A stretch of DNA of 64,000 nucleotides from Sediminicola sp. (GCA_024643325.1 JAHEND010000010.1:1-64000); one strand, 5' to 3'. Shown: positions 1-64,000, counted from the first letter of the stretch. Notes: generated by a model not told the origin, from the sequence alone. Program-made: numbers and translations.

Positions 1-2031
1 GGCGCGGCCATTAGTTTTAACGGCGGTCTGAGTTGGTCTTCACAGAATAATATGCCCACGGCACAATTTTACAGGGTGAATGCAGATCATTTATTTCCTT
101 ATAATATCTATGGCGGCCAACAGGACAATACCAGTGTAAAGATTTCAAGTATATCCTTGGGTAATGGGGGAATTGGTGCGGAGAGCTGGGAGGCATCGGC
201 CGGAGGCGAAAGTGCCTTTTTAGCTTTTGACCCAGACCAGCCAGATGTAGTGCTTGGAGGGAGTTATTTAGGAACTATAGACGCTTATTATCCCAAGAGT
301 AAATCCAGTACCAATATTATGATAGACCCTATTCAGTATTTGGGTATGGCGGCCAGCGAAATGACTTATCGTTTTAATTGGAATGCACCAATTATAAGGT
401 CTGTACATGAATCCAATACTTATTTTCACGGTGCTCAATATGTTTTAAAAACCATAGATGTTGGACAAAGTTGGGAAATTATTTCTCCAGATTTAACCAT
501 GAATGATGCCTCCAAACAGGTACATGGTGGTGGTCCTTACACTATTGAAGCGGTAGGTGCGGAAAATTATGGCACCCTATCTTATATAGTGGAGTCTCCA
601 CACGAAAAAGGTCTTTTATACACAGGTTCAGATGACGGCCTGGTGCATATTACTAAAGATGGAGGGATTAGTTGGAAAAATATTACCCCAAGGGGATTAC
701 CTGAAACTATTATAAATGCCATTGATGTTTCTGCGCATGATCCTGGAACGGTATATATAGCGACTACACGCTATAAATTTAACGATAAAATGCCAGGCCT
801 ATATAAGAGTGTCAATTATGGCGAGCAATGGGAAAAAATATCGACTGGAATCCCAGAAGGATCCTTTACAAGAGTTGTTCGCGAGGACCCTGTGGTGAAA
901 GATTTACTTTTTGCAGGAACGGAAAAAGGGATATTTGTTTCCTATAATGGAGGTAAATTTTGGGAACCCATGCAATTAAACCTCCCAAATGTACCTATAA
1001 CAGATTTACTAATTAAAAATAATGATCTTATTGTTGCTACCCAAGGCCGTTCTTTTTGGGTGTTAGATGACTTAGACCTCATAAGACAAGCCACCCCAGC
1101 GGCTTTAAATGGAATCCAATTTTTCACACCTGAACCGGCTATTTTAGGGAATTGGTACAGTAGTATGAATGCTGCTGAACCCAAAGGGACTGATGTTCTA
1201 CAAGGGGTGAATCCTACGAACGGAGTAGTGTTTTATTACCATTTACCAGAAGGAATTTCTGAGAAGGACATTTCTTTGGAGATCAGGGATGCTAATAACC
1301 ATCTGATTAGACGTTTTGTTGGGATTAAAGACCCAACATATAAAGCCTATGAAGGTGCGCCTAGTCCAGCGCCTTTGTTGGGTGTGAACAATGGCTTGAA
1401 TCGTTTTGTATGGGATATGAAACACCACAGCTTGCCTGGTATTCCTGAGGCCTACATAGAAACCAGTTACAGTGGTCACAGGGCGTTACCTGGAGTGTAT
1501 AAAGCCATTTTACGCATTGGAGAAGTCCAAAAACAGGTTGCTGTAAGATTAGAAAGTAACCCATTAGAAGCTTTAGATGAAAAGGCGCTCATAGAATGGG
1601 ACACTTTTATGACTGCAGGAGAAAATACTTATAGAGAAATGGCAGAAATGGTGAATACACTGTATTCTTTACAATTGGATTTAAAGGATTTACTGAGAAA
1701 TGATGAAATTTCCGGAAACACAGCCTTAAAGGAGGCTATTACAGAGGTGTTGGAAAGCACCATATCTTTTGACAATGACATGATCCAACGCCTGTCTAAA
1801 GCCTATGACGACGTGGAAAATTATCCTAATAAATTCACGGCTTCATACCTGTATGTGCTCAACCAAACAGCAAGTAGCTTGCCTAAGCTAAATATGGGTT
1901 CTGTGTCTAGAATGGCTGTTTTAAATAAAGAATGGGCCCTTTTAAAAGTCAGAGGGGAAAACCTTAAAAATGAGAAAGTCCCCCAATTGAATAAGCTGCT
2001 TTGGGATGCAGGTATTGGAGCTATAGATTAA
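1..2031 (+). CDS. Sortilin/VPS10-like BNR-repeat glycosyl hydrolase-type protein, 5' truncated by window edge
   Basis: Frame is open from base 1 ([17 protein letters not shown] then ORF 52..2031); repeated SxDGGxxW-like BNR motifs ([33 protein letters not shown]). Confidence 0.8.
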
Positions 2032-2491
2032 TCTAAGTGAGTGCATAGACACCGACGGAGATGGTCTTGGAAACAATGTAGATGTAGACGACGACAATGA
2101 TGGTGTTATTGATCAGGACGACGCCTTCCCATTAGATGCAAGCGAATCTAAAGACGCAGACAATGACGGCATTGGAGACAACGCAGATACAGATATTGGC
2201 AATGACGGCTTTGATGATGAAAAGGTAGTCGTGTCCGGACTACTCACCCCCAACTCAAGTGGAATGGAAAGCACTTGGAAGATTATAAACATAGACCAAT
2301 ACCCACAAGCTAGGGTATCTGTATATGATAAAAATGGTTTAGAAGTATTTAGTGCACAGTCTTATCAAAATGACTGGCGAGGAACCTACAAGAATAGTAC
2401 AAACCCACTTCCAGCAGGTTCTTATATCTATAGGATAAACCTAGGCGACGGAAGCCAAGACAAAGAAGGCTGGATCTATATTCATTATTGA
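2027..2491 (+). pseudogene. 3' fragment of a T9SS type B adhesin: thrombospondin type-3 repeats plus gliding-motility (CHU_C) C-terminal domain
   Basis: Frame has no internal stop from 2027 and reads SECIDTDGDGLGNNVDVDDDNDGVIDQDDAFPLDASESKDADNDGIGDNADTD...SVYDKNGLEVFSAQSYQNDWRGTYKN...LPAGSYIYRINLGDG. No normal start or N-terminal domain; the listed ORF (2231..2491) covers only its end. Confidence 0.75.
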
Positions 2492-2529
2492 TATTTTTTC
2501 CGATATTAGGGGTGTAAAAACCCCTTCTA

Positions 2530-4881
2530 ATGACCTTATCTCGATTGTCAAAAATTGCTTTTTTATTGTTTTTAGTTTTTTCCGTAGGCACTCAAGCCCA
2601 AAAAAATAACGATAAAAAAGCCCCTAAAACCCTAATAGAAATTACGGAAGGCCTTCAAAAAGAAGCGGGTCTTATAGACAGTTACTTTGCTGTGGGGGGT
2701 AAATTATTCTTTGGAATATCAGAAGATATCTTGAATAAAGACCTGCTTATGGTGACTAGAATTGTGCGCATTCCCGCCAATTATTCTGCCTACAGCAATG
2801 CGGGTTCAAAGACCTCAGAACAACTGGTTCATTTTGAAAAAAGAGGGCAAAAAATTATATTGACCCAAGTGTCTTATAATGCTTTGGCACAAGAATCTGA
2901 TCCCATTAGCCTTAGTGTGGTGCAAAACAACAACCACCCAATTTTGGCAGCATTTGAGATAGAAGCTCAGGAAGAAGGGCAGTATTTAATAGAGGTAACA
3001 GATTATTTTTCGGACGACTCACCAGGCTTTAATATAGTGGGAAGCCGCCAGAAAGAAGCCTATAAAATGGGTGGTGTAGATAAAAAGCGCTCGAGTATAG
3101 ACCGCGTGCGCTCCTTTCCCATTAACACAGAAGTGACCCACACCCTCACCTATAGCGCACGTAAGGCGCCTAGAGGCAACAACACAGAAACCCTCAGTTT
3201 TGTAGTGAACCACTCCCTTATTTTACTTCCAGAAGACCCCATGCCAGTGCGTTATGAAGACCGTAGGGTAGGCTGGTTCTCTATGGATAAGATAGATTAT
3301 TCTTCTGAGGCCTTAAAGGCCGATGCCTATAGCATAGTGCGCCGTTGGAGGCTCGAGCCTTCAGATGAAGCGGCCTACTCGCGTGGAGAATTAGTGGTGC
3401 CAAAGAAGCAAATTGTGTACTATTTGGATCCCGCTACCCCCTTAAAATGGCGCCCTTATTTTAGAAAAGGGATAGAAGATTGGAACAGCGCTTTTGAAAA
3501 GGCAGGATTTAAAAATGCCATAGTAGCCAAAGATGCGCCTACTCCAGAAGAAGATCCAGACTTTAGTCCGGAAGACGCCCGTTATTCTATGGTGCGCTAT
3601 GTGGCGTCTACCACCAGAAATGCTACTGGACCAAGTGTTTCTGACCCCAGAACAGGAGAAATTATTGAGAGTGATATTATTTGGTATCACAACCATTTGC
3701 GCTCTTACAGAAACAGGTATTTATTAGAAACCGCTGCAGCCAATCCGAAAGCCAGAACCCTAGACACGCCTGAGGAAGAAATTGGGGAGATGATGCGCCG
3801 CGTTATTTCTCATGAAATAGGGCATGCCCTTGGTTTGCCGCACAATATGAAAGCCTCAAGTGCCTATCCGGTAGACTCTTTAAGATCTGGTACATTTACC
3901 CAGAAAATGGGGATTGCCACGACCATTATGGACTACGCCCGTTATAATTATATAGCCCAACCAGGAGACAAAAACATTCGTTTTGTCCGCCAATTAGGAC
4001 CTTATGACAACTATGCCATTGAATGGGGGTATCGCTATTTCCCCGGTAAAGACCCATTGGCCGTTAAAGAAAGCTTGCGTAAATGGGTAGACGCTAGAAG
4101 TACAGATCCTATATATATGTTTGGATCAGGCGGGAACGACCCCAATTCTCAAACAGAAAATATTGGAGACAACCCTATTAAAGCCAGTCAGTACGGTTTG
4201 TCTAATCTAAAAATAGTCGGTAAAAATTTAAAAGACTGGGCACAGTTTCCTAACAGCACCTATGATGATTTAGCGGAATTACACGGAGAGTTTTTAGGGG
4301 TGTATAGGAGATATGTGTACCATGTGGCTAAGCTTGTAGGAGGGGTAAACGAAACTCGATTAAACAACAACCAAGAAGGAACGCCCTATGTGAATGTACT
4401 ATCGGGGACTCAATTAGAAGCTTTGGATTTTTTAAATGCTGAGGTGTGGAACGCACCCACTTGGCTTATTCCTAAAGATTTGGTATCTAGTTTTAGCTCA
4501 GACGGGGCCTTAGACGCCCTGTCTAAGATGCAAATGGATTTATTGAAAACTATGCTTGCGCCTAAAAAATTAACCGCCATGCTCTCTGCGCATTATACCT
4601 TAGAAGGAAACGGCCTGGCATTACCGGAGCTCTTCAACAGACTGAGTTCAGATATTGTTTTAGATAAAGCGCCACAGTCAGTTCTAGACAGGAAATTACA
4701 AAAAGCCTACCTCCATATTTTAAAAGACTTAAAAGGCAATGAAGATACGGATGCAGAGGTAAAAGGCATGGTCATAGCACAATTAGAGGTCTTGAAAGAC
4801 CGCTTTAAAAAATTCAGTAAATCTTCCAACCCTTTGGTAGCTGCCCACGGTGCTTATGGCCTGGTTGTGATAAAAGATTAA
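2530..4881 (+). CDS. Zinc-dependent metalloprotease (DUF5117/DUF5118 type)
   Basis: Signal peptide; HEIGHALGLPHNM zinc motif; DYARYNYIAQPGD region. Confidence 0.85.
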   Translation: MTLSRLSKIAFLLFLVFSVGTQAQKNNDKKAPKTLIEITEGLQKEAGLIDSYFAVGGKLFFGISEDILNKDLLMVTRIVRIPANYSAYSNAGSKTSEQLVHFEKRGQKIILTQVSYNALAQESDPISLSVVQNNNHPILAAFEIEAQEEGQYLIEVTDYFSDDSPGFNIVGSRQKEAYKMGGVDKKRSSIDRVRSFPINTEVTHTLTYSARKAPRGNNTETLSFVVNHSLILLPEDPMPVRYEDRRVGWFSMDKIDYSSEALKADAYSIVRRWRLEPSDEAAYSRGELVVPKKQIVYYLDPATPLKWRPYFRKGIEDWNSAFEKAGFKNAIVAKDAPTPEEDPDFSPEDARYSMVRYVASTTRNATGPSVSDPRTGEIIESDIIWYHNHLRSYRNRYLLETAAANPKARTLDTPEEEIGEMMRRVISHEIGHALGLPHNMKASSAYPVDSLRSGTFTQKMGIATTIMDYARYNYIAQPGDKNIRFVRQLGPYDNYAIEWGYRYFPGKDPLAVKESLRKWVDARSTDPIYMFGSGGNDPNSQTENIGDNPIKASQYGLSNLKIVGKNLKDWAQFPNSTYDDLAELHGEFLGVYRRYVYHVAKLVGGVNETRLNNNQEGTPYVNVLSGTQLEALDFLNAEVWNAPTWLIPKDLVSSFSSDGALDALSKMQMDLLKTMLAPKKLTAMLSAHYTLEGNGLALPELFNRLSSDIVLDKAPQSVLDRKLQKAYLHILKDLKGNEDTDAEVKGMVIAQLEVLKDRFKKFSKSSNPLVAAHGAYGLVVIKD

Positions 4882-4942
4882 AATTGATTCTAGTGAAAGC
4901 CACTAATGGCAGGCTATTACTTAGAGGCTTAGGTGTTGGACA

Positions 4943-5791
4943 TTAGTTTAAAGGCAGAATCTTAATTCGAAAACTGTCGCCTGTTTTTAATTGCGCCAAA
5001 GCATTAATACTCTCTTGGGTAAGTTGTAAAATCCTGGGATAGCCCCCCGTAGTTTGGGCTTCCCTCATGAGGACCATTATATTTCCAGAAGGGGTTATTT
5101 GAACAGTGCCTGGTAATACAGGTCCTGTAATTTGGTTTTTTTCAAAAGCACTTAATGAAGGAAGTAGCTGGTAGGCCATTCTGTTGTTGAGATTACTCAC
5201 TTTAAAGGTTTGTTGGTTAAGACCCTCCTGTTGCTCTGGGTTTAAGTATTTAAATTCCGGCCCTTGAAAGGCGAGGATTTTTTTGGCGCCTAAAGGAGTA
5301 TTGCTCTTTTTTTCAAGAATAATCGCCTGGTCTTTTTCCCCTGATCTGTGTTGGAGTTCCATTCCTTTTTCTAGTTTTATGATTGGACTTAAATGGGCTT
5401 GCATGGACCTACTTCCCAATAGGGGCTCATTTAGAAAACCGCCTTTAATGGCCATATAAAGCCTCACGCCTTTTTCCAGGGTACCAAAACGCAGTTCTTG
5501 GCCCGCTTTTACCCAAATAGGGGTATTGGTGCTGGCTATGTTTTGATTTATATAAATTGGAAAAATAGCACCGCTAAAAGCCACCCAAGCATTTTCTGTG
5601 AAAGTCAATACAGGTCCTGTCATGGTTATTTCCAGCACTGCGGCATTGGGTTCATTCTCTAAAAGGGCGTTGGCATTTTGAGCACTTTCACGGTCCATGG
5701 CCCCGCCCATTGGCACCCCTATAGGTTGCAGTGGGCTCCTGCCTAAATCTTGAATACTGGTGTATAAACCAGCTTTAATGACTTTAATCAT
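4943..5791 (-). CDS. pxpC: 5-oxoprolinase subunit C / biotin-dependent carboxyltransferase family
   Basis: MIKVIKAGLYTSIQDLGR...GVPMGGAMDRESAQNANALLEN; adjacent to pxpB and pxpA. Confidence 0.9.
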   Translation of the reverse strand: MIKVIKAGLYTSIQDLGRSPLQPIGVPMGGAMDRESAQNANALLENEPNAAVLEITMTGPVLTFTENAWVAFSGAIFPIYINQNIASTNTPIWVKAGQELRFGTLEKGVRLYMAIKGGFLNEPLLGSRSMQAHLSPIIKLEKGMELQHRSGEKDQAIILEKKSNTPLGAKKILAFQGPEFKYLNPEQQEGLNQQTFKVSNLNNRMAYQLLPSLSAFEKNQITGPVLPGTVQITPSGNIMVLMREAQTTGGYPRILQLTQESINALAQLKTGDSFRIKILPLN

Positions 5792-5804
5792 GCGGCTTTT
5801 GGTT

Positions 5805-6641
5805 TCATGGCTTAGTATAAATCGTTTTTTCTATTTTGTAAATCCCTGCTGCTACTTGAATTTGCAATAGCTTATAAGCGTCTTTTGAGATGGGTGTAAA
5901 TTGTATTTTGTCTCCCACCTGCGCAAAAAAAGGTGGGTCTTGTAGGGGGTTAAATAAGGGTATGGGTGTTTGGCCAATGAGCTGCCAGCCACCGGGACTC
6001 TCACAGGGATATATACCCGTTTGCTTGGCGGCAAGCCCAACAGAACCGGAAGGAACTTTCATTCTGGGGCTTGATTTTCTAGGGATCTCAAGTTTTGAAT
6101 CCAGACCGCCCAAATACATAAATCCTGGAAGGAAGCCAACACCGTAGACCGTGTAAGTAGCCTTGCTGTGTTTGGAAATGAGCGCCTCTGGAGAAAGTTT
6201 TAATTGAGTGCACACCGCCTCAAGGTCGGGGGCAAAAGAGGCCTCGTAGCATACCGGTATTTTATACAGTATTTTTTGTGCTGGTATCGTTTTTATAGTG
6301 TTTTTGGCCTTCTTTATGGTGTTTTTAATCTTTTTGCTCTGGTCCTTTGGGTCTAGATGCTCTTTAATTTTTTCTTCACTAAACAGCTCATAGTCTTTTT
6401 TTATTTGTGCTTTTAAGAAGGGAAAGGAAGTAATTCGCTCAGGGAATACCGCTAATATAGAGGCATAAGCTGCTGTTAAAATAGCGTCTGGACAATTATT
6501 TTGCAACACCTTTTTAAAAGCAGATAGGTCCTCTAAGATATTTTCAGAGACTATTTGGGGCCACTGAATGAGTAGCGCGTATTCACTGTATGGGTGGTAT
6601 TCTAAGAAATAAGGAGGCTTCGGTTCTTTTGCGTCTAACAT
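5805..6641 (-). CDS. pxpB: 5-oxoprolinase subunit B
   Basis: KipI-like: PVCYEASFAPDLEAV..., YTVYGVGFLPGFMYLGGLD, PRMKVPSGSVGLAAKQTGIYPCESPGGWQLIGQTP. Confidence 0.9.
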   Translation of the reverse strand: MLDAKEPKPPYFLEYHPYSEYALLIQWPQIVSENILEDLSAFKKVLQNNCPDAILTAAYASILAVFPERITSFPFLKAQIKKDYELFSEEKIKEHLDPKDQSKKIKNTIKKAKNTIKTIPAQKILYKIPVCYEASFAPDLEAVCTQLKLSPEALISKHSKATYTVYGVGFLPGFMYLGGLDSKLEIPRKSSPRMKVPSGSVGLAAKQTGIYPCESPGGWQLIGQTPIPLFNPLQDPPFFAQVGDKIQFTPISKDAYKLLQIQVAAGIYKIEKTIYTKP

Positions 6642-6651
6642 AGCTTAATGA

Positions 6652-7377
6652 CTAAATTTTTGAAATGGCTTTTCTAATGGCCTGCGCCCTCTCTATTGCT
6701 TTTGGATGGTCTGAATGTAAGCAAACGGTGTCTATTTGAGTGGCTAAATAGGCTATTTTACCTTGACTGTTCTGGTACGGAATGTGCTTTTCTAGCACAA
6801 GATCATGCAATTGTGCTACTATTTCCGTAGTGTTTTCTATCTGAGCGTTGTTAGATTGTCTAGAGATTAAATAGCCTTGTTCATTATACCTCCTGTCTAG
6901 AAAGCCCTCTGAATACAGCTTAAAATATTGGGCTTCAGCCGCCACAGTAAATGCTTTATGGGGCATGGCGTACAAAAGGGTACAAGGATAGTTAGATAGG
7001 GTTTCTAAATAAGCTCCAGCGAGCTCTGGACTATGGTATAGGTCTGAATACAAAGCGCCATGGGCTTTTATATGGTGGCATTGAATTGACTGCTTTTCCA
7101 AAGTATTAAAAAAGAGGTCCAATTGTTTTTCAATGGCTGCTTGAAATTCTTTTAGAGGCATTTTCATAGACTGCCTGCCAAAATTGAGGGTGTCTGGATA
7201 AGAAGGATGTGCCCCTACTTTTAGCTGTTCGTTTAGGGCCAATTGCAGTGCAGTTTCTATGGTCAGGGCATTTCCATAGTGGCCGCCGCAGGCAATACTA
7301 CAACTGTCTAAATAGGGCATGAGTTCTTTATCTACTCCATAACCTTCTCCCAAATCTGAATTAAAATCTATGGTCAT
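6652..7377 (-). CDS. pxpA: 5-oxoprolinase subunit A (LamB/YcsF family)
   Basis: MTIDFNSDLGEGYGVD...ACGGHYG; start chosen at the internal Met (track ORF starts at 7398). Confidence 0.9.
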   Translation of the reverse strand: MTIDFNSDLGEGYGVDKELMPYLDSCSIACGGHYGNALTIETALQLALNEQLKVGAHPSYPDTLNFGRQSMKMPLKEFQAAIEKQLDLFFNTLEKQSIQCHHIKAHGALYSDLYHSPELAGAYLETLSNYPCTLLYAMPHKAFTVAAEAQYFKLYSEGFLDRRYNEQGYLISRQSNNAQIENTTEIVAQLHDLVLEKHIPYQNSQGKIAYLATQIDTVCLHSDHPKAIERAQAIRKAISKI

Positions 7378-7387
7378 AGTGTTGGTT

Positions 7388-8581
7388 TTACAATACACTC
7401 ACAAGGGTTTTTATACTGAGACCCACTGAAATTATAAAAATAATACCAAACAGTATATTTTTAGTTTTACTGTTGGTGTGTTTTCCTAACATTTTTTGGT
7501 TGTTTCCGAGCCAAAACAAAAGTCCTACCAGTACTGGGAGGATAATTCCATTGGCAATTTGAGCAAAAACAATTACACTGATGGGGGTATAGTTTAGTAA
7601 TAGGGAGCACATGCCTAATGCCAATATCACTAAGCTAATGGCTTTAAATCCCCAATGGGTGGCCTTTAAACCAAGGTCAAAGCAATTATTTACTACATAA
7701 GCGGCGGCTAATGGAGCGGTCACTGCTGAGGTAATTCCTGCAGAAAGCAGGCCTATTCCTATAGCAATTTTAGCGAAGCTTCCATAGAGTGGCGCCAGTC
7801 CTTTTGCCAAATCGAGAACAGATTTTAAACTGTCCTTTGGCAAGGCGGTAGCAGTGATCACAATAGCCATAGAGACTAAGACTCCTATACTTACCGCAAT
7901 TTTCGTGTCTGTTCTTAGGGCACTTAAATCCGAGGGCTGCTTCCATTTTTCTTTGACCAGTGCAGCGTGAAGAAATAAATTATACGGCACTACCGTGGTG
8001 CCTATTAAGGCCATGATGGGAAATAAACTGTCTTTTGGAAATTGAACCAAAACAACTCCCTTGATCAGCGCCACCATGGAGGGACCCACAAGTATAGCTG
8101 TAATTAAAAAGGAGCCACTGAGTAACACCACCAGTCCAATGAGAAATTTTTCCAGTGTTTTATAGGAGCCAAATCCCAGTAGAATCGCTGCTAAGCCTCC
8201 AATTACAAAGGGGTAAATTACAAGTGAATCTGGACCAAATAAGGCTTCCAGGCCTAAAATAGCACCGTTTAAATTTCCAGCCTCATAGGCGGTATTTCCG
8301 CCCAAAATAGCGGTTAATATTCCCCAAGACAACAGTATTTTGAGCCACTTTTTTTCAATTGCGTTGCGCATGACACTTGCAAGTCCCTCTTGGGTAATGA
8401 GGCCAATTCTAGCGGCGGTCTCTTGTAATAAAATAGTCATACCACCAGAGAGCAATAAAGCCCAAAGTAGGGACATTCCAAAGCCTGCCCCTGCTTTCAT
8501 GCAAGCGGTTACGGTCCCAGGACCTATAAAGGCAGCTGCCACTAGCGTGGCAGGCCCCATTTTTTTAAAAGGATTTTGCAT
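7388..8581 (-). CDS. NRAMP-like transporter with non-canonical TM1/TM6 motifs
   Basis: Nramp-like fold sequence MGPATLVAAAFIGPGTVTACMKAGAGFG...LQETAARIGLITQEGL...IGTTVVPYNLFLHAALV; first gene of the pxp operon. Confidence 0.85.
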   Translation of the reverse strand: MQNPFKKMGPATLVAAAFIGPGTVTACMKAGAGFGMSLLWALLLSGGMTILLQETAARIGLITQEGLASVMRNAIEKKWLKILLSWGILTAILGGNTAYEAGNLNGAILGLEALFGPDSLVIYPFVIGGLAAILLGFGSYKTLEKFLIGLVVLLSGSFLITAILVGPSMVALIKGVVLVQFPKDSLFPIMALIGTTVVPYNLFLHAALVKEKWKQPSDLSALRTDTKIAVSIGVLVSMAIVITATALPKDSLKSVLDLAKGLAPLYGSFAKIAIGIGLLSAGITSAVTAPLAAAYVVNNCFDLGLKATHWGFKAISLVILALGMCSLLLNYTPISVIVFAQIANGIILPVLVGLLFWLGNNQKMLGKHTNSKTKNILFGIIFIISVGLSIKTLVSVL

Positions 8582-8624
8582 GGGTCTAAAAGATAGACCT
8601 AAGGTAATAAAATTGACAGAGTTC

Positions 8625-9749
8625 TTAGTCTATCTTGAGTTCCCATTCAATGATTGGCTGCACTTTTGGGGCTGTAAAAGCGCCTAATGCTTTTAAGGTC
8701 AGTACAATGCTATCTTTTCTTTCTAAGGTTTTTATTTGAAGCGTAATACTTTCTCCCGCAGGAATGGTAAATACTGGAGAATGCCTGTAAAGACTAAAAG
8801 GCATCTGATTTTCAAAGAGCAAATCACTGCTGGAATGGTTGTGAAGTGTCACAGACAAAACCTGTGTTTTGCCAATATATTTTAGGTCTGTAGCAGTGAC
8901 AGATGCTTTAATTAAAGGATTTAAAAACTCAGATTTACCCACCAATAAATCATTAAATACAGCCACAGTTCTTCCATTTTTTAAAGCCTCTAATAAACTA
9001 GCGGCAGTTTTTTCTTTGGCAAAAACCAATGTAATAGGCCTGTGTTGTGCTTTTTCTGTATAATCCCAATCAATGAGGTCATGCACATCTGATGTCCCCA
9101 TAATGGTCAGCCCGTTGTCTAGCGCAATTTGTAGGGCTTCTTCCGAATAGTCTCCTGTATTAATCACTTCTATGCCGTGTAACTCATCATTTTTAATACG
9201 TTCTTTCTGAAAATCACTCAGCGCAGGCGTTCCGTTAGGTTGTTGAACATACCAAGCGGGATGGTTCCAAAACACAAAAGCCCCTTGTTTTTTTGCCTCC
9301 TTAAAGGCGTCTTCAGCAGCCTCTTGTAAAATAGGGTTGGCATCATGAATAAATATGGCATTGTTATGCCCTACTGGCAACGCCCTTGTGATTTCAGAGC
9401 CTCGAATAATTAATAAACCGTGGTCTGCGGCTTCTTTCAGAGCAATTTCGTGGGCCCTATTTCTGTCTGGATGGGGAATATCTGATTTGTGGGGCTGGTA
9501 TTCCAAGTGTTCCGTAAGTGAAATAGCATCTAGGTTTTCTCTCAAGGCTTCTTGTACCCGAATACTGGGCCATACGGTGCCATCTGAAAACACAGAGTGT
9601 ATATGAAAATCTGTTTTTAGGCTTAAATATCCTGGTATATTAGGATATTCTATAGCCGTTGCACCCGCATGGCTGTGTTCCTGCCCTTGAGCCACTAAGG
9701 CAAATAGCATCCACAGGGATGCAAAACTGATTTTTAAGATCTTTGTCAT
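8625..9749 (-). CDS. PHP-domain metal-dependent phosphoesterase (possibly Sb-PDE-like), secreted
   Basis: DFHIHSVFSDGTVWP, LTEHLEY, IRGSEIT, TSDVHDLIDW; N-terminal signal. Confidence 0.8.
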   Translation of the reverse strand: MTKILKISFASLWMLFALVAQGQEHSHAGATAIEYPNIPGYLSLKTDFHIHSVFSDGTVWPSIRVQEALRENLDAISLTEHLEYQPHKSDIPHPDRNRAHEIALKEAADHGLLIIRGSEITRALPVGHNNAIFIHDANPILQEAAEDAFKEAKKQGAFVFWNHPAWYVQQPNGTPALSDFQKERIKNDELHGIEVINTGDYSEEALQIALDNGLTIMGTSDVHDLIDWDYTEKAQHRPITLVFAKEKTAASLLEALKNGRTVAVFNDLLVGKSEFLNPLIKASVTATDLKYIGKTQVLSVTLHNHSSSDLLFENQMPFSLYRHSPVFTIPAGESITLQIKTLERKDSIVLTLKALGAFTAPKVQPIIEWELKID

Positions 9750-9836
9750 GATGTTTGATTTTTCTAGCCTAAAAATACAAGATTAGACGGCTTATTTGGG
9801 TAAATTAATATTTAAATTTGGGTAAAGTCTATTCTT

Positions 9837-10547
9837 ATGCGCGCTATTCTAGGTATTATCCTCTTACCATTACTTTTTATTTCTTGTCAAAAGGCATCTG
9901 TTACAACGCCTGAGGAAGTCCTTCAGAAAGCGGTGAAAGCCCATGGTGGTGAAGCCGCTTTTGAAGCTGTGAAATTATTTTCTTTTGACAAGAAAACAAG
10001 CTCTTTTGATTCCCTTGGCGAACCCAAAAAGACGGTGGAACAATCTTTTGAGTATGATTTTAAAAAAGGGACATGGGCCGTAGGCTGGAAAGAAAATAAT
10101 CAAAAACACCAATTAACAAGAGATGCGCTGGGGCTTAGCCTTCGGGTGAACGATACTTTAAAAACACTCTCTGAACCAGATAAAAAGGGCTTTGAATCCC
10201 TTTTAAACGGCGGGTTATTTGTCTATTGGCAGCCCTATAAATTATCTCGTGAACTTCCCAAAAATGCTACAGTTTCACCAGACACCCTAATGAATACCCC
10301 TGTGTGGGCGGTGTCTTTTCAGTTTCCCAATTCAAGCGACCAGTGGGTCTGGTATTTTGACCAGAACTCTGGCGTGTTTTTGGGAAATAGGGTCTGGCAC
10401 AACAACCGTTATAGCCTCATTTTAAACCAGTCTTGGTTGGCGTATCAGGGCCTAAAACTCCCTCAAGAAAGGGTGAGTTACAGGGTCAATACTGCCAATG
10501 AAATTTTATACAAGCAGGCGGATTATGTGTATAGTTCCGAAAAATAA
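9837..10547 (+). CDS. Lipoprotein, DUF6503-like
   Basis: Lipobox LLFISC; VLQKAVKAHGGEAAFEAVKLFSFD. Confidence 0.6.
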   Translation: MRAILGIILLPLLFISCQKASVTTPEEVLQKAVKAHGGEAAFEAVKLFSFDKKTSSFDSLGEPKKTVEQSFEYDFKKGTWAVGWKENNQKHQLTRDALGLSLRVNDTLKTLSEPDKKGFESLLNGGLFVYWQPYKLSRELPKNATVSPDTLMNTPVWAVSFQFPNSSDQWVWYFDQNSGVFLGNRVWHNNRYSLILNQSWLAYQGLKLPQERVSYRVNTANEILYKQADYVYSSEK

Positions 10548-10551
10548 AGTA

Positions 10552-11217
10552 CTAGAAATCCAAATCATAAAATAGTCCCAACATATGACTATTTATAGCT
10601 GCTGTGTTTAGAGGGGTGTCTCTGTCTATGAAATAAGCGATCGTTAGAGCGTTTCCAGCGAGGCTCAGATCTGTTTGAAGTTTGTAACGCATGCGGTCAA
10701 ATCCACTTATGCTATTGCTTCCTAAGGGTTTAAAAAACTCTACAGATACTTGTGGGTCTGCTTTCCAGTTAGGTATTTTAAATTCAACAGCTGTTTTATA
10801 CCTCAAGTGATTTTCTGTGCGCGTTCCTTGTTTCTTTTCGGTGTCTTCCTGAAAGCGCAGTCTTTGCTTGAATCTTAATTGACGCCAAGAGGCCTTGTGT
10901 TTTAGTTCAGCAAAGAATCTGTAAAAAGTAAAATTTCCTTGTATCCCACCACTGCGGTCTAAAAGGGTTCCGTAACGGACACCAACAACACCACTAAAAG
11001 AGCTAGATAATTTGTAGCCCATACGCGCCTCTCCAAAATACCTGGAAATAGCATTTAGTCCAGCATTACTTCTAAAGGCTAGCGCTCCGTCTACATAAAT
11101 ACGGTCAGAGAGCTCAAAAGAACTGCTAGTAGCCGTCCAGATAGCGAGCTCCTTATTTTGAGCGAAGGCAGGTTTGGCCATTAGGGTCATTAAAAAAAGC
11201 GATAGTAGACATCTCAT
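10552..11217 (-). CDS. DUF2490 domain-containing protein
   Basis: Signal peptide; ELAIWTATSSSFELSDRIYVDGALAFR, beta-rich pattern, terminal F. Confidence 0.65.
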   Translation of the reverse strand: MRCLLSLFLMTLMAKPAFAQNKELAIWTATSSSFELSDRIYVDGALAFRSNAGLNAISRYFGEARMGYKLSSSFSGVVGVRYGTLLDRSGGIQGNFTFYRFFAELKHKASWRQLRFKQRLRFQEDTEKKQGTRTENHLRYKTAVEFKIPNWKADPQVSVEFFKPLGSNSISGFDRMRYKLQTDLSLAGNALTIAYFIDRDTPLNTAAINSHMLGLFYDLDF

Positions 11218-11236
11218 AAGTGTTTCAGTCAGGAAT

Positions 11237-11830
11237 TTAGTAGAAGAGTGTTACTTTAACACTTTGGGTCATAAGGTCAATTTTACCAATCTGGACTTTT
11301 TTAATATCCAGGCCAGTTTCTGCCACTAAAGAAGCAATTAAAGCATCTTTTTGGTCTGGTTTTATTAAAGCAGAATGAGGAATAACAATTTCCTGCTGTT
11401 TTAAAGAGAGCGGTGCCTTCATGACCCTTTCCAAAATCATTAGCATGGCAACCACCGCAATATTTCCAAAAAGAATTTCACCCATAGGGACCGCATTGGT
11501 AGAGAGCGCATTTATAACAGCCACTCCAATAATGACAAATAGGTAGGTCATTTCTTTAATGTCAATAGTATCAGTGCGGTAACGAATAATGCCAAAAACG
11601 GCAAAAAGACCAAGGGCTAGTCCAATATCCAATTCATTTCTTTTCAAGGAATAGCAAAGCAAAAAAACTACGGTACTTATCATGAAATAAGTAAACATAT
11701 AGGCTTTGTTTTGAGCGTATTTATAATAGATAAAGCGAATGATGATGGCAGTAAAAATAAAGTTTAATAAAAAACGCTCTACCAAATCAAAGAAAGTGAA
11801 TGTTTGTATAAAGGTGTTTAAAATTTCCAT
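11237..11830 (-). CDS. DUF4956 membrane protein
   Basis: Multi-TM N-terminus; LGLFAVFGIIRYRTDTIDIKEMTYLFVIIGVAVINAL. Confidence 0.75.
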   Translation of the reverse strand: MEILNTFIQTFTFFDLVERFLLNFIFTAIIIRFIYYKYAQNKAYMFTYFMISTVVFLLCYSLKRNELDIGLALGLFAVFGIIRYRTDTIDIKEMTYLFVIIGVAVINALSTNAVPMGEILFGNIAVVAMLMILERVMKAPLSLKQQEIVIPHSALIKPDQKDALIASLVAETGLDIKKVQIGKIDLMTQSVKVTLFY

Positions 11831-11846
11831 AGTATCATTTGAATCG

Positions 11847-11918
11847 TGACCTCACCAGGAATCGAACCTGGATCTAAAGTTTAGGAAACTTCTATTCTAT
11901 CCGTTGAACTATGAGGCC
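11847..11918 (-). tRNA. tRNA-Arg(CCT)
   Basis: Reverse complement GGCCTCATAGTTCAACGGATAGAATAGAAGTTTCCTAAACTTTAGATCCAGGTTCGATTCCTGGTGAGGTCA folds as a cloverleaf; anticodon loop TTCCTAA. Confidence 0.93.
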
Positions 11919-11964
11919 TGATGTTTGCCCTAAGGCTGGCCTAAATTAGAATTTTATTTTGTTA

Positions 11965-12207
11965 TTAGGGAATTTGAAAGCTGTTTTGTGATTTGAATTC
12001 ACTCACAAATTTTTCAATTTCTTCCATATTAAAAAAAGCCAATTGCGGGTAACATGATTTAATTACAAATTCAATGTGGTAAGATTCCCTTTTCGATTTT
12101 AGCTTTCTTAGCTGTTGGTAAAAAAAAACGAATTGAAACAGATCAACCCCAGTTAGGGCATTTTTCATGAGGTTTTCACCCTCTTGTATTTGTTTCTTCT
12201 TGATCAT
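11965..12207 (-). CDS. Small hypothetical protein
   Basis: 80-aa ORF in an otherwise empty intergenic gap; no recognised domain. Confidence 0.4.
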   Translation of the reverse strand: MIKKKQIQEGENLMKNALTGVDLFQFVFFYQQLRKLKSKRESYHIEFVIKSCYPQLAFFNMEEIEKFVSEFKSQNSFQIP

Positions 12208-12430
12208 AAGAAATGTAAATATATGAAAATCAGATTTTTAAATTTTTAAAAAAGTCTTTTTTATTTTCAATATATAGGTTGGACAGTATATTTGATAAGT
12301 TAAAAGGGGATTAAGTTTCGATAAATGGTAGCCTAAATGGCTTTGAGAGTCATTATAAATATTGTTATTTAACACATTGTAAGTGGGTTAGAAACGCTAA
12401 TTACATTACTTTTATTTAAAAATTACTCAG

Positions 12431-12865
12431 ATGGAGCGTAAAGAATTTATGAAATCTATTGGACAAGGCGCTGCTTTTACACTTACCTTTAGTTGTTTAA
12501 GTGGTTGTTTGGAAGCAGAAAATGGCCTGGCAGATCAGGCCTTAATTCCAGATGCTAATGGAGTCCTTTTCTCTTTAGATTTAAATAGTTCTGAGGGGCA
12601 ATCTTTAAAAAGTCCTGGAGATTATATCATTAAAAATACCGTTGTTATTGCGGTTAATCAGCAAGGTAACTACGTGGCAGCTACTCAGGTATGTAGTCAC
12701 AAAACCATAAAACAAGTTATTTTTAGAAACGATGAGTTTTACTGTACCGAGCACGGTGCTAGATTCACCCAGCAAGGAGTGGGTTTAAATTCAGACGCTT
12801 CGAAAGGATTATTAATTTATCCTATACAGGTACAGGGTCAAACACTGTCCATACTAGCCCCATAA
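12431..12865 (+). CDS. Rieske-type [2Fe-2S] lipoprotein
   Basis: CSH...CTEH ligand pairs (VCSHKTIKQVIFRNDEFYCTEHGARF); Cys after hydrophobic leader (SCLSGC). Confidence 0.82.
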   Translation: MERKEFMKSIGQGAAFTLTFSCLSGCLEAENGLADQALIPDANGVLFSLDLNSSEGQSLKSPGDYIIKNTVVIAVNQQGNYVAATQVCSHKTIKQVIFRNDEFYCTEHGARFTQQGVGLNSDASKGLLIYPIQVQGQTLSILAP

Positions 12866-12868
12866 CAT

Positions 12869-13309
12869 ATGAAAAAAATAATTTTTATAAGCTTACTTTT
12901 TATTTGCCAATTCGTTATTGCTCAGGAATGGGTGTCCAGTTGGGCCAATGCAACAGAAAAATCTACCACCTCAAATAAACCCATACTCTTGGTTTTTTCA
13001 GGTTCTGATTGGTGCGCCCCATGTATTAAATTAGATAGAGATATATGGGCAACAACAGTTTTTCAATCTTATGCTAAAGAACACTTAATACTTTATAAAG
13101 CAGATTTTCCCAGGAGAAAGGACAATCAACTACCAGAGCTTCTGGCATCTGAGAATAAGAAATTGGCTGAACAATACAACACTAAAGGTTATTTTCCTTT
13201 GGTGGTGTTGCTTTCTCCCAAAAAAGAGATTTTAGGGCAAACAGCTTATTTGAATATTTCTCCAGAAGCTTATATAGAAAAACTCCAAGACATGGCTTCC
13301 AATGAGTAA
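12869..13309 (+). CDS. Periplasmic thioredoxin-family protein
   Basis: Signal peptide; KPILLVFSGSDWCAPCIKLD CxxC motif. Confidence 0.88.
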   Translation: MKKIIFISLLFICQFVIAQEWVSSWANATEKSTTSNKPILLVFSGSDWCAPCIKLDRDIWATTVFQSYAKEHLILYKADFPRRKDNQLPELLASENKKLAEQYNTKGYFPLVVLLSPKKEILGQTAYLNISPEAYIEKLQDMASNE

Positions 13310-14300
13310 ATATGTTAAAAGCGCTCTGTTTTTCTGTTTTCTAATCCAAAGTTTAGTTTTTTCACAAGAGAATAAAATTGTGACTAGAACAGCTAAACTC
13401 ATGGGCAGTCGTTTCGAAATTACTTTGGTAAGTAACCAAAAAGAAGCCAACCTACATCTAGATATAGCACAAAAAGAAATAGAGAGAATAGAAAAGCTCA
13501 TATCTTCATGGGATCCCAATTCTGAAACATCTGCAATTAACAAAAATGCAGGTGAGCGACCTGTGAAAGTATCTCAAGAATTGTTTGGCCTTATAGAACG
13601 TTGTATCCAAATTTCAAAAGTTACCCAAGGTGCTTTTGATATTAGTTATGCTGCTTTAGACCCAGTTTGGGTATTTGATGGAAGTATGAAAACGCTTCCT
13701 TCACCAGAACAACTCCAAACATCTGTTGCTCATATAAACTACAAAGAGATTCAACTAGATGCCATTGACAATACCGTTTTTTTGCCTAAAAAAGGCATGA
13801 AAATAGGTTTTGGTGCTGTTGGAAAAGGCTATGCAGCAGACGCTACTAAAAAGTATTTGCAATCAATGGGAATAAAAGCTGGTATTATTAATGCCTCAGG
13901 AGATTTAACCACTTGGGGGAAAAAGCCAGATGGAACAGATTGGCAGGTAGGGATTAGCAATCCTGAAAACCCGTCCAAAGTATTTTCGTGGTTTCCAGTA
14001 AAAGATGCAGCAGTAGCCACTTCAGGAAATTATGAAAAATACGTAACTTTAAACGGAAAAAGCTATAGTCATATTATTGATCCAAGAAGTGGTATGCCTA
14101 TTTCTGGAATTAAGTCAGTAACTGTCTTTGCCCCAAATGGGGAATTGGCAGACGCTTTTGCTACTGCCGTTTTTATCATGGGTATAGATATAGGTATAAA
14201 CACCATTTCACAATTACCAGGCATGTCATGCATTATTGTAGATGCGGCTAATAAAATTCATTACAGTCCAAATATTGAAGTGACTGAAACTCAAAATTGA
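13302..14300 (+). CDS. apbE: FAD:protein FMN transferase
   Basis: MGSRFEITLV, FGAVGKGYAAD, YSHIIDPRSGMPISG, ADAFATAVFIMG motifs of ApbE. Confidence 0.93.
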   Translation: MSKYVKSALFFCFLIQSLVFSQENKIVTRTAKLMGSRFEITLVSNQKEANLHLDIAQKEIERIEKLISSWDPNSETSAINKNAGERPVKVSQELFGLIERCIQISKVTQGAFDISYAALDPVWVFDGSMKTLPSPEQLQTSVAHINYKEIQLDAIDNTVFLPKKGMKIGFGAVGKGYAADATKKYLQSMGIKAGIINASGDLTTWGKKPDGTDWQVGISNPENPSKVFSWFPVKDAAVATSGNYEKYVTLNGKSYSHIIDPRSGMPISGIKSVTVFAPNGELADAFATAVFIMGIDIGINTISQLPGMSCIIVDAANKIHYSPNIEVTETQN

Positions 14301-14512
14301 ATCACATGAAACATATAGTAGTTGTAGGACTTCTCTTATTTGCCTCCTCTTGTGTGGCTGTAAAAGAATATGAAAAGGTATATATCAATGCAGAAGATAT
14401 GGTTCTTAGTGCTAGAGGTGTTTGTAAGGCAGACATTAGTAGTCATGTTTATAGAGAAGGTGCAGCGGGAGCAAATGGCGGTAAAATGGGAGGCGGCTGC
14501 GGCTGTAATTAA
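14297..14512 (+). CDS. DUF4266 small lipoprotein with C-terminal GGGCGCN
   Basis: 71 aa; lipobox ASSC; VKEYEKVYINAEDMVL...GGKMGGGCGCN; start overlaps apbE stop. Confidence 0.82.
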   Translation: MNHMKHIVVVGLLLFASSCVAVKEYEKVYINAEDMVLSARGVCKADISSHVYREGAAGANGGKMGGGCGCN

Positions 14513-14515
14513 GTT

Positions 14516-15889
14516 ATGAAGTACGCATTTATTATCCTATTGTTTTTTAGTGTATTTGCCCTGAGAGCTCAAGAAAATGAAAGCATATATACCAAAAAAG
14601 TTTTAGAGAAAGTCAGTGTTCAAACACTTTTTAGTTACTATGCTCAGGATGGTCAAAATGCGGCTGTTACTGGAGGGGAAGGAACAGAGGAATTGACTAA
14701 TGCAGCTCCCACTATGGTGGTTCAAATTCCTATTGGAGAAAATGGAATCCTTTCGGTAGACGCCGGAATTTCAGCCTATACCTCTGCTTCTTCTAGTAAC
14801 GTGAATCCTTTTGATCGCAGTGCTTCCTGGGGAGATGACAACGACCATGATGACAAATATGAAGACCACGACGACAAATCTTTTGCTAGTACTCAAGCTT
14901 TATCTTATGTAAATGGAAACCAGGGAGCCAGCCCATGGGTCGCCTCTTCTGGAGCTTCTAGATCAGATGTACTGGCGCATTTTAATCCGAGTTATGCACA
15001 CTTTAGCGAAGACAGAAACACCATTTATAATGCGTCCCTAGCGTTTTCTAAAGAATACGATTATCAATCTATTGGTTTTGGTATGGGTATTAGTAAGCTT
15101 TATAATGAGAAAAACACTGAATTGGGTCTCAACCTTCAAGTGTATATGGACGAACATGATCCACAGTATCCCATAGAATTAAGAACGGGATTTTTTGATT
15201 CCAATATTCGTGGAGAAGGCACTTACACTAATGCTTTTGCTGCCTTTAGTCAGACTAAGCGAAACACCTATGCGCTCAGTCTAAATTTGGCTCAAATCTT
15301 GACAAATAAGATGCAAGTATCCTTTTTTATAGATGCCGTTATGCAAGAAGGATTGTTGTCTTCTCCTTTACAGAGGGTGTATTTTGCAGACAAAGAGAAT
15401 TTCTTTATAGATGCTTTTCAATTGGCAGACAACGTAGAAAGACTGCCCTTTTACAGGTATAAATACCCAGTGGGTGCTCGAATGAACTTCTACCTTTCTG
15501 ACACTTTTATTCTGAGATCTTATGCAAGATATTATGCAGATTCTTGGGGTGTCCAAGGGCTTACAGCAGAAATTGAGCTCCCCATAATTTTCGGTTTAAA
15601 TTGGGCTGTTTTTCCAAGCTTTAGACACTATAGTCAAACGGCAGCTGACTATTTTTATCCTAAAGAAATGGCGAAAAGTACTGACGAATACTATACCTCA
15701 GATTATGATCTCTCTGCTTTTAATAGCCAACAATGGGGTGTTGGAATTAGATACAAAGACATATTGGGCCAATTATCCCTTTGGAAAGTTGGTTTAAAAT
15801 CTATTGAACTACGCTATATTCATTACAATAGGAGTAATGGTTTAAGCTTTGATCAAACCGCCTTGGGCTTCAATTTTGACATTGATTAA
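14516..15889 (+). CDS. DUF3570 protein, probable outer-membrane beta-barrel
   Basis: Signal peptide; QDGQNAAVTGGEGTEELTNAAPTMVV; LSVDAGISAYTSASSSNVNPFD; alternating beta-strand pattern; follows DUF4266. Confidence 0.82.
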   Translation: MKYAFIILLFFSVFALRAQENESIYTKKVLEKVSVQTLFSYYAQDGQNAAVTGGEGTEELTNAAPTMVVQIPIGENGILSVDAGISAYTSASSSNVNPFDRSASWGDDNDHDDKYEDHDDKSFASTQALSYVNGNQGASPWVASSGASRSDVLAHFNPSYAHFSEDRNTIYNASLAFSKEYDYQSIGFGMGISKLYNEKNTELGLNLQVYMDEHDPQYPIELRTGFFDSNIRGEGTYTNAFAAFSQTKRNTYALSLNLAQILTNKMQVSFFIDAVMQEGLLSSPLQRVYFADKENFFIDAFQLADNVERLPFYRYKYPVGARMNFYLSDTFILRSYARYYADSWGVQGLTAEIELPIIFGLNWAVFPSFRHYSQTAADYFYPKEMAKSTDEYYTSDYDLSAFNSQQWGVGIRYKDILGQLSLWKVGLKSIELRYIHYNRSNGLSFDQTALGFNFDID

Positions 15890-15913
15890 TACAACGGATT
15901 GTACGAGAATAGA

Positions 15914-16402
15914 TTAAGCTTTATTAATAGTCAATGTATTGCCCGAGATACTTGAATTGTAACTGACCAAATCTCCGCTGCTAGCGTCTGAATTACAACT
16001 AACAGAGTTGTCTCCCGTACCAAAACTATTGCCGTGATTGGCACAATTAAAGGTGTTGTTCCCATAGCTCCACTGTGTTCTGGTGCCTTGATGTGGGCAG
16101 CAATTGTCAAAAGCTCTAATGGTGTCAGAGCTTACCCTTAAAAGCAGTACGCCTGCGGAAGTGAGATTCATCCAGCTGCCAACATTGGCCAATCCAGAAA
16201 AATTAGCTGCGTTTAGATCAATGGTAATGGTATTGCCATTTTGAGTGACACCATCCGTATCCGTATTGGTTTGTCCATTGTTTGTGGGAACTTTGGGCAT
16301 GGAGTCTTCTGAAGAAGAACAGGCTTGAATAAGCGACACGCCAAAGAAAGCAAACGCTACAGTAGGGCAGGTGGTTTTTAGAAATTCTCTTCTGTTTTTC
16401 AT
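15914..16402 (-). CDS. Rieske-type [2Fe-2S] lipoprotein, Tat signal
   Basis: NRREFLK twin-arginine motif, lipobox IQAC, ligands CPH...CANH; C-terminus resembles the 12431 Rieske (NSDAS-G). Confidence 0.85.
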   Translation of the reverse strand: MKNRREFLKTTCPTVAFAFFGVSLIQACSSSEDSMPKVPTNNGQTNTDTDGVTQNGNTITIDLNAANFSGLANVGSWMNLTSAGVLLLRVSSDTIRAFDNCCPHQGTRTQWSYGNNTFNCANHGNSFGTGDNSVSCNSDASSGDLVSYNSSISGNTLTINKA

Positions 16403-16560
16403 GATTTTTTCTTTTAAAGATAGTTACAAGACAATACTTAAAAAAGTGCAAAACGCGATTTTTTTATGCACATTAGCAGCTTTGCTCGACTTTTTTAACT
16501 GTTTTTGAGGTGTTATATTATTGTAAACAGTCTATAATAAGGGGTTTGTTTTTCATTTTG

Positions 16561-16620
16561 CCCAATAAAATTGGGTGATGCCGCTTTTTTTTAAATCTTT
16601 TTAAAAGCGGCTTTTTTTTC
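16561..16620 (+). other. Tandem stem-loops: CCCAATAAAATTGGG followed by terminator-like GCCGCTTTT...AAAAGCGGC-T8
   Basis: Perfect 6-bp and 9-bp inverted repeats, second followed by a T run on + strand; no + strand gene lies directly upstream. Confidence 0.6.
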
Positions 16621-16662
16621 AAATTTTTTGTTTTCATTTGTTACGGCATTTAGCTGAACATC

Positions 16663-16830
16663 ATGAAAAATGTTTCTATGTTGGAGCAATTAGAAAACCC
16701 GAAGTGTTTTCTAGATGCAGCTTATCAGATAGGCAACCAAAATTTAAAGCGAACTTCTACAAACGCTATCGTGCAAAGCCAGCACGAGTACTTTTTTGTA
16801 CCCACCACTGCACGTCAGATCAATATCTAA
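16663..16830 (+). CDS. Possible 55-aa small protein upstream of the polyamine operon
   Basis: MKNVSMLEQLENPKCFLDAAYQIGNQNLKRTSTNAIVQSQHEYFFVPTTARQINI; competes with the 77-aa ORF in another frame. Confidence 0.35.
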   Translation: MKNVSMLEQLENPKCFLDAAYQIGNQNLKRTSTNAIVQSQHEYFFVPTTARQINI

Positions 16831-16906
16831 TATACTTATTGCAATTCATTTTTTTAGCGTCAGGGATATAATTTCTTGGCCTTTCTCTAATTTTTAATTT
16901 GCTATA

Positions 16907-18307
16907 ATGAATATTAAATACATAGATCTAATACACCAGAGTTATTATTTTCCACAAGAAGAATTCACCTTAGAAGACGAAAATCTCCGTTTTCATGGTA
17001 TTGAATTAGAAAAATTGGTGGCCCAATATGGAACCCCATTAAAATTCACTTATTTACCCAAAATTTCTGAAAATATCCAACGGGCTAAAGGATGGTTCGA
17101 CAATGCCATTAAAAAGCACGATTACAAAGGGAAGTACCATTATTGTTACTGCACAAAAAGTTCGCATTTTAAGCATGTTTTAGAAGAAGCCTTGAGCAAC
17201 GACATTCATATTGAAACTTCTTCTGCTTTTGATATTAATATAGTAGAATCTCTTAAGGAAGCGGGCAAAATAAAGTCAGATACTTTTGTGATTTGCAACG
17301 GCTTTAAAAGGGCTCAATATGTAGAAAACATTGCCCGGCTTATAAATTCAGGCCACGAGAATTGTATTCCTATTATTGACAATTACGAAGAGATTTCTCT
17401 GTTGTCAGAAAAAATAAAGGGCGATTATAAAATTGGTATTAGAATAGCCTCTGAAGAAGAACCAAAGTTTGAGTTTTATACGTCAAGATTGGGAATAGGA
17501 TACCGAAATATTGTGCCCTTTTACGAAGATCAGATTAAGGGACATGAACATGTAGAGTTAAAAATGCTTCACTTTTTCATCAATACAGGTATTAGAGACA
17601 ATGCCTATTACTGGAACGAATTAAGTAAGTGTTTAAAGGTGTATGTACGCCTTAAAAAAATATGCCCAAGTTTGGATAGTCTCAATATTGGCGGTGGTTT
17701 TCCGATTAAAAACTCCTTAGCCTTTGAATACGACTACGCCTATATGATAGAAGAGATCTTAAACCAGATTAACGCTATTTGTGCAGAAGCAGACGTACCT
17801 GTACCTCATATTTTCACTGAGTTTGGAAGTTTTACGGTCGGAGAGAGTGGAGGAGCAATATACCAAGTGTTGTATCAGAAGCAGCAGAATGATAGAGAGA
17901 AATGGAATATGATAGACTCTTCTTTCATTACAACCCTTCCAGATACTTGGGCCATAAACAAGCGTTTTATTATGTTGCCTATTAATAGGTGGCAGGATGA
18001 GTATGAACGTGTACTTTTAGGAGGACTTACTTGTGATAGTGATGATTATTATAATTCTGAGCAGCACATGAATGCTATTTACCTTCCAAAATTTAAGAAA
18101 GACAAACCCCTTTATATTGGGTTCTTTAATACTGGTGCTTACCAAGAGTCTATTGGAGGCTTCGGTGGCTTACAGCATTGTTTAATTCCTACCCCAAAGC
18201 ATGTTTTAATTCAAAAAGACGCAGCGGGGAATTTAACCACTTCATTATTTTCACAGCAACAAGAAGCATCTGAGATGCTTAAAATTTTAGGGTATGAGCA
18301 AGAATAA
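16907..18307 (+). CDS. Arginine decarboxylase-like PLP fold-type III decarboxylase
   Basis: YHYCYCTKSSHFKHVLEEAL PLP-lysine region, LNIGGGFPIKNS, FTEFGSFTVGESG; directly upstream of agmatinase. Confidence 0.85.
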   Translation: MNIKYIDLIHQSYYFPQEEFTLEDENLRFHGIELEKLVAQYGTPLKFTYLPKISENIQRAKGWFDNAIKKHDYKGKYHYCYCTKSSHFKHVLEEALSNDIHIETSSAFDINIVESLKEAGKIKSDTFVICNGFKRAQYVENIARLINSGHENCIPIIDNYEEISLLSEKIKGDYKIGIRIASEEEPKFEFYTSRLGIGYRNIVPFYEDQIKGHEHVELKMLHFFINTGIRDNAYYWNELSKCLKVYVRLKKICPSLDSLNIGGGFPIKNSLAFEYDYAYMIEEILNQINAICAEADVPVPHIFTEFGSFTVGESGGAIYQVLYQKQQNDREKWNMIDSSFITTLPDTWAINKRFIMLPINRWQDEYERVLLGGLTCDSDDYYNSEQHMNAIYLPKFKKDKPLYIGFFNTGAYQESIGGFGGLQHCLIPTPKHVLIQKDAAGNLTTSLFSQQQEASEMLKILGYEQE

Positions 18308-19232
18308 TTACGCTGGCATTCCAGACGAGTTTGCCCAGTTAGAAACAGCTAAAGTAGTATTAATCCCTGTGCCCTACGATGGTACGAGTACTTGGGGGAA
18401 AGGAGCAGATAAAGGGCCAGATGCTTTTTTGGCAGCCTCTGAAAATATGGAATTATACGATATTGAAACGGCCACGGAGGTGTACCAACAAGGGGTGTAT
18501 TTAGCAGATCCGGTATTGGAGAACAGCACACCTGAGGCAATGGTAGAGGCGGTTCATAAAATTACAAAGTCTTATATAAAGAAGAACAAGTTTGTGACCA
18601 TTTTTGGAGGAGAGCATTCTATTTCAATAGGTACCATTAGGGCTTTTAATGAAAGTTTTGAAAATTTAACGGTACTCCATATAGACGCTCATGCAGACTT
18701 AAGAGCTTCTTATGACGGGACTAGTTGTAACCATGCATGCGCGGTTCATGAGGCAAGCCAAACTACCAATTTAATTCAGGTGGGTATTCGCTCCATGGAT
18801 CAGATAGAAAATTCCTTTATGGATTCTGAGCAAACATTTTTTGCCCATGATATGGTACAGGATGAATATTGGTCCGACAAAGCTTTAGATCTCATGACAG
18901 AGAATGTATTTATTACTTTAGATTTAGATGCATTTGATCCGTCTATCCTACCAGCAACTGGGACCCCTGAACCAGGTGGTTTGTTGTGGTATGAAACACT
19001 GGCATTTTTAAAAGAAGTCTTTGCAGAGAAAAATGTTGTTGGCTTTGACATTGTTGAGCTTTGCCCAAATGGAAACAGCAAGCCGTCTGAATTTTTAGCA
19101 GCAAAATTGTATTATAAAATGTTAAGTTATAAATTCATGGATGTCTTAGCGAGTGATCCATATGACAATACTTTTGATGTGGAACACGCTAAAAAAAATA
19201 ATCTCACTAAATTTCAAGACAGCGATGAGTAA
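18294..19232 (+). CDS. speB: Agmatinase
   Basis: GGEHSISIGT, HIDAHADLR, LDLDAFDPSILPATGTPEPGG ureohydrolase motifs. Confidence 0.92.
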   Translation: MSKNNYAGIPDEFAQLETAKVVLIPVPYDGTSTWGKGADKGPDAFLAASENMELYDIETATEVYQQGVYLADPVLENSTPEAMVEAVHKITKSYIKKNKFVTIFGGEHSISIGTIRAFNESFENLTVLHIDAHADLRASYDGTSCNHACAVHEASQTTNLIQVGIRSMDQIENSFMDSEQTFFAHDMVQDEYWSDKALDLMTENVFITLDLDAFDPSILPATGTPEPGGLLWYETLAFLKEVFAEKNVVGFDIVELCPNGNSKPSEFLAAKLYYKMLSYKFMDVLASDPYDNTFDVEHAKKNNLTKFQDSDE

Positions 19233-20196
19233 AGGAGCTATTTCAAATTTCATAGAAAAGTATTATTTGCATTTTAATGCAGCGGCATTAGTAGACGCTG
19301 CAAAAGGATACGAAGCCCAATTGGCCAGTGGTTCTAAAATGTTGGTGTCTCTAGCTGGTGCAATGAGTACCGCAGAATTAGGAAAGATTTTCGCTGAAAT
19401 GATCCGCCGAGACAAGGTTCAAATTATTTCTTGTACAGGAGCGAATTTAGAGGAAGATATTATGAATTTGGTGGCCCATTCCCATTATGAGCGTGTGCCC
19501 AACTACAGAGATTTAACTCCTCAGCAAGAATGGGACTTACTCGAAAAGGGACTCAATAGAGTTACAGATACTTGTATTCCAGAAGAGGAGGCTTTTAGAA
19601 GACTTCAGAAACATATCTATAAAATTTGGAAAGATGCAGAGGAAGCAGGGGAGCGTTATTTCCCTCATGAATTTATGTATAAAATGCTCCTTTCAGGGGT
19701 ATTGGAAGAATACTATGAAATTGATTTAAAAGACTCATGGATGTATGCGGCCGCAGAAAAGAACTTACCCATTGTTTGCCCAGGTTGGGAGGACAGTACC
19801 ATGGGGAATATTTTTGCCTCATATGTGCTCAAAGGCGAATTAAAAGCCAGCACTGTGAAGTCTGGGATTGAGTACATGACGTTTTTAGCAGATTGGTACA
19901 CAGATAATTCTGAAAATGGTATTGGTTTCTTCCAAATTGGTGGAGGAATTGCGGGAGATTTTCCTATTTGTGTGGTGCCCATGCTCTACCAAGATATGGA
20001 GCGAACAGACACGCCTTTTTGGAGTTATTTCTGTCAAATTAGTGACTCTACTACAAGTTACGGATCTTATTCAGGCGCTGTACCTAACGAGAAAATTACA
20101 TGGGGTAAATTAGATATAGACACCCCAAAGTATATTATAGAGAGTGATGCTACCATTGTAGCTCCATTAATCTTTGCTTACCTTTTAGATTTATAG
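19225..20196 (+). CDS. Deoxyhypusine synthase family protein (bacterial polyamine-pathway type)
   Basis: MSKGAISNFIEKYYLHFNAAALVDAA...SGAVPNEKITWGKL; start at internal Met overlapping the speB stop. Confidence 0.88.
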   Translation: MSKGAISNFIEKYYLHFNAAALVDAAKGYEAQLASGSKMLVSLAGAMSTAELGKIFAEMIRRDKVQIISCTGANLEEDIMNLVAHSHYERVPNYRDLTPQQEWDLLEKGLNRVTDTCIPEEEAFRRLQKHIYKIWKDAEEAGERYFPHEFMYKMLLSGVLEEYYEIDLKDSWMYAAAEKNLPIVCPGWEDSTMGNIFASYVLKGELKASTVKSGIEYMTFLADWYTDNSENGIGFFQIGGGIAGDFPICVVPMLYQDMERTDTPFWSYFCQISDSTTSYGSYSGAVPNEKITWGKLDIDTPKYIIESDATIVAPLIFAYLLDL

Positions 20197-20198
20197 CC

Positions 20199-20504
20199 AT
20201 GCAACAGCCATTAAAACGTGTCATTGTAGATTTTAAAAAATTAACTCCAGAGGTATTAAAGCTTTTGGTAGAGAAGTATCCAGATGGATATGATGACCTA
20301 AATATTATAAGCTTTAAAAATGCTTCAGGGGAGACTATTCAAGCGGTAGAAGTGTCTACAGAAGACACTAAATTCTTGGTGAAAATTAGTGCCAAGTTAG
20401 AAAAGACTATGGCCAATTACGATGAAGATGACTATGAAGATTTTGACGACAATGATCCAGACGCTATTCCAGACATTGATATGGCAGAGGACACAGAAGA
20501 CTAA
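20199..20504 (+). CDS. Small hypothetical protein with acidic C-terminal tail
   Basis: 101 aa tightly packed in operon; tail DEDDYEDFDDNDPDAIPDIDMAEDTED. Confidence 0.6.
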   Translation: MQQPLKRVIVDFKKLTPEVLKLLVEKYPDGYDDLNIISFKNASGETIQAVEVSTEDTKFLVKISAKLEKTMANYDEDDYEDFDDNDPDAIPDIDMAEDTED

Positions 20505-20506
20505 GT

Positions 20507-21292
20507 ATGTATCCTGTTATAGCCCTTCAAATAGCCCCAAGTTTTAATATTAGGCAGTGCAAGCAAAAGCTGGCATTACCCATATTATTTGCAGATTCTG
20601 ATGAACTTTTCTTGTCTAATGGCACAGAAAAATTTGTCTATGTCTTTCAATATGGTGTAGCGGCCTTTTTTAACCATAGTGCCCAAGAAATTAATACACT
20701 CATTGAACAGCTTAACCCTGAGGCAGCACCATGGCAAGAACAGGATTTAAAGGAAACCATTCGCGTGTACGTGTCTGAAGGGGAACAAAAAGTAGCCTTT
20801 GACAAGGTGACCCTTGCCCACTTTGATCCGGAGGCTATTAGATTAGTTATGCTAAACACCTCGCAGTCCGTAGCGCTGGACCAGTATTTAGAAATTACCG
20901 ATCAATTGTTGGCAGAGACCAATAAGTACACTAAATCCCTTGAATTAAATGGTAAATTAGATATATCAGGAATTAAATTGAAACGCTTTATTGGGAAAGT
21001 ATTAAATATAAAGAATCAAATTTCAGAAAACCTCTATATTTTTGATTCTCCAGATATTACCTGGGAGAACGAATCTTTGAATACTTTAAATATAGCCTTA
21101 AAGCAGACCTTTGACTTAAAAGACCGCTATAGGTATATTTATGAAAGAACGGCTATTATAAAAGAAGATTTGGAGCTCTTTAAAGATATTATGGAGCACC
21201 GAGAAAGCAGTAAATTAGAATGGATCATTATTCTGTTAATATTGGTAGAGGTGTTAGATCTTTTTGTGATTAGGATATTGAAATTAATGTAG
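20507..21292 (+). CDS. RMD1/DUF155 family protein
   Basis: TERTAIIKEDLELFKDIMEHRESSKLEWIIILLILVEVLDLF C-terminal pattern and IRVYVSEGEQKVAFD. Confidence 0.75.
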   Translation: MYPVIALQIAPSFNIRQCKQKLALPILFADSDELFLSNGTEKFVYVFQYGVAAFFNHSAQEINTLIEQLNPEAAPWQEQDLKETIRVYVSEGEQKVAFDKVTLAHFDPEAIRLVMLNTSQSVALDQYLEITDQLLAETNKYTKSLELNGKLDISGIKLKRFIGKVLNIKNQISENLYIFDSPDITWENESLNTLNIALKQTFDLKDRYRYIYERTAIIKEDLELFKDIMEHRESSKLEWIIILLILVEVLDLFVIRILKLM

Positions 21293-21337
21293 GAGCTTTT
21301 AAATTAAGGCATCGGCCGGAGGCAAAAAAAACAAAAA

Positions 21338-22720
21338 ATGCAAGATTTAAGTATTATTGGAAGTGAAGAATGGTGTGTATTTGGAACCTTGGGCATTCCA
21401 GCTATTAAAGCTAGGGTAGACTCTGGCGCTAAGACTTCTTCTATTCAGGCGGCCAACGCCAAAGTATTTGGTCGTGGGGGGCAGGAGTATGTGAAATTTG
21501 AAATTAACCCCCTTCAAGACAACAGGAGTATTAACATACAATGCGAGGCTAAGTTGGTAGACAGGAGGACTGTTAAAAGTTCTTCAGGGATTGCAGAAGA
21601 ACGTTTTGTGATTAAAACACCTGTAACCATTGGAGCAGACACTTTTGACATTGAGTTGACTTTAGCCAACAGAGATACCATGGAATTTAGAATGTTGCTC
21701 GGAAGAGAGGCTTTAAATGGCCGTTATATGGTAAATCCTGCAGATTCCTTCTTGCAAAAAGAGTTTACAGAAGCTGAGGTGAGTGCTAAGTATGCCTCTT
21801 ATATGAAGGCTAAAACCGGCTTAAAAATTGCCCTTTTGGCCAGTAATCCCAACCTGTATTCCAACAAGAGGATTATGGAAGCTGGAGAGGCTAGAGGGCA
21901 TGAAATGGTGTTTCTTAATGTGGAACACTCTTATATGAAGTTAGACGCGAATTCTCCTGAAATCAGGTATAGAGGAGGGAATATTCTCAATGAATTTGAC
22001 GCTATTATTCCCAGAATTAAGCCGGCGGTGACTTTTTATGGATGCGCCCTAATTAGGCAGTTCGACAATTTAGGGGTCTATTGTTTAAATTCAGCGGAGG
22101 CTATTACACAATCTAGAGATAAATTGTTTGCCTCTCAGTTATTTGCCAAATTTGACATTCACATTCCTATTACTGGTTTTGCCAAGTCGCCTTTAGATAC
22201 TAAAGATCTTATTAGAATGGTGAATGGGGCTCCTTTAATCATTAAGCTTTTAGAAAGCACACAAGGAAAAGGGGTGGTTTTGGCGGAGACCAATAAGGCT
22301 GCAGAAAGTGTGATTAATGCTTTTAAAAGTGTACAAACTAACATATTGGTTCAAGAATTCATTAAAGAAGCCAATGGCCAAGACATTCGTTGTTTTGTAG
22401 TAGATGGCAAGGTTGTAGCTTCTATTCAAAGACAAGCAGAAAAAGGGGAGTTTAGGGCCAATATTCACCAAGGAGGAAAAGCTTCTATTGTTAAAATTAC
22501 AGCGGAGGAGAAAAAATTAGCCATTAAGGCGAGTAAGGTGCTTAACTTGGCAGTGGCTGGGGTAGACATTATTCGTTCTAATAAGGGTCCTTTGTTATTG
22601 GAGGTGAATTCTTCTCCAGGTCTTGAGGGCATAGAAAATGCTACGGGTAAAGATATTGCCAATACCTTAATTACCACTATTGAAAAGAAACTTAAGTTTA
22701 AGTCTGCTTTTGCTATGTAA
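21338..22720 (+). CDS. rimK: RimK-family ATP-grasp ligase fused to N-terminal retropepsin-like (RimB/ATP-dependent zinc protease) domain
   Basis: N-term [19 protein letters not shown]...MLLGREAL; C-term ATP-grasp [28 protein letters not shown]...[15 protein letters not shown]. Confidence 0.85.
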
Positions 22721-22847
22721 TGGGTTTATGAGGAGCTGACTTTGATCACTTGAATTATAAGCTGTCTTTCTAAACTTATCTTTTTAAGCGTTAATATTGA
22801 ACTAGCCTAAACTTTAAACCAATCTATTGAAGGGATTTTTAAGCGTT

Positions 22848-23789
22848 TTAAGAGCCTAGGTGTTGTAGCATGTCTTGAACCATTTTTTCCATATTAAAAT
22901 GGGGCTTCCAGAGCCAATCTTTTTGTGCTTCTAGGTCGGAAATACTGTCAGGCCAGCTGTCTGCAATGGCTTGCCTGAAATCTGGGTTATAACTCATAGT
23001 AAACCCTGGGAGTTGTTTAGCAATCTCTTGTGCCAATTCCTGAGGATTAAAGCTCATGGCGCTTATATTGTAAGCTATACCCTTTTTAAGGGATATAGAC
23101 TCAAACTCCATAATGGATAAGGTGGCGCGAATGGCGTCTTCCATATACATCATTGGGAGGGTCGTTTGTGGTGCTAAAAAACTTTCGTAGGAACCATTTT
23201 CAATGGCTTTGTGAAAGATGTCTACGGCATAATCTGTGGTGCCCCCTCCAGGTTGTGTTTTCCAACTAATCAAACCAGGATATCGGAGTGATCTAACATC
23301 TACCCCATATTTTAAGTGGTAGTATTCACACCATCTTTCTCCTGCCAATTTGCTCATCCCATAAACGGTACTCGGAGACATAATACACTGTTGGGGAGTA
23401 TTTTGTTTTGGGGTGTCAGGCCCAAAAACAGCAATACTGGAAGGCCAGAATATTTTTGAAATTTTTTTGTCTTTGGCGAGGTTCAACACATGAAATAAAG
23501 TATCCATGTTTAAAGACCAAGCCTTCATAGGAAATTTTTCAGCGGTACCGCTTAACATGGCCGCCATTAAATAAACGGTCTCAATTTCATAATGCATGAT
23601 CACGTCTTCTAGGGCGTGTAAATCAGTAGCGTCTAAAATCTCAAAGGGCCCGGCATTCATCACCGAGTCTTCTGTTGCCCTAATATCACTTGCTACCACA
23701 TTATCTAGGCCATATTTTTCTCTAAGCGCAATGGTGAGCTCAGTACCAATTTGCCCGCAGGCACCTAGAATAAGTGTTTTATGGTGCAT
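22848..23789 (-). CDS. NAD-dependent epimerase/dehydratase, L-threonine 3-dehydrogenase-like
   Basis: ILGACGQIGTELT; YGMSKLAGERWCEYY; RYPGLISWKTQPGGGTTDYAVDIFH. Confidence 0.82.
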   Translation of the reverse strand: MHHKTLILGACGQIGTELTIALREKYGLDNVVASDIRATEDSVMNAGPFEILDATDLHALEDVIMHYEIETVYLMAAMLSGTAEKFPMKAWSLNMDTLFHVLNLAKDKKISKIFWPSSIAVFGPDTPKQNTPQQCIMSPSTVYGMSKLAGERWCEYYHLKYGVDVRSLRYPGLISWKTQPGGGTTDYAVDIFHKAIENGSYESFLAPQTTLPMMYMEDAIRATLSIMEFESISLKKGIAYNISAMSFNPQELAQEIAKQLPGFTMSYNPDFRQAIADSWPDSISDLEAQKDWLWKPHFNMEKMVQDMLQHLGS

Positions 23790-23849
23790 AGGATGTTTTT
23801 TTAAAGCCCAGTAAATATACCCTTTTATTAATTTATGTATCTTTCCCCA

Positions 23850-24344
23850 ATGAAAAAAACAGTCTTTTTTTTGGCTATATTAGGGGTGCTTTCCTGCCGT
23901 GAAAAGCAAGTGGAAAAGCAAGAAGCAACAGGAGTCAGTGTATCTTTAGATTATTCAGATTTACCGGATTTCAGACCTTTGTCTATTAAAGCAGATTCAA
24001 TTGTAAAAGAATGGCCTGCTTTTGACGCATTGGACCAGAGAATGGCGGCTTTGAAATTAGTGGTATCATTGCCTGATTTGAAAATGTTGATCTCTGAATT
24101 AATTGAAAAAGAAGGGGCTATTCTCAAAGATGGATACCCGAAAGACTTTAACACTCCAGAGGTGAAAAGTAGGCAGCGGTTGCTCCGTACATACCTTTTG
24201 AAAACTCAAACTTTAATAGACCAGTCACAGGATCCAAAGGTGGCTACACTAGAAACTATTGAGGCCTTTAATGGCTTGAAAGACCAACTCAACAGGCATA
24301 CTGTTGCTCCAGTAAACTTAAATGATTTTAATGATGTTCGTTAA
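23850..24344 (+). CDS. Lipoprotein of unknown function
   Basis: MKKTVFFLAILGVLSCREK lipobox. Confidence 0.65.
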   Translation: MKKTVFFLAILGVLSCREKQVEKQEATGVSVSLDYSDLPDFRPLSIKADSIVKEWPAFDALDQRMAALKLVVSLPDLKMLISELIEKEGAILKDGYPKDFNTPEVKSRQRLLRTYLLKTQTLIDQSQDPKVATLETIEAFNGLKDQLNRHTVAPVNLNDFNDVR

Positions 24345-24870
24345 AAAAATCCGCTCTTACTTTTTGTTTGGGGCTATTGTGGGCCTTTCAATGGGTCTTT
24401 CTGCCCAAGAAATTTTAGCACCAACTTCGGAGTCTTCGTTAATTCAAAAGGCGGCTAAAGTAATTGACGCTTGGCATTTGGCTGCCGCCGATGCTGATTT
24501 TGATCAATACTTCTCACTAATGACCAAGCAAGGTGTTTTTGTAGGTACAGATGCTACCGAGCATTGGGAAAATAAAGCGTTTAAGTCTTTTTCAAAGCCC
24601 TATTTTAATGCGGGAAAGGCCTGGTCTTTTACTTCCTTAGAGCGGCATATTTATCATAATGATACAACGGTTTGGTTTGACGAATTGCTAGATACTCAAA
24701 TGGGAATTTGTAGGGGTTCAGGTGTTTTAGAATTTGAAGAAGGCCAGTGGAAAATAGCCCATTATGTGTTGTCTATTGCCGTGCCAAATGATCATGTTTC
24801 CAGTTTGTTGGAATTAAAAAAAGCCCAAGATAGCATTTCAATTGTGCGTCTCAAGGGCTTAAAAAATTAG
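24322..24870 (+). CDS. SnoaL/NTF2-like secreted protein
   Basis: AAKVIDAWHLAAADADFDQYFSLMTKQGVFVGTDATEHW. Confidence 0.7.
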   Translation: MILMMFVKKIRSYFLFGAIVGLSMGLSAQEILAPTSESSLIQKAAKVIDAWHLAAADADFDQYFSLMTKQGVFVGTDATEHWENKAFKSFSKPYFNAGKAWSFTSLERHIYHNDTTVWFDELLDTQMGICRGSGVLEFEEGQWKIAHYVLSIAVPNDHVSSLLELKKAQDSISIVRLKGLKN

Positions 24871-24896
24871 ATATTATTGGTTTGCAATTTATAAGT

Positions 24897-24932
24897 TAGG
24901 CCTAAAACGCTATGCGTATTTTTAGGCTATGT
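24897..24932. terminator. Bidirectional terminator-like hairpin
   Basis: GCCTAAAA...TTTTAGGC inverted repeat between convergent genes. Confidence 0.55.
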
Positions 24933-24965
24933 CTTTTAATTCGCTCGTTATGACTCTGCTTTGAA

Positions 24966-25667
24966 TTAGTCTTTTGGAGTTTCTTCTGGAACGACCAATC
25001 TAGATTCAAGAGCTTGTTTGCTCAGGCTGGCTAAATTAAAATTCGGTGACAACACCAGAGCCCTGTCTATTAGAGCTATAGCCTCTTTAATTCTATTTTT
25101 ATCTGTGTTGTAAATCACGAGAGCTTCTAAGTGAAAAAAAGCAGATTTTAAAGCTACCTCATAAGGTTGTTGCCTTTCGTAAAAGGCATATTTCATGTCT
25201 GCCTTAGTAAGCGCTTGTCCTTCTTTAATAGTAACCATAGCACCACTGTTGTCTCCAGTAACTATTTTTAAATCTGACACCTCATATAACAAATAAGCAC
25301 TTGGATTTCTTTTGGCTAATTCTTCAAAATGTTCCAAGGCCCGTTTAGGTTGCTCAATGGCTTTTAAAGAAACTGCTTTAACTTGGACCGCTAAATCTGA
25401 GTCTTCGTCTAAGCGTTCAATACCCAATAAATTTAAGGCTTGCATGTGTTGGTTGTTGCTGCTGTATATGTAAGCTAAGGTGTCTCTTCTAGCAGTATTA
25501 GGCGCAATTACATTAAGATGGGTTAAGGCTTGTATAATTCCGTTTATATCTCCTTGTGCCCTCATTTGCCTGTAAAAAGCTTGGTAATGCTTTTCTAAAG
25601 AGTTTTGGTCTTGTGCTTTTAAAGTGGTCCCAGAAAGTATTAAAAGGAGGACTAGTAATTTTTTCAT
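24966..25667 (-). CDS. TPR-like secreted protein
   Basis: Signal peptide; helical repeats typical of TPR. Confidence 0.55.
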   Translation of the reverse strand: MKKLLVLLLILSGTTLKAQDQNSLEKHYQAFYRQMRAQGDINGIIQALTHLNVIAPNTARRDTLAYIYSSNNQHMQALNLLGIERLDEDSDLAVQVKAVSLKAIEQPKRALEHFEELAKRNPSAYLLYEVSDLKIVTGDNSGAMVTIKEGQALTKADMKYAFYERQQPYEVALKSAFFHLEALVIYNTDKNRIKEAIALIDRALVLSPNFNLASLSKQALESRLVVPEETPKD

Positions 25668-25729
25668 GAAATTGTTGTTAGGTTGTTTCTTGTAGAATTC
25701 TTCGCTAAAACTAGCTATTTTTTTTCAAT

Positions 25730-26539
25730 TCACAGCAGGGCTTTATCATAAGTAAATCCTAAAAAAACCCTTGAGTGTATTAAGCGATCTAGAGGCTGTG
25801 TTGCTTCTAAAAAAATGGGTGGGGGTATATTTAATTGTAAGGCTTTCGCTTTATAGAAATCTGCTTTTTTGATTTTTTGGGGAAATACTCCATTGATTAA
25901 TGGCACTGGAACGGATTCCTTAGAAAGCGACCAAATTAATTTTACAGCGTCTTTTTGATGAATAAGGTTGGCGGCTTTATTGCCGCCTGTAATATGTGTT
26001 CTACCACTTAAAGACCTTACGGGCTCTCTGTCTGGCCCTACTAGCCCAGCGAGCCTGATGGTGGTTTTTTTGTGGGGTAGGGTAGCTATAATTTTTTCTG
26101 CAGTTAAAAGTTTCTGTGCCCGTTCATTGTCTGTGGTCCACTGACTTAGTTCAGAAAAAGGACCGCCATTATTGGGGTAAACCCCTGTAGATGAGGTGTA
26201 AATAACTTGGCAATTTTCAGGCAGTGTTTTTTGAAGCTCTTTGCACAGGGATGCTATATGGTTTATGAAAGCGTTACTTTCATTACCCCTGAGTTGTGGT
26301 GGAATACAAATTAGAAGCAGGTCTAAGTGCTCATAAAAATTATGGTGCAAGGCTGTTGTGCCTAATTCAAATTTGAAGGGCTGAATACCTAATAATTCTA
26401 AATGGGCCAATTTTTCTTCTGACCTTCGGGTTCCTTTAACGATCCAGTTGTGCTTAATAAAATGCGCTGCTACAGCAGATCCAAGCCATCCGCAGCCTAT
26501 AATTCCCAATATCTTTTGTGACTTCTTTGAAGCGTCCAC
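25730..26539 (-). CDS. NAD(P)-binding SDR/epimerase-like protein
   Basis: ILGIIGCGWLGSAVAAHFIKHNW; VIYTSSTGVYPNNGG; TIRLAGLVGPDR. Confidence 0.78.
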   Translation of the reverse strand: MDASKKSQKILGIIGCGWLGSAVAAHFIKHNWIVKGTRRSEEKLAHLELLGIQPFKFELGTTALHHNFYEHLDLLLICIPPQLRGNESNAFINHIASLCKELQKTLPENCQVIYTSSTGVYPNNGGPFSELSQWTTDNERAQKLLTAEKIIATLPHKKTTIRLAGLVGPDREPVRSLSGRTHITGGNKAANLIHQKDAVKLIWSLSKESVPVPLINGVFPQKIKKADFYKAKALQLNIPPPIFLEATQPLDRLIHSRVFLGFTYDKALL

Positions 26540-26694
26540 AGCTGTTTATTTTCATTAAAAATACCACATATTCTGCGGACTTTTTACGAATGCCTCTTGC
26601 TTTTATGCAAGTTCAGCCATTGCTAATCATTCAGTTATAATTGGAAAGGATTGAAAATTTGATTATATTAAACTGATTATTAAAGGATTGTATT

Positions 26695-27162
26695 ATGGGT
26701 ATTAAAAGTTTTCAAGGGGCCAGACAAGTCCAAAAAGAGGGAATAAAAGAGGCTATTTTAGTGTCTGATTATATGACCACCACATTGATCACATTTTCAC
26801 CCGATCAATCGATTATGGAAGTGATGGAGTGTTTTGCCAATCACCCAATCTCTGGAGGGCCTGTGCTCAAGGATAAAATGGAACTGGTAGGTATTGTGTC
26901 TGAAGCAGACTGTATGAAACAGATTTCTGAAAGCAGGTATTTTAACCTCCCTATATTAGATAAAAGTGTGGCTTCTTTCATGTCAAAAGAAGTGGAAACT
27001 ATAGATGCGTCTGCTTCAATTTTTGACGCAGCAGCTATATTTCATAAGAGTAGTAGAAGAAGACTTCCTGTATTAAAAGAGGGAAAATTAGTAGGTCAAA
27101 TTAGCAGAAAAGATATTGTGATTGCCGCATTGAAGCTCAGTAGTCAGCAGTGGAAAAAGTAG
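26695..27162 (+). CDS. CBS-domain protein
   Basis: Two CBS motifs (VSDYMTTTLITFSPDQSIMEVME...; VASFMSKEVETIDASASIFDAAAIF). Confidence 0.88.
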   Translation: MGIKSFQGARQVQKEGIKEAILVSDYMTTTLITFSPDQSIMEVMECFANHPISGGPVLKDKMELVGIVSEADCMKQISESRYFNLPILDKSVASFMSKEVETIDASASIFDAAAIFHKSSRRRLPVLKEGKLVGQISRKDIVIAALKLSSQQWKK

Positions 27163-27163
27163 T

Positions 27164-27308
27164 AATTTCTATAGGGGAACTTATTAATTTCTATTGGAAA
27201 ACTCACTTATTTTTTTGGGTGGACCCACTCATTTTTAATTATAAACTTATCTGTTTCTATTGTGGAACTCATTCATATTGATTTGGAAAAACACTCCATT
27301 TTTTTGAA
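27164..27308. repeat. Degenerate ~23-bp tandem repeats (TTTCTATTGgGGAACTCATTCA-like)
   Basis: About six adjacent units: atttctataggggaacttatta / atttctattggaaaactcactta / tttttttgggtggacccactcat / ... / gtttctattgtggaactcattca / tattgatttggaaaaacactcca. Confidence 0.6.
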
Positions 27309-27343
27309 AGTTTATGGTTTAATACTAGTTTTAAAAATAGGCA

Positions 27344-27697
27344 TCACTTAAATTTCCGAACTACTACAAATAGATCAGAGGCTATTTTTAAATAGCCAAG
27401 ATCATAGATAAAATAATAGTCATTCCCTTTTTGAGTTTTATAAATAGAGGTAAATAGATCAAAGAAAAATCCTTTGTGAATTAATGTAGCTTTAGTAATT
27501 CTACCCTTTCCACCAACTAATGTGACCTGTGCTAAGATACGATAGTTTTTTTTGAGTCGTCTATTGGTATTTCTTACAAGTGAATTATAGGGAGCGTTTT
27601 GCACATTGTGAAACTCGTTTCTACAAGCGTCTCCACAAAATTTTTTATCGCTTCTCCCTTTTATTTTTTCCTCGCAGCAAAGACATACTTTTTCCAT
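27344..27697 (-). CDS. Hypothetical protein with N-terminal Cys-rich zinc-ribbon-like motif
   Basis: CLCCEEKIKGRSDKKFCGDACRNEFHN. Confidence 0.7.
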   Translation of the reverse strand: MEKVCLCCEEKIKGRSDKKFCGDACRNEFHNVQNAPYNSLVRNTNRRLKKNYRILAQVTLVGGKGRITKATLIHKGFFFDLFTSIYKTQKGNDYYFIYDLGYLKIASDLFVVVRKFK

Positions 27698-27797
27698 GAT
27701 AGGTATTTTAGCAGGGTACGTCTTGAAGGGCCGGGAATTCTAAAGTTAGTGATTTTTCTTTTGTTCACATAAATAGGCTAAAATCCTTATTGATTGC

Positions 27798-27830
27798 TTT
27801 GTAAACGTTTACAAACGACTGTAAACGACA
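27798..27830. promoter_or_regulatory. 18-bp perfect palindrome TTTGTAAACGTTTACAAA plus adjacent GTAAACGAC repeats upstream of ssb
   Basis: Perfect inverted repeat 27798-27815; further CAAACGAC and GTAAACGAC copies at 27812 and 27821, about 10 bp apart. Confidence 0.65.
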
Positions 27831-27940
27831 ACAAATATTTTAATACCGACTCTAGCCAAATGCTGCAACTATGTTTGTACGGTAAAATGAATGAAGCTTC
27901 AAAGGCAGTTCTTTTTATTTAACCTTATAAAATATATATT

Positions 27941-28294
27941 ATGAAAGCAATCAGAAACAAAGTTCAGTTAATTGGAAATTTAGGTGTTCAGCCAGAGTTA
28001 AAGACCTTAGAAAGTGGTAAAACAGTGGTCAATTTTTCTATGGCAACCAATGAAAAATTCAGAAATCAAGAAGGGGTATTAGTGACAGACACTCAGTGGC
28101 ATTCCATTGTTGCTTGGGGTAAAACAGCAGAGATTGTATCTCAGTATGTAAGCAAGGGTCAGGAAATCGCTATTGAAGGGAAACTTACCCATAGGACCTA
28201 TACCTCTGCAGAGGGAGAGACTAGGTATAAAACCGAAGTGTTGTGCACAGAGGTGTTGTTACTGCAAAATAAAGGCAATCAAACAGAAGAATGA
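27941..28294 (+). CDS. ssb: Single-stranded DNA-binding protein
   Basis: NKVQLIGNLGVQPELKTLESGKTVVNFSMATNEKF...WHSIVAWGKTAEIVSQYVSKGQEIAIEGKLTHRTY; lacks an acidic C-terminal tip. Confidence 0.92.
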   Translation: MKAIRNKVQLIGNLGVQPELKTLESGKTVVNFSMATNEKFRNQEGVLVTDTQWHSIVAWGKTAEIVSQYVSKGQEIAIEGKLTHRTYTSAEGETRYKTEVLCTEVLLLQNKGNQTEE

Positions 28295-28330
28295 AGTCCG
28301 AGCAATTGCTTATTATTGCCCTTACATTTC

Positions 28331-28360
28331 AAAAAAAGCCCGTAAATGGGGCTTTTTTTT
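28331..28360 (+). terminator. Rho-independent terminator downstream of ssb
   Basis: AAAAAAGCCCGTAAATGGGGCTTTTTTTT. Confidence 0.8.
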
Positions 28361-28408
28361 GTTTAAATGCGCTTGAAAACCTAGTAATTGTCTTTAGTCC
28401 GTGTTTAC

Positions 28409-30481
28409 TTAACTAATTACGGTGCCATCTGTCACCCCATCTTCATCCGGGTTTACAAACACTAATTTTCCAGATTTGTGCTCCGTCATTAAGATCATTC
28501 CCTCACTTTCTACTCCCCTTAATACTCTTGGTGCTAGGTTGACTAGAACAGTCACTTTTTTACCGACCACTTCCTCTGGACTAAAGTGTTCTGCTATTCC
28601 AGAAACTATCGTTCTAGTATCTAGTCCGGTTTGGACTTGAAGCACTAATAATTTCTTCGCTTTTGGCATTTTCTCTGCAGATAATATAGTGCCTGTTCTG
28701 AGGTCTAATTTGCTAAAATCTTCAAAGCTTGAGGTGTCTTTTTGTGGTACTACAGTAGCTTCCATAGCGGCATTATCTATTTTAGTTTGATTTAATTTTT
28801 GAATCTGAGCATCTATTTCGCTGTCTTCAATTCTTCTAAAAAGGAGTTGGGCTTCTTTTATAACATGACCGCTAGGAAGGAGTGCCTCTTTTTCAGCAAC
28901 ATTTTTCCAAGATAAATCTAGGGGAGCCAAGTCTAACATTTCACTTAACTTATTGGAGGTAAATGGCAAGAAAGGTTCCGATAAAACCGCCAAAGCAGCA
29001 GCGATTTGCAAACTGACATACATTATTGACTCCACTCTTTTTGGATCCGTTTTAACGAGTTTCCATGGTTCACTGTCTGCCAGGTATTTGTTTCCAAGTC
29101 TTGCTACTTGCATTAATATTCCGCTGGCTTCTCTAAATCTGTACTTTTCGAGAGAGTTAGCAATAGCTGCAGGAAATTCTTTAAGCGCAGCCAGAGTTTC
29201 TAAGTCTATAGCTTCTAAGTGGCCTGGCGTAGGTACTTTGCCCTGATAATATTTTTGCGTCAATACCACCCCTCTATTAATGAAGTTTCCAAAAATAGCG
29301 ACCAATTCATTGTTATTCCTAGCTTGAAAATCTTTCCAAGTAAAATCATTGTCTTTAGATTCTGGTGCATTTGCTGTAAGGGTATATCTCAATACATCTT
29401 GTTGGTCAGGAAAGGCTTCAAGGTATTCATGTAACCAAACGGCCCAATTTTTAGAGGTAGAAAGTTTTTGCCCTTCTAAGTTTAAAAATTCATTGGCAGG
29501 AACATTTTCTGGCAAAATAAAATCTCCATGAGCTTTGAGCATTGCAGGAAATATAATGCAGTGAAAGACAATATTATCCTTCCCTATGAAATGAACCATT
29601 TTAGTATTTTTATCTTTCCAATAGGGTTCCCAATCTTTTCCAGTTTTCGCAGCCCATTCTTTAGTGGCTGAAATATAACCGATAGGTGCGTCAAACCAAA
29701 CGTAAAGCACTTTTCCCTCGCCGCCTGTTACAGGAACTGGAATACCCCAGTCTAAATCTCTTGTCACTGCTCTGGGTTTAAGCCCCTCTTCTATCCATGA
29801 TTTACATTGTCCGTAAACATTGGGTTTCCAATCTTTTTTGTGGCCCTCTAAAATCCATTCTTTTAAAAATGACTCATACCTATCGAGTGGTAAAAACCAA
29901 TGTTTGGTTTCCTTGAGTATGGGAGTTGCCCCACTTAAGGTAGATTTAGGGTTAATGAGTTCAGTAGCGTTTAAAGCGCTTCCACAAGATTCACATTGGT
30001 CTCCATAGGCGTCTTCATTACCACATTTTGGGCATGTTCCCGTCACAAAACGATCTGCTAAAAATTGCTTTGCTTCTGGATCGAACAGTTGTGGGGTAGT
30101 TTCCTCGATAAAGGCCTGATCTTCATGAAGTTTTTTAAAAAAATCTGAAGCTGTTTTATGATGCATTTCACCAGATGTTCTGGAGTAGTGATCAAAAGTA
30201 ATTCCAAAATCCACAAAGGATTTTGAAATAATTTTATGGTATTTGTCAATGACCTCTTTTGGGGTAATGCCTTCTTTTTTAGCCTTCATAGATATGGCTA
30301 CACCATGCTCATCACTTCCGCAAACGAAAGCAACATCTTTACCAATACCCCTGAGATAACGGCTGTAAATATCTGCAGGAACATATACACCTGCCAAATG
30401 CCCAATATGAATTGGTCCGTTAGTATAAGGGAGTGCTGCGGTAATGGTGTACCTGGAGGCTTCTGAATTTTGAGACATCAT
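28409..30481 (-). CDS. metG: Methionyl-tRNA synthetase
   Basis: [32 protein letters not shown] zinc knuckle, [12 protein letters not shown]-terminal tRNA-binding domain. Confidence 0.97.
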
Positions 30482-30665
30482 AATTGAAAAAAATTACCCA
30501 CAAAAATAGGCAATTTGTCAAGAGCTCAGGGGGTCTTTTAAAATTTTTTAAGTATATTAATAGTGGTATATTACAGGGAGCTTATAGTTTTTGTCTCCAA
30601 ATTTTTAACGGTAAAGTTGCGAATACCCTCCAAGTCAGAATGGACCTACATTTAAAATCTAACGC

Positions 30666-31025
30666 ATGGCAATTCACAATGATTTGGGCGCTAAAGGAGA
30701 GCATATAGCACAAGAGTACCTCATTTCAAAGGGTTATGAAATAAGGGCAGTTAATTACAGACATAGAAAAGCTGAAATAGATATTATTGCACTTCATGAA
30801 GACTTTCTTGTCGTAATAGAGGTAAAGACCAGAACAGCGCCTGCTATGGTACCCTTAATACAATTGGTGCCACCTTCTAAAATACACCATCTTATTAGGG
30901 CTGCAAATTACTATATGCAGCGCTACAAAGTGAATAAAGAAGCTCGTTTTGACATTGTGTATATTACAATGGATACCCATTCATATGATTTAGAACACCT
31001 TAAAGACGCTTTTTATCATTTTTAA
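30666..31025 (+). CDS. YraN/UPF0102 endonuclease-like protein
   Basis: GAKGEHIAQEYLISKGYEIRAVNYRHRKAEIDIIALHEDFLVVIEVKTR. Confidence 0.9.
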   Translation: MAIHNDLGAKGEHIAQEYLISKGYEIRAVNYRHRKAEIDIIALHEDFLVVIEVKTRTAPAMVPLIQLVPPSKIHHLIRAANYYMQRYKVNKEARFDIVYITMDTHSYDLEHLKDAFYHF

Positions 31026-31111
31026 TGCAACAACATTTTGTTTAATTTATAACAAAGTGTTACATTTGCATACTATTTAATACTTGTTTTAAGACTAATT
31101 TTATTTTTAAG

Positions 31112-31771
31112 ATGAAAACTATCTCTTCAGTTGTAGAAAATTACATTAAAAAGAAACCTTTTTTACAAAGTGCTTTAGCACAGGGAATCATTAATCTTAC
31201 ATCTCTATCTCGAATTATTATGCCAGAAATAGAAGAAGCCCTTGGTAAGGACATCAGAAATGGCGCTATAGTAATGGCACTAAAAAGATTGTCGGACGAC
31301 ATGGAATTTAGAGCGACCCACAAAATCATTAAAGTTTTAAAAAACATAGGAGAAATTACTGTGCGTTCTTCTCTTACGGACTTTACCTTTTTAATTTCAG
31401 ATAGTATTCTGGAAAATCAAACCTTGCTTTTAAAAGAAATTAATAAAAATAAAGATGTGTTTTACACCTCATCTAGAGGAGTGAATGAGCTAAATATAGT
31501 GGTTAGTGGAGCCTTAGACAAGACCGTTGAAACACTTTTTGTGACGGAAAAATGCACCCAAAAAGCTGAAAATTTATCTTCCATTACGGTTAAATTACCT
31601 GCAGAAAATGTGTCTGTCCCGGGTATTTATTATTTTATCTTTCAAAGATTGGCCTGGGAGGGTATAGTGCTTTATGAGGTAATATCTACGACCAATGAAT
31701 TTACTATTATAGTAAATGACACTCAGGTAGACGTAGCTTTTAGAACAATTAAAGACCTTAAGACGCTTTAA
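31112..31771 (+). CDS. Stand-alone ACT-domain regulatory protein (aspartokinase-ACT-like)
   Basis: No kinase domain; two ACT-like segments (FTFLISDSILENQTLLLKEINKN; VSVPGIYYFIFQRLAWEGIVLYEVISTTNEFTIIV). Confidence 0.75.
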   Translation: MKTISSVVENYIKKKPFLQSALAQGIINLTSLSRIIMPEIEEALGKDIRNGAIVMALKRLSDDMEFRATHKIIKVLKNIGEITVRSSLTDFTFLISDSILENQTLLLKEINKNKDVFYTSSRGVNELNIVVSGALDKTVETLFVTEKCTQKAENLSSITVKLPAENVSVPGIYYFIFQRLAWEGIVLYEVISTTNEFTIIVNDTQVDVAFRTIKDLKTL

Positions 31772-34700
31772 AGCTAGAGAGTATTTTGTAGGCGCTATTG
31801 ACTTTATGTACGCCTTCTATCACTAATAAGAGTCTCAGACCACTTCTAGTTTGTTTCTCTTTTAGCGTGCATTGTTTTGAGTGTGCTTGAACAAAAGCCA
31901 ATACCTTTCTAAATCTGGCACTTTGATAATAGTCAGATTGTTGGTTTGCAATGAAATAACCCAAGTACTTGCCTTTTTTCATTACGACTTTTTCTATGCC
32001 CATATAGTTTGAAATCCATTTTACTTGGACTGCTAGTAAAAGGTCTTTCGTTTCCTCTGGGATGGGTCCAAAACGATCAATGAGTTCATTTTCAAAAGCG
32101 TCTAATTCAGCATCATTAGTCAAACCATTTAATGTGGTATATAGGCTGAGCCTTTCAGAAGTGCTATTCACATAATCATCTGGGAATAACATTTCAATAT
32201 CTGCATCCATTTGAGTTTCTGAAGCGAAAGCCTTGTTGTTGTCTTCTTCGGGCGTCTCGTAAAGGTCTTTGAATTCTGACTGCTTGAGCTCATCTATGGC
32301 CTCTGCCATAATTTTCTGGTAGGTTTCAAATCCTATTTCATTAATAAAGCCACTCTGTTCTCCACCAAGAATATCTCCTGCACCCCTGATTTCTAGATCT
32401 TTCATGGCAATATTGAAGCCGCTTCCTAACGCGGTGAATTGTTCCAGGGCTTGAATTCTTTTTCTGGCATCGGCCGTCATGACCTCATAAGGAGGGGTAA
32501 TGAAGTAGCAGAATGCTTTCTTATTGCTTCTTCCTACACGTCCGCGCATTTGGTGGAGGTCACTCAGGCCAAAGTTATTGGCATTATTAATAAAAATGGT
32601 GTTGGCATTAGATACGTCTAGACCACTTTCAATGATTGTTGTAGAGACCAAAACGTCAAATTCACCTCCCATGAACGCTTTCATGAGGTTTTCAAGTTTT
32701 TTTCCTTCCATTTGCCCATGGCCAATACCCACGCGAGCATCTGGAACCAATCGTTGAATGAGTCCAGCTACCTCTGCTATATTTTCAATCCTATTGTGAA
32801 TGAAAAATACCTGACCATCCCTTTGAATTTCATAGGAAATAGCGTCTCTAATCAGTGTTTCGTTAAAACGAATTACACTGCTCTCAATAGGGTACCTGTT
32901 GGGTGGAGCAGTATTAATTACTGACAAATCTCTCGCAGCCATTAAGCTGAACTGTAAAGTTCTTGGAATAGGGGTTGCAGTGAGGGTCAGTACGTCTACA
33001 TTTTCTTTGAGTGACTTGAGTTTGTCTTTTACACCTACCCCGAACTTTTGCTCCTCATCTACAATAAGTAGTCCCAAGTCTTTAAATTTTACGGCTTTGT
33101 TAACCAATTGGTGCGTACCAATAATAATATCTAATCTGCCGTTCTCTAAACGTTCCAAAACAGCCTTTTTTTCTTTAGAGCTCCTAAACCTGTTGAGGTA
33201 ATCTATTGAAACGGGCATATCTTTCAGTCTGGCAGTAAGGGTGTTGAAATGCTGGTAAGCCAAAATAGTGGTGGGCACTAAAATAGCTACTTGTTTTCCG
33301 TTGTCTACCGCTTTAAATGCAGCCCTAATGGCTACTTCTGTTTTACCAAAGCCTACATCTCCACAGATTAACCTGTCCATGGGACGTTCACTTTCCATAT
33401 CTTTTTTAATATCTTCTGTGGCAGTGAGCTGATCTGGAGTGTCTTCGTATAAAAATGAGGCCTCTAGTTCATGTTGTAAACTGGAGTCTGGTGCGTATTG
33501 AAACCCTTTTTGTAGCCGTCTTTTGGCATAGATTTTTATGAGATCAAAAGCAAGTTTTTTAACCCTGGACTTAGTCTTTTCCTTAACTTTTTTCCATGCC
33601 CCCGAACCGAGTTTATATATTTTGGGAGGACTACCATCTTTTCCATTAAACTTGGCAATTTTATGAAGGGAATGAATGCTCACATAGAGTATATCTCTTT
33701 CTCCATAGGACAATTTTATGGCTTCTTGCTTTTTTCCTTCGACATCTATTTTTTGTAGTCCGCCAAATTTTCCAATACCGTGGTCTATATGGGTAACGTA
33801 ATCTCCAATCTCTAATTTGTTAAGCTCAGATAGGCTAATAGCCTCTTTCTTATCAAAGCCATTCTTGATATGAAATTTGTGATATCTTTCAAAAATTTCA
33901 TGATCGGTATAGCAAGCTAATTGTAATAATGGAATTTCAAAACCTCTATGAATGGGCAATACCACGGTTTTGTAGGGCACCTCTTTTTCTGTTGCTTCAA
34001 AAATATCACTAAAACGCTTGGCTTGTTGATCGCTGGAACAAAACAAATAATTGTTTATGCCTTTGAGATTGTTTTGTAACAGTCGCTCTATGATGAGCGG
34101 AAATTTTTTATTGAACGCAGGTTGGTCTGTTCCTTTAAAGTCTATCAGGATATTATTTTCTGCACTATCTGATGTTTTTTGTATGCCTAGTTGAGTGATT
34201 TCTGACGCTTGACTTTCTAGAAAAACACAATGGTGGTTTTCTAAAGCACCAAACAACTCTTTGTTTTGTACGTATAAATTTTCGGGGGGTATTTGAGCTA
34301 TTTCACCTTCTAAGCTGTCAAATTTTAAGACTGCTTCTTTGTATAGACTGTTAATTTTCTGTTTGAGCACCCCTGGTTTTCTAATGAAAACGGTTGTTTT
34401 TTTATCTGTGAAACTAAAAAAATCTTGTCGCTTTGTGAGGGTATCAGTTTGAGTGACGTTAGGAATAATACTAATCTCTTCTTGTTTCGCTATGGAGCGT
34501 TGGCTCACAATATCGAAAGTTCTAATGCTTTCTACTTCTTCCCCAAAGAATTCAATCCTATAAGGATGATCATAGGCATATGAAAAAACATCTACAATCC
34601 CACCTCTCACTGAAAACTCGCCAGGACTACTGACAAACTCTACTCTTTTGAATCCGTATTCAAAAAGACTTTCGTTGAGGAAATCTAAAGAGATTAGGTC

Positions 34701-35162
34701 TCCCTGCTTCAGGTTTAGGGTGTTTTTTTCCAGTGTTTTCTTTTGAATGACTTTTTCAAAAATGGCTTCTGGATAGCTTACAATGCAGAGGGGCTTTCCT
34801 TCTTTTCCAAACCTCTGAAGGACTTCTGCCCTCAATAAAATATTAGCATTATCTGTTTGGGAGTGTTGGTAGGGTTTCTTGTAACTCGCTGGATAAAAAA
34901 GCACCCTGTCTTCTCCAATGAAAGATTCTAAATCATTGAGCACATAAGCAGCTGTTTCTTTATCTTCTAAGATAAGCACAAAGGGTACTTTGGACTCGTT
35001 AAATAAAGCGGTTATGGCAAATGAAAGGGCAGACCCAGCCAACCCGTTTAGATAAACAGTTTTGGTTTCTGTAGGTAAAACACCTTCCTTTTCTGTAATA
35101 AGCCCAGATAATTGAGGAGACAAAAAGCTGGAAAAAATGCTGCTAATGATCGATTTACTCAA
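31758..35162 (-). CDS. mfd: Transcription-repair coupling factor
   Basis: CarD-like YVTHIDHGIGKFGGL; GDVGFGKTEVAIRAAF; DEEQKFGV; RGRVGRSNKKAFCY. Confidence 0.97.
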   Translation of the reverse strand: MSKSIISSIFSSFLSPQLSGLITEKEGVLPTETKTVYLNGLAGSALSFAITALFNESKVPFVLILEDKETAAYVLNDLESFIGEDRVLFYPASYKKPYQHSQTDNANILLRAEVLQRFGKEGKPLCIVSYPEAIFEKVIQKKTLEKNTLNLKQGDLISLDFLNESLFEYGFKRVEFVSSPGEFSVRGGIVDVFSYAYDHPYRIEFFGEEVESIRTFDIVSQRSIAKQEEISIIPNVTQTDTLTKRQDFFSFTDKKTTVFIRKPGVLKQKINSLYKEAVLKFDSLEGEIAQIPPENLYVQNKELFGALENHHCVFLESQASEITQLGIQKTSDSAENNILIDFKGTDQPAFNKKFPLIIERLLQNNLKGINNYLFCSSDQQAKRFSDIFEATEKEVPYKTVVLPIHRGFEIPLLQLACYTDHEIFERYHKFHIKNGFDKKEAISLSELNKLEIGDYVTHIDHGIGKFGGLQKIDVEGKKQEAIKLSYGERDILYVSIHSLHKIAKFNGKDGSPPKIYKLGSGAWKKVKEKTKSRVKKLAFDLIKIYAKRRLQKGFQYAPDSSLQHELEASFLYEDTPDQLTATEDIKKDMESERPMDRLICGDVGFGKTEVAIRAAFKAVDNGKQVAILVPTTILAYQHFNTLTARLKDMPVSIDYLNRFRSSKEKKAVLERLENGRLDIIIGTHQLVNKAVKFKDLGLLIVDEEQKFGVGVKDKLKSLKENVDVLTLTATPIPRTLQFSLMAARDLSVINTAPPNRYPIESSVIRFNETLIRDAISYEIQRDGQVFFIHNRIENIAEVAGLIQRLVPDARVGIGHGQMEGKKLENLMKAFMGGEFDVLVSTTIIESGLDVSNANTIFINNANNFGLSDLHQMRGRVGRSNKKAFCYFITPPYEVMTADARKRIQALEQFTALGSGFNIAMKDLEIRGAGDILGGEQSGFINEIGFETYQKIMAEAIDELKQSEFKDLYETPEEDNNKAFASETQMDADIEMLFPDDYVNSTSERLSLYTTLNGLTNDAELDAFENELIDRFGPIPEETKDLLLAVQVKWISNYMGIEKVVMKKGKYLGYFIANQQSDYYQSARFRKVLAFVQAHSKQCTLKEKQTRSGLRLLLVIEGVHKVNSAYKILSSFKAS

Positions 35163-35229
35163 GGGTAAATTTTTAGCAAATATAGGCTAAAAGGCCTATC
35201 TTTACTACCTAATATAAAGTGAATATTTT

Positions 35230-35646
35230 ATGTCTTTTAAAGATTTATACAGCAACAGTGAACACAGAACCAATTTGGCTCATTTTGCAGCCATAGCCAC
35301 ATTGGCTGCCGCAGATGGTGTTATTAATGCCTCTGAATTGGACGTTATAGACCGATTTGCTAAGAAGTTAGGTATTAGCCAGGAGGAATATAATGAGGTG
35401 ATGAAAAAGGAAAATAAGTACCCTATTGACCCACCATCAGATGCTCAAACAAGGTTAGAGCGTTTGTATGATTTATTTAGAATTGTTTTTGCAGACCACA
35501 ATATGGATGCAGAGGAAGAAGCTATGGTTTTAAAGTATGCGATAGGTTTAGGATATACCACCGAAGACGCTAAAAAATTAATTACAAGATCTACAGCTAT
35601 TTTTGGGGGTAGATTGAGCTTTGACGAATATCAATCCCTTTTATAG
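35230..35646 (+). CDS. TerB-like protein
   Basis: LAAADGVINASELDVIDRFAKKLGI...ADHNMDAEEEAMVLKYA. Confidence 0.75.
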   Translation: MSFKDLYSNSEHRTNLAHFAAIATLAAADGVINASELDVIDRFAKKLGISQEEYNEVMKKENKYPIDPPSDAQTRLERLYDLFRIVFADHNMDAEEEAMVLKYAIGLGYTTEDAKKLITRSTAIFGGRLSFDEYQSLL

Positions 35647-35732
35647 TTAGCTTGCAACATAGCAACATTTTAGAGTAAAAGTTTTTTCTTATTCGAACTT
35701 ATTTGGATGCTACTTTTACGAATAAATAGATC

Positions 35733-35755
35733 AGGGCCTTTGGGCCCTTTTTTTA
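35733..35755 (+). terminator. Rho-independent terminator
   Basis: AGGGCCTTTGGGCCCTTTTTTT. Confidence 0.75.
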
Positions 35756-35760
35756 TAGCA

Positions 35761-35820
35761 GGCTTCCAATTTTAACAACTAACCTCTAATTTTAACAACC
35801 AACCTCCAATTTTTTTTGTG
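35761..35820. repeat. Three ~20-bp degenerate tandem repeats
   Basis: ggcttccaattttaacaact / aacctctaattttaacaacc / aacctccaattttttttgtg. Confidence 0.65.
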
Positions 35821-35927
35821 GTCACTCAATTACGTCACAACTATCGGAGTTTTTGTGAAAGAATTGACTAAGTATGCCCTTGACAAATTTAAATTTATAA
35901 CTTTGTGTTTCATTTATAACATTAGAT

Positions 35928-36407
35928 ATGGATTTTCATCTTAGAGAGGCAGTGAAATCGGATATGACAGGCGTTTGGGCTCTGATTAATGAACTAGCGG
36001 TTTTTGAAAAAGAGCCTCAAGCTGTGGAAGTAAGTATTGCTGACCTAGAGCGTGACGGTTTTGGTTCAAACCCATTGTTTCATTGTTTTGTCGCTGAAAA
36101 ATCTGCTGGTGAAATAGTGGGAATTGCCTTGTTTTACCCCAGATATTCTACTTGGAAAGGCCCAGTGATTCATTTAGAAGACCTCATAGTTACTTCTTCT
36201 GAGCGGGGTAAGGGGATAGGAAATGCACTCTTGACAAAAGTAGTGTCTTATGCTAAAGAAAAAGGTTTAAAAAGGGTCTCGTGGGAAGTTTTAGATTGGA
36301 ATACTCCAGCGATAGATTTTTACGAAGCCAAGGGGGCAAGTGTCATGAGAGATTGGAATGTTGTTCAACTAGATGAAAAAGGAATAACAGATTTTAATAA
36401 CATTTAA
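35928..36407 (+). CDS. GNAT family N-acetyltransferase
   Basis: IHLEDLIVTSSERGKGIGNALLTKVVSYAKEKGLKRVSWEVLDWNTPAIDFYEAKGA. Confidence 0.92.
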   Translation: MDFHLREAVKSDMTGVWALINELAVFEKEPQAVEVSIADLERDGFGSNPLFHCFVAEKSAGEIVGIALFYPRYSTWKGPVIHLEDLIVTSSERGKGIGNALLTKVVSYAKEKGLKRVSWEVLDWNTPAIDFYEAKGASVMRDWNVVQLDEKGITDFNNI

Positions 36408-36408
36408 T

Positions 36409-37674
36409 ATGAGGGTTTTTAAATTTGGAGGCGCTTCTGTTAAAGATGCTGCAGGGGTTAAGAATGTGGTTCAGGTATTAGAAACCATGGGCCATAAAAA
36501 TACTTTGGTTGTGGTTTCTGCTATGGGTAAAACAACCAATGCAATGGAAGAATTGGTGGCGGCCTATTTTTCCGATAAAAAATCAGGACTTCACAATGAG
36601 GTTGAGGACTCATTGGGTAGTTTAATGGATTTTCACCGGGCCATTTGCAGGGAATTATTTCCATCCGAACAGGATGAAATTTTCAAGGCTTTGTCTGTAT
36701 TAGAGTCTGAAATCAGAGGATTTTTGGCTTGGAATAAATCTCCTAATTACAATTTTGTTTATGACCAATTGGTCGGTTATGGAGAACTTTTATCCAGCAC
36801 TATTTTAAGCGCTTATTTAACTGTCTCTGGAGTAGATAATACTTGGTTGGATATTAGAAAATGTATTAAAACAAACGACCAGTATAGGGATGCAGTGGTA
36901 GATTGGGAGAAAACCGCTATTGAGACTAAAGCAGCTATACAAAAAAATACCCTGTATGTTACCCAGGGCTTTTTAGGGTCTGACCACAATAATTTCACTA
37001 CAACATTAGGCAGAGAGGGTTCCGATTATACCGCTGCCATTTTAGCTTATTGCTTAAATGCAAATGCGGTCACCATTTGGAAAGATGTTCCAGGGGTATT
37101 AAATGCAGATCCCCGTTATTTTGAACAGACCACCCTTTTGGAAAATATCTCATATACAGAAGCGATTGAGTTGGCTTTTTACGGTGCTTCTGTTATTCAC
37201 CCAAAAACCTTACAACCCCTACAAAGAAAAGAAATACCCTTACACGTAAAATCTTTTATAGATCCAAAAGCAGCGGGTACAACAGTGGGTAAAGGTGTGG
37301 GAATACAGCCCTACGTTCCATGTTTTATAGTTAAACGCGATCAGGTATTATTGGAGTTGTCTTCTTTGGATTTTTCTTTTATTGTAGAAGACAGTATAGG
37401 AGCTTTATTTAAACTTTTGCATCAGTACAGCTTAAAGGTAGATTTAATTCAGAACTCAGCGATTAGCTTTTCTGTTTGTGTAGACAACAGGTTTAATCGA
37501 TTGGATGAGTTGTTGCCTCTACTTAAAAAGGAATTTAAGGTGATTTGCCACAAAGGGGTATCGCTATTCACGATCCGTCATTTTAATTCAGAAGCCATAG
37601 AAAGCCTGCAAAAAGGTAAAGCAATTCTTCTGGAGCAAAGGGCTAAAGAGACTTTACAGTTGGTGGTACAGTAG
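36409..37674 (+). CDS. lysC: Aspartate kinase
   Basis: VFKFGGASVKDAAGVKNV; TTLGREGSDYTAA; TIWKDVPGVLNADPR. Confidence 0.95.
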   Translation: MRVFKFGGASVKDAAGVKNVVQVLETMGHKNTLVVVSAMGKTTNAMEELVAAYFSDKKSGLHNEVEDSLGSLMDFHRAICRELFPSEQDEIFKALSVLESEIRGFLAWNKSPNYNFVYDQLVGYGELLSSTILSAYLTVSGVDNTWLDIRKCIKTNDQYRDAVVDWEKTAIETKAAIQKNTLYVTQGFLGSDHNNFTTTLGREGSDYTAAILAYCLNANAVTIWKDVPGVLNADPRYFEQTTLLENISYTEAIELAFYGASVIHPKTLQPLQRKEIPLHVKSFIDPKAAGTTVGKGVGIQPYVPCFIVKRDQVLLELSSLDFSFIVEDSIGALFKLLHQYSLKVDLIQNSAISFSVCVDNRFNRLDELLPLLKKEFKVICHKGVSLFTIRHFNSEAIESLQKGKAILLEQRAKETLQLVVQ

Positions 37675-37738
37675 GGAAACTTTTCTATCTTTACTTTGTA
37701 TATTATTCAAGGAGTAATCCTTATTTAAGTAAGGTGAT

Positions 37739-39589
37739 ATGGGTCTAGTGTCTGCTAGGGAGGTGTCTAAAGTATTGGGTTTAAGTCGTTTCGGTCTTTT
37801 GGGTGACGCCTTAGGTGGTTTGTTACTCAGACTCACTAGGATTCAAGCTATTAATAGATTTTACGACAAAAACAAACATCTATCTGGACCAGATTTTTTA
37901 GATGCGGTGATTTCGCATTTTCAAATAGATTTTGAAATACCAGACGAGGATTTTAAAAGACTCCCCAAATCAGGACCTTTTATTACGATATCTAACCATC
38001 CCCTTGGTGCTATTGACGGTGTTTTACTCTTGAAAATAATGCTTCTTTATAGAGAAGATTACAAAATCATGGCTAATTTTTTACTGCAAAGGGTGAAACC
38101 GATGGCGCCGAATATATTTCCAGTAAATCCTTTTGAAAACCATAAAGATGCTCAAAATAGTCTCAAGGGTTTTAAAGAGGCCATGCGCCACTTAAAAGAG
38201 GGGCATGTGCTTGGAATATTTCCTGCAGGTGAAGTTTCTACGGTAAAGGAAGGACAAATCATGGTAGACAAACCTTGGGAGATTCCAGCGTTGAAATTGA
38301 TTCAAAAGGCAGAAGTCCCCGTAGTTCCCATATATTTTCACGCAAAAAATTCAGCTTTATTTTATCGTTTGGCCTCTTGGAGAGATCTTTTCAGAACCGC
38401 TAAACTTCCCTCAGAGCTTAGCTCTCAAAAATACAGACCCATAAAAATTCGCATTGGAGCTCCAATCCCTGTAGCAGTTCAAAAACAGCACTTAGACTTG
38501 GCGTCTTTTACCGATTTGCTGAGGAGAAAAACGTATATGTTGTCTAATGCCTATGAAAGAGAAAGTTTATTGAATCAATTGCCACAAACCTTAAAAAGCG
38601 CGGCAAATTTAAAACTTCCAAAGGCACCAAAAGCCATTGCTAATGCTGTGTCTGCTTCTTTACTAGTTGCAGAAATTGAAGCTATTAAGCAGGCCAATGC
38701 GCAATTGCTCTCGAGTAGAAATTACGAGGTTTACTTGGCCAAGGCCAACACTATCCCCAATATCCTTCAAGAGATTGGTCGCCAACGAGAAGAGACTTTT
38801 AGGGCCATTGGGGAGGGTACAAATAAAGCCATAGATTTAGACGCTTTTGACCACTATTACCACCATCTTTTTTTATGGGACAATGAGGCCCAAAAAATTG
38901 TTGGTGCGTATAGAATGGGATTTGGTTCTGAAATTTATGCTCAGAGAGGCATAGATGGATTTTACCTTCAAGACCTCTTTAGATTTGAGCCTGAACTACA
39001 CGAACTTATGTCACAATCTATTGAAATGGGTCGGGCGTATATTGTTGCAGACTACCAACAAAAACCTATGCCTTTGTTTTTGCTTTGGAAAGGGATTGTT
39101 CATACCACCCTGCGTTTTCCAGAACACAAATACCTTATTGGAGGAGTAAGTATTAGCAACCAGTTTTCCAATTTCTCTAAATCCCTCATGATTGAGTTTA
39201 TGAAGTCTCATTATTGGGATCCATATATAGCCCAGTACATCAGGCCAAAAAAAGCATTTAAAGTAAAATTAAAAGACGCAGACAAGGATTTTGTTTTTGA
39301 CGAAACACAATCTGATCTCAATAAGTTTGACAAGCTCATTGAGGAGGTAGAGCCAGGAAACCTCAGACTTCCAGTTTTGATTAAAAAATACATTAAGCAA
39401 AATGCTAAGGTGATTGCTTTTAATGTAGACCCACTGTTTAATAATGCGGTAGATGGCCTTATGTATATTAAGATATCAGACTTGCCAGAAAGTACTGTAA
39501 AGCCAGTTATGGAGGAGTTTCAAGCAGATCTAGAACGCAAGCTGGCCGCTGGAGTGCCCCCAGAAGATATTAATTTAGATCTTCCTTAG
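37739..39589 (+). CDS. olsF: Bifunctional acyltransferase: PlsC-like N-terminus plus OlsB/GNAT-like C-terminus (OlsF-like)
   Basis: ISNHPLGAIDGVLL and GIFPAGEVST (PlsC-type); REETFRAIGEGTNKAIDLDAFDHYYHHLFLWD (OlsB-type). Confidence 0.7.
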   Translation: MGLVSAREVSKVLGLSRFGLLGDALGGLLLRLTRIQAINRFYDKNKHLSGPDFLDAVISHFQIDFEIPDEDFKRLPKSGPFITISNHPLGAIDGVLLLKIMLLYREDYKIMANFLLQRVKPMAPNIFPVNPFENHKDAQNSLKGFKEAMRHLKEGHVLGIFPAGEVSTVKEGQIMVDKPWEIPALKLIQKAEVPVVPIYFHAKNSALFYRLASWRDLFRTAKLPSELSSQKYRPIKIRIGAPIPVAVQKQHLDLASFTDLLRRKTYMLSNAYERESLLNQLPQTLKSAANLKLPKAPKAIANAVSASLLVAEIEAIKQANAQLLSSRNYEVYLAKANTIPNILQEIGRQREETFRAIGEGTNKAIDLDAFDHYYHHLFLWDNEAQKIVGAYRMGFGSEIYAQRGIDGFYLQDLFRFEPELHELMSQSIEMGRAYIVADYQQKPMPLFLLWKGIVHTTLRFPEHKYLIGGVSISNQFSNFSKSLMIEFMKSHYWDPYIAQYIRPKKAFKVKLKDADKDFVFDETQSDLNKFDKLIEEVEPGNLRLPVLIKKYIKQNAKVIAFNVDPLFNNAVDGLMYIKISDLPESTVKPVMEEFQADLERKLAAGVPPEDINLDLP

Positions 39590-39622
39590 CGTTTGACAAT
39601 CAGATAAGCCAAAGCGTTCAGC

Positions 39623-40570
39623 TTAGCCAGATACGCCAAAGTGTACAGCAATTTTTTCTACTACGGTTTTGGCCAATTTCTCATGACTTTCATGGGTCCA
39701 ACCAGCCACATGAGGGCTAAGAATAACTTTTTTGCTCTCCATTAAATATCGCAGGGCTTCTGGCTTATTGGTGTTGTTTAAAAAACTTTCAAAAGAACTA
39801 GTTTCGTATTCTAATACGTCTAAACCGGCTCCCCTTATTTGTCCTTTTTCAATGGCTTTTACAAGGTCTGCTGTAACAACAGCGCTACCCCGCCCCGTAT
39901 TGAGTAGCCAGAATGGATGTTGAAACCCATTTATAAATTGGGTGTTGACCAGACCTTCGGTTTCTGGGGTTTGGGGCAAATGTAAGCTTACTACAGTAGC
40001 GCGGCTTTGGAGTTCAGAGAGGGATACCTGTGAACAACCTACTAGGGGAGGAATTTTTTTTAAGTCGTGGTAAATAATGTCTAGGTCAAAACCGCGAAGT
40101 TTTTTGGCAAAGGCTTGACCCATATTTCCGAAACCTATAATTCCAACCGTTTGGCCATCTAATTCTATACCCCTATTGCCAGATCTATCCCAAATTCCAT
40201 GTTTTACTTCATAATCTGCAGTGTGTAATTTCTGAAACAAAGAGAGGAGCAAGCCCAAACTGTGTTCTCCAACAGCATTTCTGTTTCCTTCCGGAGCAGC
40301 TGCTAAAAAAATACCCAATTCTGCAGCCGTTGCTAGGTCAATATTCTCCAGACCAGCACCTACCCGTCCTATAAATTTTAGTTTTGTTGCAGCTTTTAAA
40401 AACACGCGGTCTATGGGAAATCTCGAACGAAGGATCAGGCCGTCGTATTGGGAGATGATTTTCAAAACAGCCTCTTTTGAGGCCGTATATTGCTCGTGAT
40501 TTTCAAAGCCTAAAGCAGCCAAACCCTCTATGAGGCAAGGATGATTGGTGTCTATATGCAGTACTTTCAT
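39623..40570 (-). CDS. D-2-hydroxyacid dehydrogenase (phosphoglycerate dehydrogenase-like)
   Basis: GRVGAGLENIDLATAAELGI; GIIGFGNMGQAFAKKL; LNTGRGSAVVTADLVKAIEKGQIRGAGLDVLEYE. Confidence 0.9.
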   Translation of the reverse strand: MKVLHIDTNHPCLIEGLAALGFENHEQYTASKEAVLKIISQYDGLILRSRFPIDRVFLKAATKLKFIGRVGAGLENIDLATAAELGIFLAAAPEGNRNAVGEHSLGLLLSLFQKLHTADYEVKHGIWDRSGNRGIELDGQTVGIIGFGNMGQAFAKKLRGFDLDIIYHDLKKIPPLVGCSQVSLSELQSRATVVSLHLPQTPETEGLVNTQFINGFQHPFWLLNTGRGSAVVTADLVKAIEKGQIRGAGLDVLEYETSSFESFLNNTNKPEALRYLMESKKVILSPHVAGWTHESHEKLAKTVVEKIAVHFGVSG

Positions 40571-40579
40571 CGGGTGATA

Positions 40580-41932
40580 TTAAAAACCAAGAATGGCTTT
40601 GGCAATGCTAAAGTATATTAGGATTCCAAATATGTCATTGGAAGTGGTGATAAATGGTCCAGTGGCAATGGCTGGATCAATCCCTCTTTTGTGTAAAAAT
40701 AATGGTGTAAAGGTACCAATGACTCCTGCGGCAACGGTTACGGTGACTAGTGAAATGGCAATAGCGATGGAGGTGCGTAAATCTCCTTTCCAAAACCAGG
40801 TAAACAACAACAGTATTATGGCCAAGATAGTTCCGTTTAAGAGCGCCAAGAGCATTTCTTTAAAGACCCTTTGGCCTATACTGCCCTTAACGTCATCATT
40901 GGCAATACCTTGTACCACAATCGCAGAAGATTGCACCCCAACATTACCCGCCATAGCGGCAATGAGTGGAGTAAAGAAAAATAAGATGGCGTACTTTTGA
41001 ATCAAAGTTTCAAAGCCACCCATTATAGCTGCCGCTCCTACACCTCCTATGAGGCCTAGGAACAACCAAGGAATTCTCGCTTTGGTGAGTTCCCAAATAC
41101 TGTCGTCTGCTTCTACGTCATTAGAAATACCTGCAGCTAATTGATAATCTTTCTCTGCTTCTTCTCGAATCACATCTACAATATCATCAATGGTAATTCG
41201 GCCCACTAAACGTCCTAATTCATCGATCACGGGAATGGCTTCTAAATCGTACTTAGACATGATTTTAGCCACTTCTTCTGTGCTTTCATTTACAGATACA
41301 GCGTCTACTTTTGAGATATAGACGTCTTTAATGGGTTGTTTTGTAGAGGTAGTGAGCAAATCTTTTAATGATAAACGACCTACCAATTTGTCTTCTGCGT
41401 CTACCACATAAATGGAGTGGACCCTAGTGACATTTTCTGCTTGGGCACGCATTTCTTTGACACAGGTCAAGACATTCCAGTTTTCATTTACTTTCACGAG
41501 CTCTTTGGCCATAAGACCCCCAGCAGTGTCTTCGTCATAGCGTAAAAGGTCTACAATGTCTTTTGCGTGATCCCTGTCTTCAATGGCAGAAATAACCTTT
41601 CCGATCATTTCGGTAGGAAGTTCTGCTACAATGTCTGCAGCGTCATCTGTGTCCAGTTCATCTAATTCTTCTGCAATTTCTTTTGCAGAGAGATTTGCTA
41701 GAATAGATTCTCTCATGTCCTCATCTAACTCAGTTAGAATATCTGAGGTTTTTTCAGAATCCAATAATTTAATCAGGTAGGTAGCTTCCTCTGAATTGAG
41801 CTCATTGACAATTTCTGCCACATCTGCAAAGTGAATATCCAAGAGCAAGGCTTTCAATGCCTTATTGTCCTTATTGGCAATAAGTACTGCGATCTCTTCT
41901 AAAAGTTCTGTGGTGAGTTTAAAGGGTGTCAT
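40580..41932 (-). CDS. mgtE: Magnesium transporter MgtE
   Basis: Repeated MgtE-N helices, two CBS domains, C-terminal TM region [16 protein letters not shown]. Confidence 0.95.
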
Positions 41933-42779
41933 GGGCTATTTTCTTTGTCAGTGCAATAAAGTCTGCAACAGAAATTTGTTCGGGTCTTTTATCAAAGATA
42001 GCATCTTTGATTAGATTCTCAGAAAGTTGTAAAGTTTTTAAACTGTTTCTAAGGGTCTTTCTTCTTTGGTTAAAAGCGGCTTTAACAACCGTTTTTAATA
42101 GCGTTTCAGAACAATCAATGGTGAGATTGTCTTTTCGGGTGAGTCTTAAAACACCCGATTGAACTTTTGGTGGCGGGTTAAATACTTCAGGATGTACGGT
42201 GAATAAGTATTCTGCTTCGTAGAAAGCCTGTACTAAAACAGAGAGTATTCCGTAAGCTTTACTACCCTCTTTTTCACAGATTCGCTGGGCCACTTCTTTT
42301 TGAAACATTCCTGTGAATTCAGGGACTCTATCCTTGTATTCAAGCAATTTAAACACAATTTGGGTGGAAATGTTATAAGGGAAATTTCCAGTGATACCAA
42401 AGGGAGCACCATTAAAAAGGAGGCTTAGGTCTTCTTTTAGAAAGTCTGCATACCTGACCTCAAATGTTTTATTACGCTGAAGTAACTTGAGGTGGTTAAT
42501 CTCAAAGTCAGTTTTTAGGTATTCTATAGACTCTCTATCTAAGTCTAAGGCCAATAGATTAATGTCTTGCTCTAGAAGGTATTGGGTAAGTACTCCTGTT
42601 CCTGGTCCAATTTCAATGACATTGTCATAACCATTGAGCAAGAGGGTTTCTGCTATTTTTCTAGCGACTTCCTGATCCTTTAAAAAGTGTTGCCCAAGGT
42701 GTTTTTTTGCCCTAACCGCACTTGATTCTTCTTCTTTATCCCAATTCTGGTACTTTCCAACTTTTTTGTGTTTTCCCAT
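41919..42779 (-). CDS. rsmA: 16S rRNA (adenine1518-N6/1519-N6)-dimethyltransferase
   Basis: [55 protein letters not shown]. Confidence 0.96.
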
Positions 42780-42798
42780 GGGAATAAAATGCTAAGGG

Positions 42799-43110
42799 TT
42801 AATATTGTCCAATTATTTTAAGCGGTGTTTTGAAACTGAGCACTTCATTACCGAATTTTTTCATTAGTTGTGCTTCTAAGTCTGCAGCCTGCCTTTCGTA
42901 AAGGCCATTGATAATGGCTTTGTGGTCTGTAGTGTATTGTACGGTATAAGTTACCCCTCCCATTGACTCTTCTACCATGACTTTGGTGAGGGTAGCGGTT
43001 TTAAAATATTCTCCTTTGAGTAGGGTAGGGATGTGTTCTTCTTGCATCCAATGCAGCCATTCTGCTTCTTGTGCCTCGTCTAAATGTGTTGTAACGTTAA
43101 ATAAAAACAT
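42799..43110 (-). CDS. DUF4286 family protein
   Basis: MFLFNVTTHLDEAQEAEWLHWMQEEHIPTLL. Confidence 0.8.
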   Translation of the reverse strand: MFLFNVTTHLDEAQEAEWLHWMQEEHIPTLLKGEYFKTATLTKVMVEESMGGVTYTVQYTTDHKAIINGLYERQAADLEAQLMKKFGNEVLSFKTPLKIIGQY

Positions 43111-43113
43111 AGG

Positions 43114-44385
43114 TTATGAGATCATGTCAAAGCCAGTATATGGCTGTAAGACTTTTGGTATTTTAATGCCATCTGGTGTTTGGCAGTTTTCTAAAATTCC
43201 TGCCAATACTCTTGGTAAGGCCAAGGCGCTACCGTTTAGGGTATGCGCTAAGACGCTTTTTCCAGTGGCGTCTTTAAAACGAAGTTTTAAGCGATTGGCC
43301 TGGAAGGTTTCGAAGTTAGACACAGAAGATATTTCCAACCACCTGTCTTGGGCGGTAGAAAATAACTCAAAATCAAAGGTCAAGGCTGAGGTAAAACCGA
43401 GGTCTCCACCACATAGCTTGAGTATTCTGTATGGAATTTCTAATTCCTGAAGAATATCTTTTACATGTTGGACCATGCCATCTAGGGCTTCGTATGAAGC
43501 TTCTGGATGGGAGACCTGTACGATCTCTACTTTGTCGAACTGGTGAAGTCTATTAAGTCCTCTCACATGAGCACCATAACTACCTGCTTCTCTTCTAAAA
43601 CAAGGAGTGTATGCGGTGTATTTTACAGGAAAATCACTTTCTGATAGGACCACATCTCTAAAAATATTGGTCACAGGAACCTCTGCAGTAGGGATGAGGT
43701 ATAGTTTGTCTTCTGGCATGTAATACATCTGCCCTTCTTTGTCTGGCAATTGCCCCGTTCCATAACCAGATGCCTCATTAACCACTAGTGGTGGTTGAAT
43801 TTCGGTGTATCCGGCTGCGGTATTTTTATCTAAAAAATAGGCGATTAATGCTCTTTGTAATTTGGCGCCTTTGCCTTTATACACAGGGAATCCTGCTCCT
43901 GCAATTTTAACCCCTAATTCAAAGTCAATCAGGTCGTATTTTTTAGCTAACTCCCAGTGGGGAAGGGCGTCTTTGTGTAATGTAGGAATGTCTCCTGCTC
44001 TAAAAATTTCTTCGTTGTCTTCTTCGCTTTTACCAGCAGGCACCGAATCATGTGGTACATTGGGCAGCGAGTACAATAAATCTTGTAAGGTTTCGCTAAC
44101 CTCTGCTAAAGTAGCCTGAAGTGTTTTGCTCGCTTCTTTAAGTGAGGCACTTTCTTCTTTGAGTGCTTGTGCCTCTGCTGCTTGACCAGATTTAAACAGT
44201 CCACCAATTTCTTTAGCCAACTGATTGGCCCTAGCTAGATTTTCATCTAAGGAGGTTTGGGTAGCCCTTCTCAGTTGGTCTGCCTCTAAAATTTTAGATA
44301 CAATTGGAGCGGCGTCTATTTGGCGTTTTTTTAGTGCGGTAATTATAGCGTCTTCTTGGGCTCTTATGGCTTGAATCTGCAACAT
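43114..44385 (-). CDS. serS: Seryl-tRNA synthetase
   Basis: Coiled-coil N-terminus, TPCFRREAGSYGAHVRGLNRLHQFDKVE, ISSVSNFETFQANRLKLRF, NGSALALPRVLAGILEN. Confidence 0.97.
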   Translation of the reverse strand: MLQIQAIRAQEDAIITALKKRQIDAAPIVSKILEADQLRRATQTSLDENLARANQLAKEIGGLFKSGQAAEAQALKEESASLKEASKTLQATLAEVSETLQDLLYSLPNVPHDSVPAGKSEEDNEEIFRAGDIPTLHKDALPHWELAKKYDLIDFELGVKIAGAGFPVYKGKGAKLQRALIAYFLDKNTAAGYTEIQPPLVVNEASGYGTGQLPDKEGQMYYMPEDKLYLIPTAEVPVTNIFRDVVLSESDFPVKYTAYTPCFRREAGSYGAHVRGLNRLHQFDKVEIVQVSHPEASYEALDGMVQHVKDILQELEIPYRILKLCGGDLGFTSALTFDFELFSTAQDRWLEISSVSNFETFQANRLKLRFKDATGKSVLAHTLNGSALALPRVLAGILENCQTPDGIKIPKVLQPYTGFDMIS

Positions 44386-44440
44386 AAAGTATGAATTTTT
44401 ATAAAGTGTAAAGGTAGTAGAATAGGGGGAATTTTAAAGG

Positions 44441-45397
44441 TTACTTTTGGCTTTTGTACGTAGCAACTATTTTCAAGGCCTTGGATTGGTCTTTTTTGAG
44501 CTGTGAACGGAGTGCTTCTAAGGAGTCAAATTTAATCTCATCCCTTAACCATTCAATAAAGGAAACGTTTATTTCCTGATCGTAAAGGTCTTTGTTGAAA
44601 TGAAAAAAATGTACTTCTATTTTCGGAAATACAGATTCAGATACATGAAGCGTGACTGTTGGGTTTTGGCCAATATTAAGCATTCCAAATACCTCCTGAC
44701 CGTCCAAATAGCTTTTAATGACGTAGACCCCTTGCTTTGGAATGAGTTTATAGGTATAAGAGGGTTTTATATTTGCAGTAGGAAATCCTAGGGTGCGCCC
44801 AATTTGCCTACCTGAAATGACTTTCCCGCTTAGACCAAATGCACTACCAAGAAATTTATTCGCTTTTTTTACTTGACCTTCTTCTAGTGCCTTCCTGATT
44901 TTAGTAGAACTTACTGCTACTGCTTCTATGGCTTGTGCAGATATTTCTGCTACCTCAAAATTGTATTGTTTCCCAAAATTTTTAAGGTCCTCTATGTTGG
45001 CGTTTCTATTTCTACCAAACCTGTGGTCATAGCCAATCAGCACACTTTTAGCATGTAGCCCCTGGACTAAAATGTCCGATACAAAAGTCTCTGCACTCAT
45101 TCTGGAGAAGCTTTTAGTAAATGGATAAACCACAAAATAGTCTACGCCAAGTGCTTCTAATTTGGCCGCTTTTTCTTCAAGAGTGTCTAAAAGTTTAATC
45201 CCACTGTCTTGGTGTAAAACAATTCTAGGATGCGGATAAAAACTCAATACTACTGAGGGTATTTCTAATATTTTAGCCTTTTGAACCAATTGTTTTATGA
45301 TTTGAGTATGGCCTAAATGAACCCCATCAAAAGTCCCTATAGTCACGGCTGTTTTTATAGAGGCATTTAGTTGCGGTAAGGAATGGGTGGTAATCAC
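44441..45397 (-). CDS. ribF: Bifunctional riboflavin kinase/FAD synthetase
   Basis: AVTIGTFDGVHLGHTQII; IGYDHRFGRNR; SGRQIGRTLGFPTANI. Confidence 0.95.
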   Translation of the reverse strand: MITTHSLPQLNASIKTAVTIGTFDGVHLGHTQIIKQLVQKAKILEIPSVVLSFYPHPRIVLHQDSGIKLLDTLEEKAAKLEALGVDYFVVYPFTKSFSRMSAETFVSDILVQGLHAKSVLIGYDHRFGRNRNANIEDLKNFGKQYNFEVAEISAQAIEAVAVSSTKIRKALEEGQVKKANKFLGSAFGLSGKVISGRQIGRTLGFPTANIKPSYTYKLIPKQGVYVIKSYLDGQEVFGMLNIGQNPTVTLHVSESVFPKIEVHFFHFNKDLYDQEINVSFIEWLRDEIKFDSLEALRSQLKKDQSKALKIVATYKSQK

Positions 45398-45446
45398 GTT
45401 AGTTTTATAATAAAATACTGTATTTTTATAGAATATATATCCCTAT

Positions 45447-48400
45447 ATGTGTTCAAAATTACGGCTTGTTTTTTCATTATGCCTACTTTTTTTAGTCTTT
45501 TCTGTTCAAGCACAGCAAAGCTATTGGTCTCCTGCTAAAGCACCCCCACTACAGAGGGGATTTGGCGCTAAATCCCCTCAGGATAAAGTATTTTACGAAT
45601 TGGATGAGGAGGGATTTATCAAAGCCCTTCAAAAATCGGTAAATACGAATAGCCCCCTATACTTCCCAAATGAAAATGGTGTTTTAGAGCCTTATTCGAT
45701 CAGTGATTACGCGTCACTCTCAGAGGGCCTTAAGCTTAAATATCCGGGTATTCGCTCATTTAAAGGGGAGGGTGCTTTCGGTTCAATGGTATTTTTCTCC
45801 TTTTCTAAAGGCCTAAACACCCAATTGTCGGCTACCATTACAAGTCCTAATTCTGCGGGGTTCACTTTTTTAGAAAAGATAAGAAACACAGGTCAATACG
45901 TGTTTTATACTACTAAGGATTCTGAAAATCAGGATTTTATATGCAGTACTTTTGAGGAAGAAACAGCGGAGAGTATAAGGGCATCGGCCGGAAGTATGAC
46001 GGCCAGATCTAGCGGGGCAAAAGCCTCAAATGTAGCGGCAAAAACAACGGTAAAAACATACCGGCTTGCGGTAGCCGCCTCTGGAGAATACACCCAGTAT
46101 CACGGTGGAACGCTAGAAGGTGCTTTAACGGCAATTAATGCTACTGTAACCAGAATTAATGCAGTGTTCGGTAGGGATTTAGGGGTGCAGCTTTCTTTGG
46201 TTGCCAGTACGACCAATGTCATTTATACCGACCCTGAAACAGATCCATTTGGGTCAGATTTAAACAATGAAATTCAAACGACATTAACCGCTAATATTGG
46301 GGAGGCAAATTACGATATAGGACATCTTTTTCACCAAGACAATAACAATGGTAACGCTGGTTTTGTTGGGGCGGTTTGCCAGGACAACAAAAAGGGGAGT
46401 GGTTTTTCTTCTGGACAGTTTCCCGAGGGCGACACCTTTGATATTGATTTTGTGGGCCATGAAATAGGACATCAATTTGGGGCCAATCACACCTGGTCGT
46501 ATGAATCGGAGGGAACGAATGTTCAAGTAGAACCTGGAAGTGGTAGCACCATTATGTCTTACGCAGGAATTGTTTCTGGAGAAAACGTGGCCACTAATGC
46601 CTCGGATTATTTCCATGGGGTGAGTATCCTTCAAATTTTAAATTATCTTGACACTTACGCTTGTGAGAGCAATGAATTGAGTACTAACGACGCACCTATT
46701 TTAGAAGCTTTAAATGATTATAAGCTCCCCTTAGGTACGCCATTTTTACTCGAAGCGAAGGCTTCAGACCCTAATACAGAAGACGTTCTTTCTTACGCTT
46801 GGGAACAAGCAGATAATGGGGTGGTTAGTGCAGCAATTTTTGGCCCTCAAAACCCTGTAGGAGCTGCTTTTAGGTCATTGCCTCCAACGACTTCTCCCCA
46901 AAGATATTTTCCTAAATTGATTAATATAGCAGCGAATAAATTAACCACAGATACTCCCTCTTTAACGCAGTGGGAGACCTTGGCATCCATCCCTAGGGAC
47001 TATAATTTTCATGTTACCGTGAGGGACAACGCAAGTGAGGGTGCTGGAATAAAAATGGGTAGTACCCTTTTGAAAGTTCAGTCTAATGTGGGCCCTTTCT
47101 TTATTCTTTCTCAAGACAGTCTACAAAGCTATAGCGGTGGGCAACCTATAACAGTTCTCTGGGAAGTAGCTAGAACCAATGGCCCTGAACTGAATACCAA
47201 AACACTCAAAGCATTACTTTCATTAGACGGCGGACTAAGCTTTTCTAAGACCTTGGCCACTGGAATCCCTAACAATGGGCACTATAATTTGGTGCTTCCA
47301 AATACCAATGCAACCAACGCGCGCCTCATGCTTAAAGCAGAGAACAATCCATTTTTTGCTGTAAATACAGCAGATTTTGAAATAACTCAGGCTCCATTGG
47401 CCTTGGTGTTTAATCCAACATTCGTCTCCTTATGCCCAGAGTCTTCAGTAAGCTTGTCTGGTGTGATTGAATACGAGTCAACTGCTGAGGCTGCTGAAAT
47501 ATCGTTTTTAAACCTTCCTTCAGGTCTTTCAGCGACCCCCACTTTAGGCACTCTGTCCAATACACAAACACTTGGCATTACGTTTAGTGCAGCTAAGGAA
47601 GTAGTTGCGGGTACTTACTCCATTACTGCATTAGTAGAGAGTAGTTCCGGGAGTAACAGTTTAGATTTCAGCATCACTATTTTACCAGACACACTAGACG
47701 CTCCTACACTATTAAGCCCATCTTCAGGAAACACTGCTGTTTTTTTAGACACTACCCTAAGGTGGTCTGCAGTTAATGGGGCAAGCACCTATAGAGTAGA
47801 AGTTTCTGAAACAACTGATTTTGACACACTTTATTACAGCAATTCCACCTCTTTTACTCAGGATTATTTGGTAGACTTGGCACCAGACACAACTTATTTT
47901 TGGAGGGTAATAGCTTTAAATGACTGTGGTGGAAATATCCCGTCAGAAGTGAATAGTTTTACGACTAGGCCAGAGAATACCCAGGTTAAATCTGCAGATT
48001 TGCTTCCGATTACTATTGGTAGTAACAATCCCAATACCATTAATGCTAGTATTGAGATTAAGGAAGATTTGCCGCTTGCCTCTTTAGAAGTTTCATTAGA
48101 TATTGCCCACTCATACCTTTCAGACCTTGTTGTAAAGCTATATGCTCCTTCAGGAAAAGTATCCGTTTTAATTGCCAATTCCTGCGGGCAAGGGGAAAAT
48201 TTGGTCGCTACCTTCTCAGACGCAGCCCCTGTTTTTAACTGTGCTAATGATCCTGCTATAAGTGGTTTTGTAAGGCCTTTGGGAAGTTTTGAGATTTTTA
48301 GGGAAGATTCCATTAAGGGAATCTGGCGCCTTGAAATTGAAGATGTGGCGGAGGCAGACGGAGGTGCTTTGAATCTTTTTGAGATGAAAATAACTGCAGC

Positions 48401-49244
48401 GGGTACTTTTAGGCCAGACGCAGATAATGATGGTGTTTATGACGACGGTGCAGACCAATGTCTCAACACCCCAGCTGGTGCTGAGGTAGACACCAAAGGT
48501 TGCGCTGTGTACCGCTTAGACCCTCAAAACTTTAGGGTGTCTCTTAAGAGTCAATCCTGTTTAAATGTTTCAGATGGATCTATAGAAGTGAATGTAGCAC
48601 AGGTAATGGATTATGTGGTTTACGTTAAAAATGCCTCAGGAGCTCAAATTAACCAAGCTTCATTCACAAGCTTTTTGTCCCTGGAAAATATGACAGCAGG
48701 CAACTACACCCTTTGCTTTGAGGGGACTAAAGCTGGAATCACTTATGAACAACAATGTTTTGAAGTGCGCATTGGCGCTCCAGAGCCACTGGCGGTGACC
48801 ACTTCGGTATCTTATGACAATGGGGGATCTTTATCTGTGAATTTGTCAGGTAGCAGTCGCTACATTGTAAGCTTAAATGATCAGTCTTTTACACAAGAAC
48901 AGTCCGAATTAACCCTGGCATTAAAGCCAGGAATTAACAGCCTTAAAATTGTGACAGGTTTGGATTGCCAGGGTGTTTATGAGGAGCAAATTTTTTATAC
49001 TCCCAAACCTTTGGTGTACCCAAATCCATTAAAGGAAATGCTTTATATACAGGCGGCTGTATTTGAAAAGCCCGAAATGGAAGTTCAAATTTTCACCCTT
49101 TCAGGTGCCGCTTTAGCAACCTATAATACCATTGCTACCCAAACACCCTGGCGTTTAGATACTTCGCTTTGGGATCCTGGCGTTTATATTGTTCGAATTG
49201 AGTTAGATGGCACCACCACCTCTTATAAAGTTTTAAAAGAATGA
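45447..49244 (+). CDS. Reprolysin-like (M12B) metalloprotease with FnIII, P/proprotein-convertase, TSP3 and T9SS type A sorting domains
   Basis: HEIGHQFGANHTW; SYLSDLVVKLYAPSGKVSVLI...GIWRLEIEDVAEADGGALNLFEMKI; DADNDGVYDDGADQC; C-term VYPNPLKEMLYIQ...GVYIVRIELDGTTTSYKVLKE. Confidence 0.9.
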   Translation: MCSKLRLVFSLCLLFLVFSVQAQQSYWSPAKAPPLQRGFGAKSPQDKVFYELDEEGFIKALQKSVNTNSPLYFPNENGVLEPYSISDYASLSEGLKLKYPGIRSFKGEGAFGSMVFFSFSKGLNTQLSATITSPNSAGFTFLEKIRNTGQYVFYTTKDSENQDFICSTFEEETAESIRASAGSMTARSSGAKASNVAAKTTVKTYRLAVAASGEYTQYHGGTLEGALTAINATVTRINAVFGRDLGVQLSLVASTTNVIYTDPETDPFGSDLNNEIQTTLTANIGEANYDIGHLFHQDNNNGNAGFVGAVCQDNKKGSGFSSGQFPEGDTFDIDFVGHEIGHQFGANHTWSYESEGTNVQVEPGSGSTIMSYAGIVSGENVATNASDYFHGVSILQILNYLDTYACESNELSTNDAPILEALNDYKLPLGTPFLLEAKASDPNTEDVLSYAWEQADNGVVSAAIFGPQNPVGAAFRSLPPTTSPQRYFPKLINIAANKLTTDTPSLTQWETLASIPRDYNFHVTVRDNASEGAGIKMGSTLLKVQSNVGPFFILSQDSLQSYSGGQPITVLWEVARTNGPELNTKTLKALLSLDGGLSFSKTLATGIPNNGHYNLVLPNTNATNARLMLKAENNPFFAVNTADFEITQAPLALVFNPTFVSLCPESSVSLSGVIEYESTAEAAEISFLNLPSGLSATPTLGTLSNTQTLGITFSAAKEVVAGTYSITALVESSSGSNSLDFSITILPDTLDAPTLLSPSSGNTAVFLDTTLRWSAVNGASTYRVEVSETTDFDTLYYSNSTSFTQDYLVDLAPDTTYFWRVIALNDCGGNIPSEVNSFTTRPENTQVKSADLLPITIGSNNPNTINASIEIKEDLPLASLEVSLDIAHSYLSDLVVKLYAPSGKVSVLIANSCGQGENLVATFSDAAPVFNCANDPAISGFVRPLGSFEIFREDSIKGIWRLEIEDVAEADGGALNLFEMKITAAGTFRPDADNDGVYDDGADQCLNTPAGAEVDTKGCAVYRLDPQNFRVSLKSQSCLNVSDGSIEVNVAQVMDYVVYVKNASGAQINQASFTSFLSLENMTAGNYTLCFEGTKAGITYEQQCFEVRIGAPEPLAVTTSVSYDNGGSLSVNLSGSSRYIVSLNDQSFTQEQSELTLALKPGINSLKIVTGLDCQGVYEEQIFYTPKPLVYPNPLKEMLYIQAAVFEKPEMEVQIFTLSGAALATYNTIATQTPWRLDTSLWDPGVYIVRIELDGTTTSYKVLKE

Positions 49245-49918
49245 AAAAGTACTTTTTAATATGCTGTATATTTTTTTTAGGCTGTGGAAAAGACGCCCCA
49301 CCGAGCCCACCTGGGCCTATATCTTTAGTTTTCCCAACCCAAAATTTAGATTGTACAGAGGGAAGCTTTGTCAATGAAGTCACCAGAAGAATTGCTTTTG
49401 AGTGGCGAGAAGCTACAGAGGCAGAATCTTATCGTGTAGAAATTATACAACTGAGTAGTGGCCAAAAAACCACTCAAAATACATTACTGACTTCTATAGA
49501 AGTTCCCTTGAAAATGGGCGAAGCGTATTCATGGCAGGTGATTGCTTCTAATACGAAAGTCTTGGAGACTACCTCAAGTAGCTTGTGGTATTTTTTTAAT
49601 GCAGGAAGTGAAACCACTCACGCTCCTTTCCCAGCAACAGCTTTAACACCGCTTTCAGGTGCTCAACTCATTATGCCTGCTGAAGGTCAAATTTCGTTGC
49701 GTTGGTCTGGTTCGGATATAGACAACGATATAGTTAGTTATACGCTTCTATTAGGCAACCAATCCCCACCAACTGAGGTTCAAAATTTAAGTAGTGCAAC
49801 TTCTACTCAGTTTACCGCCAATGTAACTCAGGGGTCCACTTATTATTGGCAGGTAGTGACCACAGACTATTCCGGGAATAAGACCCCTTCTGCCGTTTTT
49901 GATTTTAAGATGGACTAA
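49241..49918 (+). CDS. Lipoprotein with FnIII-like domains
   Basis: ICCIFFLGCGKDAPP lipobox; EAESYRVEIIQLSSGQ...SYSWQVIAS; co-oriented and overlapping the upstream protease stop. Confidence 0.7.
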   Translation: MKKYFLICCIFFLGCGKDAPPSPPGPISLVFPTQNLDCTEGSFVNEVTRRIAFEWREATEAESYRVEIIQLSSGQKTTQNTLLTSIEVPLKMGEAYSWQVIASNTKVLETTSSSLWYFFNAGSETTHAPFPATALTPLSGAQLIMPAEGQISLRWSGSDIDNDIVSYTLLLGNQSPPTEVQNLSSATSTQFTANVTQGSTYYWQVVTTDYSGNKTPSAVFDFKMD

Positions 49919-49938
49919 ATAGCGATTAACTAAGGAAC

Positions 49939-50505
49939 TTAGCTATTGTTAAACTGATTCATGGTTCTTGTCAAACCAGCAAGAGCAAAGGATTCTAAGA
50001 GCGAGGTAGATTTTTCCAGTCTTTCTTTAAGTTTTTCACGCTCTTCTGTAGACCATTCTCCTAAGACATAATCTACCTGTCTTCCAGCGCCAAAATCTGC
50101 GCCTACTCCGAATCTATAGCGGTTGTATTGGACTGTGTTTAATTTTTCTTGAATGTCTTTTAAGCCATTGTGACCCCCATCTGATCCTTTCGCCTTTAGG
50201 CGGATGCTTCCAAAGGGCAGGTAAATGTCATCTGTCACTATCAAGACATATTCCAAAGGAATTTTCTCTTTTTCCATCCAGTACAGTACCGCTTTACCGC
50301 TGAGATTCATATAGGTACTAGGTTTTAAAAGCAATAAACTTCTTCCTTTGATTTTAACCGTTGCCAGGTCACCTAATTTTTGTGTTTCAAAAGGCTGCTC
50401 GTGTTTTAGGGCGAGAGCTTCTACAACTTTAAAACCAATATTATGCCTTGTTTCCGCATATTCAGCGCCTATATTTCCAAGGCCAACAATCAGGAATTTT
50501 TTCAT
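49939..50505 (-). CDS. pth: Peptidyl-tRNA hydrolase
   Basis: [47 protein letters not shown]. Confidence 0.96.
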
Positions 50506-50543
50506 TTGCTACGCTAGTTTGTAGGATGTAGGGGTAAAAATAA

Positions 50544-50579
50544 AAAAAGCATCCCAAACCAGGTGGCTTGGGATGCTTA
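50544..50579 (-). terminator. Rho-independent terminator of rplY
   Basis: AAGCATCCCAA...TTGGGATGCTT hairpin with T-run on the - strand. Confidence 0.85.
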
Positions 50580-50600
50580 AAATAAATAGTTTGATTAGAA

Positions 50601-51239
50601 TTACTCCGCAGCAGCTTCTGCTGGTGCGTCTGCACCTTCTGCACCTTCTGCACCTTCTGCACCTTCTTCATCCTCATCATCTGTTGTAACAGCGGTTCTA
50701 GATGTTTTCACTTGAACAATAGCAGTGCTTTCAGGATGTAAGAAAGTATATTTCTCATCTAATAAAGTAGATACTGGAATAGTACCACCAATTTTAAGTT
50801 TTGAAATATCTACCGAAAAGAAATCTGGTAAATCTCCTGGTAATGCCTTAATAGTTAACTTACGTTTTCTAAACAACAAACGCCCACCGTTTCTAACCCC
50901 TGGAGAGTTTCCTTCTAATTGTACAGGAATACTCATGGTTACTGGTTTGTCGCTGAATAACTGATAGAAATCTATGTGTAAGATTTTGTCTGTAACAGGG
51001 TGGAATTGAATGTCTTGTAATACCGCATCAATTTTAGTCCCGTCTTCTAAATCTACCGATACTGTGTGTGCGTTCGGAGTGTAGATTAACGGTTTAAATG
51101 CCAGCTCTGCAGCTGAAAAATGTACTGGTTTGTCTCCTCCGTAAATTACGCAAGGAACCATTCCAGCATTACGCAAGGCCTTTGTTGCTTTTTTGCCCAC
51201 GCTTTCTCTTTGTGATCCTTTAATAGTAATAGATTTCAT
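50601..51239 (-). CDS. rplY: 50S ribosomal protein L25/general stress protein Ctc
   Basis: [45 protein letters not shown]5-type C-terminal domain. Confidence 0.95.
50632..50667. repeat. 9-bp tandem repeat GCACCTTCT x4 within rplY 3' end
   Basis: Encodes (EGA)n on the - strand: [16 protein letters not shown]. Confidence 0.9.
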
Positions 51240-51283
51240 GTTCTAAATTTAATTATTAATAAATAGTCCCCCTCGGGACGTTC

Positions 51284-52279
51284 TTACATTAAAAACTTTG
51301 AGCTAATAGAAGTATTGGTATGAACCCTTTGCATCACGTCTGCAAATAGTGCTGCACAACCAATCACTCTAATTTTATCACTTTGTTGTTTGAGCGGAAT
51401 AGAATCGGTCACGATCAATTCCGTTAATTTTGAATTTTCAATACGCTCGTAAGCGTTCCCAGAAAGAATGGCATGCGTAGTAATAGCTCGTACGCTTAAG
51501 GCACCTCTTTCCATCATTAAATCTGCTGCCTTGGTCAGTGTTCCTGCGGTGTCTACCATGTCGTCTACCAAGACCACATTTTTACCATTCACTTCTCCAA
51601 TTAGTTCCATATGAGAGATTACATTTGCTTTCTCTCTTTGTTTATAACAAATCACTACGTCGCTCTCTAGGGCTTTAGAATAGGCGTAAGCTCTTTTGGA
51701 GCCGCCCATATCTGGAGACGCAATAGTTAAATTTTCTAAGTTTAGGCTTTTTAAATAAGGTAAAAATAGGGTAGAGGCAAACAAATGGTCTACAGGTTTT
51801 TCAAAGAAACCTTGTATTTGGTCTGCATGAAGGTCCATAGTAATGATTCTTGTAGCCCCAGCAACCTCAAGCATTTTAGCCACTAATTTAGCAGCAATAG
51901 GCACCCTAGGCTTGTCTTTTCTGTCTTGTCTGGCCCACCCAAAATACGGCATCACTGCCGTAATATGCCTGGCCGATGCTCTTTTAGCAGCGTCCAACAT
52001 TAACAGCATTTCCATTAAATTCTCAGAACTTGGGTTGGTAGAGCCCACAATAAAAACCCTAGATCCACGTACAGACTCTTCAAAAGAAGGTTGGAATTCT
52101 CCATCGCTGTATTTAGACGTAATTACTTTTCCAATAGGGGCACCAAAAGATTCAGCGATCTTCTCTGCGAGGGCCTGACTTTGGGTGCAAGCAAAAATTT
52201 TAGGTTCTGGTTGTATATATGGCATGCTTAAAGCGGGTTTGGTTCCAGTTCTAAGTTCCTTAATATTAAGGAGCTGCAA
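51284..52279 (-). CDS. prs: Ribose-phosphate pyrophosphokinase
   Basis: GKVITSKYSDGEFQPSFEESVRGSRVFIVGST; PYFGWARQDRKDKPR; VLVDDMVDTAGTL. Start may be internal at 52225. Confidence 0.96.
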   Translation of the reverse strand: MQLLNIKELRTGTKPALSMPYIQPEPKIFACTQSQALAEKIAESFGAPIGKVITSKYSDGEFQPSFEESVRGSRVFIVGSTNPSSENLMEMLLMLDAAKRASARHITAVMPYFGWARQDRKDKPRVPIAAKLVAKMLEVAGATRIITMDLHADQIQGFFEKPVDHLFASTLFLPYLKSLNLENLTIASPDMGGSKRAYAYSKALESDVVICYKQREKANVISHMELIGEVNGKNVVLVDDMVDTAGTLTKAADLMMERGALSVRAITTHAILSGNAYERIENSKLTELIVTDSIPLKQQSDKIRVIGCAALFADVMQRVHTNTSISSKFLM

Positions 52280-52394
52280 ATTTATACATTTATTTTAGTT
52301 GCCACAGTGAATTGTTTCTTTTTTTTAGGAAGATTCTCAATTTATTTTCTACTTTTGCCTTCCAATTTTAGGAGAACATATTTTACTATCATTT

Positions 52395-52475
52395 GCTCGA
52401 GTGGCGGAATTGGTAGACGCGCTGGATTCAAAATCCAGTTCCTTTGGAGTGTGGGTTCGATTCCCACCTCGAGTA
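52395..52475 (+). tRNA. tRNA-Leu(CAA)
   Basis: GCTCGAGTGGCGGAATTGGTAGACGCGCTGGATTCAAAATCCAGTTCC...GTGGGTTCGATTCCCACCTCGAGTA; anticodon loop TTCAAAA, class II variable arm. Confidence 0.95.
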
Positions 52476-52477
52476 CT

Positions 52478-52513
52478 TAAACCCTTGTTAATCATCTGAT
52501 TTTCAAGGGTTTA
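52478..52513 (+). terminator. Hairpin downstream of tRNA-Leu
   Basis: AAACCCTTG...CAAGGGTTT perfect 9-bp stem. Confidence 0.65.
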
Positions 52514-52564
52514 TATTTTTAACATCTCTGCCATTGATCTTACATTAACAAGAAAACACTCTTC

Positions 52565-52664
52565 TAACTTCTGAGATCTTAATGCTTCCTATCCCATCTC
52601 CATCGGTATCTGTCCACTCATCTTTATCTAACGGGAAAGCGTCTTCTGTTATAGAATAATCTAA
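52565..52664 (-). pseudogene. Thrombospondin type-3 repeat remnant
   Basis: Minus strand reads SITEDAFPLDKDEWTDTDGDGIGS then diverges; no start and no sorting domain. Confidence 0.6.
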
Positions 52665-52753
52665 AAATAATTAATTACTGCTGAATTTCTATTTTAAAAC
52701 TTTATTAAGTGATTTTAAAACAAAAAATTCAGATTAAAAAGTTGTTTTATATA

Positions 52754-53679
52754 TTAGATATCTTTCTCTTGAGTCTGACTCTTGACATTACCCTGTCCAA
52801 ACTTGAACCTCATAAATATCTCATGGGTATTGACTCTAAGGGCTGTGCTGCTGGTTCTTTGTCCCATTTCATAGCCGTAGCCAAAGTCAAAGAGCTTCAT
52901 GCCTTTAAAAGCTAGCATGGCACTGATGTAATCATTATTACTAACACCCACTCCTAATTGCAATTGATCCTTGAAGTTTATCTTACCAATAGCTGTGACT
53001 TGGTTTGGTGCGTCGCTACCCATTCTGTACAAAAAAGCAGGTTCTAATGAAATGGTGTTGTTTAGCTTCCATGCAAAACCACCACTGGCAAATAAATGTG
53101 GCTTGTCTGTAGCTGTGGCCTGTATTCCGTTAATCTCTTTGAATCTTTTGGTGTTTAAAAAGTTGGGCACTGAGAGTCCAAAGAAATAAGTCTTTGATTT
53201 TAAATAAGCACCTACTCCTAATAGTGGGTTTAGATAGTTTTGTATATTACCTAGTGCTTCGTTGTTCTCTTGAGTAATTCTATTGAGCTTTTCTAAATCT
53301 ATATTATTAAAATTAGCTCCTGCTTTTATTCCCAAATGTAAATTAGTGTTGTCGCTTAATTGTAATCTATAACCATAGTCTACAGAAACCATTCCTTGGT
53401 TTTCTACATAGACCTTATCTGATAAAAAGGAGATACCCCAAGAGGCTTTATTTTTTTCTTTGGTGTTGTAAACAAGAGAAGTGGCTCTTGGCGCGTCTTC
53501 TATTCCTGTCCAAGCAGCTCTGTAGCCTAGGCCTACAAACTGACCTTCACTTCCAGTAAAGCAGGATTGTAAATTCCCATGTTCTGCTCAAAGAAAAGAA
53601 AATTGGGTTGCTGCTGGGCTTGAGCCAACTGAAAAAAGCAAAGCAATGCGAAGTTTAGAAAGTAAAAACGTTGTTTCAA
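52754..53679 (-). pseudogene. Frameshifted PorP/SprF family type IX secretion-associated membrane protein
   Basis: N-terminal piece LKQRFYFLNFALLCFFQLAQAQQQPNFLFFEQNMGIYNPA; then, in another frame, TGSEGQFVGLGYRAAWTGIEDAPRATSLVYNTKEKNKASWGISF and the 212-aa ORF. Consistent with a 1-nt loss near 53556-53560. Confidence 0.8.
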
Positions 53680-53981
53680 GATTTGAGGGAAATTAAAATA
53701 ATCCCAAAAATATGAGTTATAAGGCTGATAGCAAAAAAATTAAAGCACCTATGAGTACGATTTTTAAAAAATAGCACCAATTTGTAACAATGTTAGGCCT
53801 GAAGCAATATTTAGATTAAATTATGTGTTTGAAAACAGCGCCATAGCGTGTGCTTAAGCCCTTGTTAATCATTTAATTTTTAAGAGTTTTTTGTTTAGTA
53901 AACATTTCTATTAGAAGGTTATATACAATCAGCCCGTAATAGGCTCTTCTCCTGTGCTTAATTTTTTACTTTTTCTTCCTT

Positions 53982-55145
53982 TTATTCGGTGATTAAATTA
54001 AACACACCTTTTGTTAAAAATTCTGTGCCTTCTTTAAAATCATTTGCATTTAAGATTTCAATAAAATCACTATTTGTAGCTCCAATTTTAACCATTACCT
54101 TTCTAAAATTTGTTTCATTTTCTTTTTCTAACACAAAAAAGTTATTGTCTATTTGGGCAACAGCATCTATAGGTAGTGCTAAATGTTCTTGAGAAGAAGT
54201 CACAATTTCACCTTCTATGTACATGCCTGGAGCAAATAGTTTTGTTTCATTCTCGTTTAACAAATCTCCATGTATCGCTATTGTTCTGTCTTGATTGCTT
54301 ATTGCTTTATTTATTAAGTGGACTTTACCGCTATAAATCTTAGGATGATTTTGTAGTTTAATATTCATTAAATGCCCTTCTTTAACAATTGAATAATCTT
54401 TTTCAAATATTTTCAATTCAATATGTAACTCGTCGGTATTAGTTACCGTTACAGCAACATCTGAAGGATTTAAAAATGCCCCTTTTGTTGCGTTAATGGA
54501 GGTGGCATAACCCGTTAAAGGAGATGTAACACTAATAATCGATTGAATGTTTTCTCCAGTTAATAGGTTTGGATCAATGTTCATTAAACTCAATCTCTTC
54601 TTTAGAGATTGAAAGCGTGCTAAAGTTACCGCATACTCTGATTCTGCCTTTAATAATTTTTTCTGAGAGGTAATATTGTCATCAATTAACTCTTTTTGGC
54701 GTTCATAGTCAGATTTTAGATAGTTTAGACGCCCTTTAGCTTCTAGAAATTCTTGCTGAATTGTAACATACGCGGGATTTTCAATAGTAAATAAGGTTTG
54801 TCCTTTTCTGACAGGGTCACCAGGTAACAAACTAATATTTTTTACATATCCTTCAAAATAAGTACTTACATCTGACTGATTTTCTGGAGGAACAGCAAAC
54901 ATTCCATTTGCTTTTACAATGGTATTAAATGATTGTCTTGTAATTTTACCAACCTTCATACTACCAGATAAAAACTGGTTTTCTGTAATAGTAATTAAAT
55001 CTTTATTCTGGGTTGTTTCAATAATACCTGTTTCAATTGTTTTGTTCTTTTCATTTGAATTACAAGAACTGAAAACTATTATTGCCACTAATAAAAGGTT
55101 TCTGAAGTGCATAGAATTTGATATAATGCTGGGGGTGTTTTTCAT
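53982..55145 (-). CDS. Efflux RND transporter periplasmic adaptor (CusB/CzcB-like)
   Basis: Lipobox FSSC; GYVKNISLLPGDPVRKGQTLFTIENPAYVTIQQEFLEAKGRL. Confidence 0.9.
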   Translation of the reverse strand: MKNTPSIISNSMHFRNLLLVAIIVFSSCNSNEKNKTIETGIIETTQNKDLITITENQFLSGSMKVGKITRQSFNTIVKANGMFAVPPENQSDVSTYFEGYVKNISLLPGDPVRKGQTLFTIENPAYVTIQQEFLEAKGRLNYLKSDYERQKELIDDNITSQKKLLKAESEYAVTLARFQSLKKRLSLMNIDPNLLTGENIQSIISVTSPLTGYATSINATKGAFLNPSDVAVTVTNTDELHIELKIFEKDYSIVKEGHLMNIKLQNHPKIYSGKVHLINKAISNQDRTIAIHGDLLNENETKLFAPGMYIEGEIVTSSQEHLALPIDAVAQIDNNFFVLEKENETNFRKVMVKIGATNSDFIEILNANDFKEGTEFLTKGVFNLITE

Positions 55146-55147
55146 AT

Positions 55148-58100
55148 TTAATTGGTTAAATAATTTAATTCCAACACGGTGTTGTTATACTTATTGAGGC
55201 TATGTAGATAGCTAATTTCAATATTTCTTGAACTCTCTAATAGTTGCACATATTGCAAGAAATCTATTTCACCGTTTTGAAATGCTTTTGAAGCGGTTAA
55301 TTTCAATTCTAAAGAGAGTTGCCGTCCTGTAGTTACATAATAATCAACCGTTTCTTGATATTTTTTTAAATCAGAAATTAAGCTATTATATTTTGTTTGT
55401 AGTTGAATTTTGAAGTTCTCAAATTCGTTTGCTGCAATAAATGTTTCGGTTTTTGCTGCATTGATTTTTGATTTGTTAAACCCAAACCATAAAGGTATTG
55501 CAATACCCATCTGAAAACCATTATAATTTCTTGTATTAATGCCATTATTAGTGCCTTGAAAAACTGAAAATTGCAAATCTGGCAAGAGCTTTTGCCTCTC
55601 CAGCGAAAGGGTGTATTTAGTTAAATTTTTTATAGAATTGTAATATAAAATCCCTGGGTTATTTGTAATGTTTGGTTTGTCTAAAGCCAGTCTTGGTAGT
55701 GTGTTTTCACTGACAATAATTAATGAATCACTTTGCACCCATTGATTGAGTATTGTATATGCTTTTAAAACGTCTTCTTTAGCCTGTGCCAGTGAAATGC
55801 TAATTTCTTTTTGTTTTGTTTCAGCGGTTAATTTTTCTAATAAATTAGTTTCTCCTACTTCATATCGCTTTTTAGCTGCACTAGCAAATTGTCTATATAA
55901 ACTATCTAAAGACCTATATTGATCAACTAAATTTTGACTGAAGACCACATTGTAATAAGACCTTAAAGCTTCTTTAGTAACTATCCTTTTGTTTAACTCA
56001 TAGCGCTGAATGGCTAATGCTACTTTTTGTTTTTCTACTTTGTGTTGTGCACCATAAATAGTTGGAAATTTAAGTGATTGACTCACTCCAAAAACTCGAA
56101 GGGGAAGGCCATTTTCAGCTATATTATTTTGGTCATAACCATAATAAACATGTGTTTTATCTATGTTAAAGGCACTACCCACTAATTGTTCGGATTGATT
56201 GATTCTTATTGCGTTGGCTTTTAATTCCTTATTATTTTCAATGGCCAATTTCACTGTATGATCTGCCCCAATTGAATTTTGCTGTGCGCTACCAACTATT
56301 GGTGTAAGTAAGACCGCTGTAATACCTATAAGTTTGGAGTTAATTTTGGCTTTTAGCTTTGGAGCATGCCCATTTCTGTCAAACATAGCATATAAAATTG
56401 GTAGCACAACAAGTGTTAGTGCAGTTGCGGTAATTAACCCTCCAACCACTACGGTAGCTAAAGGTCTTTGCACTTCTGCTCCCGCAGATGTAGAAATAGC
56501 CATAGGTAAAAAGCCTAAGGCAGCAGCAGCGGCGGTTAGCAATACAGGTCGCAATCTATTTTTTGTCCCCATTAATATTCGTTTATTGATATTATTTATA
56601 CCATGCGCTTTTAATTCTTTAAATTCCTCAATCAAAACAATACCGTTGAGTACCGCAATTCCGAAGAGTGCAATAAAACCTACACCTGCCGAAATACTAA
56701 AAGGTAAATCTCGAATATAAAGCAGCATTACACCACCTATAGCAGACAAAGGAATGGCACTATAAATCATTAAAGCTTCTTTAACTGAATTAAAAGCAAA
56801 ATAGAGTAAAACATAAATCAAGATTAATGCAATTGGCACGGCTATTTTTAATCTGGCTGTTGCCGTTCTTAAATTTTCAAATTGCCCCCCATAACTTACA
56901 GAATATCCTGTAGGCATTTTCACCTCTTTTTCAATAATTGATTGTACATCTTTTACAACTGACTCTAAATCTCTATTTCTAACATTTACGCCAACCACAA
57001 TTCTACGTTTGGTATTGTCTCTCGAAATTTTTGCTGGTCCTTTGGTGTATTTTATGGTGGCAAATTCGCTGAGTGGTAATTTTATTCCACTAGGTAGAGA
57101 TATAGATGCTGTTTCTATATTTTCAATATCTTTTCTGTGTGATTTATCATAGCGTATCATTAAATCAAATTGTTTTTCGCCTTCAAACACTGTTCCTGCG
57201 TTCATTCCTGCAAATCCCATAGTAATGACTTTATTTAAGTCTTCAATATTCATTCCGTATTTAGCAATTTTTTGTCGGTCATATGTTACTGACATCTGAG
57301 GCAAGCCCGCTGTTTTTTCCACCGAAATATCTGCAGCTCCCTCAACGTTCTGAATTGCTTTTTCTATTTCTAAAGCTTTTCTATATAAGACATCTAAATC
57401 TTCTCCAAAAATTTTAATGGCTAAATCTGCTCTAACACCTGTAATCAATTCATTAAATCGCATTTCAATCGGTTGGGTAAATTCAAAATCTACTCCTGCT
57501 ATCTGGTTAGATAATGCCTCTTTAAATTTGTCTGCCAGTTTATCCTTAGATTCAGCAGAGGTCCATTTGTCTTTTGGTTTTAGTTTTATAATCACATCAC
57601 TTTCTTCCATAGACATTGGGTCAGTTGGTACTTCTGCAGCACCAATCCTACTCACTACTTGTTCTACTTCTGGAAATTTCTTCAGTATTTTTTCCATCTG
57701 GGTAGTAGCCTCAATGGTTTTACTCAATGAAGTTCCTGTTTTTAATACGGGCTGTATGACAAAATCACCTTCATCTAAAGTTGGTACAAACTCGCCACCC
57801 ATTCTTGTAAATAAAAACCCAGTGAAAAATAGTAAGCCTACAGCTATACTTAATACTATTTCTTTTTTACGCAAAGCCCATGCAATAGTGGGCACATATT
57901 TATCTTCTAAAAAAGAGATCAATCGAGATGAAATGGTTTTCTTTTCAGGATTATTTGGTTTAATAAACAAAGAAGACATAACAGGTATGTAGGTGAAACA
58001 GAGTATCATAGCACCTATTAGAGCAAAACAGAATACCAATGCCATAGGGCGAAACATTTTTCCCTCTACACCTACTAAAGATAGAATTGGGATAAAAACT

Positions 58101-59485
58101 ATAATAATAATCAATTGTCCAAAAACAGCAGAATTCATCATTTTAGAGGCGCCTCTATATGTAATCTCATCAATTAAACCTTGCCTTTCGTTTTCAGGAA
58201 GTGAGAATAAATTTGAGCGTTGACTAGTAATTTTAAAGGCTATGAACTCTACAATAATTACAGCGCCATCAATAATAATTCCAAAGTCAATGGCTCCCAG
58301 ACTCATTAGATTGGCATCTACACCAAAAATGTACATCATTGAGAGTGCAAATAAAAGACATAAGGGGATTACGGAAACAACTACCAATCCAGAGCGCCAG
58401 TTTCCCAAAAGCAAAACCACTACAAAAATTACTATTAAACAGCCTAAAATTAGGTTTTCTGCAATGGTAAACGTTGTTTTTGCAATAAGCTCACTACGCT
58501 CTAAAAATGGATTGATGGTAATACCCGGCGGTAGAGAAGACTGAATCTCTGCTACACGTTGTTTAACGGCTTGAATAACTTCATTTGAGTTAGCATCTTT
58601 AAGCATCATTACTTGTCCAAGAACTTTTTCACCTTCGCCATTCCCTGTTATTGCTCCAAAACGATTTGCGTGACCAAATCCAACAACAGCAACATCCCTA
58701 ACATAAACCGGAACACTTCCTTTTTTTAATACTACAATGTCTTCAAGGTCTTTTATTGAACTTATTAGTCCCTCACCTCTAATAAAATAACTCTCATTAA
58801 TTTTTTCAATATAACCCCCTCCCGCAATACTATTATTTTTTTCGAGAGCAGAAAAAACATCAACAATAGAAACATCCATAGCACGAAGTTGCTCTGGATT
58901 TATGGCCACTTCATAGGTTTTTAAATAGCCACCCCAAGTATTTACTTCTACTACCCCAGGAATACCTGAAAGTTGTCTTTTTACTACCCAGTCTTGAATA
59001 GTACGAAGGTCTGATAGTGAATATTGGTCTTTGTGTTTGGCGTCTACATCAATGACATATTGATAAATTTCACCCAGACCTGTAGAGACTGGACCCATAA
59101 ATGGTTTTCCGAAACCAGAAGGAATTTTTTCTTCAGCACTTTTTATTTTTTCTGCTATGAGCTGACGCGGTAAATATGTCCCCATTTCATCATTAAATAC
59201 AATGGTTACAACCGATAAACCAAACTTAGAGATAGAACGAATTTCTTTTACACCAGGCAAGTTTGCCATTTCTAACTCTACTGGGTATGTTATGAACTTT
59301 TCAACATCTTCTGTTGCTAAGTTCCTTGAAGTTGTAATAACCTGAACTTGATTATTGGTTACATCTGGTACCGCTCCAATAGGAATATTAGAAAGGGAAT
59401 AAATACCAAATCCTACAATTCCAGCAGTAAATAATAGTATTATAAGTTTGTGGTGAATACTATATTGGATAATACGTGCTAACAT
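55148..59485 (-). CDS. CusA/CzcA heavy-metal RND transporter fused to TolC-like outer-membrane factor
   Basis: N-term IPIGAVPDVTNNQVQVIT, GAIDFGIIIDGAVIIVE; after about residue 1040 a TolC-like region (KLAIENNKELKANAIRINQSEQLVGSAFNI...NEFENFKIQLQTKYNSLISDLKKYQ). Confidence 0.93.
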   Translation of the reverse strand: MLARIIQYSIHHKLIILLFTAGIVGFGIYSLSNIPIGAVPDVTNNQVQVITTSRNLATEDVEKFITYPVELEMANLPGVKEIRSISKFGLSVVTIVFNDEMGTYLPRQLIAEKIKSAEEKIPSGFGKPFMGPVSTGLGEIYQYVIDVDAKHKDQYSLSDLRTIQDWVVKRQLSGIPGVVEVNTWGGYLKTYEVAINPEQLRAMDVSIVDVFSALEKNNSIAGGGYIEKINESYFIRGEGLISSIKDLEDIVVLKKGSVPVYVRDVAVVGFGHANRFGAITGNGEGEKVLGQVMMLKDANSNEVIQAVKQRVAEIQSSLPPGITINPFLERSELIAKTTFTIAENLILGCLIVIFVVVLLLGNWRSGLVVVSVIPLCLLFALSMMYIFGVDANLMSLGAIDFGIIIDGAVIIVEFIAFKITSQRSNLFSLPENERQGLIDEITYRGASKMMNSAVFGQLIIIIVFIPILSLVGVEGKMFRPMALVFCFALIGAMILCFTYIPVMSSLFIKPNNPEKKTISSRLISFLEDKYVPTIAWALRKKEIVLSIAVGLLFFTGFLFTRMGGEFVPTLDEGDFVIQPVLKTGTSLSKTIEATTQMEKILKKFPEVEQVVSRIGAAEVPTDPMSMEESDVIIKLKPKDKWTSAESKDKLADKFKEALSNQIAGVDFEFTQPIEMRFNELITGVRADLAIKIFGEDLDVLYRKALEIEKAIQNVEGAADISVEKTAGLPQMSVTYDRQKIAKYGMNIEDLNKVITMGFAGMNAGTVFEGEKQFDLMIRYDKSHRKDIENIETASISLPSGIKLPLSEFATIKYTKGPAKISRDNTKRRIVVGVNVRNRDLESVVKDVQSIIEKEVKMPTGYSVSYGGQFENLRTATARLKIAVPIALILIYVLLYFAFNSVKEALMIYSAIPLSAIGGVMLLYIRDLPFSISAGVGFIALFGIAVLNGIVLIEEFKELKAHGINNINKRILMGTKNRLRPVLLTAAAAALGFLPMAISTSAGAEVQRPLATVVVGGLITATALTLVVLPILYAMFDRNGHAPKLKAKINSKLIGITAVLLTPIVGSAQQNSIGADHTVKLAIENNKELKANAIRINQSEQLVGSAFNIDKTHVYYGYDQNNIAENGLPLRVFGVSQSLKFPTIYGAQHKVEKQKVALAIQRYELNKRIVTKEALRSYYNVVFSQNLVDQYRSLDSLYRQFASAAKKRYEVGETNLLEKLTAETKQKEISISLAQAKEDVLKAYTILNQWVQSDSLIIVSENTLPRLALDKPNITNNPGILYYNSIKNLTKYTLSLERQKLLPDLQFSVFQGTNNGINTRNYNGFQMGIAIPLWFGFNKSKINAAKTETFIAANEFENFKIQLQTKYNSLISDLKKYQETVDYYVTTGRQLSLELKLTASKAFQNGEIDFLQYVQLLESSRNIEISYLHSLNKYNNTVLELNYLTN

Positions 59486-59504
59486 TTTAAAAAAAGCGTT
59501 TGTA

Positions 59505-59520
59505 AGTGATAAGTATCACT
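59505..59520. promoter_or_regulatory. Operator candidate AGTGATA-AG-TATCACT
   Basis: Perfect 7-bp inverted repeat, 2-bp spacer, in the 5' leader of the czcA-like gene. Confidence 0.55.
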
Positions 59521-59536
59521 AATGTGTTTTATTAAT

Positions 59537-59566
59537 TAAATGTATATATTCTACAGCTGATAGCAA
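59537..59566 (-). promoter_or_regulatory. Bacteroidota-type promoter TTG-N19-TACATTTA for the RND transporter gene
   Basis: Minus strand TTG at 59566-59564, 19 nt, TACATTTA 59544-59537; inside an exact 17-mer shared with 60668-60684. Confidence 0.6.
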
Positions 59567-59648
59567 TTACATTGACTTTTTATTTTTAGCGTCTTTAATA
59601 AAACAATTGACTATTTTAAAACCCTATTAGGTATTTAATTAGTGAGAT

Positions 59649-60239
59649 TTAAAGGTCAATTACAGCAAATCCTATATGTATATTACCTGTTTCTCTATCC
59701 ACAAACAACGCCCTGTCTTTGATTGTTCCATGGCAGGTGTTTTTTGAACAAAATAGTGAGCCTCCTGCTAACCTAACCATTCCATTATTTAAATCTCCAG
59801 TTATATCCCATACATTTCCAACAACATTAACGTTGCCAATTTCTGATATAGGAAGTGTATTTTCGGATACTATTATTCTTTGATCATTTCTAACCATATC
59901 CCAATATTCATTATAATTTGGGAGTCTTTTTCCTGCCCATTTACAATAGGCTAAAGCGTCATTGTAACTCACTTGAGTTACAGGTAGACTTACAGAAGTG
60001 ACCTGGTTAATTCCGTCTGGTTTTTTCCAAGTAGCATTTGGCACTTTTTTAAAATTGTATACATCCAACTGCACAATTGACCAGCCATATTTTTCTGCAT
60101 CTGTAATATATTTAGTTTCATTGATGAATTTTTCAAAATGGGCATATGACACAGGATATATTCTTATTTCTTTCTTCTTACAAGAAGAAAATAGTATTAA
60201 AAAAACAATCAGGGCATATCTGTTTAAATGCTCAGTCAT
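59649..60239 (-). CDS. Compact FGE/SUMF1/NirV-like lipoprotein
   Basis: Lipobox LFSSC; PVTQVSYNDALAYCKWAGKRLPNYNEYWDMV; VVGNVWDIT; GGSLFCSKNTC; GNIHIGF. Confidence 0.82.
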   Translation of the reverse strand: MTEHLNRYALIVFLILFSSCKKKEIRIYPVSYAHFEKFINETKYITDAEKYGWSIVQLDVYNFKKVPNATWKKPDGINQVTSVSLPVTQVSYNDALAYCKWAGKRLPNYNEYWDMVRNDQRIIVSENTLPISEIGNVNVVGNVWDITGDLNNGMVRLAGGSLFCSKNTCHGTIKDRALFVDRETGNIHIGFAVIDL

Positions 60240-60648
60240 GAGAATTCTCTTTGTATATAAATAAACTAACCGCTACCAGAGACAAGTTTTTAATGATATA
60301 CTGGCCTATTAAAGTGGGCGTAAATAAATCATGCCAGGTATCATTTTGTAAAATAAACAAAGGAGCTAGTGTCATAAAAATATGTATCCAAAGGATATAA
60401 CAGGCAATTTTAGTAAACTTTTTAAACAAAAAAAGAATTCCTATAGAACATTCAAGAGCTCCAAAAATTGGAATAAAAATGTCATCACTAATAAAGCTGC
60501 GAATGGTAATTTCACAAAGATGGTGTACCAAAGGTTCTGCAGGAGAGGCGCCTAATACTTTTAAAATTCCAAACCAGAAATAAATAATTAAAAGTGAAAA
60601 TCTGCCAAATAGATTCGTAAGATTAATGGCTTGTTTGTTTTGTTCCAT
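60232..60648 (-). CDS. DoxX/DUF417-like membrane protein
   Basis: Four hydrophobic segments, FSLLIIYFWFGILKVLGASPAEPLV, FGALECSIGILFLFKK. Confidence 0.65.
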   Translation of the reverse strand: MEQNKQAINLTNLFGRFSLLIIYFWFGILKVLGASPAEPLVHHLCEITIRSFISDDIFIPIFGALECSIGILFLFKKFTKIACYILWIHIFMTLAPLFILQNDTWHDLFTPTLIGQYIIKNLSLVAVSLFIYKENSHD

Positions 60649-60668
60649 TAGATAAAATCATTGTGCGT

Positions 60669-60698
60669 TAAATGTATATATTCTCTTTTTGTTTTCAA
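60669..60698 (-). promoter_or_regulatory. Bacteroidota-type promoter TTTG/TTG-N19-TACATTTA for the DoxX-FGE-like pair
   Basis: Minus strand TTG at 60698-60696, 19 nt, TACATTTA 60676-60669; same spacing as the 59537 promoter. Confidence 0.6.
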
Positions 60699-60763
60699 AT
60701 TTCATAAGGCTTTTTTCTTGCAGTTACTTTGTGTTATATTTAAGTAAAAATTGTTTTCTATCA

Positions 60764-61546
60764 ATGAAAAAAATGCTCCTCTCTTTTTTTGTGGCTATGT
60801 CTATTGCCTGTACTTCAGATAATTCTGGCGCATTGGGCGACTTGTTGGTAGAAGACAACTTAGTTTCTGATGCCATTGAAATTGACGAAGGAAGTGAAAA
60901 GGATACCACTGGAACATCTGGAGAAACAGAAGAACAATCAGGAGATGAAACTGGAGGAGAGGAGTCAAATTCGCAAGAGGGTGTCCAAACTCCTGGTCTT
61001 TATTTGGGTGCAAACGGACTAACTTTAATGGCCAATTCAGCAGCAAAGCCAGGAGATATTTTGGTTTTTGAGGATGTTGAATATTTGGTGCTAAACGATC
61101 AAATGCTTCGAGACATTATCACCGATGACAGGGAAGATATTTCGCTCTTAGTCACTACTTATGTGACTGATTTGAGTAATTTATTTGAGAACAAACAAAC
61201 CATTACCCCTAATATTGCTGCTTGGGATACCAGCAATGTTACAGACATGAGTTATTTATTTTCTGGAGCTAGTGTCTACAATGGTGTTTTGAGCTACTGG
61301 AATACCGCTAAGGTGACCAATATGTCCTATGCGTTCGCCAATGCTTTGGAGTACAATCAAGACCTTGGAGACTGGAATACCAGCCAGGTGACCCAAATGG
61401 ATGGAATGTTCTTTAATGCGACTTCATTTAGTCAAAATCTCAGTGGATGGTGCGTGTCATTGATTGACAAAGCGCCCACTAATTTTTCTACTGGGTCTTC
61501 CATTTCCGAGACCTCACTGCCGCAATGGGGCACTTGTCCTGATTAG
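60764..61546 (+). CDS. BspA-like DUF285 repeat lipoprotein
   Basis: MKKMLLSFFVAMSIACTSDNSG lipobox; repeats WDTSNVTDMSYLFSGA, WNTAKVTNMSYAFANA, WNTSQVTQMDGMFFNA. Confidence 0.88.
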   Translation: MKKMLLSFFVAMSIACTSDNSGALGDLLVEDNLVSDAIEIDEGSEKDTTGTSGETEEQSGDETGGEESNSQEGVQTPGLYLGANGLTLMANSAAKPGDILVFEDVEYLVLNDQMLRDIITDDREDISLLVTTYVTDLSNLFENKQTITPNIAAWDTSNVTDMSYLFSGASVYNGVLSYWNTAKVTNMSYAFANALEYNQDLGDWNTSQVTQMDGMFFNATSFSQNLSGWCVSLIDKAPTNFSTGSSISETSLPQWGTCPD

Positions 61547-61634
61547 TAATTAGCGTTAGTATTCTCTTTAAATTTGCCCAATGATTGCTTTATGAGTATT
61601 TTTATCTTTGATTTAAAAGTATAATTTCCATAGA

Positions 61635-63977
61635 ATGGCAAAAAATAACACTCCACAAAACCAATCTAACAGTCAAACGGTTCATCACTTATACAGCAGT
61701 GCTTTTTTAATTGCTTACTTGCTCATTGGTTTTGTACCCAATCTAGGTGCGGTAGACCAGATAGCCCCTCAGTGGTTGTATTTGAATAGTGTGAGTGTGT
61801 TGGCAGCGATTTATATTTTGAAAAATCACGCGTATTTTTCATCGGCCGTAGGCAGTTTGTTTAAGACTAAATTTTCTTGGTTGTATGCCGCTTTTATTGT
61901 TTGGGCTTCTGCCTCGTATTTTTATGCCATAAACCCTACAGAAGTATTGGTGAATTTGGCTAGAGTGGTGGGGACCTCAATAGCTTTTGTGAATGTGTTT
62001 GTATTACTTCAGAAAATACCCAACAAATTCAAGCTCATAGCTATGGTGGCTACTGGGGCCTTGTTGATAGAGATGTATATGGTCTTAGACCCTTTGTTGG
62101 GCTTGTTAAAGCAGGGGGCAAATGCCTCTAGGTCTTCGCTATTGAAAGGAACCACGGGAAATATTAATATTGCCGCACTATCTTTGGTGATCAAAATGCC
62201 TTTTGCACTCTATCTAATGAATTTAGCACAGAAAACATGGCAGCGAATGGCCTATGGAGTGCTTATTACCTTAACCATTTTTTGTTTGGTGCTCATTGCC
62301 TCTAGGGCCTCTTATGTGGCTTTGGTGTTGAGTTTGATTCTGTATGTGGTCTTTTGTTTATACAACTATTTTAGGGCGGGTAAACCTAAGCGTTTGCTTA
62401 TTCCTATTTTATATTTTGTGGTGCCTTTTGTGGTGGCAGTAGGGATTAGTGAACTCAGTACTATTGGTAAAAATAACACTACTTTCTTTGAACGATCTGC
62501 AACTATTGTGCAGGCTACTACTGATGGATCTATTGCAGGAAGACTTCGTTTTTATATGGTAGGAGTGGAGCATATTTTAAATAATCCAGTAGTAGGTTCT
62601 GGTCTTGGGAATTGGAAACTCATTTCTATTTTATACGACAAAGAATTTATTAATGGCTATGTGGTGCCCTATCATATGCACAACGACTTTATTCAGATAG
62701 GTACAGAACTCGGCATACCAGGCTTCTTAATGTATCTAGGACTTTTTGGTATGCTCATTGCTTATATCGTTTATATAGCCAAATCTAAATTGCCGGAGAA
62801 CACCAAGTTCTTCGTGGCTTTTTTGGCCATGTCCCTCAGTACTTATATGGTAGATGGCGCCTTAAACTTTCCTATTGCTAGGCCTATTATGCAAATGGTA
62901 TGGCTGCTAGTGATGGCCTTAATAGTCTTGTTATTTTTAGACGCCAAAGCTTTTAATAAAGACCACAAGCCCACCCCTATGAAAAATGCCTATTGGGTAT
63001 CTGTGGTGTGTTTGATTTTATTAGCCCCTTTAACTTACATTACTTATCTGACTAATGAATCCCTAAAAGGGCAACAGGTGCTTTTGGGGGAATACAATGC
63101 TGGGAAGTTCACTTATCCTTTAAACAAGATTGATCAGGTAGTGCCAGGCATTCCAAATATCTCAGTGACCACTTTACCCATTGCCTCTATGAAGGCCAGG
63201 TATTATATGGAAAATGGTCAGGACGACAAAGCTTTAGAAATGCTCCGAGCAGGGATTACCGCCAATCCCTATTTAGGCTTTAGTGAAACACTGATGAGCC
63301 AAATTTTCACTAAGAAAAATCAGCGAGATTCAGCTACTTATTATGCCAAGGATGCCTATGAGCACTTGCCTATTCCACCGCATTTTGCGAACTATTTGAA
63401 CTTGTTAATTCAAGAGGGCAACACTGCCGAAATAGACCGTATTTTTGTTAAAGATTCTGTAAAACACGATCCTATGGTTTGGAAGAACTATATGATTGCG
63501 AGTAATGCCTTAAAGCCTACAGGAGATACTGTCGCTGTAGCAGTCGCTAACAGAGCTATTGAGCTGTTTCCGGCAGACAAGGACTTTTTAGTACTTAAGA
63601 AAATAGCTGTTTTAGGGAAGGAAACGGTAGACCGCGCCTTTGCCATCTCTCAAGAAGGATCTGCCTTTTTTCAGCAGCAAGACTTTATGAATGCCGCACA
63701 GAAGTTGTCAGAGGCTGCTGCTTTAGACCCGCTAGAGTTCTCTTATTTTGAAAATACGGGAGCGGCTTACTTTTCTGCTGGTTTATATGAATTGTCTCTT
63801 CCTTATTTTGACAAAGTGATTCAGGAGCTCAACCCAAAATCCGGAAAATCTGAATATATTAAAGGCTTAGCCCTCATTAATTTAGGAAGGAATGAAGCAG
63901 CTTGTGAACTGTTTAAAGCTGCTAAAAAGTACAGATACGCAGCAGCAGATCAGGCCTTACAAACACACTGTAAATAA
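61635..63977 (+). CDS. O-antigen ligase/polymerase family protein with C-terminal TPR
   Basis: Multi-TM N-terminus, VGSGLGNWKLISILYDKEFINGYVVPYHMHNDFIQIGTELGIPGFLMYLGLF, then TPR helices. Confidence 0.85.
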   Translation: MAKNNTPQNQSNSQTVHHLYSSAFLIAYLLIGFVPNLGAVDQIAPQWLYLNSVSVLAAIYILKNHAYFSSAVGSLFKTKFSWLYAAFIVWASASYFYAINPTEVLVNLARVVGTSIAFVNVFVLLQKIPNKFKLIAMVATGALLIEMYMVLDPLLGLLKQGANASRSSLLKGTTGNINIAALSLVIKMPFALYLMNLAQKTWQRMAYGVLITLTIFCLVLIASRASYVALVLSLILYVVFCLYNYFRAGKPKRLLIPILYFVVPFVVAVGISELSTIGKNNTTFFERSATIVQATTDGSIAGRLRFYMVGVEHILNNPVVGSGLGNWKLISILYDKEFINGYVVPYHMHNDFIQIGTELGIPGFLMYLGLFGMLIAYIVYIAKSKLPENTKFFVAFLAMSLSTYMVDGALNFPIARPIMQMVWLLVMALIVLLFLDAKAFNKDHKPTPMKNAYWVSVVCLILLAPLTYITYLTNESLKGQQVLLGEYNAGKFTYPLNKIDQVVPGIPNISVTTLPIASMKARYYMENGQDDKALEMLRAGITANPYLGFSETLMSQIFTKKNQRDSATYYAKDAYEHLPIPPHFANYLNLLIQEGNTAEIDRIFVKDSVKHDPMVWKNYMIASNALKPTGDTVAVAVANRAIELFPADKDFLVLKKIAVLGKETVDRAFAISQEGSAFFQQQDFMNAAQKLSEAAALDPLEFSYFENTGAAYFSAGLYELSLPYFDKVIQELNPKSGKSEYIKGLALINLGRNEAACELFKAAKKYRYAAADQALQTHCK

Positions 63978-64000
63978 TTGGGCCATTTGTTTATTCGGAC

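Follow-up and report, generated by a model that had tools for sequence, protein, structure and literature searches.

The gene cluster at positions 12,431 to 16,402 of the window (the whole stretch of 64,000 nucleotides analysed here, from Sediminicola sp., GCA_024643325.1 JAHEND010000010.1:1-64000) is, as judged from its gene families and their order, the Bacteroidota form of a known module of ApbE, DUF3570, a thioredoxin and DUF4266, accompanied by an optional Rieske lipoprotein. Our best overall reading is that the products would carry electrons to the outer membrane through thiols and flavins, without haem, and with the Rieske protein as an optional partner. An earlier sequence-only reading was right that these genes make up a redox/flavinylation module. 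Its term "undescribed" falls for the four-gene core, which was published in 2021 (PMC8238504), and stands only for the Rieske component. What is modestly new is the addition of Rieske to the known core and the predicted barrel topology of DUF3570.

The cluster and the published module

The six open reading frames were found where the sequence-only reading had placed them, and every family it named scored above its Pfam cut-off. The features are as follows.

12431..12865, + strand: Rie1, Rieske [2Fe-2S] lipoprotein 1, first gene of the operon (PF00355, 27.6 bits, cut-off 20.3)
12869..13309, + strand: exported thioredoxin-like protein with WCAPC, DsbH-like, without a lipobox (PF13899, 3.6e-14)
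13302..14300, + strand: ApbE, FAD:protein FMN transferase, exported (PF02424, 1.6e-83)
14306..14512, + strand (noted earlier as 14297-14512): DUF4266, small lipoprotein ending in GGGCGCN (PF14086, 5.8e-14)
14516..15889, + strand: DUF3570, 16-stranded outer-membrane beta-barrel in the structure model, predicted to be doubly flavinylated (PF12094, 9.1e-32)
14780..14791, + strand: predicted flavinylation site 1, codons of residues 89-92, TSAS (S90/A91/S92 invariant in 66/66 sequences)
14948..14959, + strand: predicted flavinylation site 2, codons of residues 145-148, SGAS (S148 invariant in 66/66, [ST] at 145 in 66/66)
15914..16402, - strand: Rie2, Rieske lipoprotein 2, with the Tat motif RREFLK (PF00355, 30.4 bits)

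By inspection, all six products carry export signals, as had been proposed, with lipoboxes in Rie1, Rie2 and DUF4266. The RREFLK of Rie2 has a counterpart in the RKEFMK of Rie1, and the genome encodes TatC, which we count as fitting export of the Rieske proteins. The five plus-strand genes are tightly packed, with 3-bp gaps or overlaps. The 8-bp overlap between the thioredoxin and ApbE genes was confirmed, whereas a 4-bp overlap between ApbE and DUF4266 exists only with a TTG start at 14297 and becomes a 5-bp gap with ATG 14306, which is probably the true start, being in better agreement than the TTG with the lipoprotein signals that homologues carry. The second Rieske gene, previously called divergent, is so in sequence (22-24% identity to the first Rieske) but not in orientation, being convergent and tail to tail with the DUF3570 gene with 24 bp between the stops. 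The flanks of the cluster in this window are housekeeping-like, and a search for the Bacteroidota -7 promoter motif gave no useful signal (68 matches, below the expected 87).

Meheust et al. (2021, eLife 10:e66878; PMC8238504) described DsbD clusters with ApbE and with DUF3570 (227), PF13899 thioredoxin-like proteins (183) and DUF4266 (221), together with 316 further clusters of the four genes without DsbD. They also showed that DUF3570 of Chlorobium luteolum is flavinylated and loses the modification only after both sites are mutated, highlighted the CXC of DUF4266, noted VIT1 in 25 clusters and put forward a model in which DsbD feeds a hybrid chain of thioredoxin and flavin. As in those clusters, ApbE, a two-site DUF3570, a PF13899 protein and a DUF4266 with a C-terminal CXC are adjacent here, in the manner of the subset without DsbD. 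The window operon departs from those clusters in having a Rieske lipoprotein gene at its head and another Rieske gene convergent with it. The words Rieske, barrel and efflux are absent from the main text of that paper, and a literature search for Rieske and ApbE together returned nothing on this subject as judged by titles and abstracts.

The host assembly (1.96 Mb, 35 contigs, 89.7% complete), whose closest named relative by DUF3570 is a Flavobacteriaceae MAG (92% identity), encodes two ApbE proteins, the cluster copy and one closing an nqrA-F operon on contig C29 (nqr genes named by eye). FMN_bind domains in this genome are confined to NqrC and to a second, almost identical copy on a contig of 6 kb, so that the reported lack of an FMN_bind substrate holds for the cluster but not for the genome. 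Since the nqr operon has its own ApbE, NqrC was ruled out as a client of the cluster enzyme. With no FMN_bind partner at hand, the cluster ApbE is free to serve DUF3570. It matches PDB 7esa, an FAD:protein FMN transferase, at 2.2e-48 over residues 30-322. DsbD is encoded by one gene elsewhere in the genome (contig C15) and by none in the cluster.

A single-sequence scan of genome contigs gave just two near relatives, and the surveys were therefore run with Pfam families. They covered 95 DUF3570 loci, taken from relatives and from the order, the class and the phylum, in which genes were assigned with HMMs built on the window proteins. Among the 86 loci from Bacteroidia, 68 (34 genera) have the block thioredoxin-ApbE-DUF4266-DUF3570, a recurrence that places the arrangement far from chance. 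Several of the remaining Bacteroidia loci are truncated, either at contig ends or by the simple ORF caller, and in some (e.g., L104 and L114) no thioredoxin was found next to ApbE. A Rieske gene accompanies the core families in only a minority of loci. Gene order is also kept outside this genome, including both Rieskes in three other species of the same genus (L037, L038 and L039). Loci outside Bacteroidia have the order DUF4266-DUF3570-ApbE, some with DsbD.

Predicted flavin sites and topology of DUF3570

DUF3570 contains two flavinylation motifs of the published type, TSAS at residues 89-92 and SGAS at 145-148, and S90, A91, S92 and S148 are invariant in our alignment of 66 DUF3570 sequences (A1). 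The family motif, [ST][GS]AS, is looser than the strict [ST]GA[ST]: the second position of site 1 is Ser for Gly here and likewise in all other A1 sequences, and the second site is SSAS in many family members and SGAS in the window. We take the last Ser of each motif to be the modified residue, by analogy with NqrC. As in the FMN_bind proteins NqrC and RnfG, covalent FMN would be attached by ApbE to the Ser/Thr of an [ST]xA[ST] motif; unlike those proteins, the carrier is a predicted outer-membrane barrel and not an FMN_bind domain. The proposal that DUF3570 is an ApbE client agrees with the result for the C. luteolum homologue (PMC8238504) and with the conservation of both sites here, and by this analogy we predict flavinylation at S92 and S148. 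DUF4266, the other client suggested earlier, is very unlikely to be flavinylated and was ruled out, as the motif [ST]GA[ST] is found in 0 of 93 DUF4266 homologues.

AlphaFold run on A1 gave a DUF3570 model (pLDDT 86, pTM 0.79) with 16 strands by DSSP, in which segment 104-135, between the flavin sites, is of low confidence. The modelled barrel is closed and even-stranded and the protein has a signal peptide, the features that characterise outer-membrane beta-barrels. Foldseek matched the model to the OprD/OccK porins, OmpG, PelB and AlgE with a probability of 1.00 and TM scores of only ~0.3-0.4, indicating that the kinship to porins and export barrels is one of barrel type only, and no solved DUF3570 homologue was found by sequence. 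By strand parity, a single loop of 62 residues on the side of the long loops contains both flavin sites. The long-loop side also holds 34 of the 37 positions conserved at >=98%, compared with 249 of 424 positions overall, and 0 of 20,000 draws in a strand-only permutation of the conserved positions were as extreme. The concentration suggests that the loop side is the functional face of the modelled barrel.

Outer-membrane barrels usually have their long loops outside, and we predict from the model that the long-loop face with both flavins is extracellular. The orientation is inferred from strand parity and loop length only, and ApbE and all of its partners are periplasmic or lipoproteins, which would suit a periplasmic position of the conserved face, making DUF3570 a periplasm-facing outer-membrane flavoprotein rather than a surface one. 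We consider this rather unlikely, given that the even strand number, the N-terminal signal peptide and the short turns on the opposite side conform to the usual rule. A point against extracellular flavins is how the periplasmic ApbE would gain access to them; modification would have to precede insertion of the barrel.

The Rieske proteins as accessory members

Both Rieske proteins have the CxH-x(n)-CxxH ligand set, with C88, H90, C105 and H108 as the conserved cluster ligands of Rie1, and the AlphaFold model of Rie1 (the one of the two that was compared) matches dioxygenase ferredoxins and PetC3. They share this ligand set and fold with Rieske ferredoxins and AioB/PetC-type proteins, but differ in having a lipoprotein signal, no disulfide cysteines and no oxygenase or bc complex nearby. 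The disulfide cysteines of bc1/b6f-type boxes (CTHxxC, CPCH) are absent from Rie1 and Rie2, and some other Rieske proteins from this order have them (e.g., L186 and L187); their absence from Rie1 presumably favors a lower potential, compatible with flavins. Membership in a bc complex or an oxygenase was rejected, because such genes are missing nearby, the disulfide box is lacking and no Rieske gene other than Rie1 and Rie2 was found in the assembly.

Starting from the DUF3570 loci, a Rieske gene lies directly upstream of the thioredoxin gene on the same strand at 17 loci (11 genera, three families), including the decayed copies L109 and L171. A reciprocal search that began with the Rieske profile brought in four more genomes, from two genera of a fourth family (f17). 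About four fifths of the DUF3570 loci have no Rieske gene. The copy at L109 is a frameshifted pseudogene, the gene is absent from the syntenic L113 and L118, and the L171 protein is without the second cluster cysteine. The Rieske tree has few well-supported forks, one of which holds the Rie1-type operon proteins together (93/96) and none of which places Rie2. Rie2 is confined to the genus of the window, being present only in the four loci of that genus that share this arrangement.

Such a pattern might arise if the Rieske proteins were functionally unlinked to the module, belonging to a widespread Bacteroidota lipoprotein family that settled ancestrally in front of it and has since travelled and decayed with it. 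The family is indeed widespread (profile matches in 204 of 345 Bacteroidia genomes), only 6 of the best 30 Rieske matches in the class, counting the window copy, stand next to thioredoxin-ApbE, and the gene has been lost or has decayed in sister species. A related protein also occurs in another module, the Rieske-DOMON-tRNA_anti-like-DUF5777-YceI cluster of a genome of the same family (locus L185, genome G354), which resembles the window in pairing the same kind of Rieske lipoprotein with a predicted membrane beta-barrel but differs in the barrel family and in being without ApbE, thioredoxin and DUF4266. Nevertheless, we regard an unlinked passenger as unlikely, since at least 13 genera from four families of Bacteroidia have a Rieske gene heading the operon in the same position and on the same strand, usually with gaps ranging from a few bases to ~130, and since 10 of the 80 DUF3570-bearing genomes of the order have it there (one as a pseudogene), whereas we estimate chance adjacency at ~0.1% per genome, with 1-4 Rieskes in most Rieske-bearing genomes. 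Conservation of the position in a minority of lineages, together with repeated loss, makes Rieske accessory at most, and we read it from these comparisons as a real member of the module and a putative electron carrier.

A proposed thiol/flavin electron route and its metal context

The only solved relative of the thioredoxin at the threshold used is PDB 2ju5, a thioredoxin disulfide isomerase (2.4e-16), and the C..C pair is kept in 73 of 74 homologues. In NCBIfam, the protein scores highest with the disulfide reductase DsbH, at 87 against a cut-off of 190, and we therefore call it DsbH-like and not DsbH. The C-terminal CGC of DUF4266 is present in 93 of 93 homologues.

Combining these elements, we propose that ApbE attaches FMN to S92 and S148 of DUF3570, as its C. 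luteolum homologue is known to be modified, and that both flavins would come to lie on the long-loop face of the 16-stranded barrel. Thiol electrons would pass from DsbD to the DsbH-like thioredoxin, from there to the CXC of the DUF4266 lipoprotein and then to DUF3570. The Rieske lipoprotein may trade single electrons with this chain, either splitting the two-electron thiol and flavin steps or receiving electrons. The task of the chain probably lies at the cell surface, where it would reduce a metal or some other acceptor, or sense its redox state. We judge this reading as a whole, a known flavinylation module with an optional Rieske and the steps just given, to be quite probable. The stronger version, in which DUF3570 is itself a haem-free conduit with two surface flavins, fed by the thioredoxin, the CXC lipoprotein and in some lineages Rieske, is a doubtful one that we put forward only tentatively; if true, the multihaem porin-cytochrome conduits would have a counterpart built on flavin, thiol and iron-sulphur chemistry. 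Should the predicted surface orientation hold, electrons would cross the outer membrane without haem in some Bacteroidota. A published but functionally unexplained DUF3570 system gains a predicted topology and, in some lineages, an extra redox partner, and the loss of Rieske in sister species, together with the topology, makes the role of DUF3570 directly testable in culturable relatives.

Neighboring genes at the homologous loci point to metals. RND pumps of the CusA/CzcA type with CusB-like adaptors adjoin the block at 25 loci from 10 genera, two-component regulators at 21 loci, VIT1 at 13 loci from 7 genera and FecI/FecR/TonB-receptor genes at 6 loci, although two densely sampled genera (g46 and g30) supply many of these loci, so that the counts cannot be treated as independent. 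The likeliest reading of the module's function is a redox role at the surface that is linked to metals. The many loci with metal-efflux genes, and the fact that thioredoxin and CXC proteins also act in cofactor assembly, would suit an oxidising direction, in which the thioredoxin and DUF4266 keep the thiols of metal or Fe-S ligands in order, the flavin barrel is the final oxidant and envelope proteins such as the Rieske cluster are matured or protected with no export of electrons; this is improbable in view of the relationship of the thioredoxin to 2ju5 and, below the cut-off, to the reductase DsbH, of the published model, which draws electrons from DsbD (PMC8238504), and of the fact that the module mostly occurs without Rieske. 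In this genome, no metal or acceptor gene was found beside the cluster. Elsewhere in the window, 40 kb away, there is a similar RND pair at 53982-59485.

The Rieske position and related Rieske genes

In many loci of family f5, the thioredoxin gene is directly preceded by a gene whose product is small (about 129 aa) and exported; it occupies the same place as the Rieske gene in other loci. Neither the protein encoded at L147:5281-5670 nor the 17 others similar to it had a Pfam match. At L109:10881-11460, between a sulfatase gene and the thioredoxin gene, lies a frameshifted Rieske pseudogene, and Rieske is absent from the sister loci L113 and L118.

A related Rieske lipoprotein is the first gene of a different cluster in a genome of the same family (L185:5608-9135), followed by DOMON/Por_Secre_tail, tRNA_anti-like, DUF5777 barrel and YceI genes. 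By eye, the Rieske genes of L210 and L225 likewise have DUF5777-like neighbours. Clusters of the L185 type are possibly a second Rieske-barrel redox module.

Variant DUF3570 loci

In three loci outside the Bacteroidia (L175, L177 and L179), a gene for a NusG_II-domain protein of about 220 aa lies between DUF3570 and ApbE. A single cluster at L182:4257-12534 contains four DUF3570 and two DUF4266 genes with ApbE and DsbD. The DUF3570 gene at L137:7605-8873 lacks adjoining ApbE, Trx or DUF4266 genes, and its product has SGES in place of SGAS at the second flavinylation site; it is possibly a decaying copy.

Transport neighbours and the host assembly

In a number of other genomes an RND/CusB-like pair adjoins the DUF3570 cluster, whereas the same kind of pair in the window lies 40 kb from the cluster:

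53982-59485, minus strand: a CusB-like adaptor and a 1445-aa fusion of a CusA/CzcA-type RND pump and an OEP domain

In a congener of the host that lacks the cluster's Rieske genes, a FecI/FecR/TonB-receptor set lies immediately 3' of DUF3570 (L031:9351-13083). In the host assembly, nqrC on C29 (L022) has a near-identical partner, a fragment of the gene carried by a contig of 6 kb (C5, locus L021), which suggests that this assembly contains a second strain.
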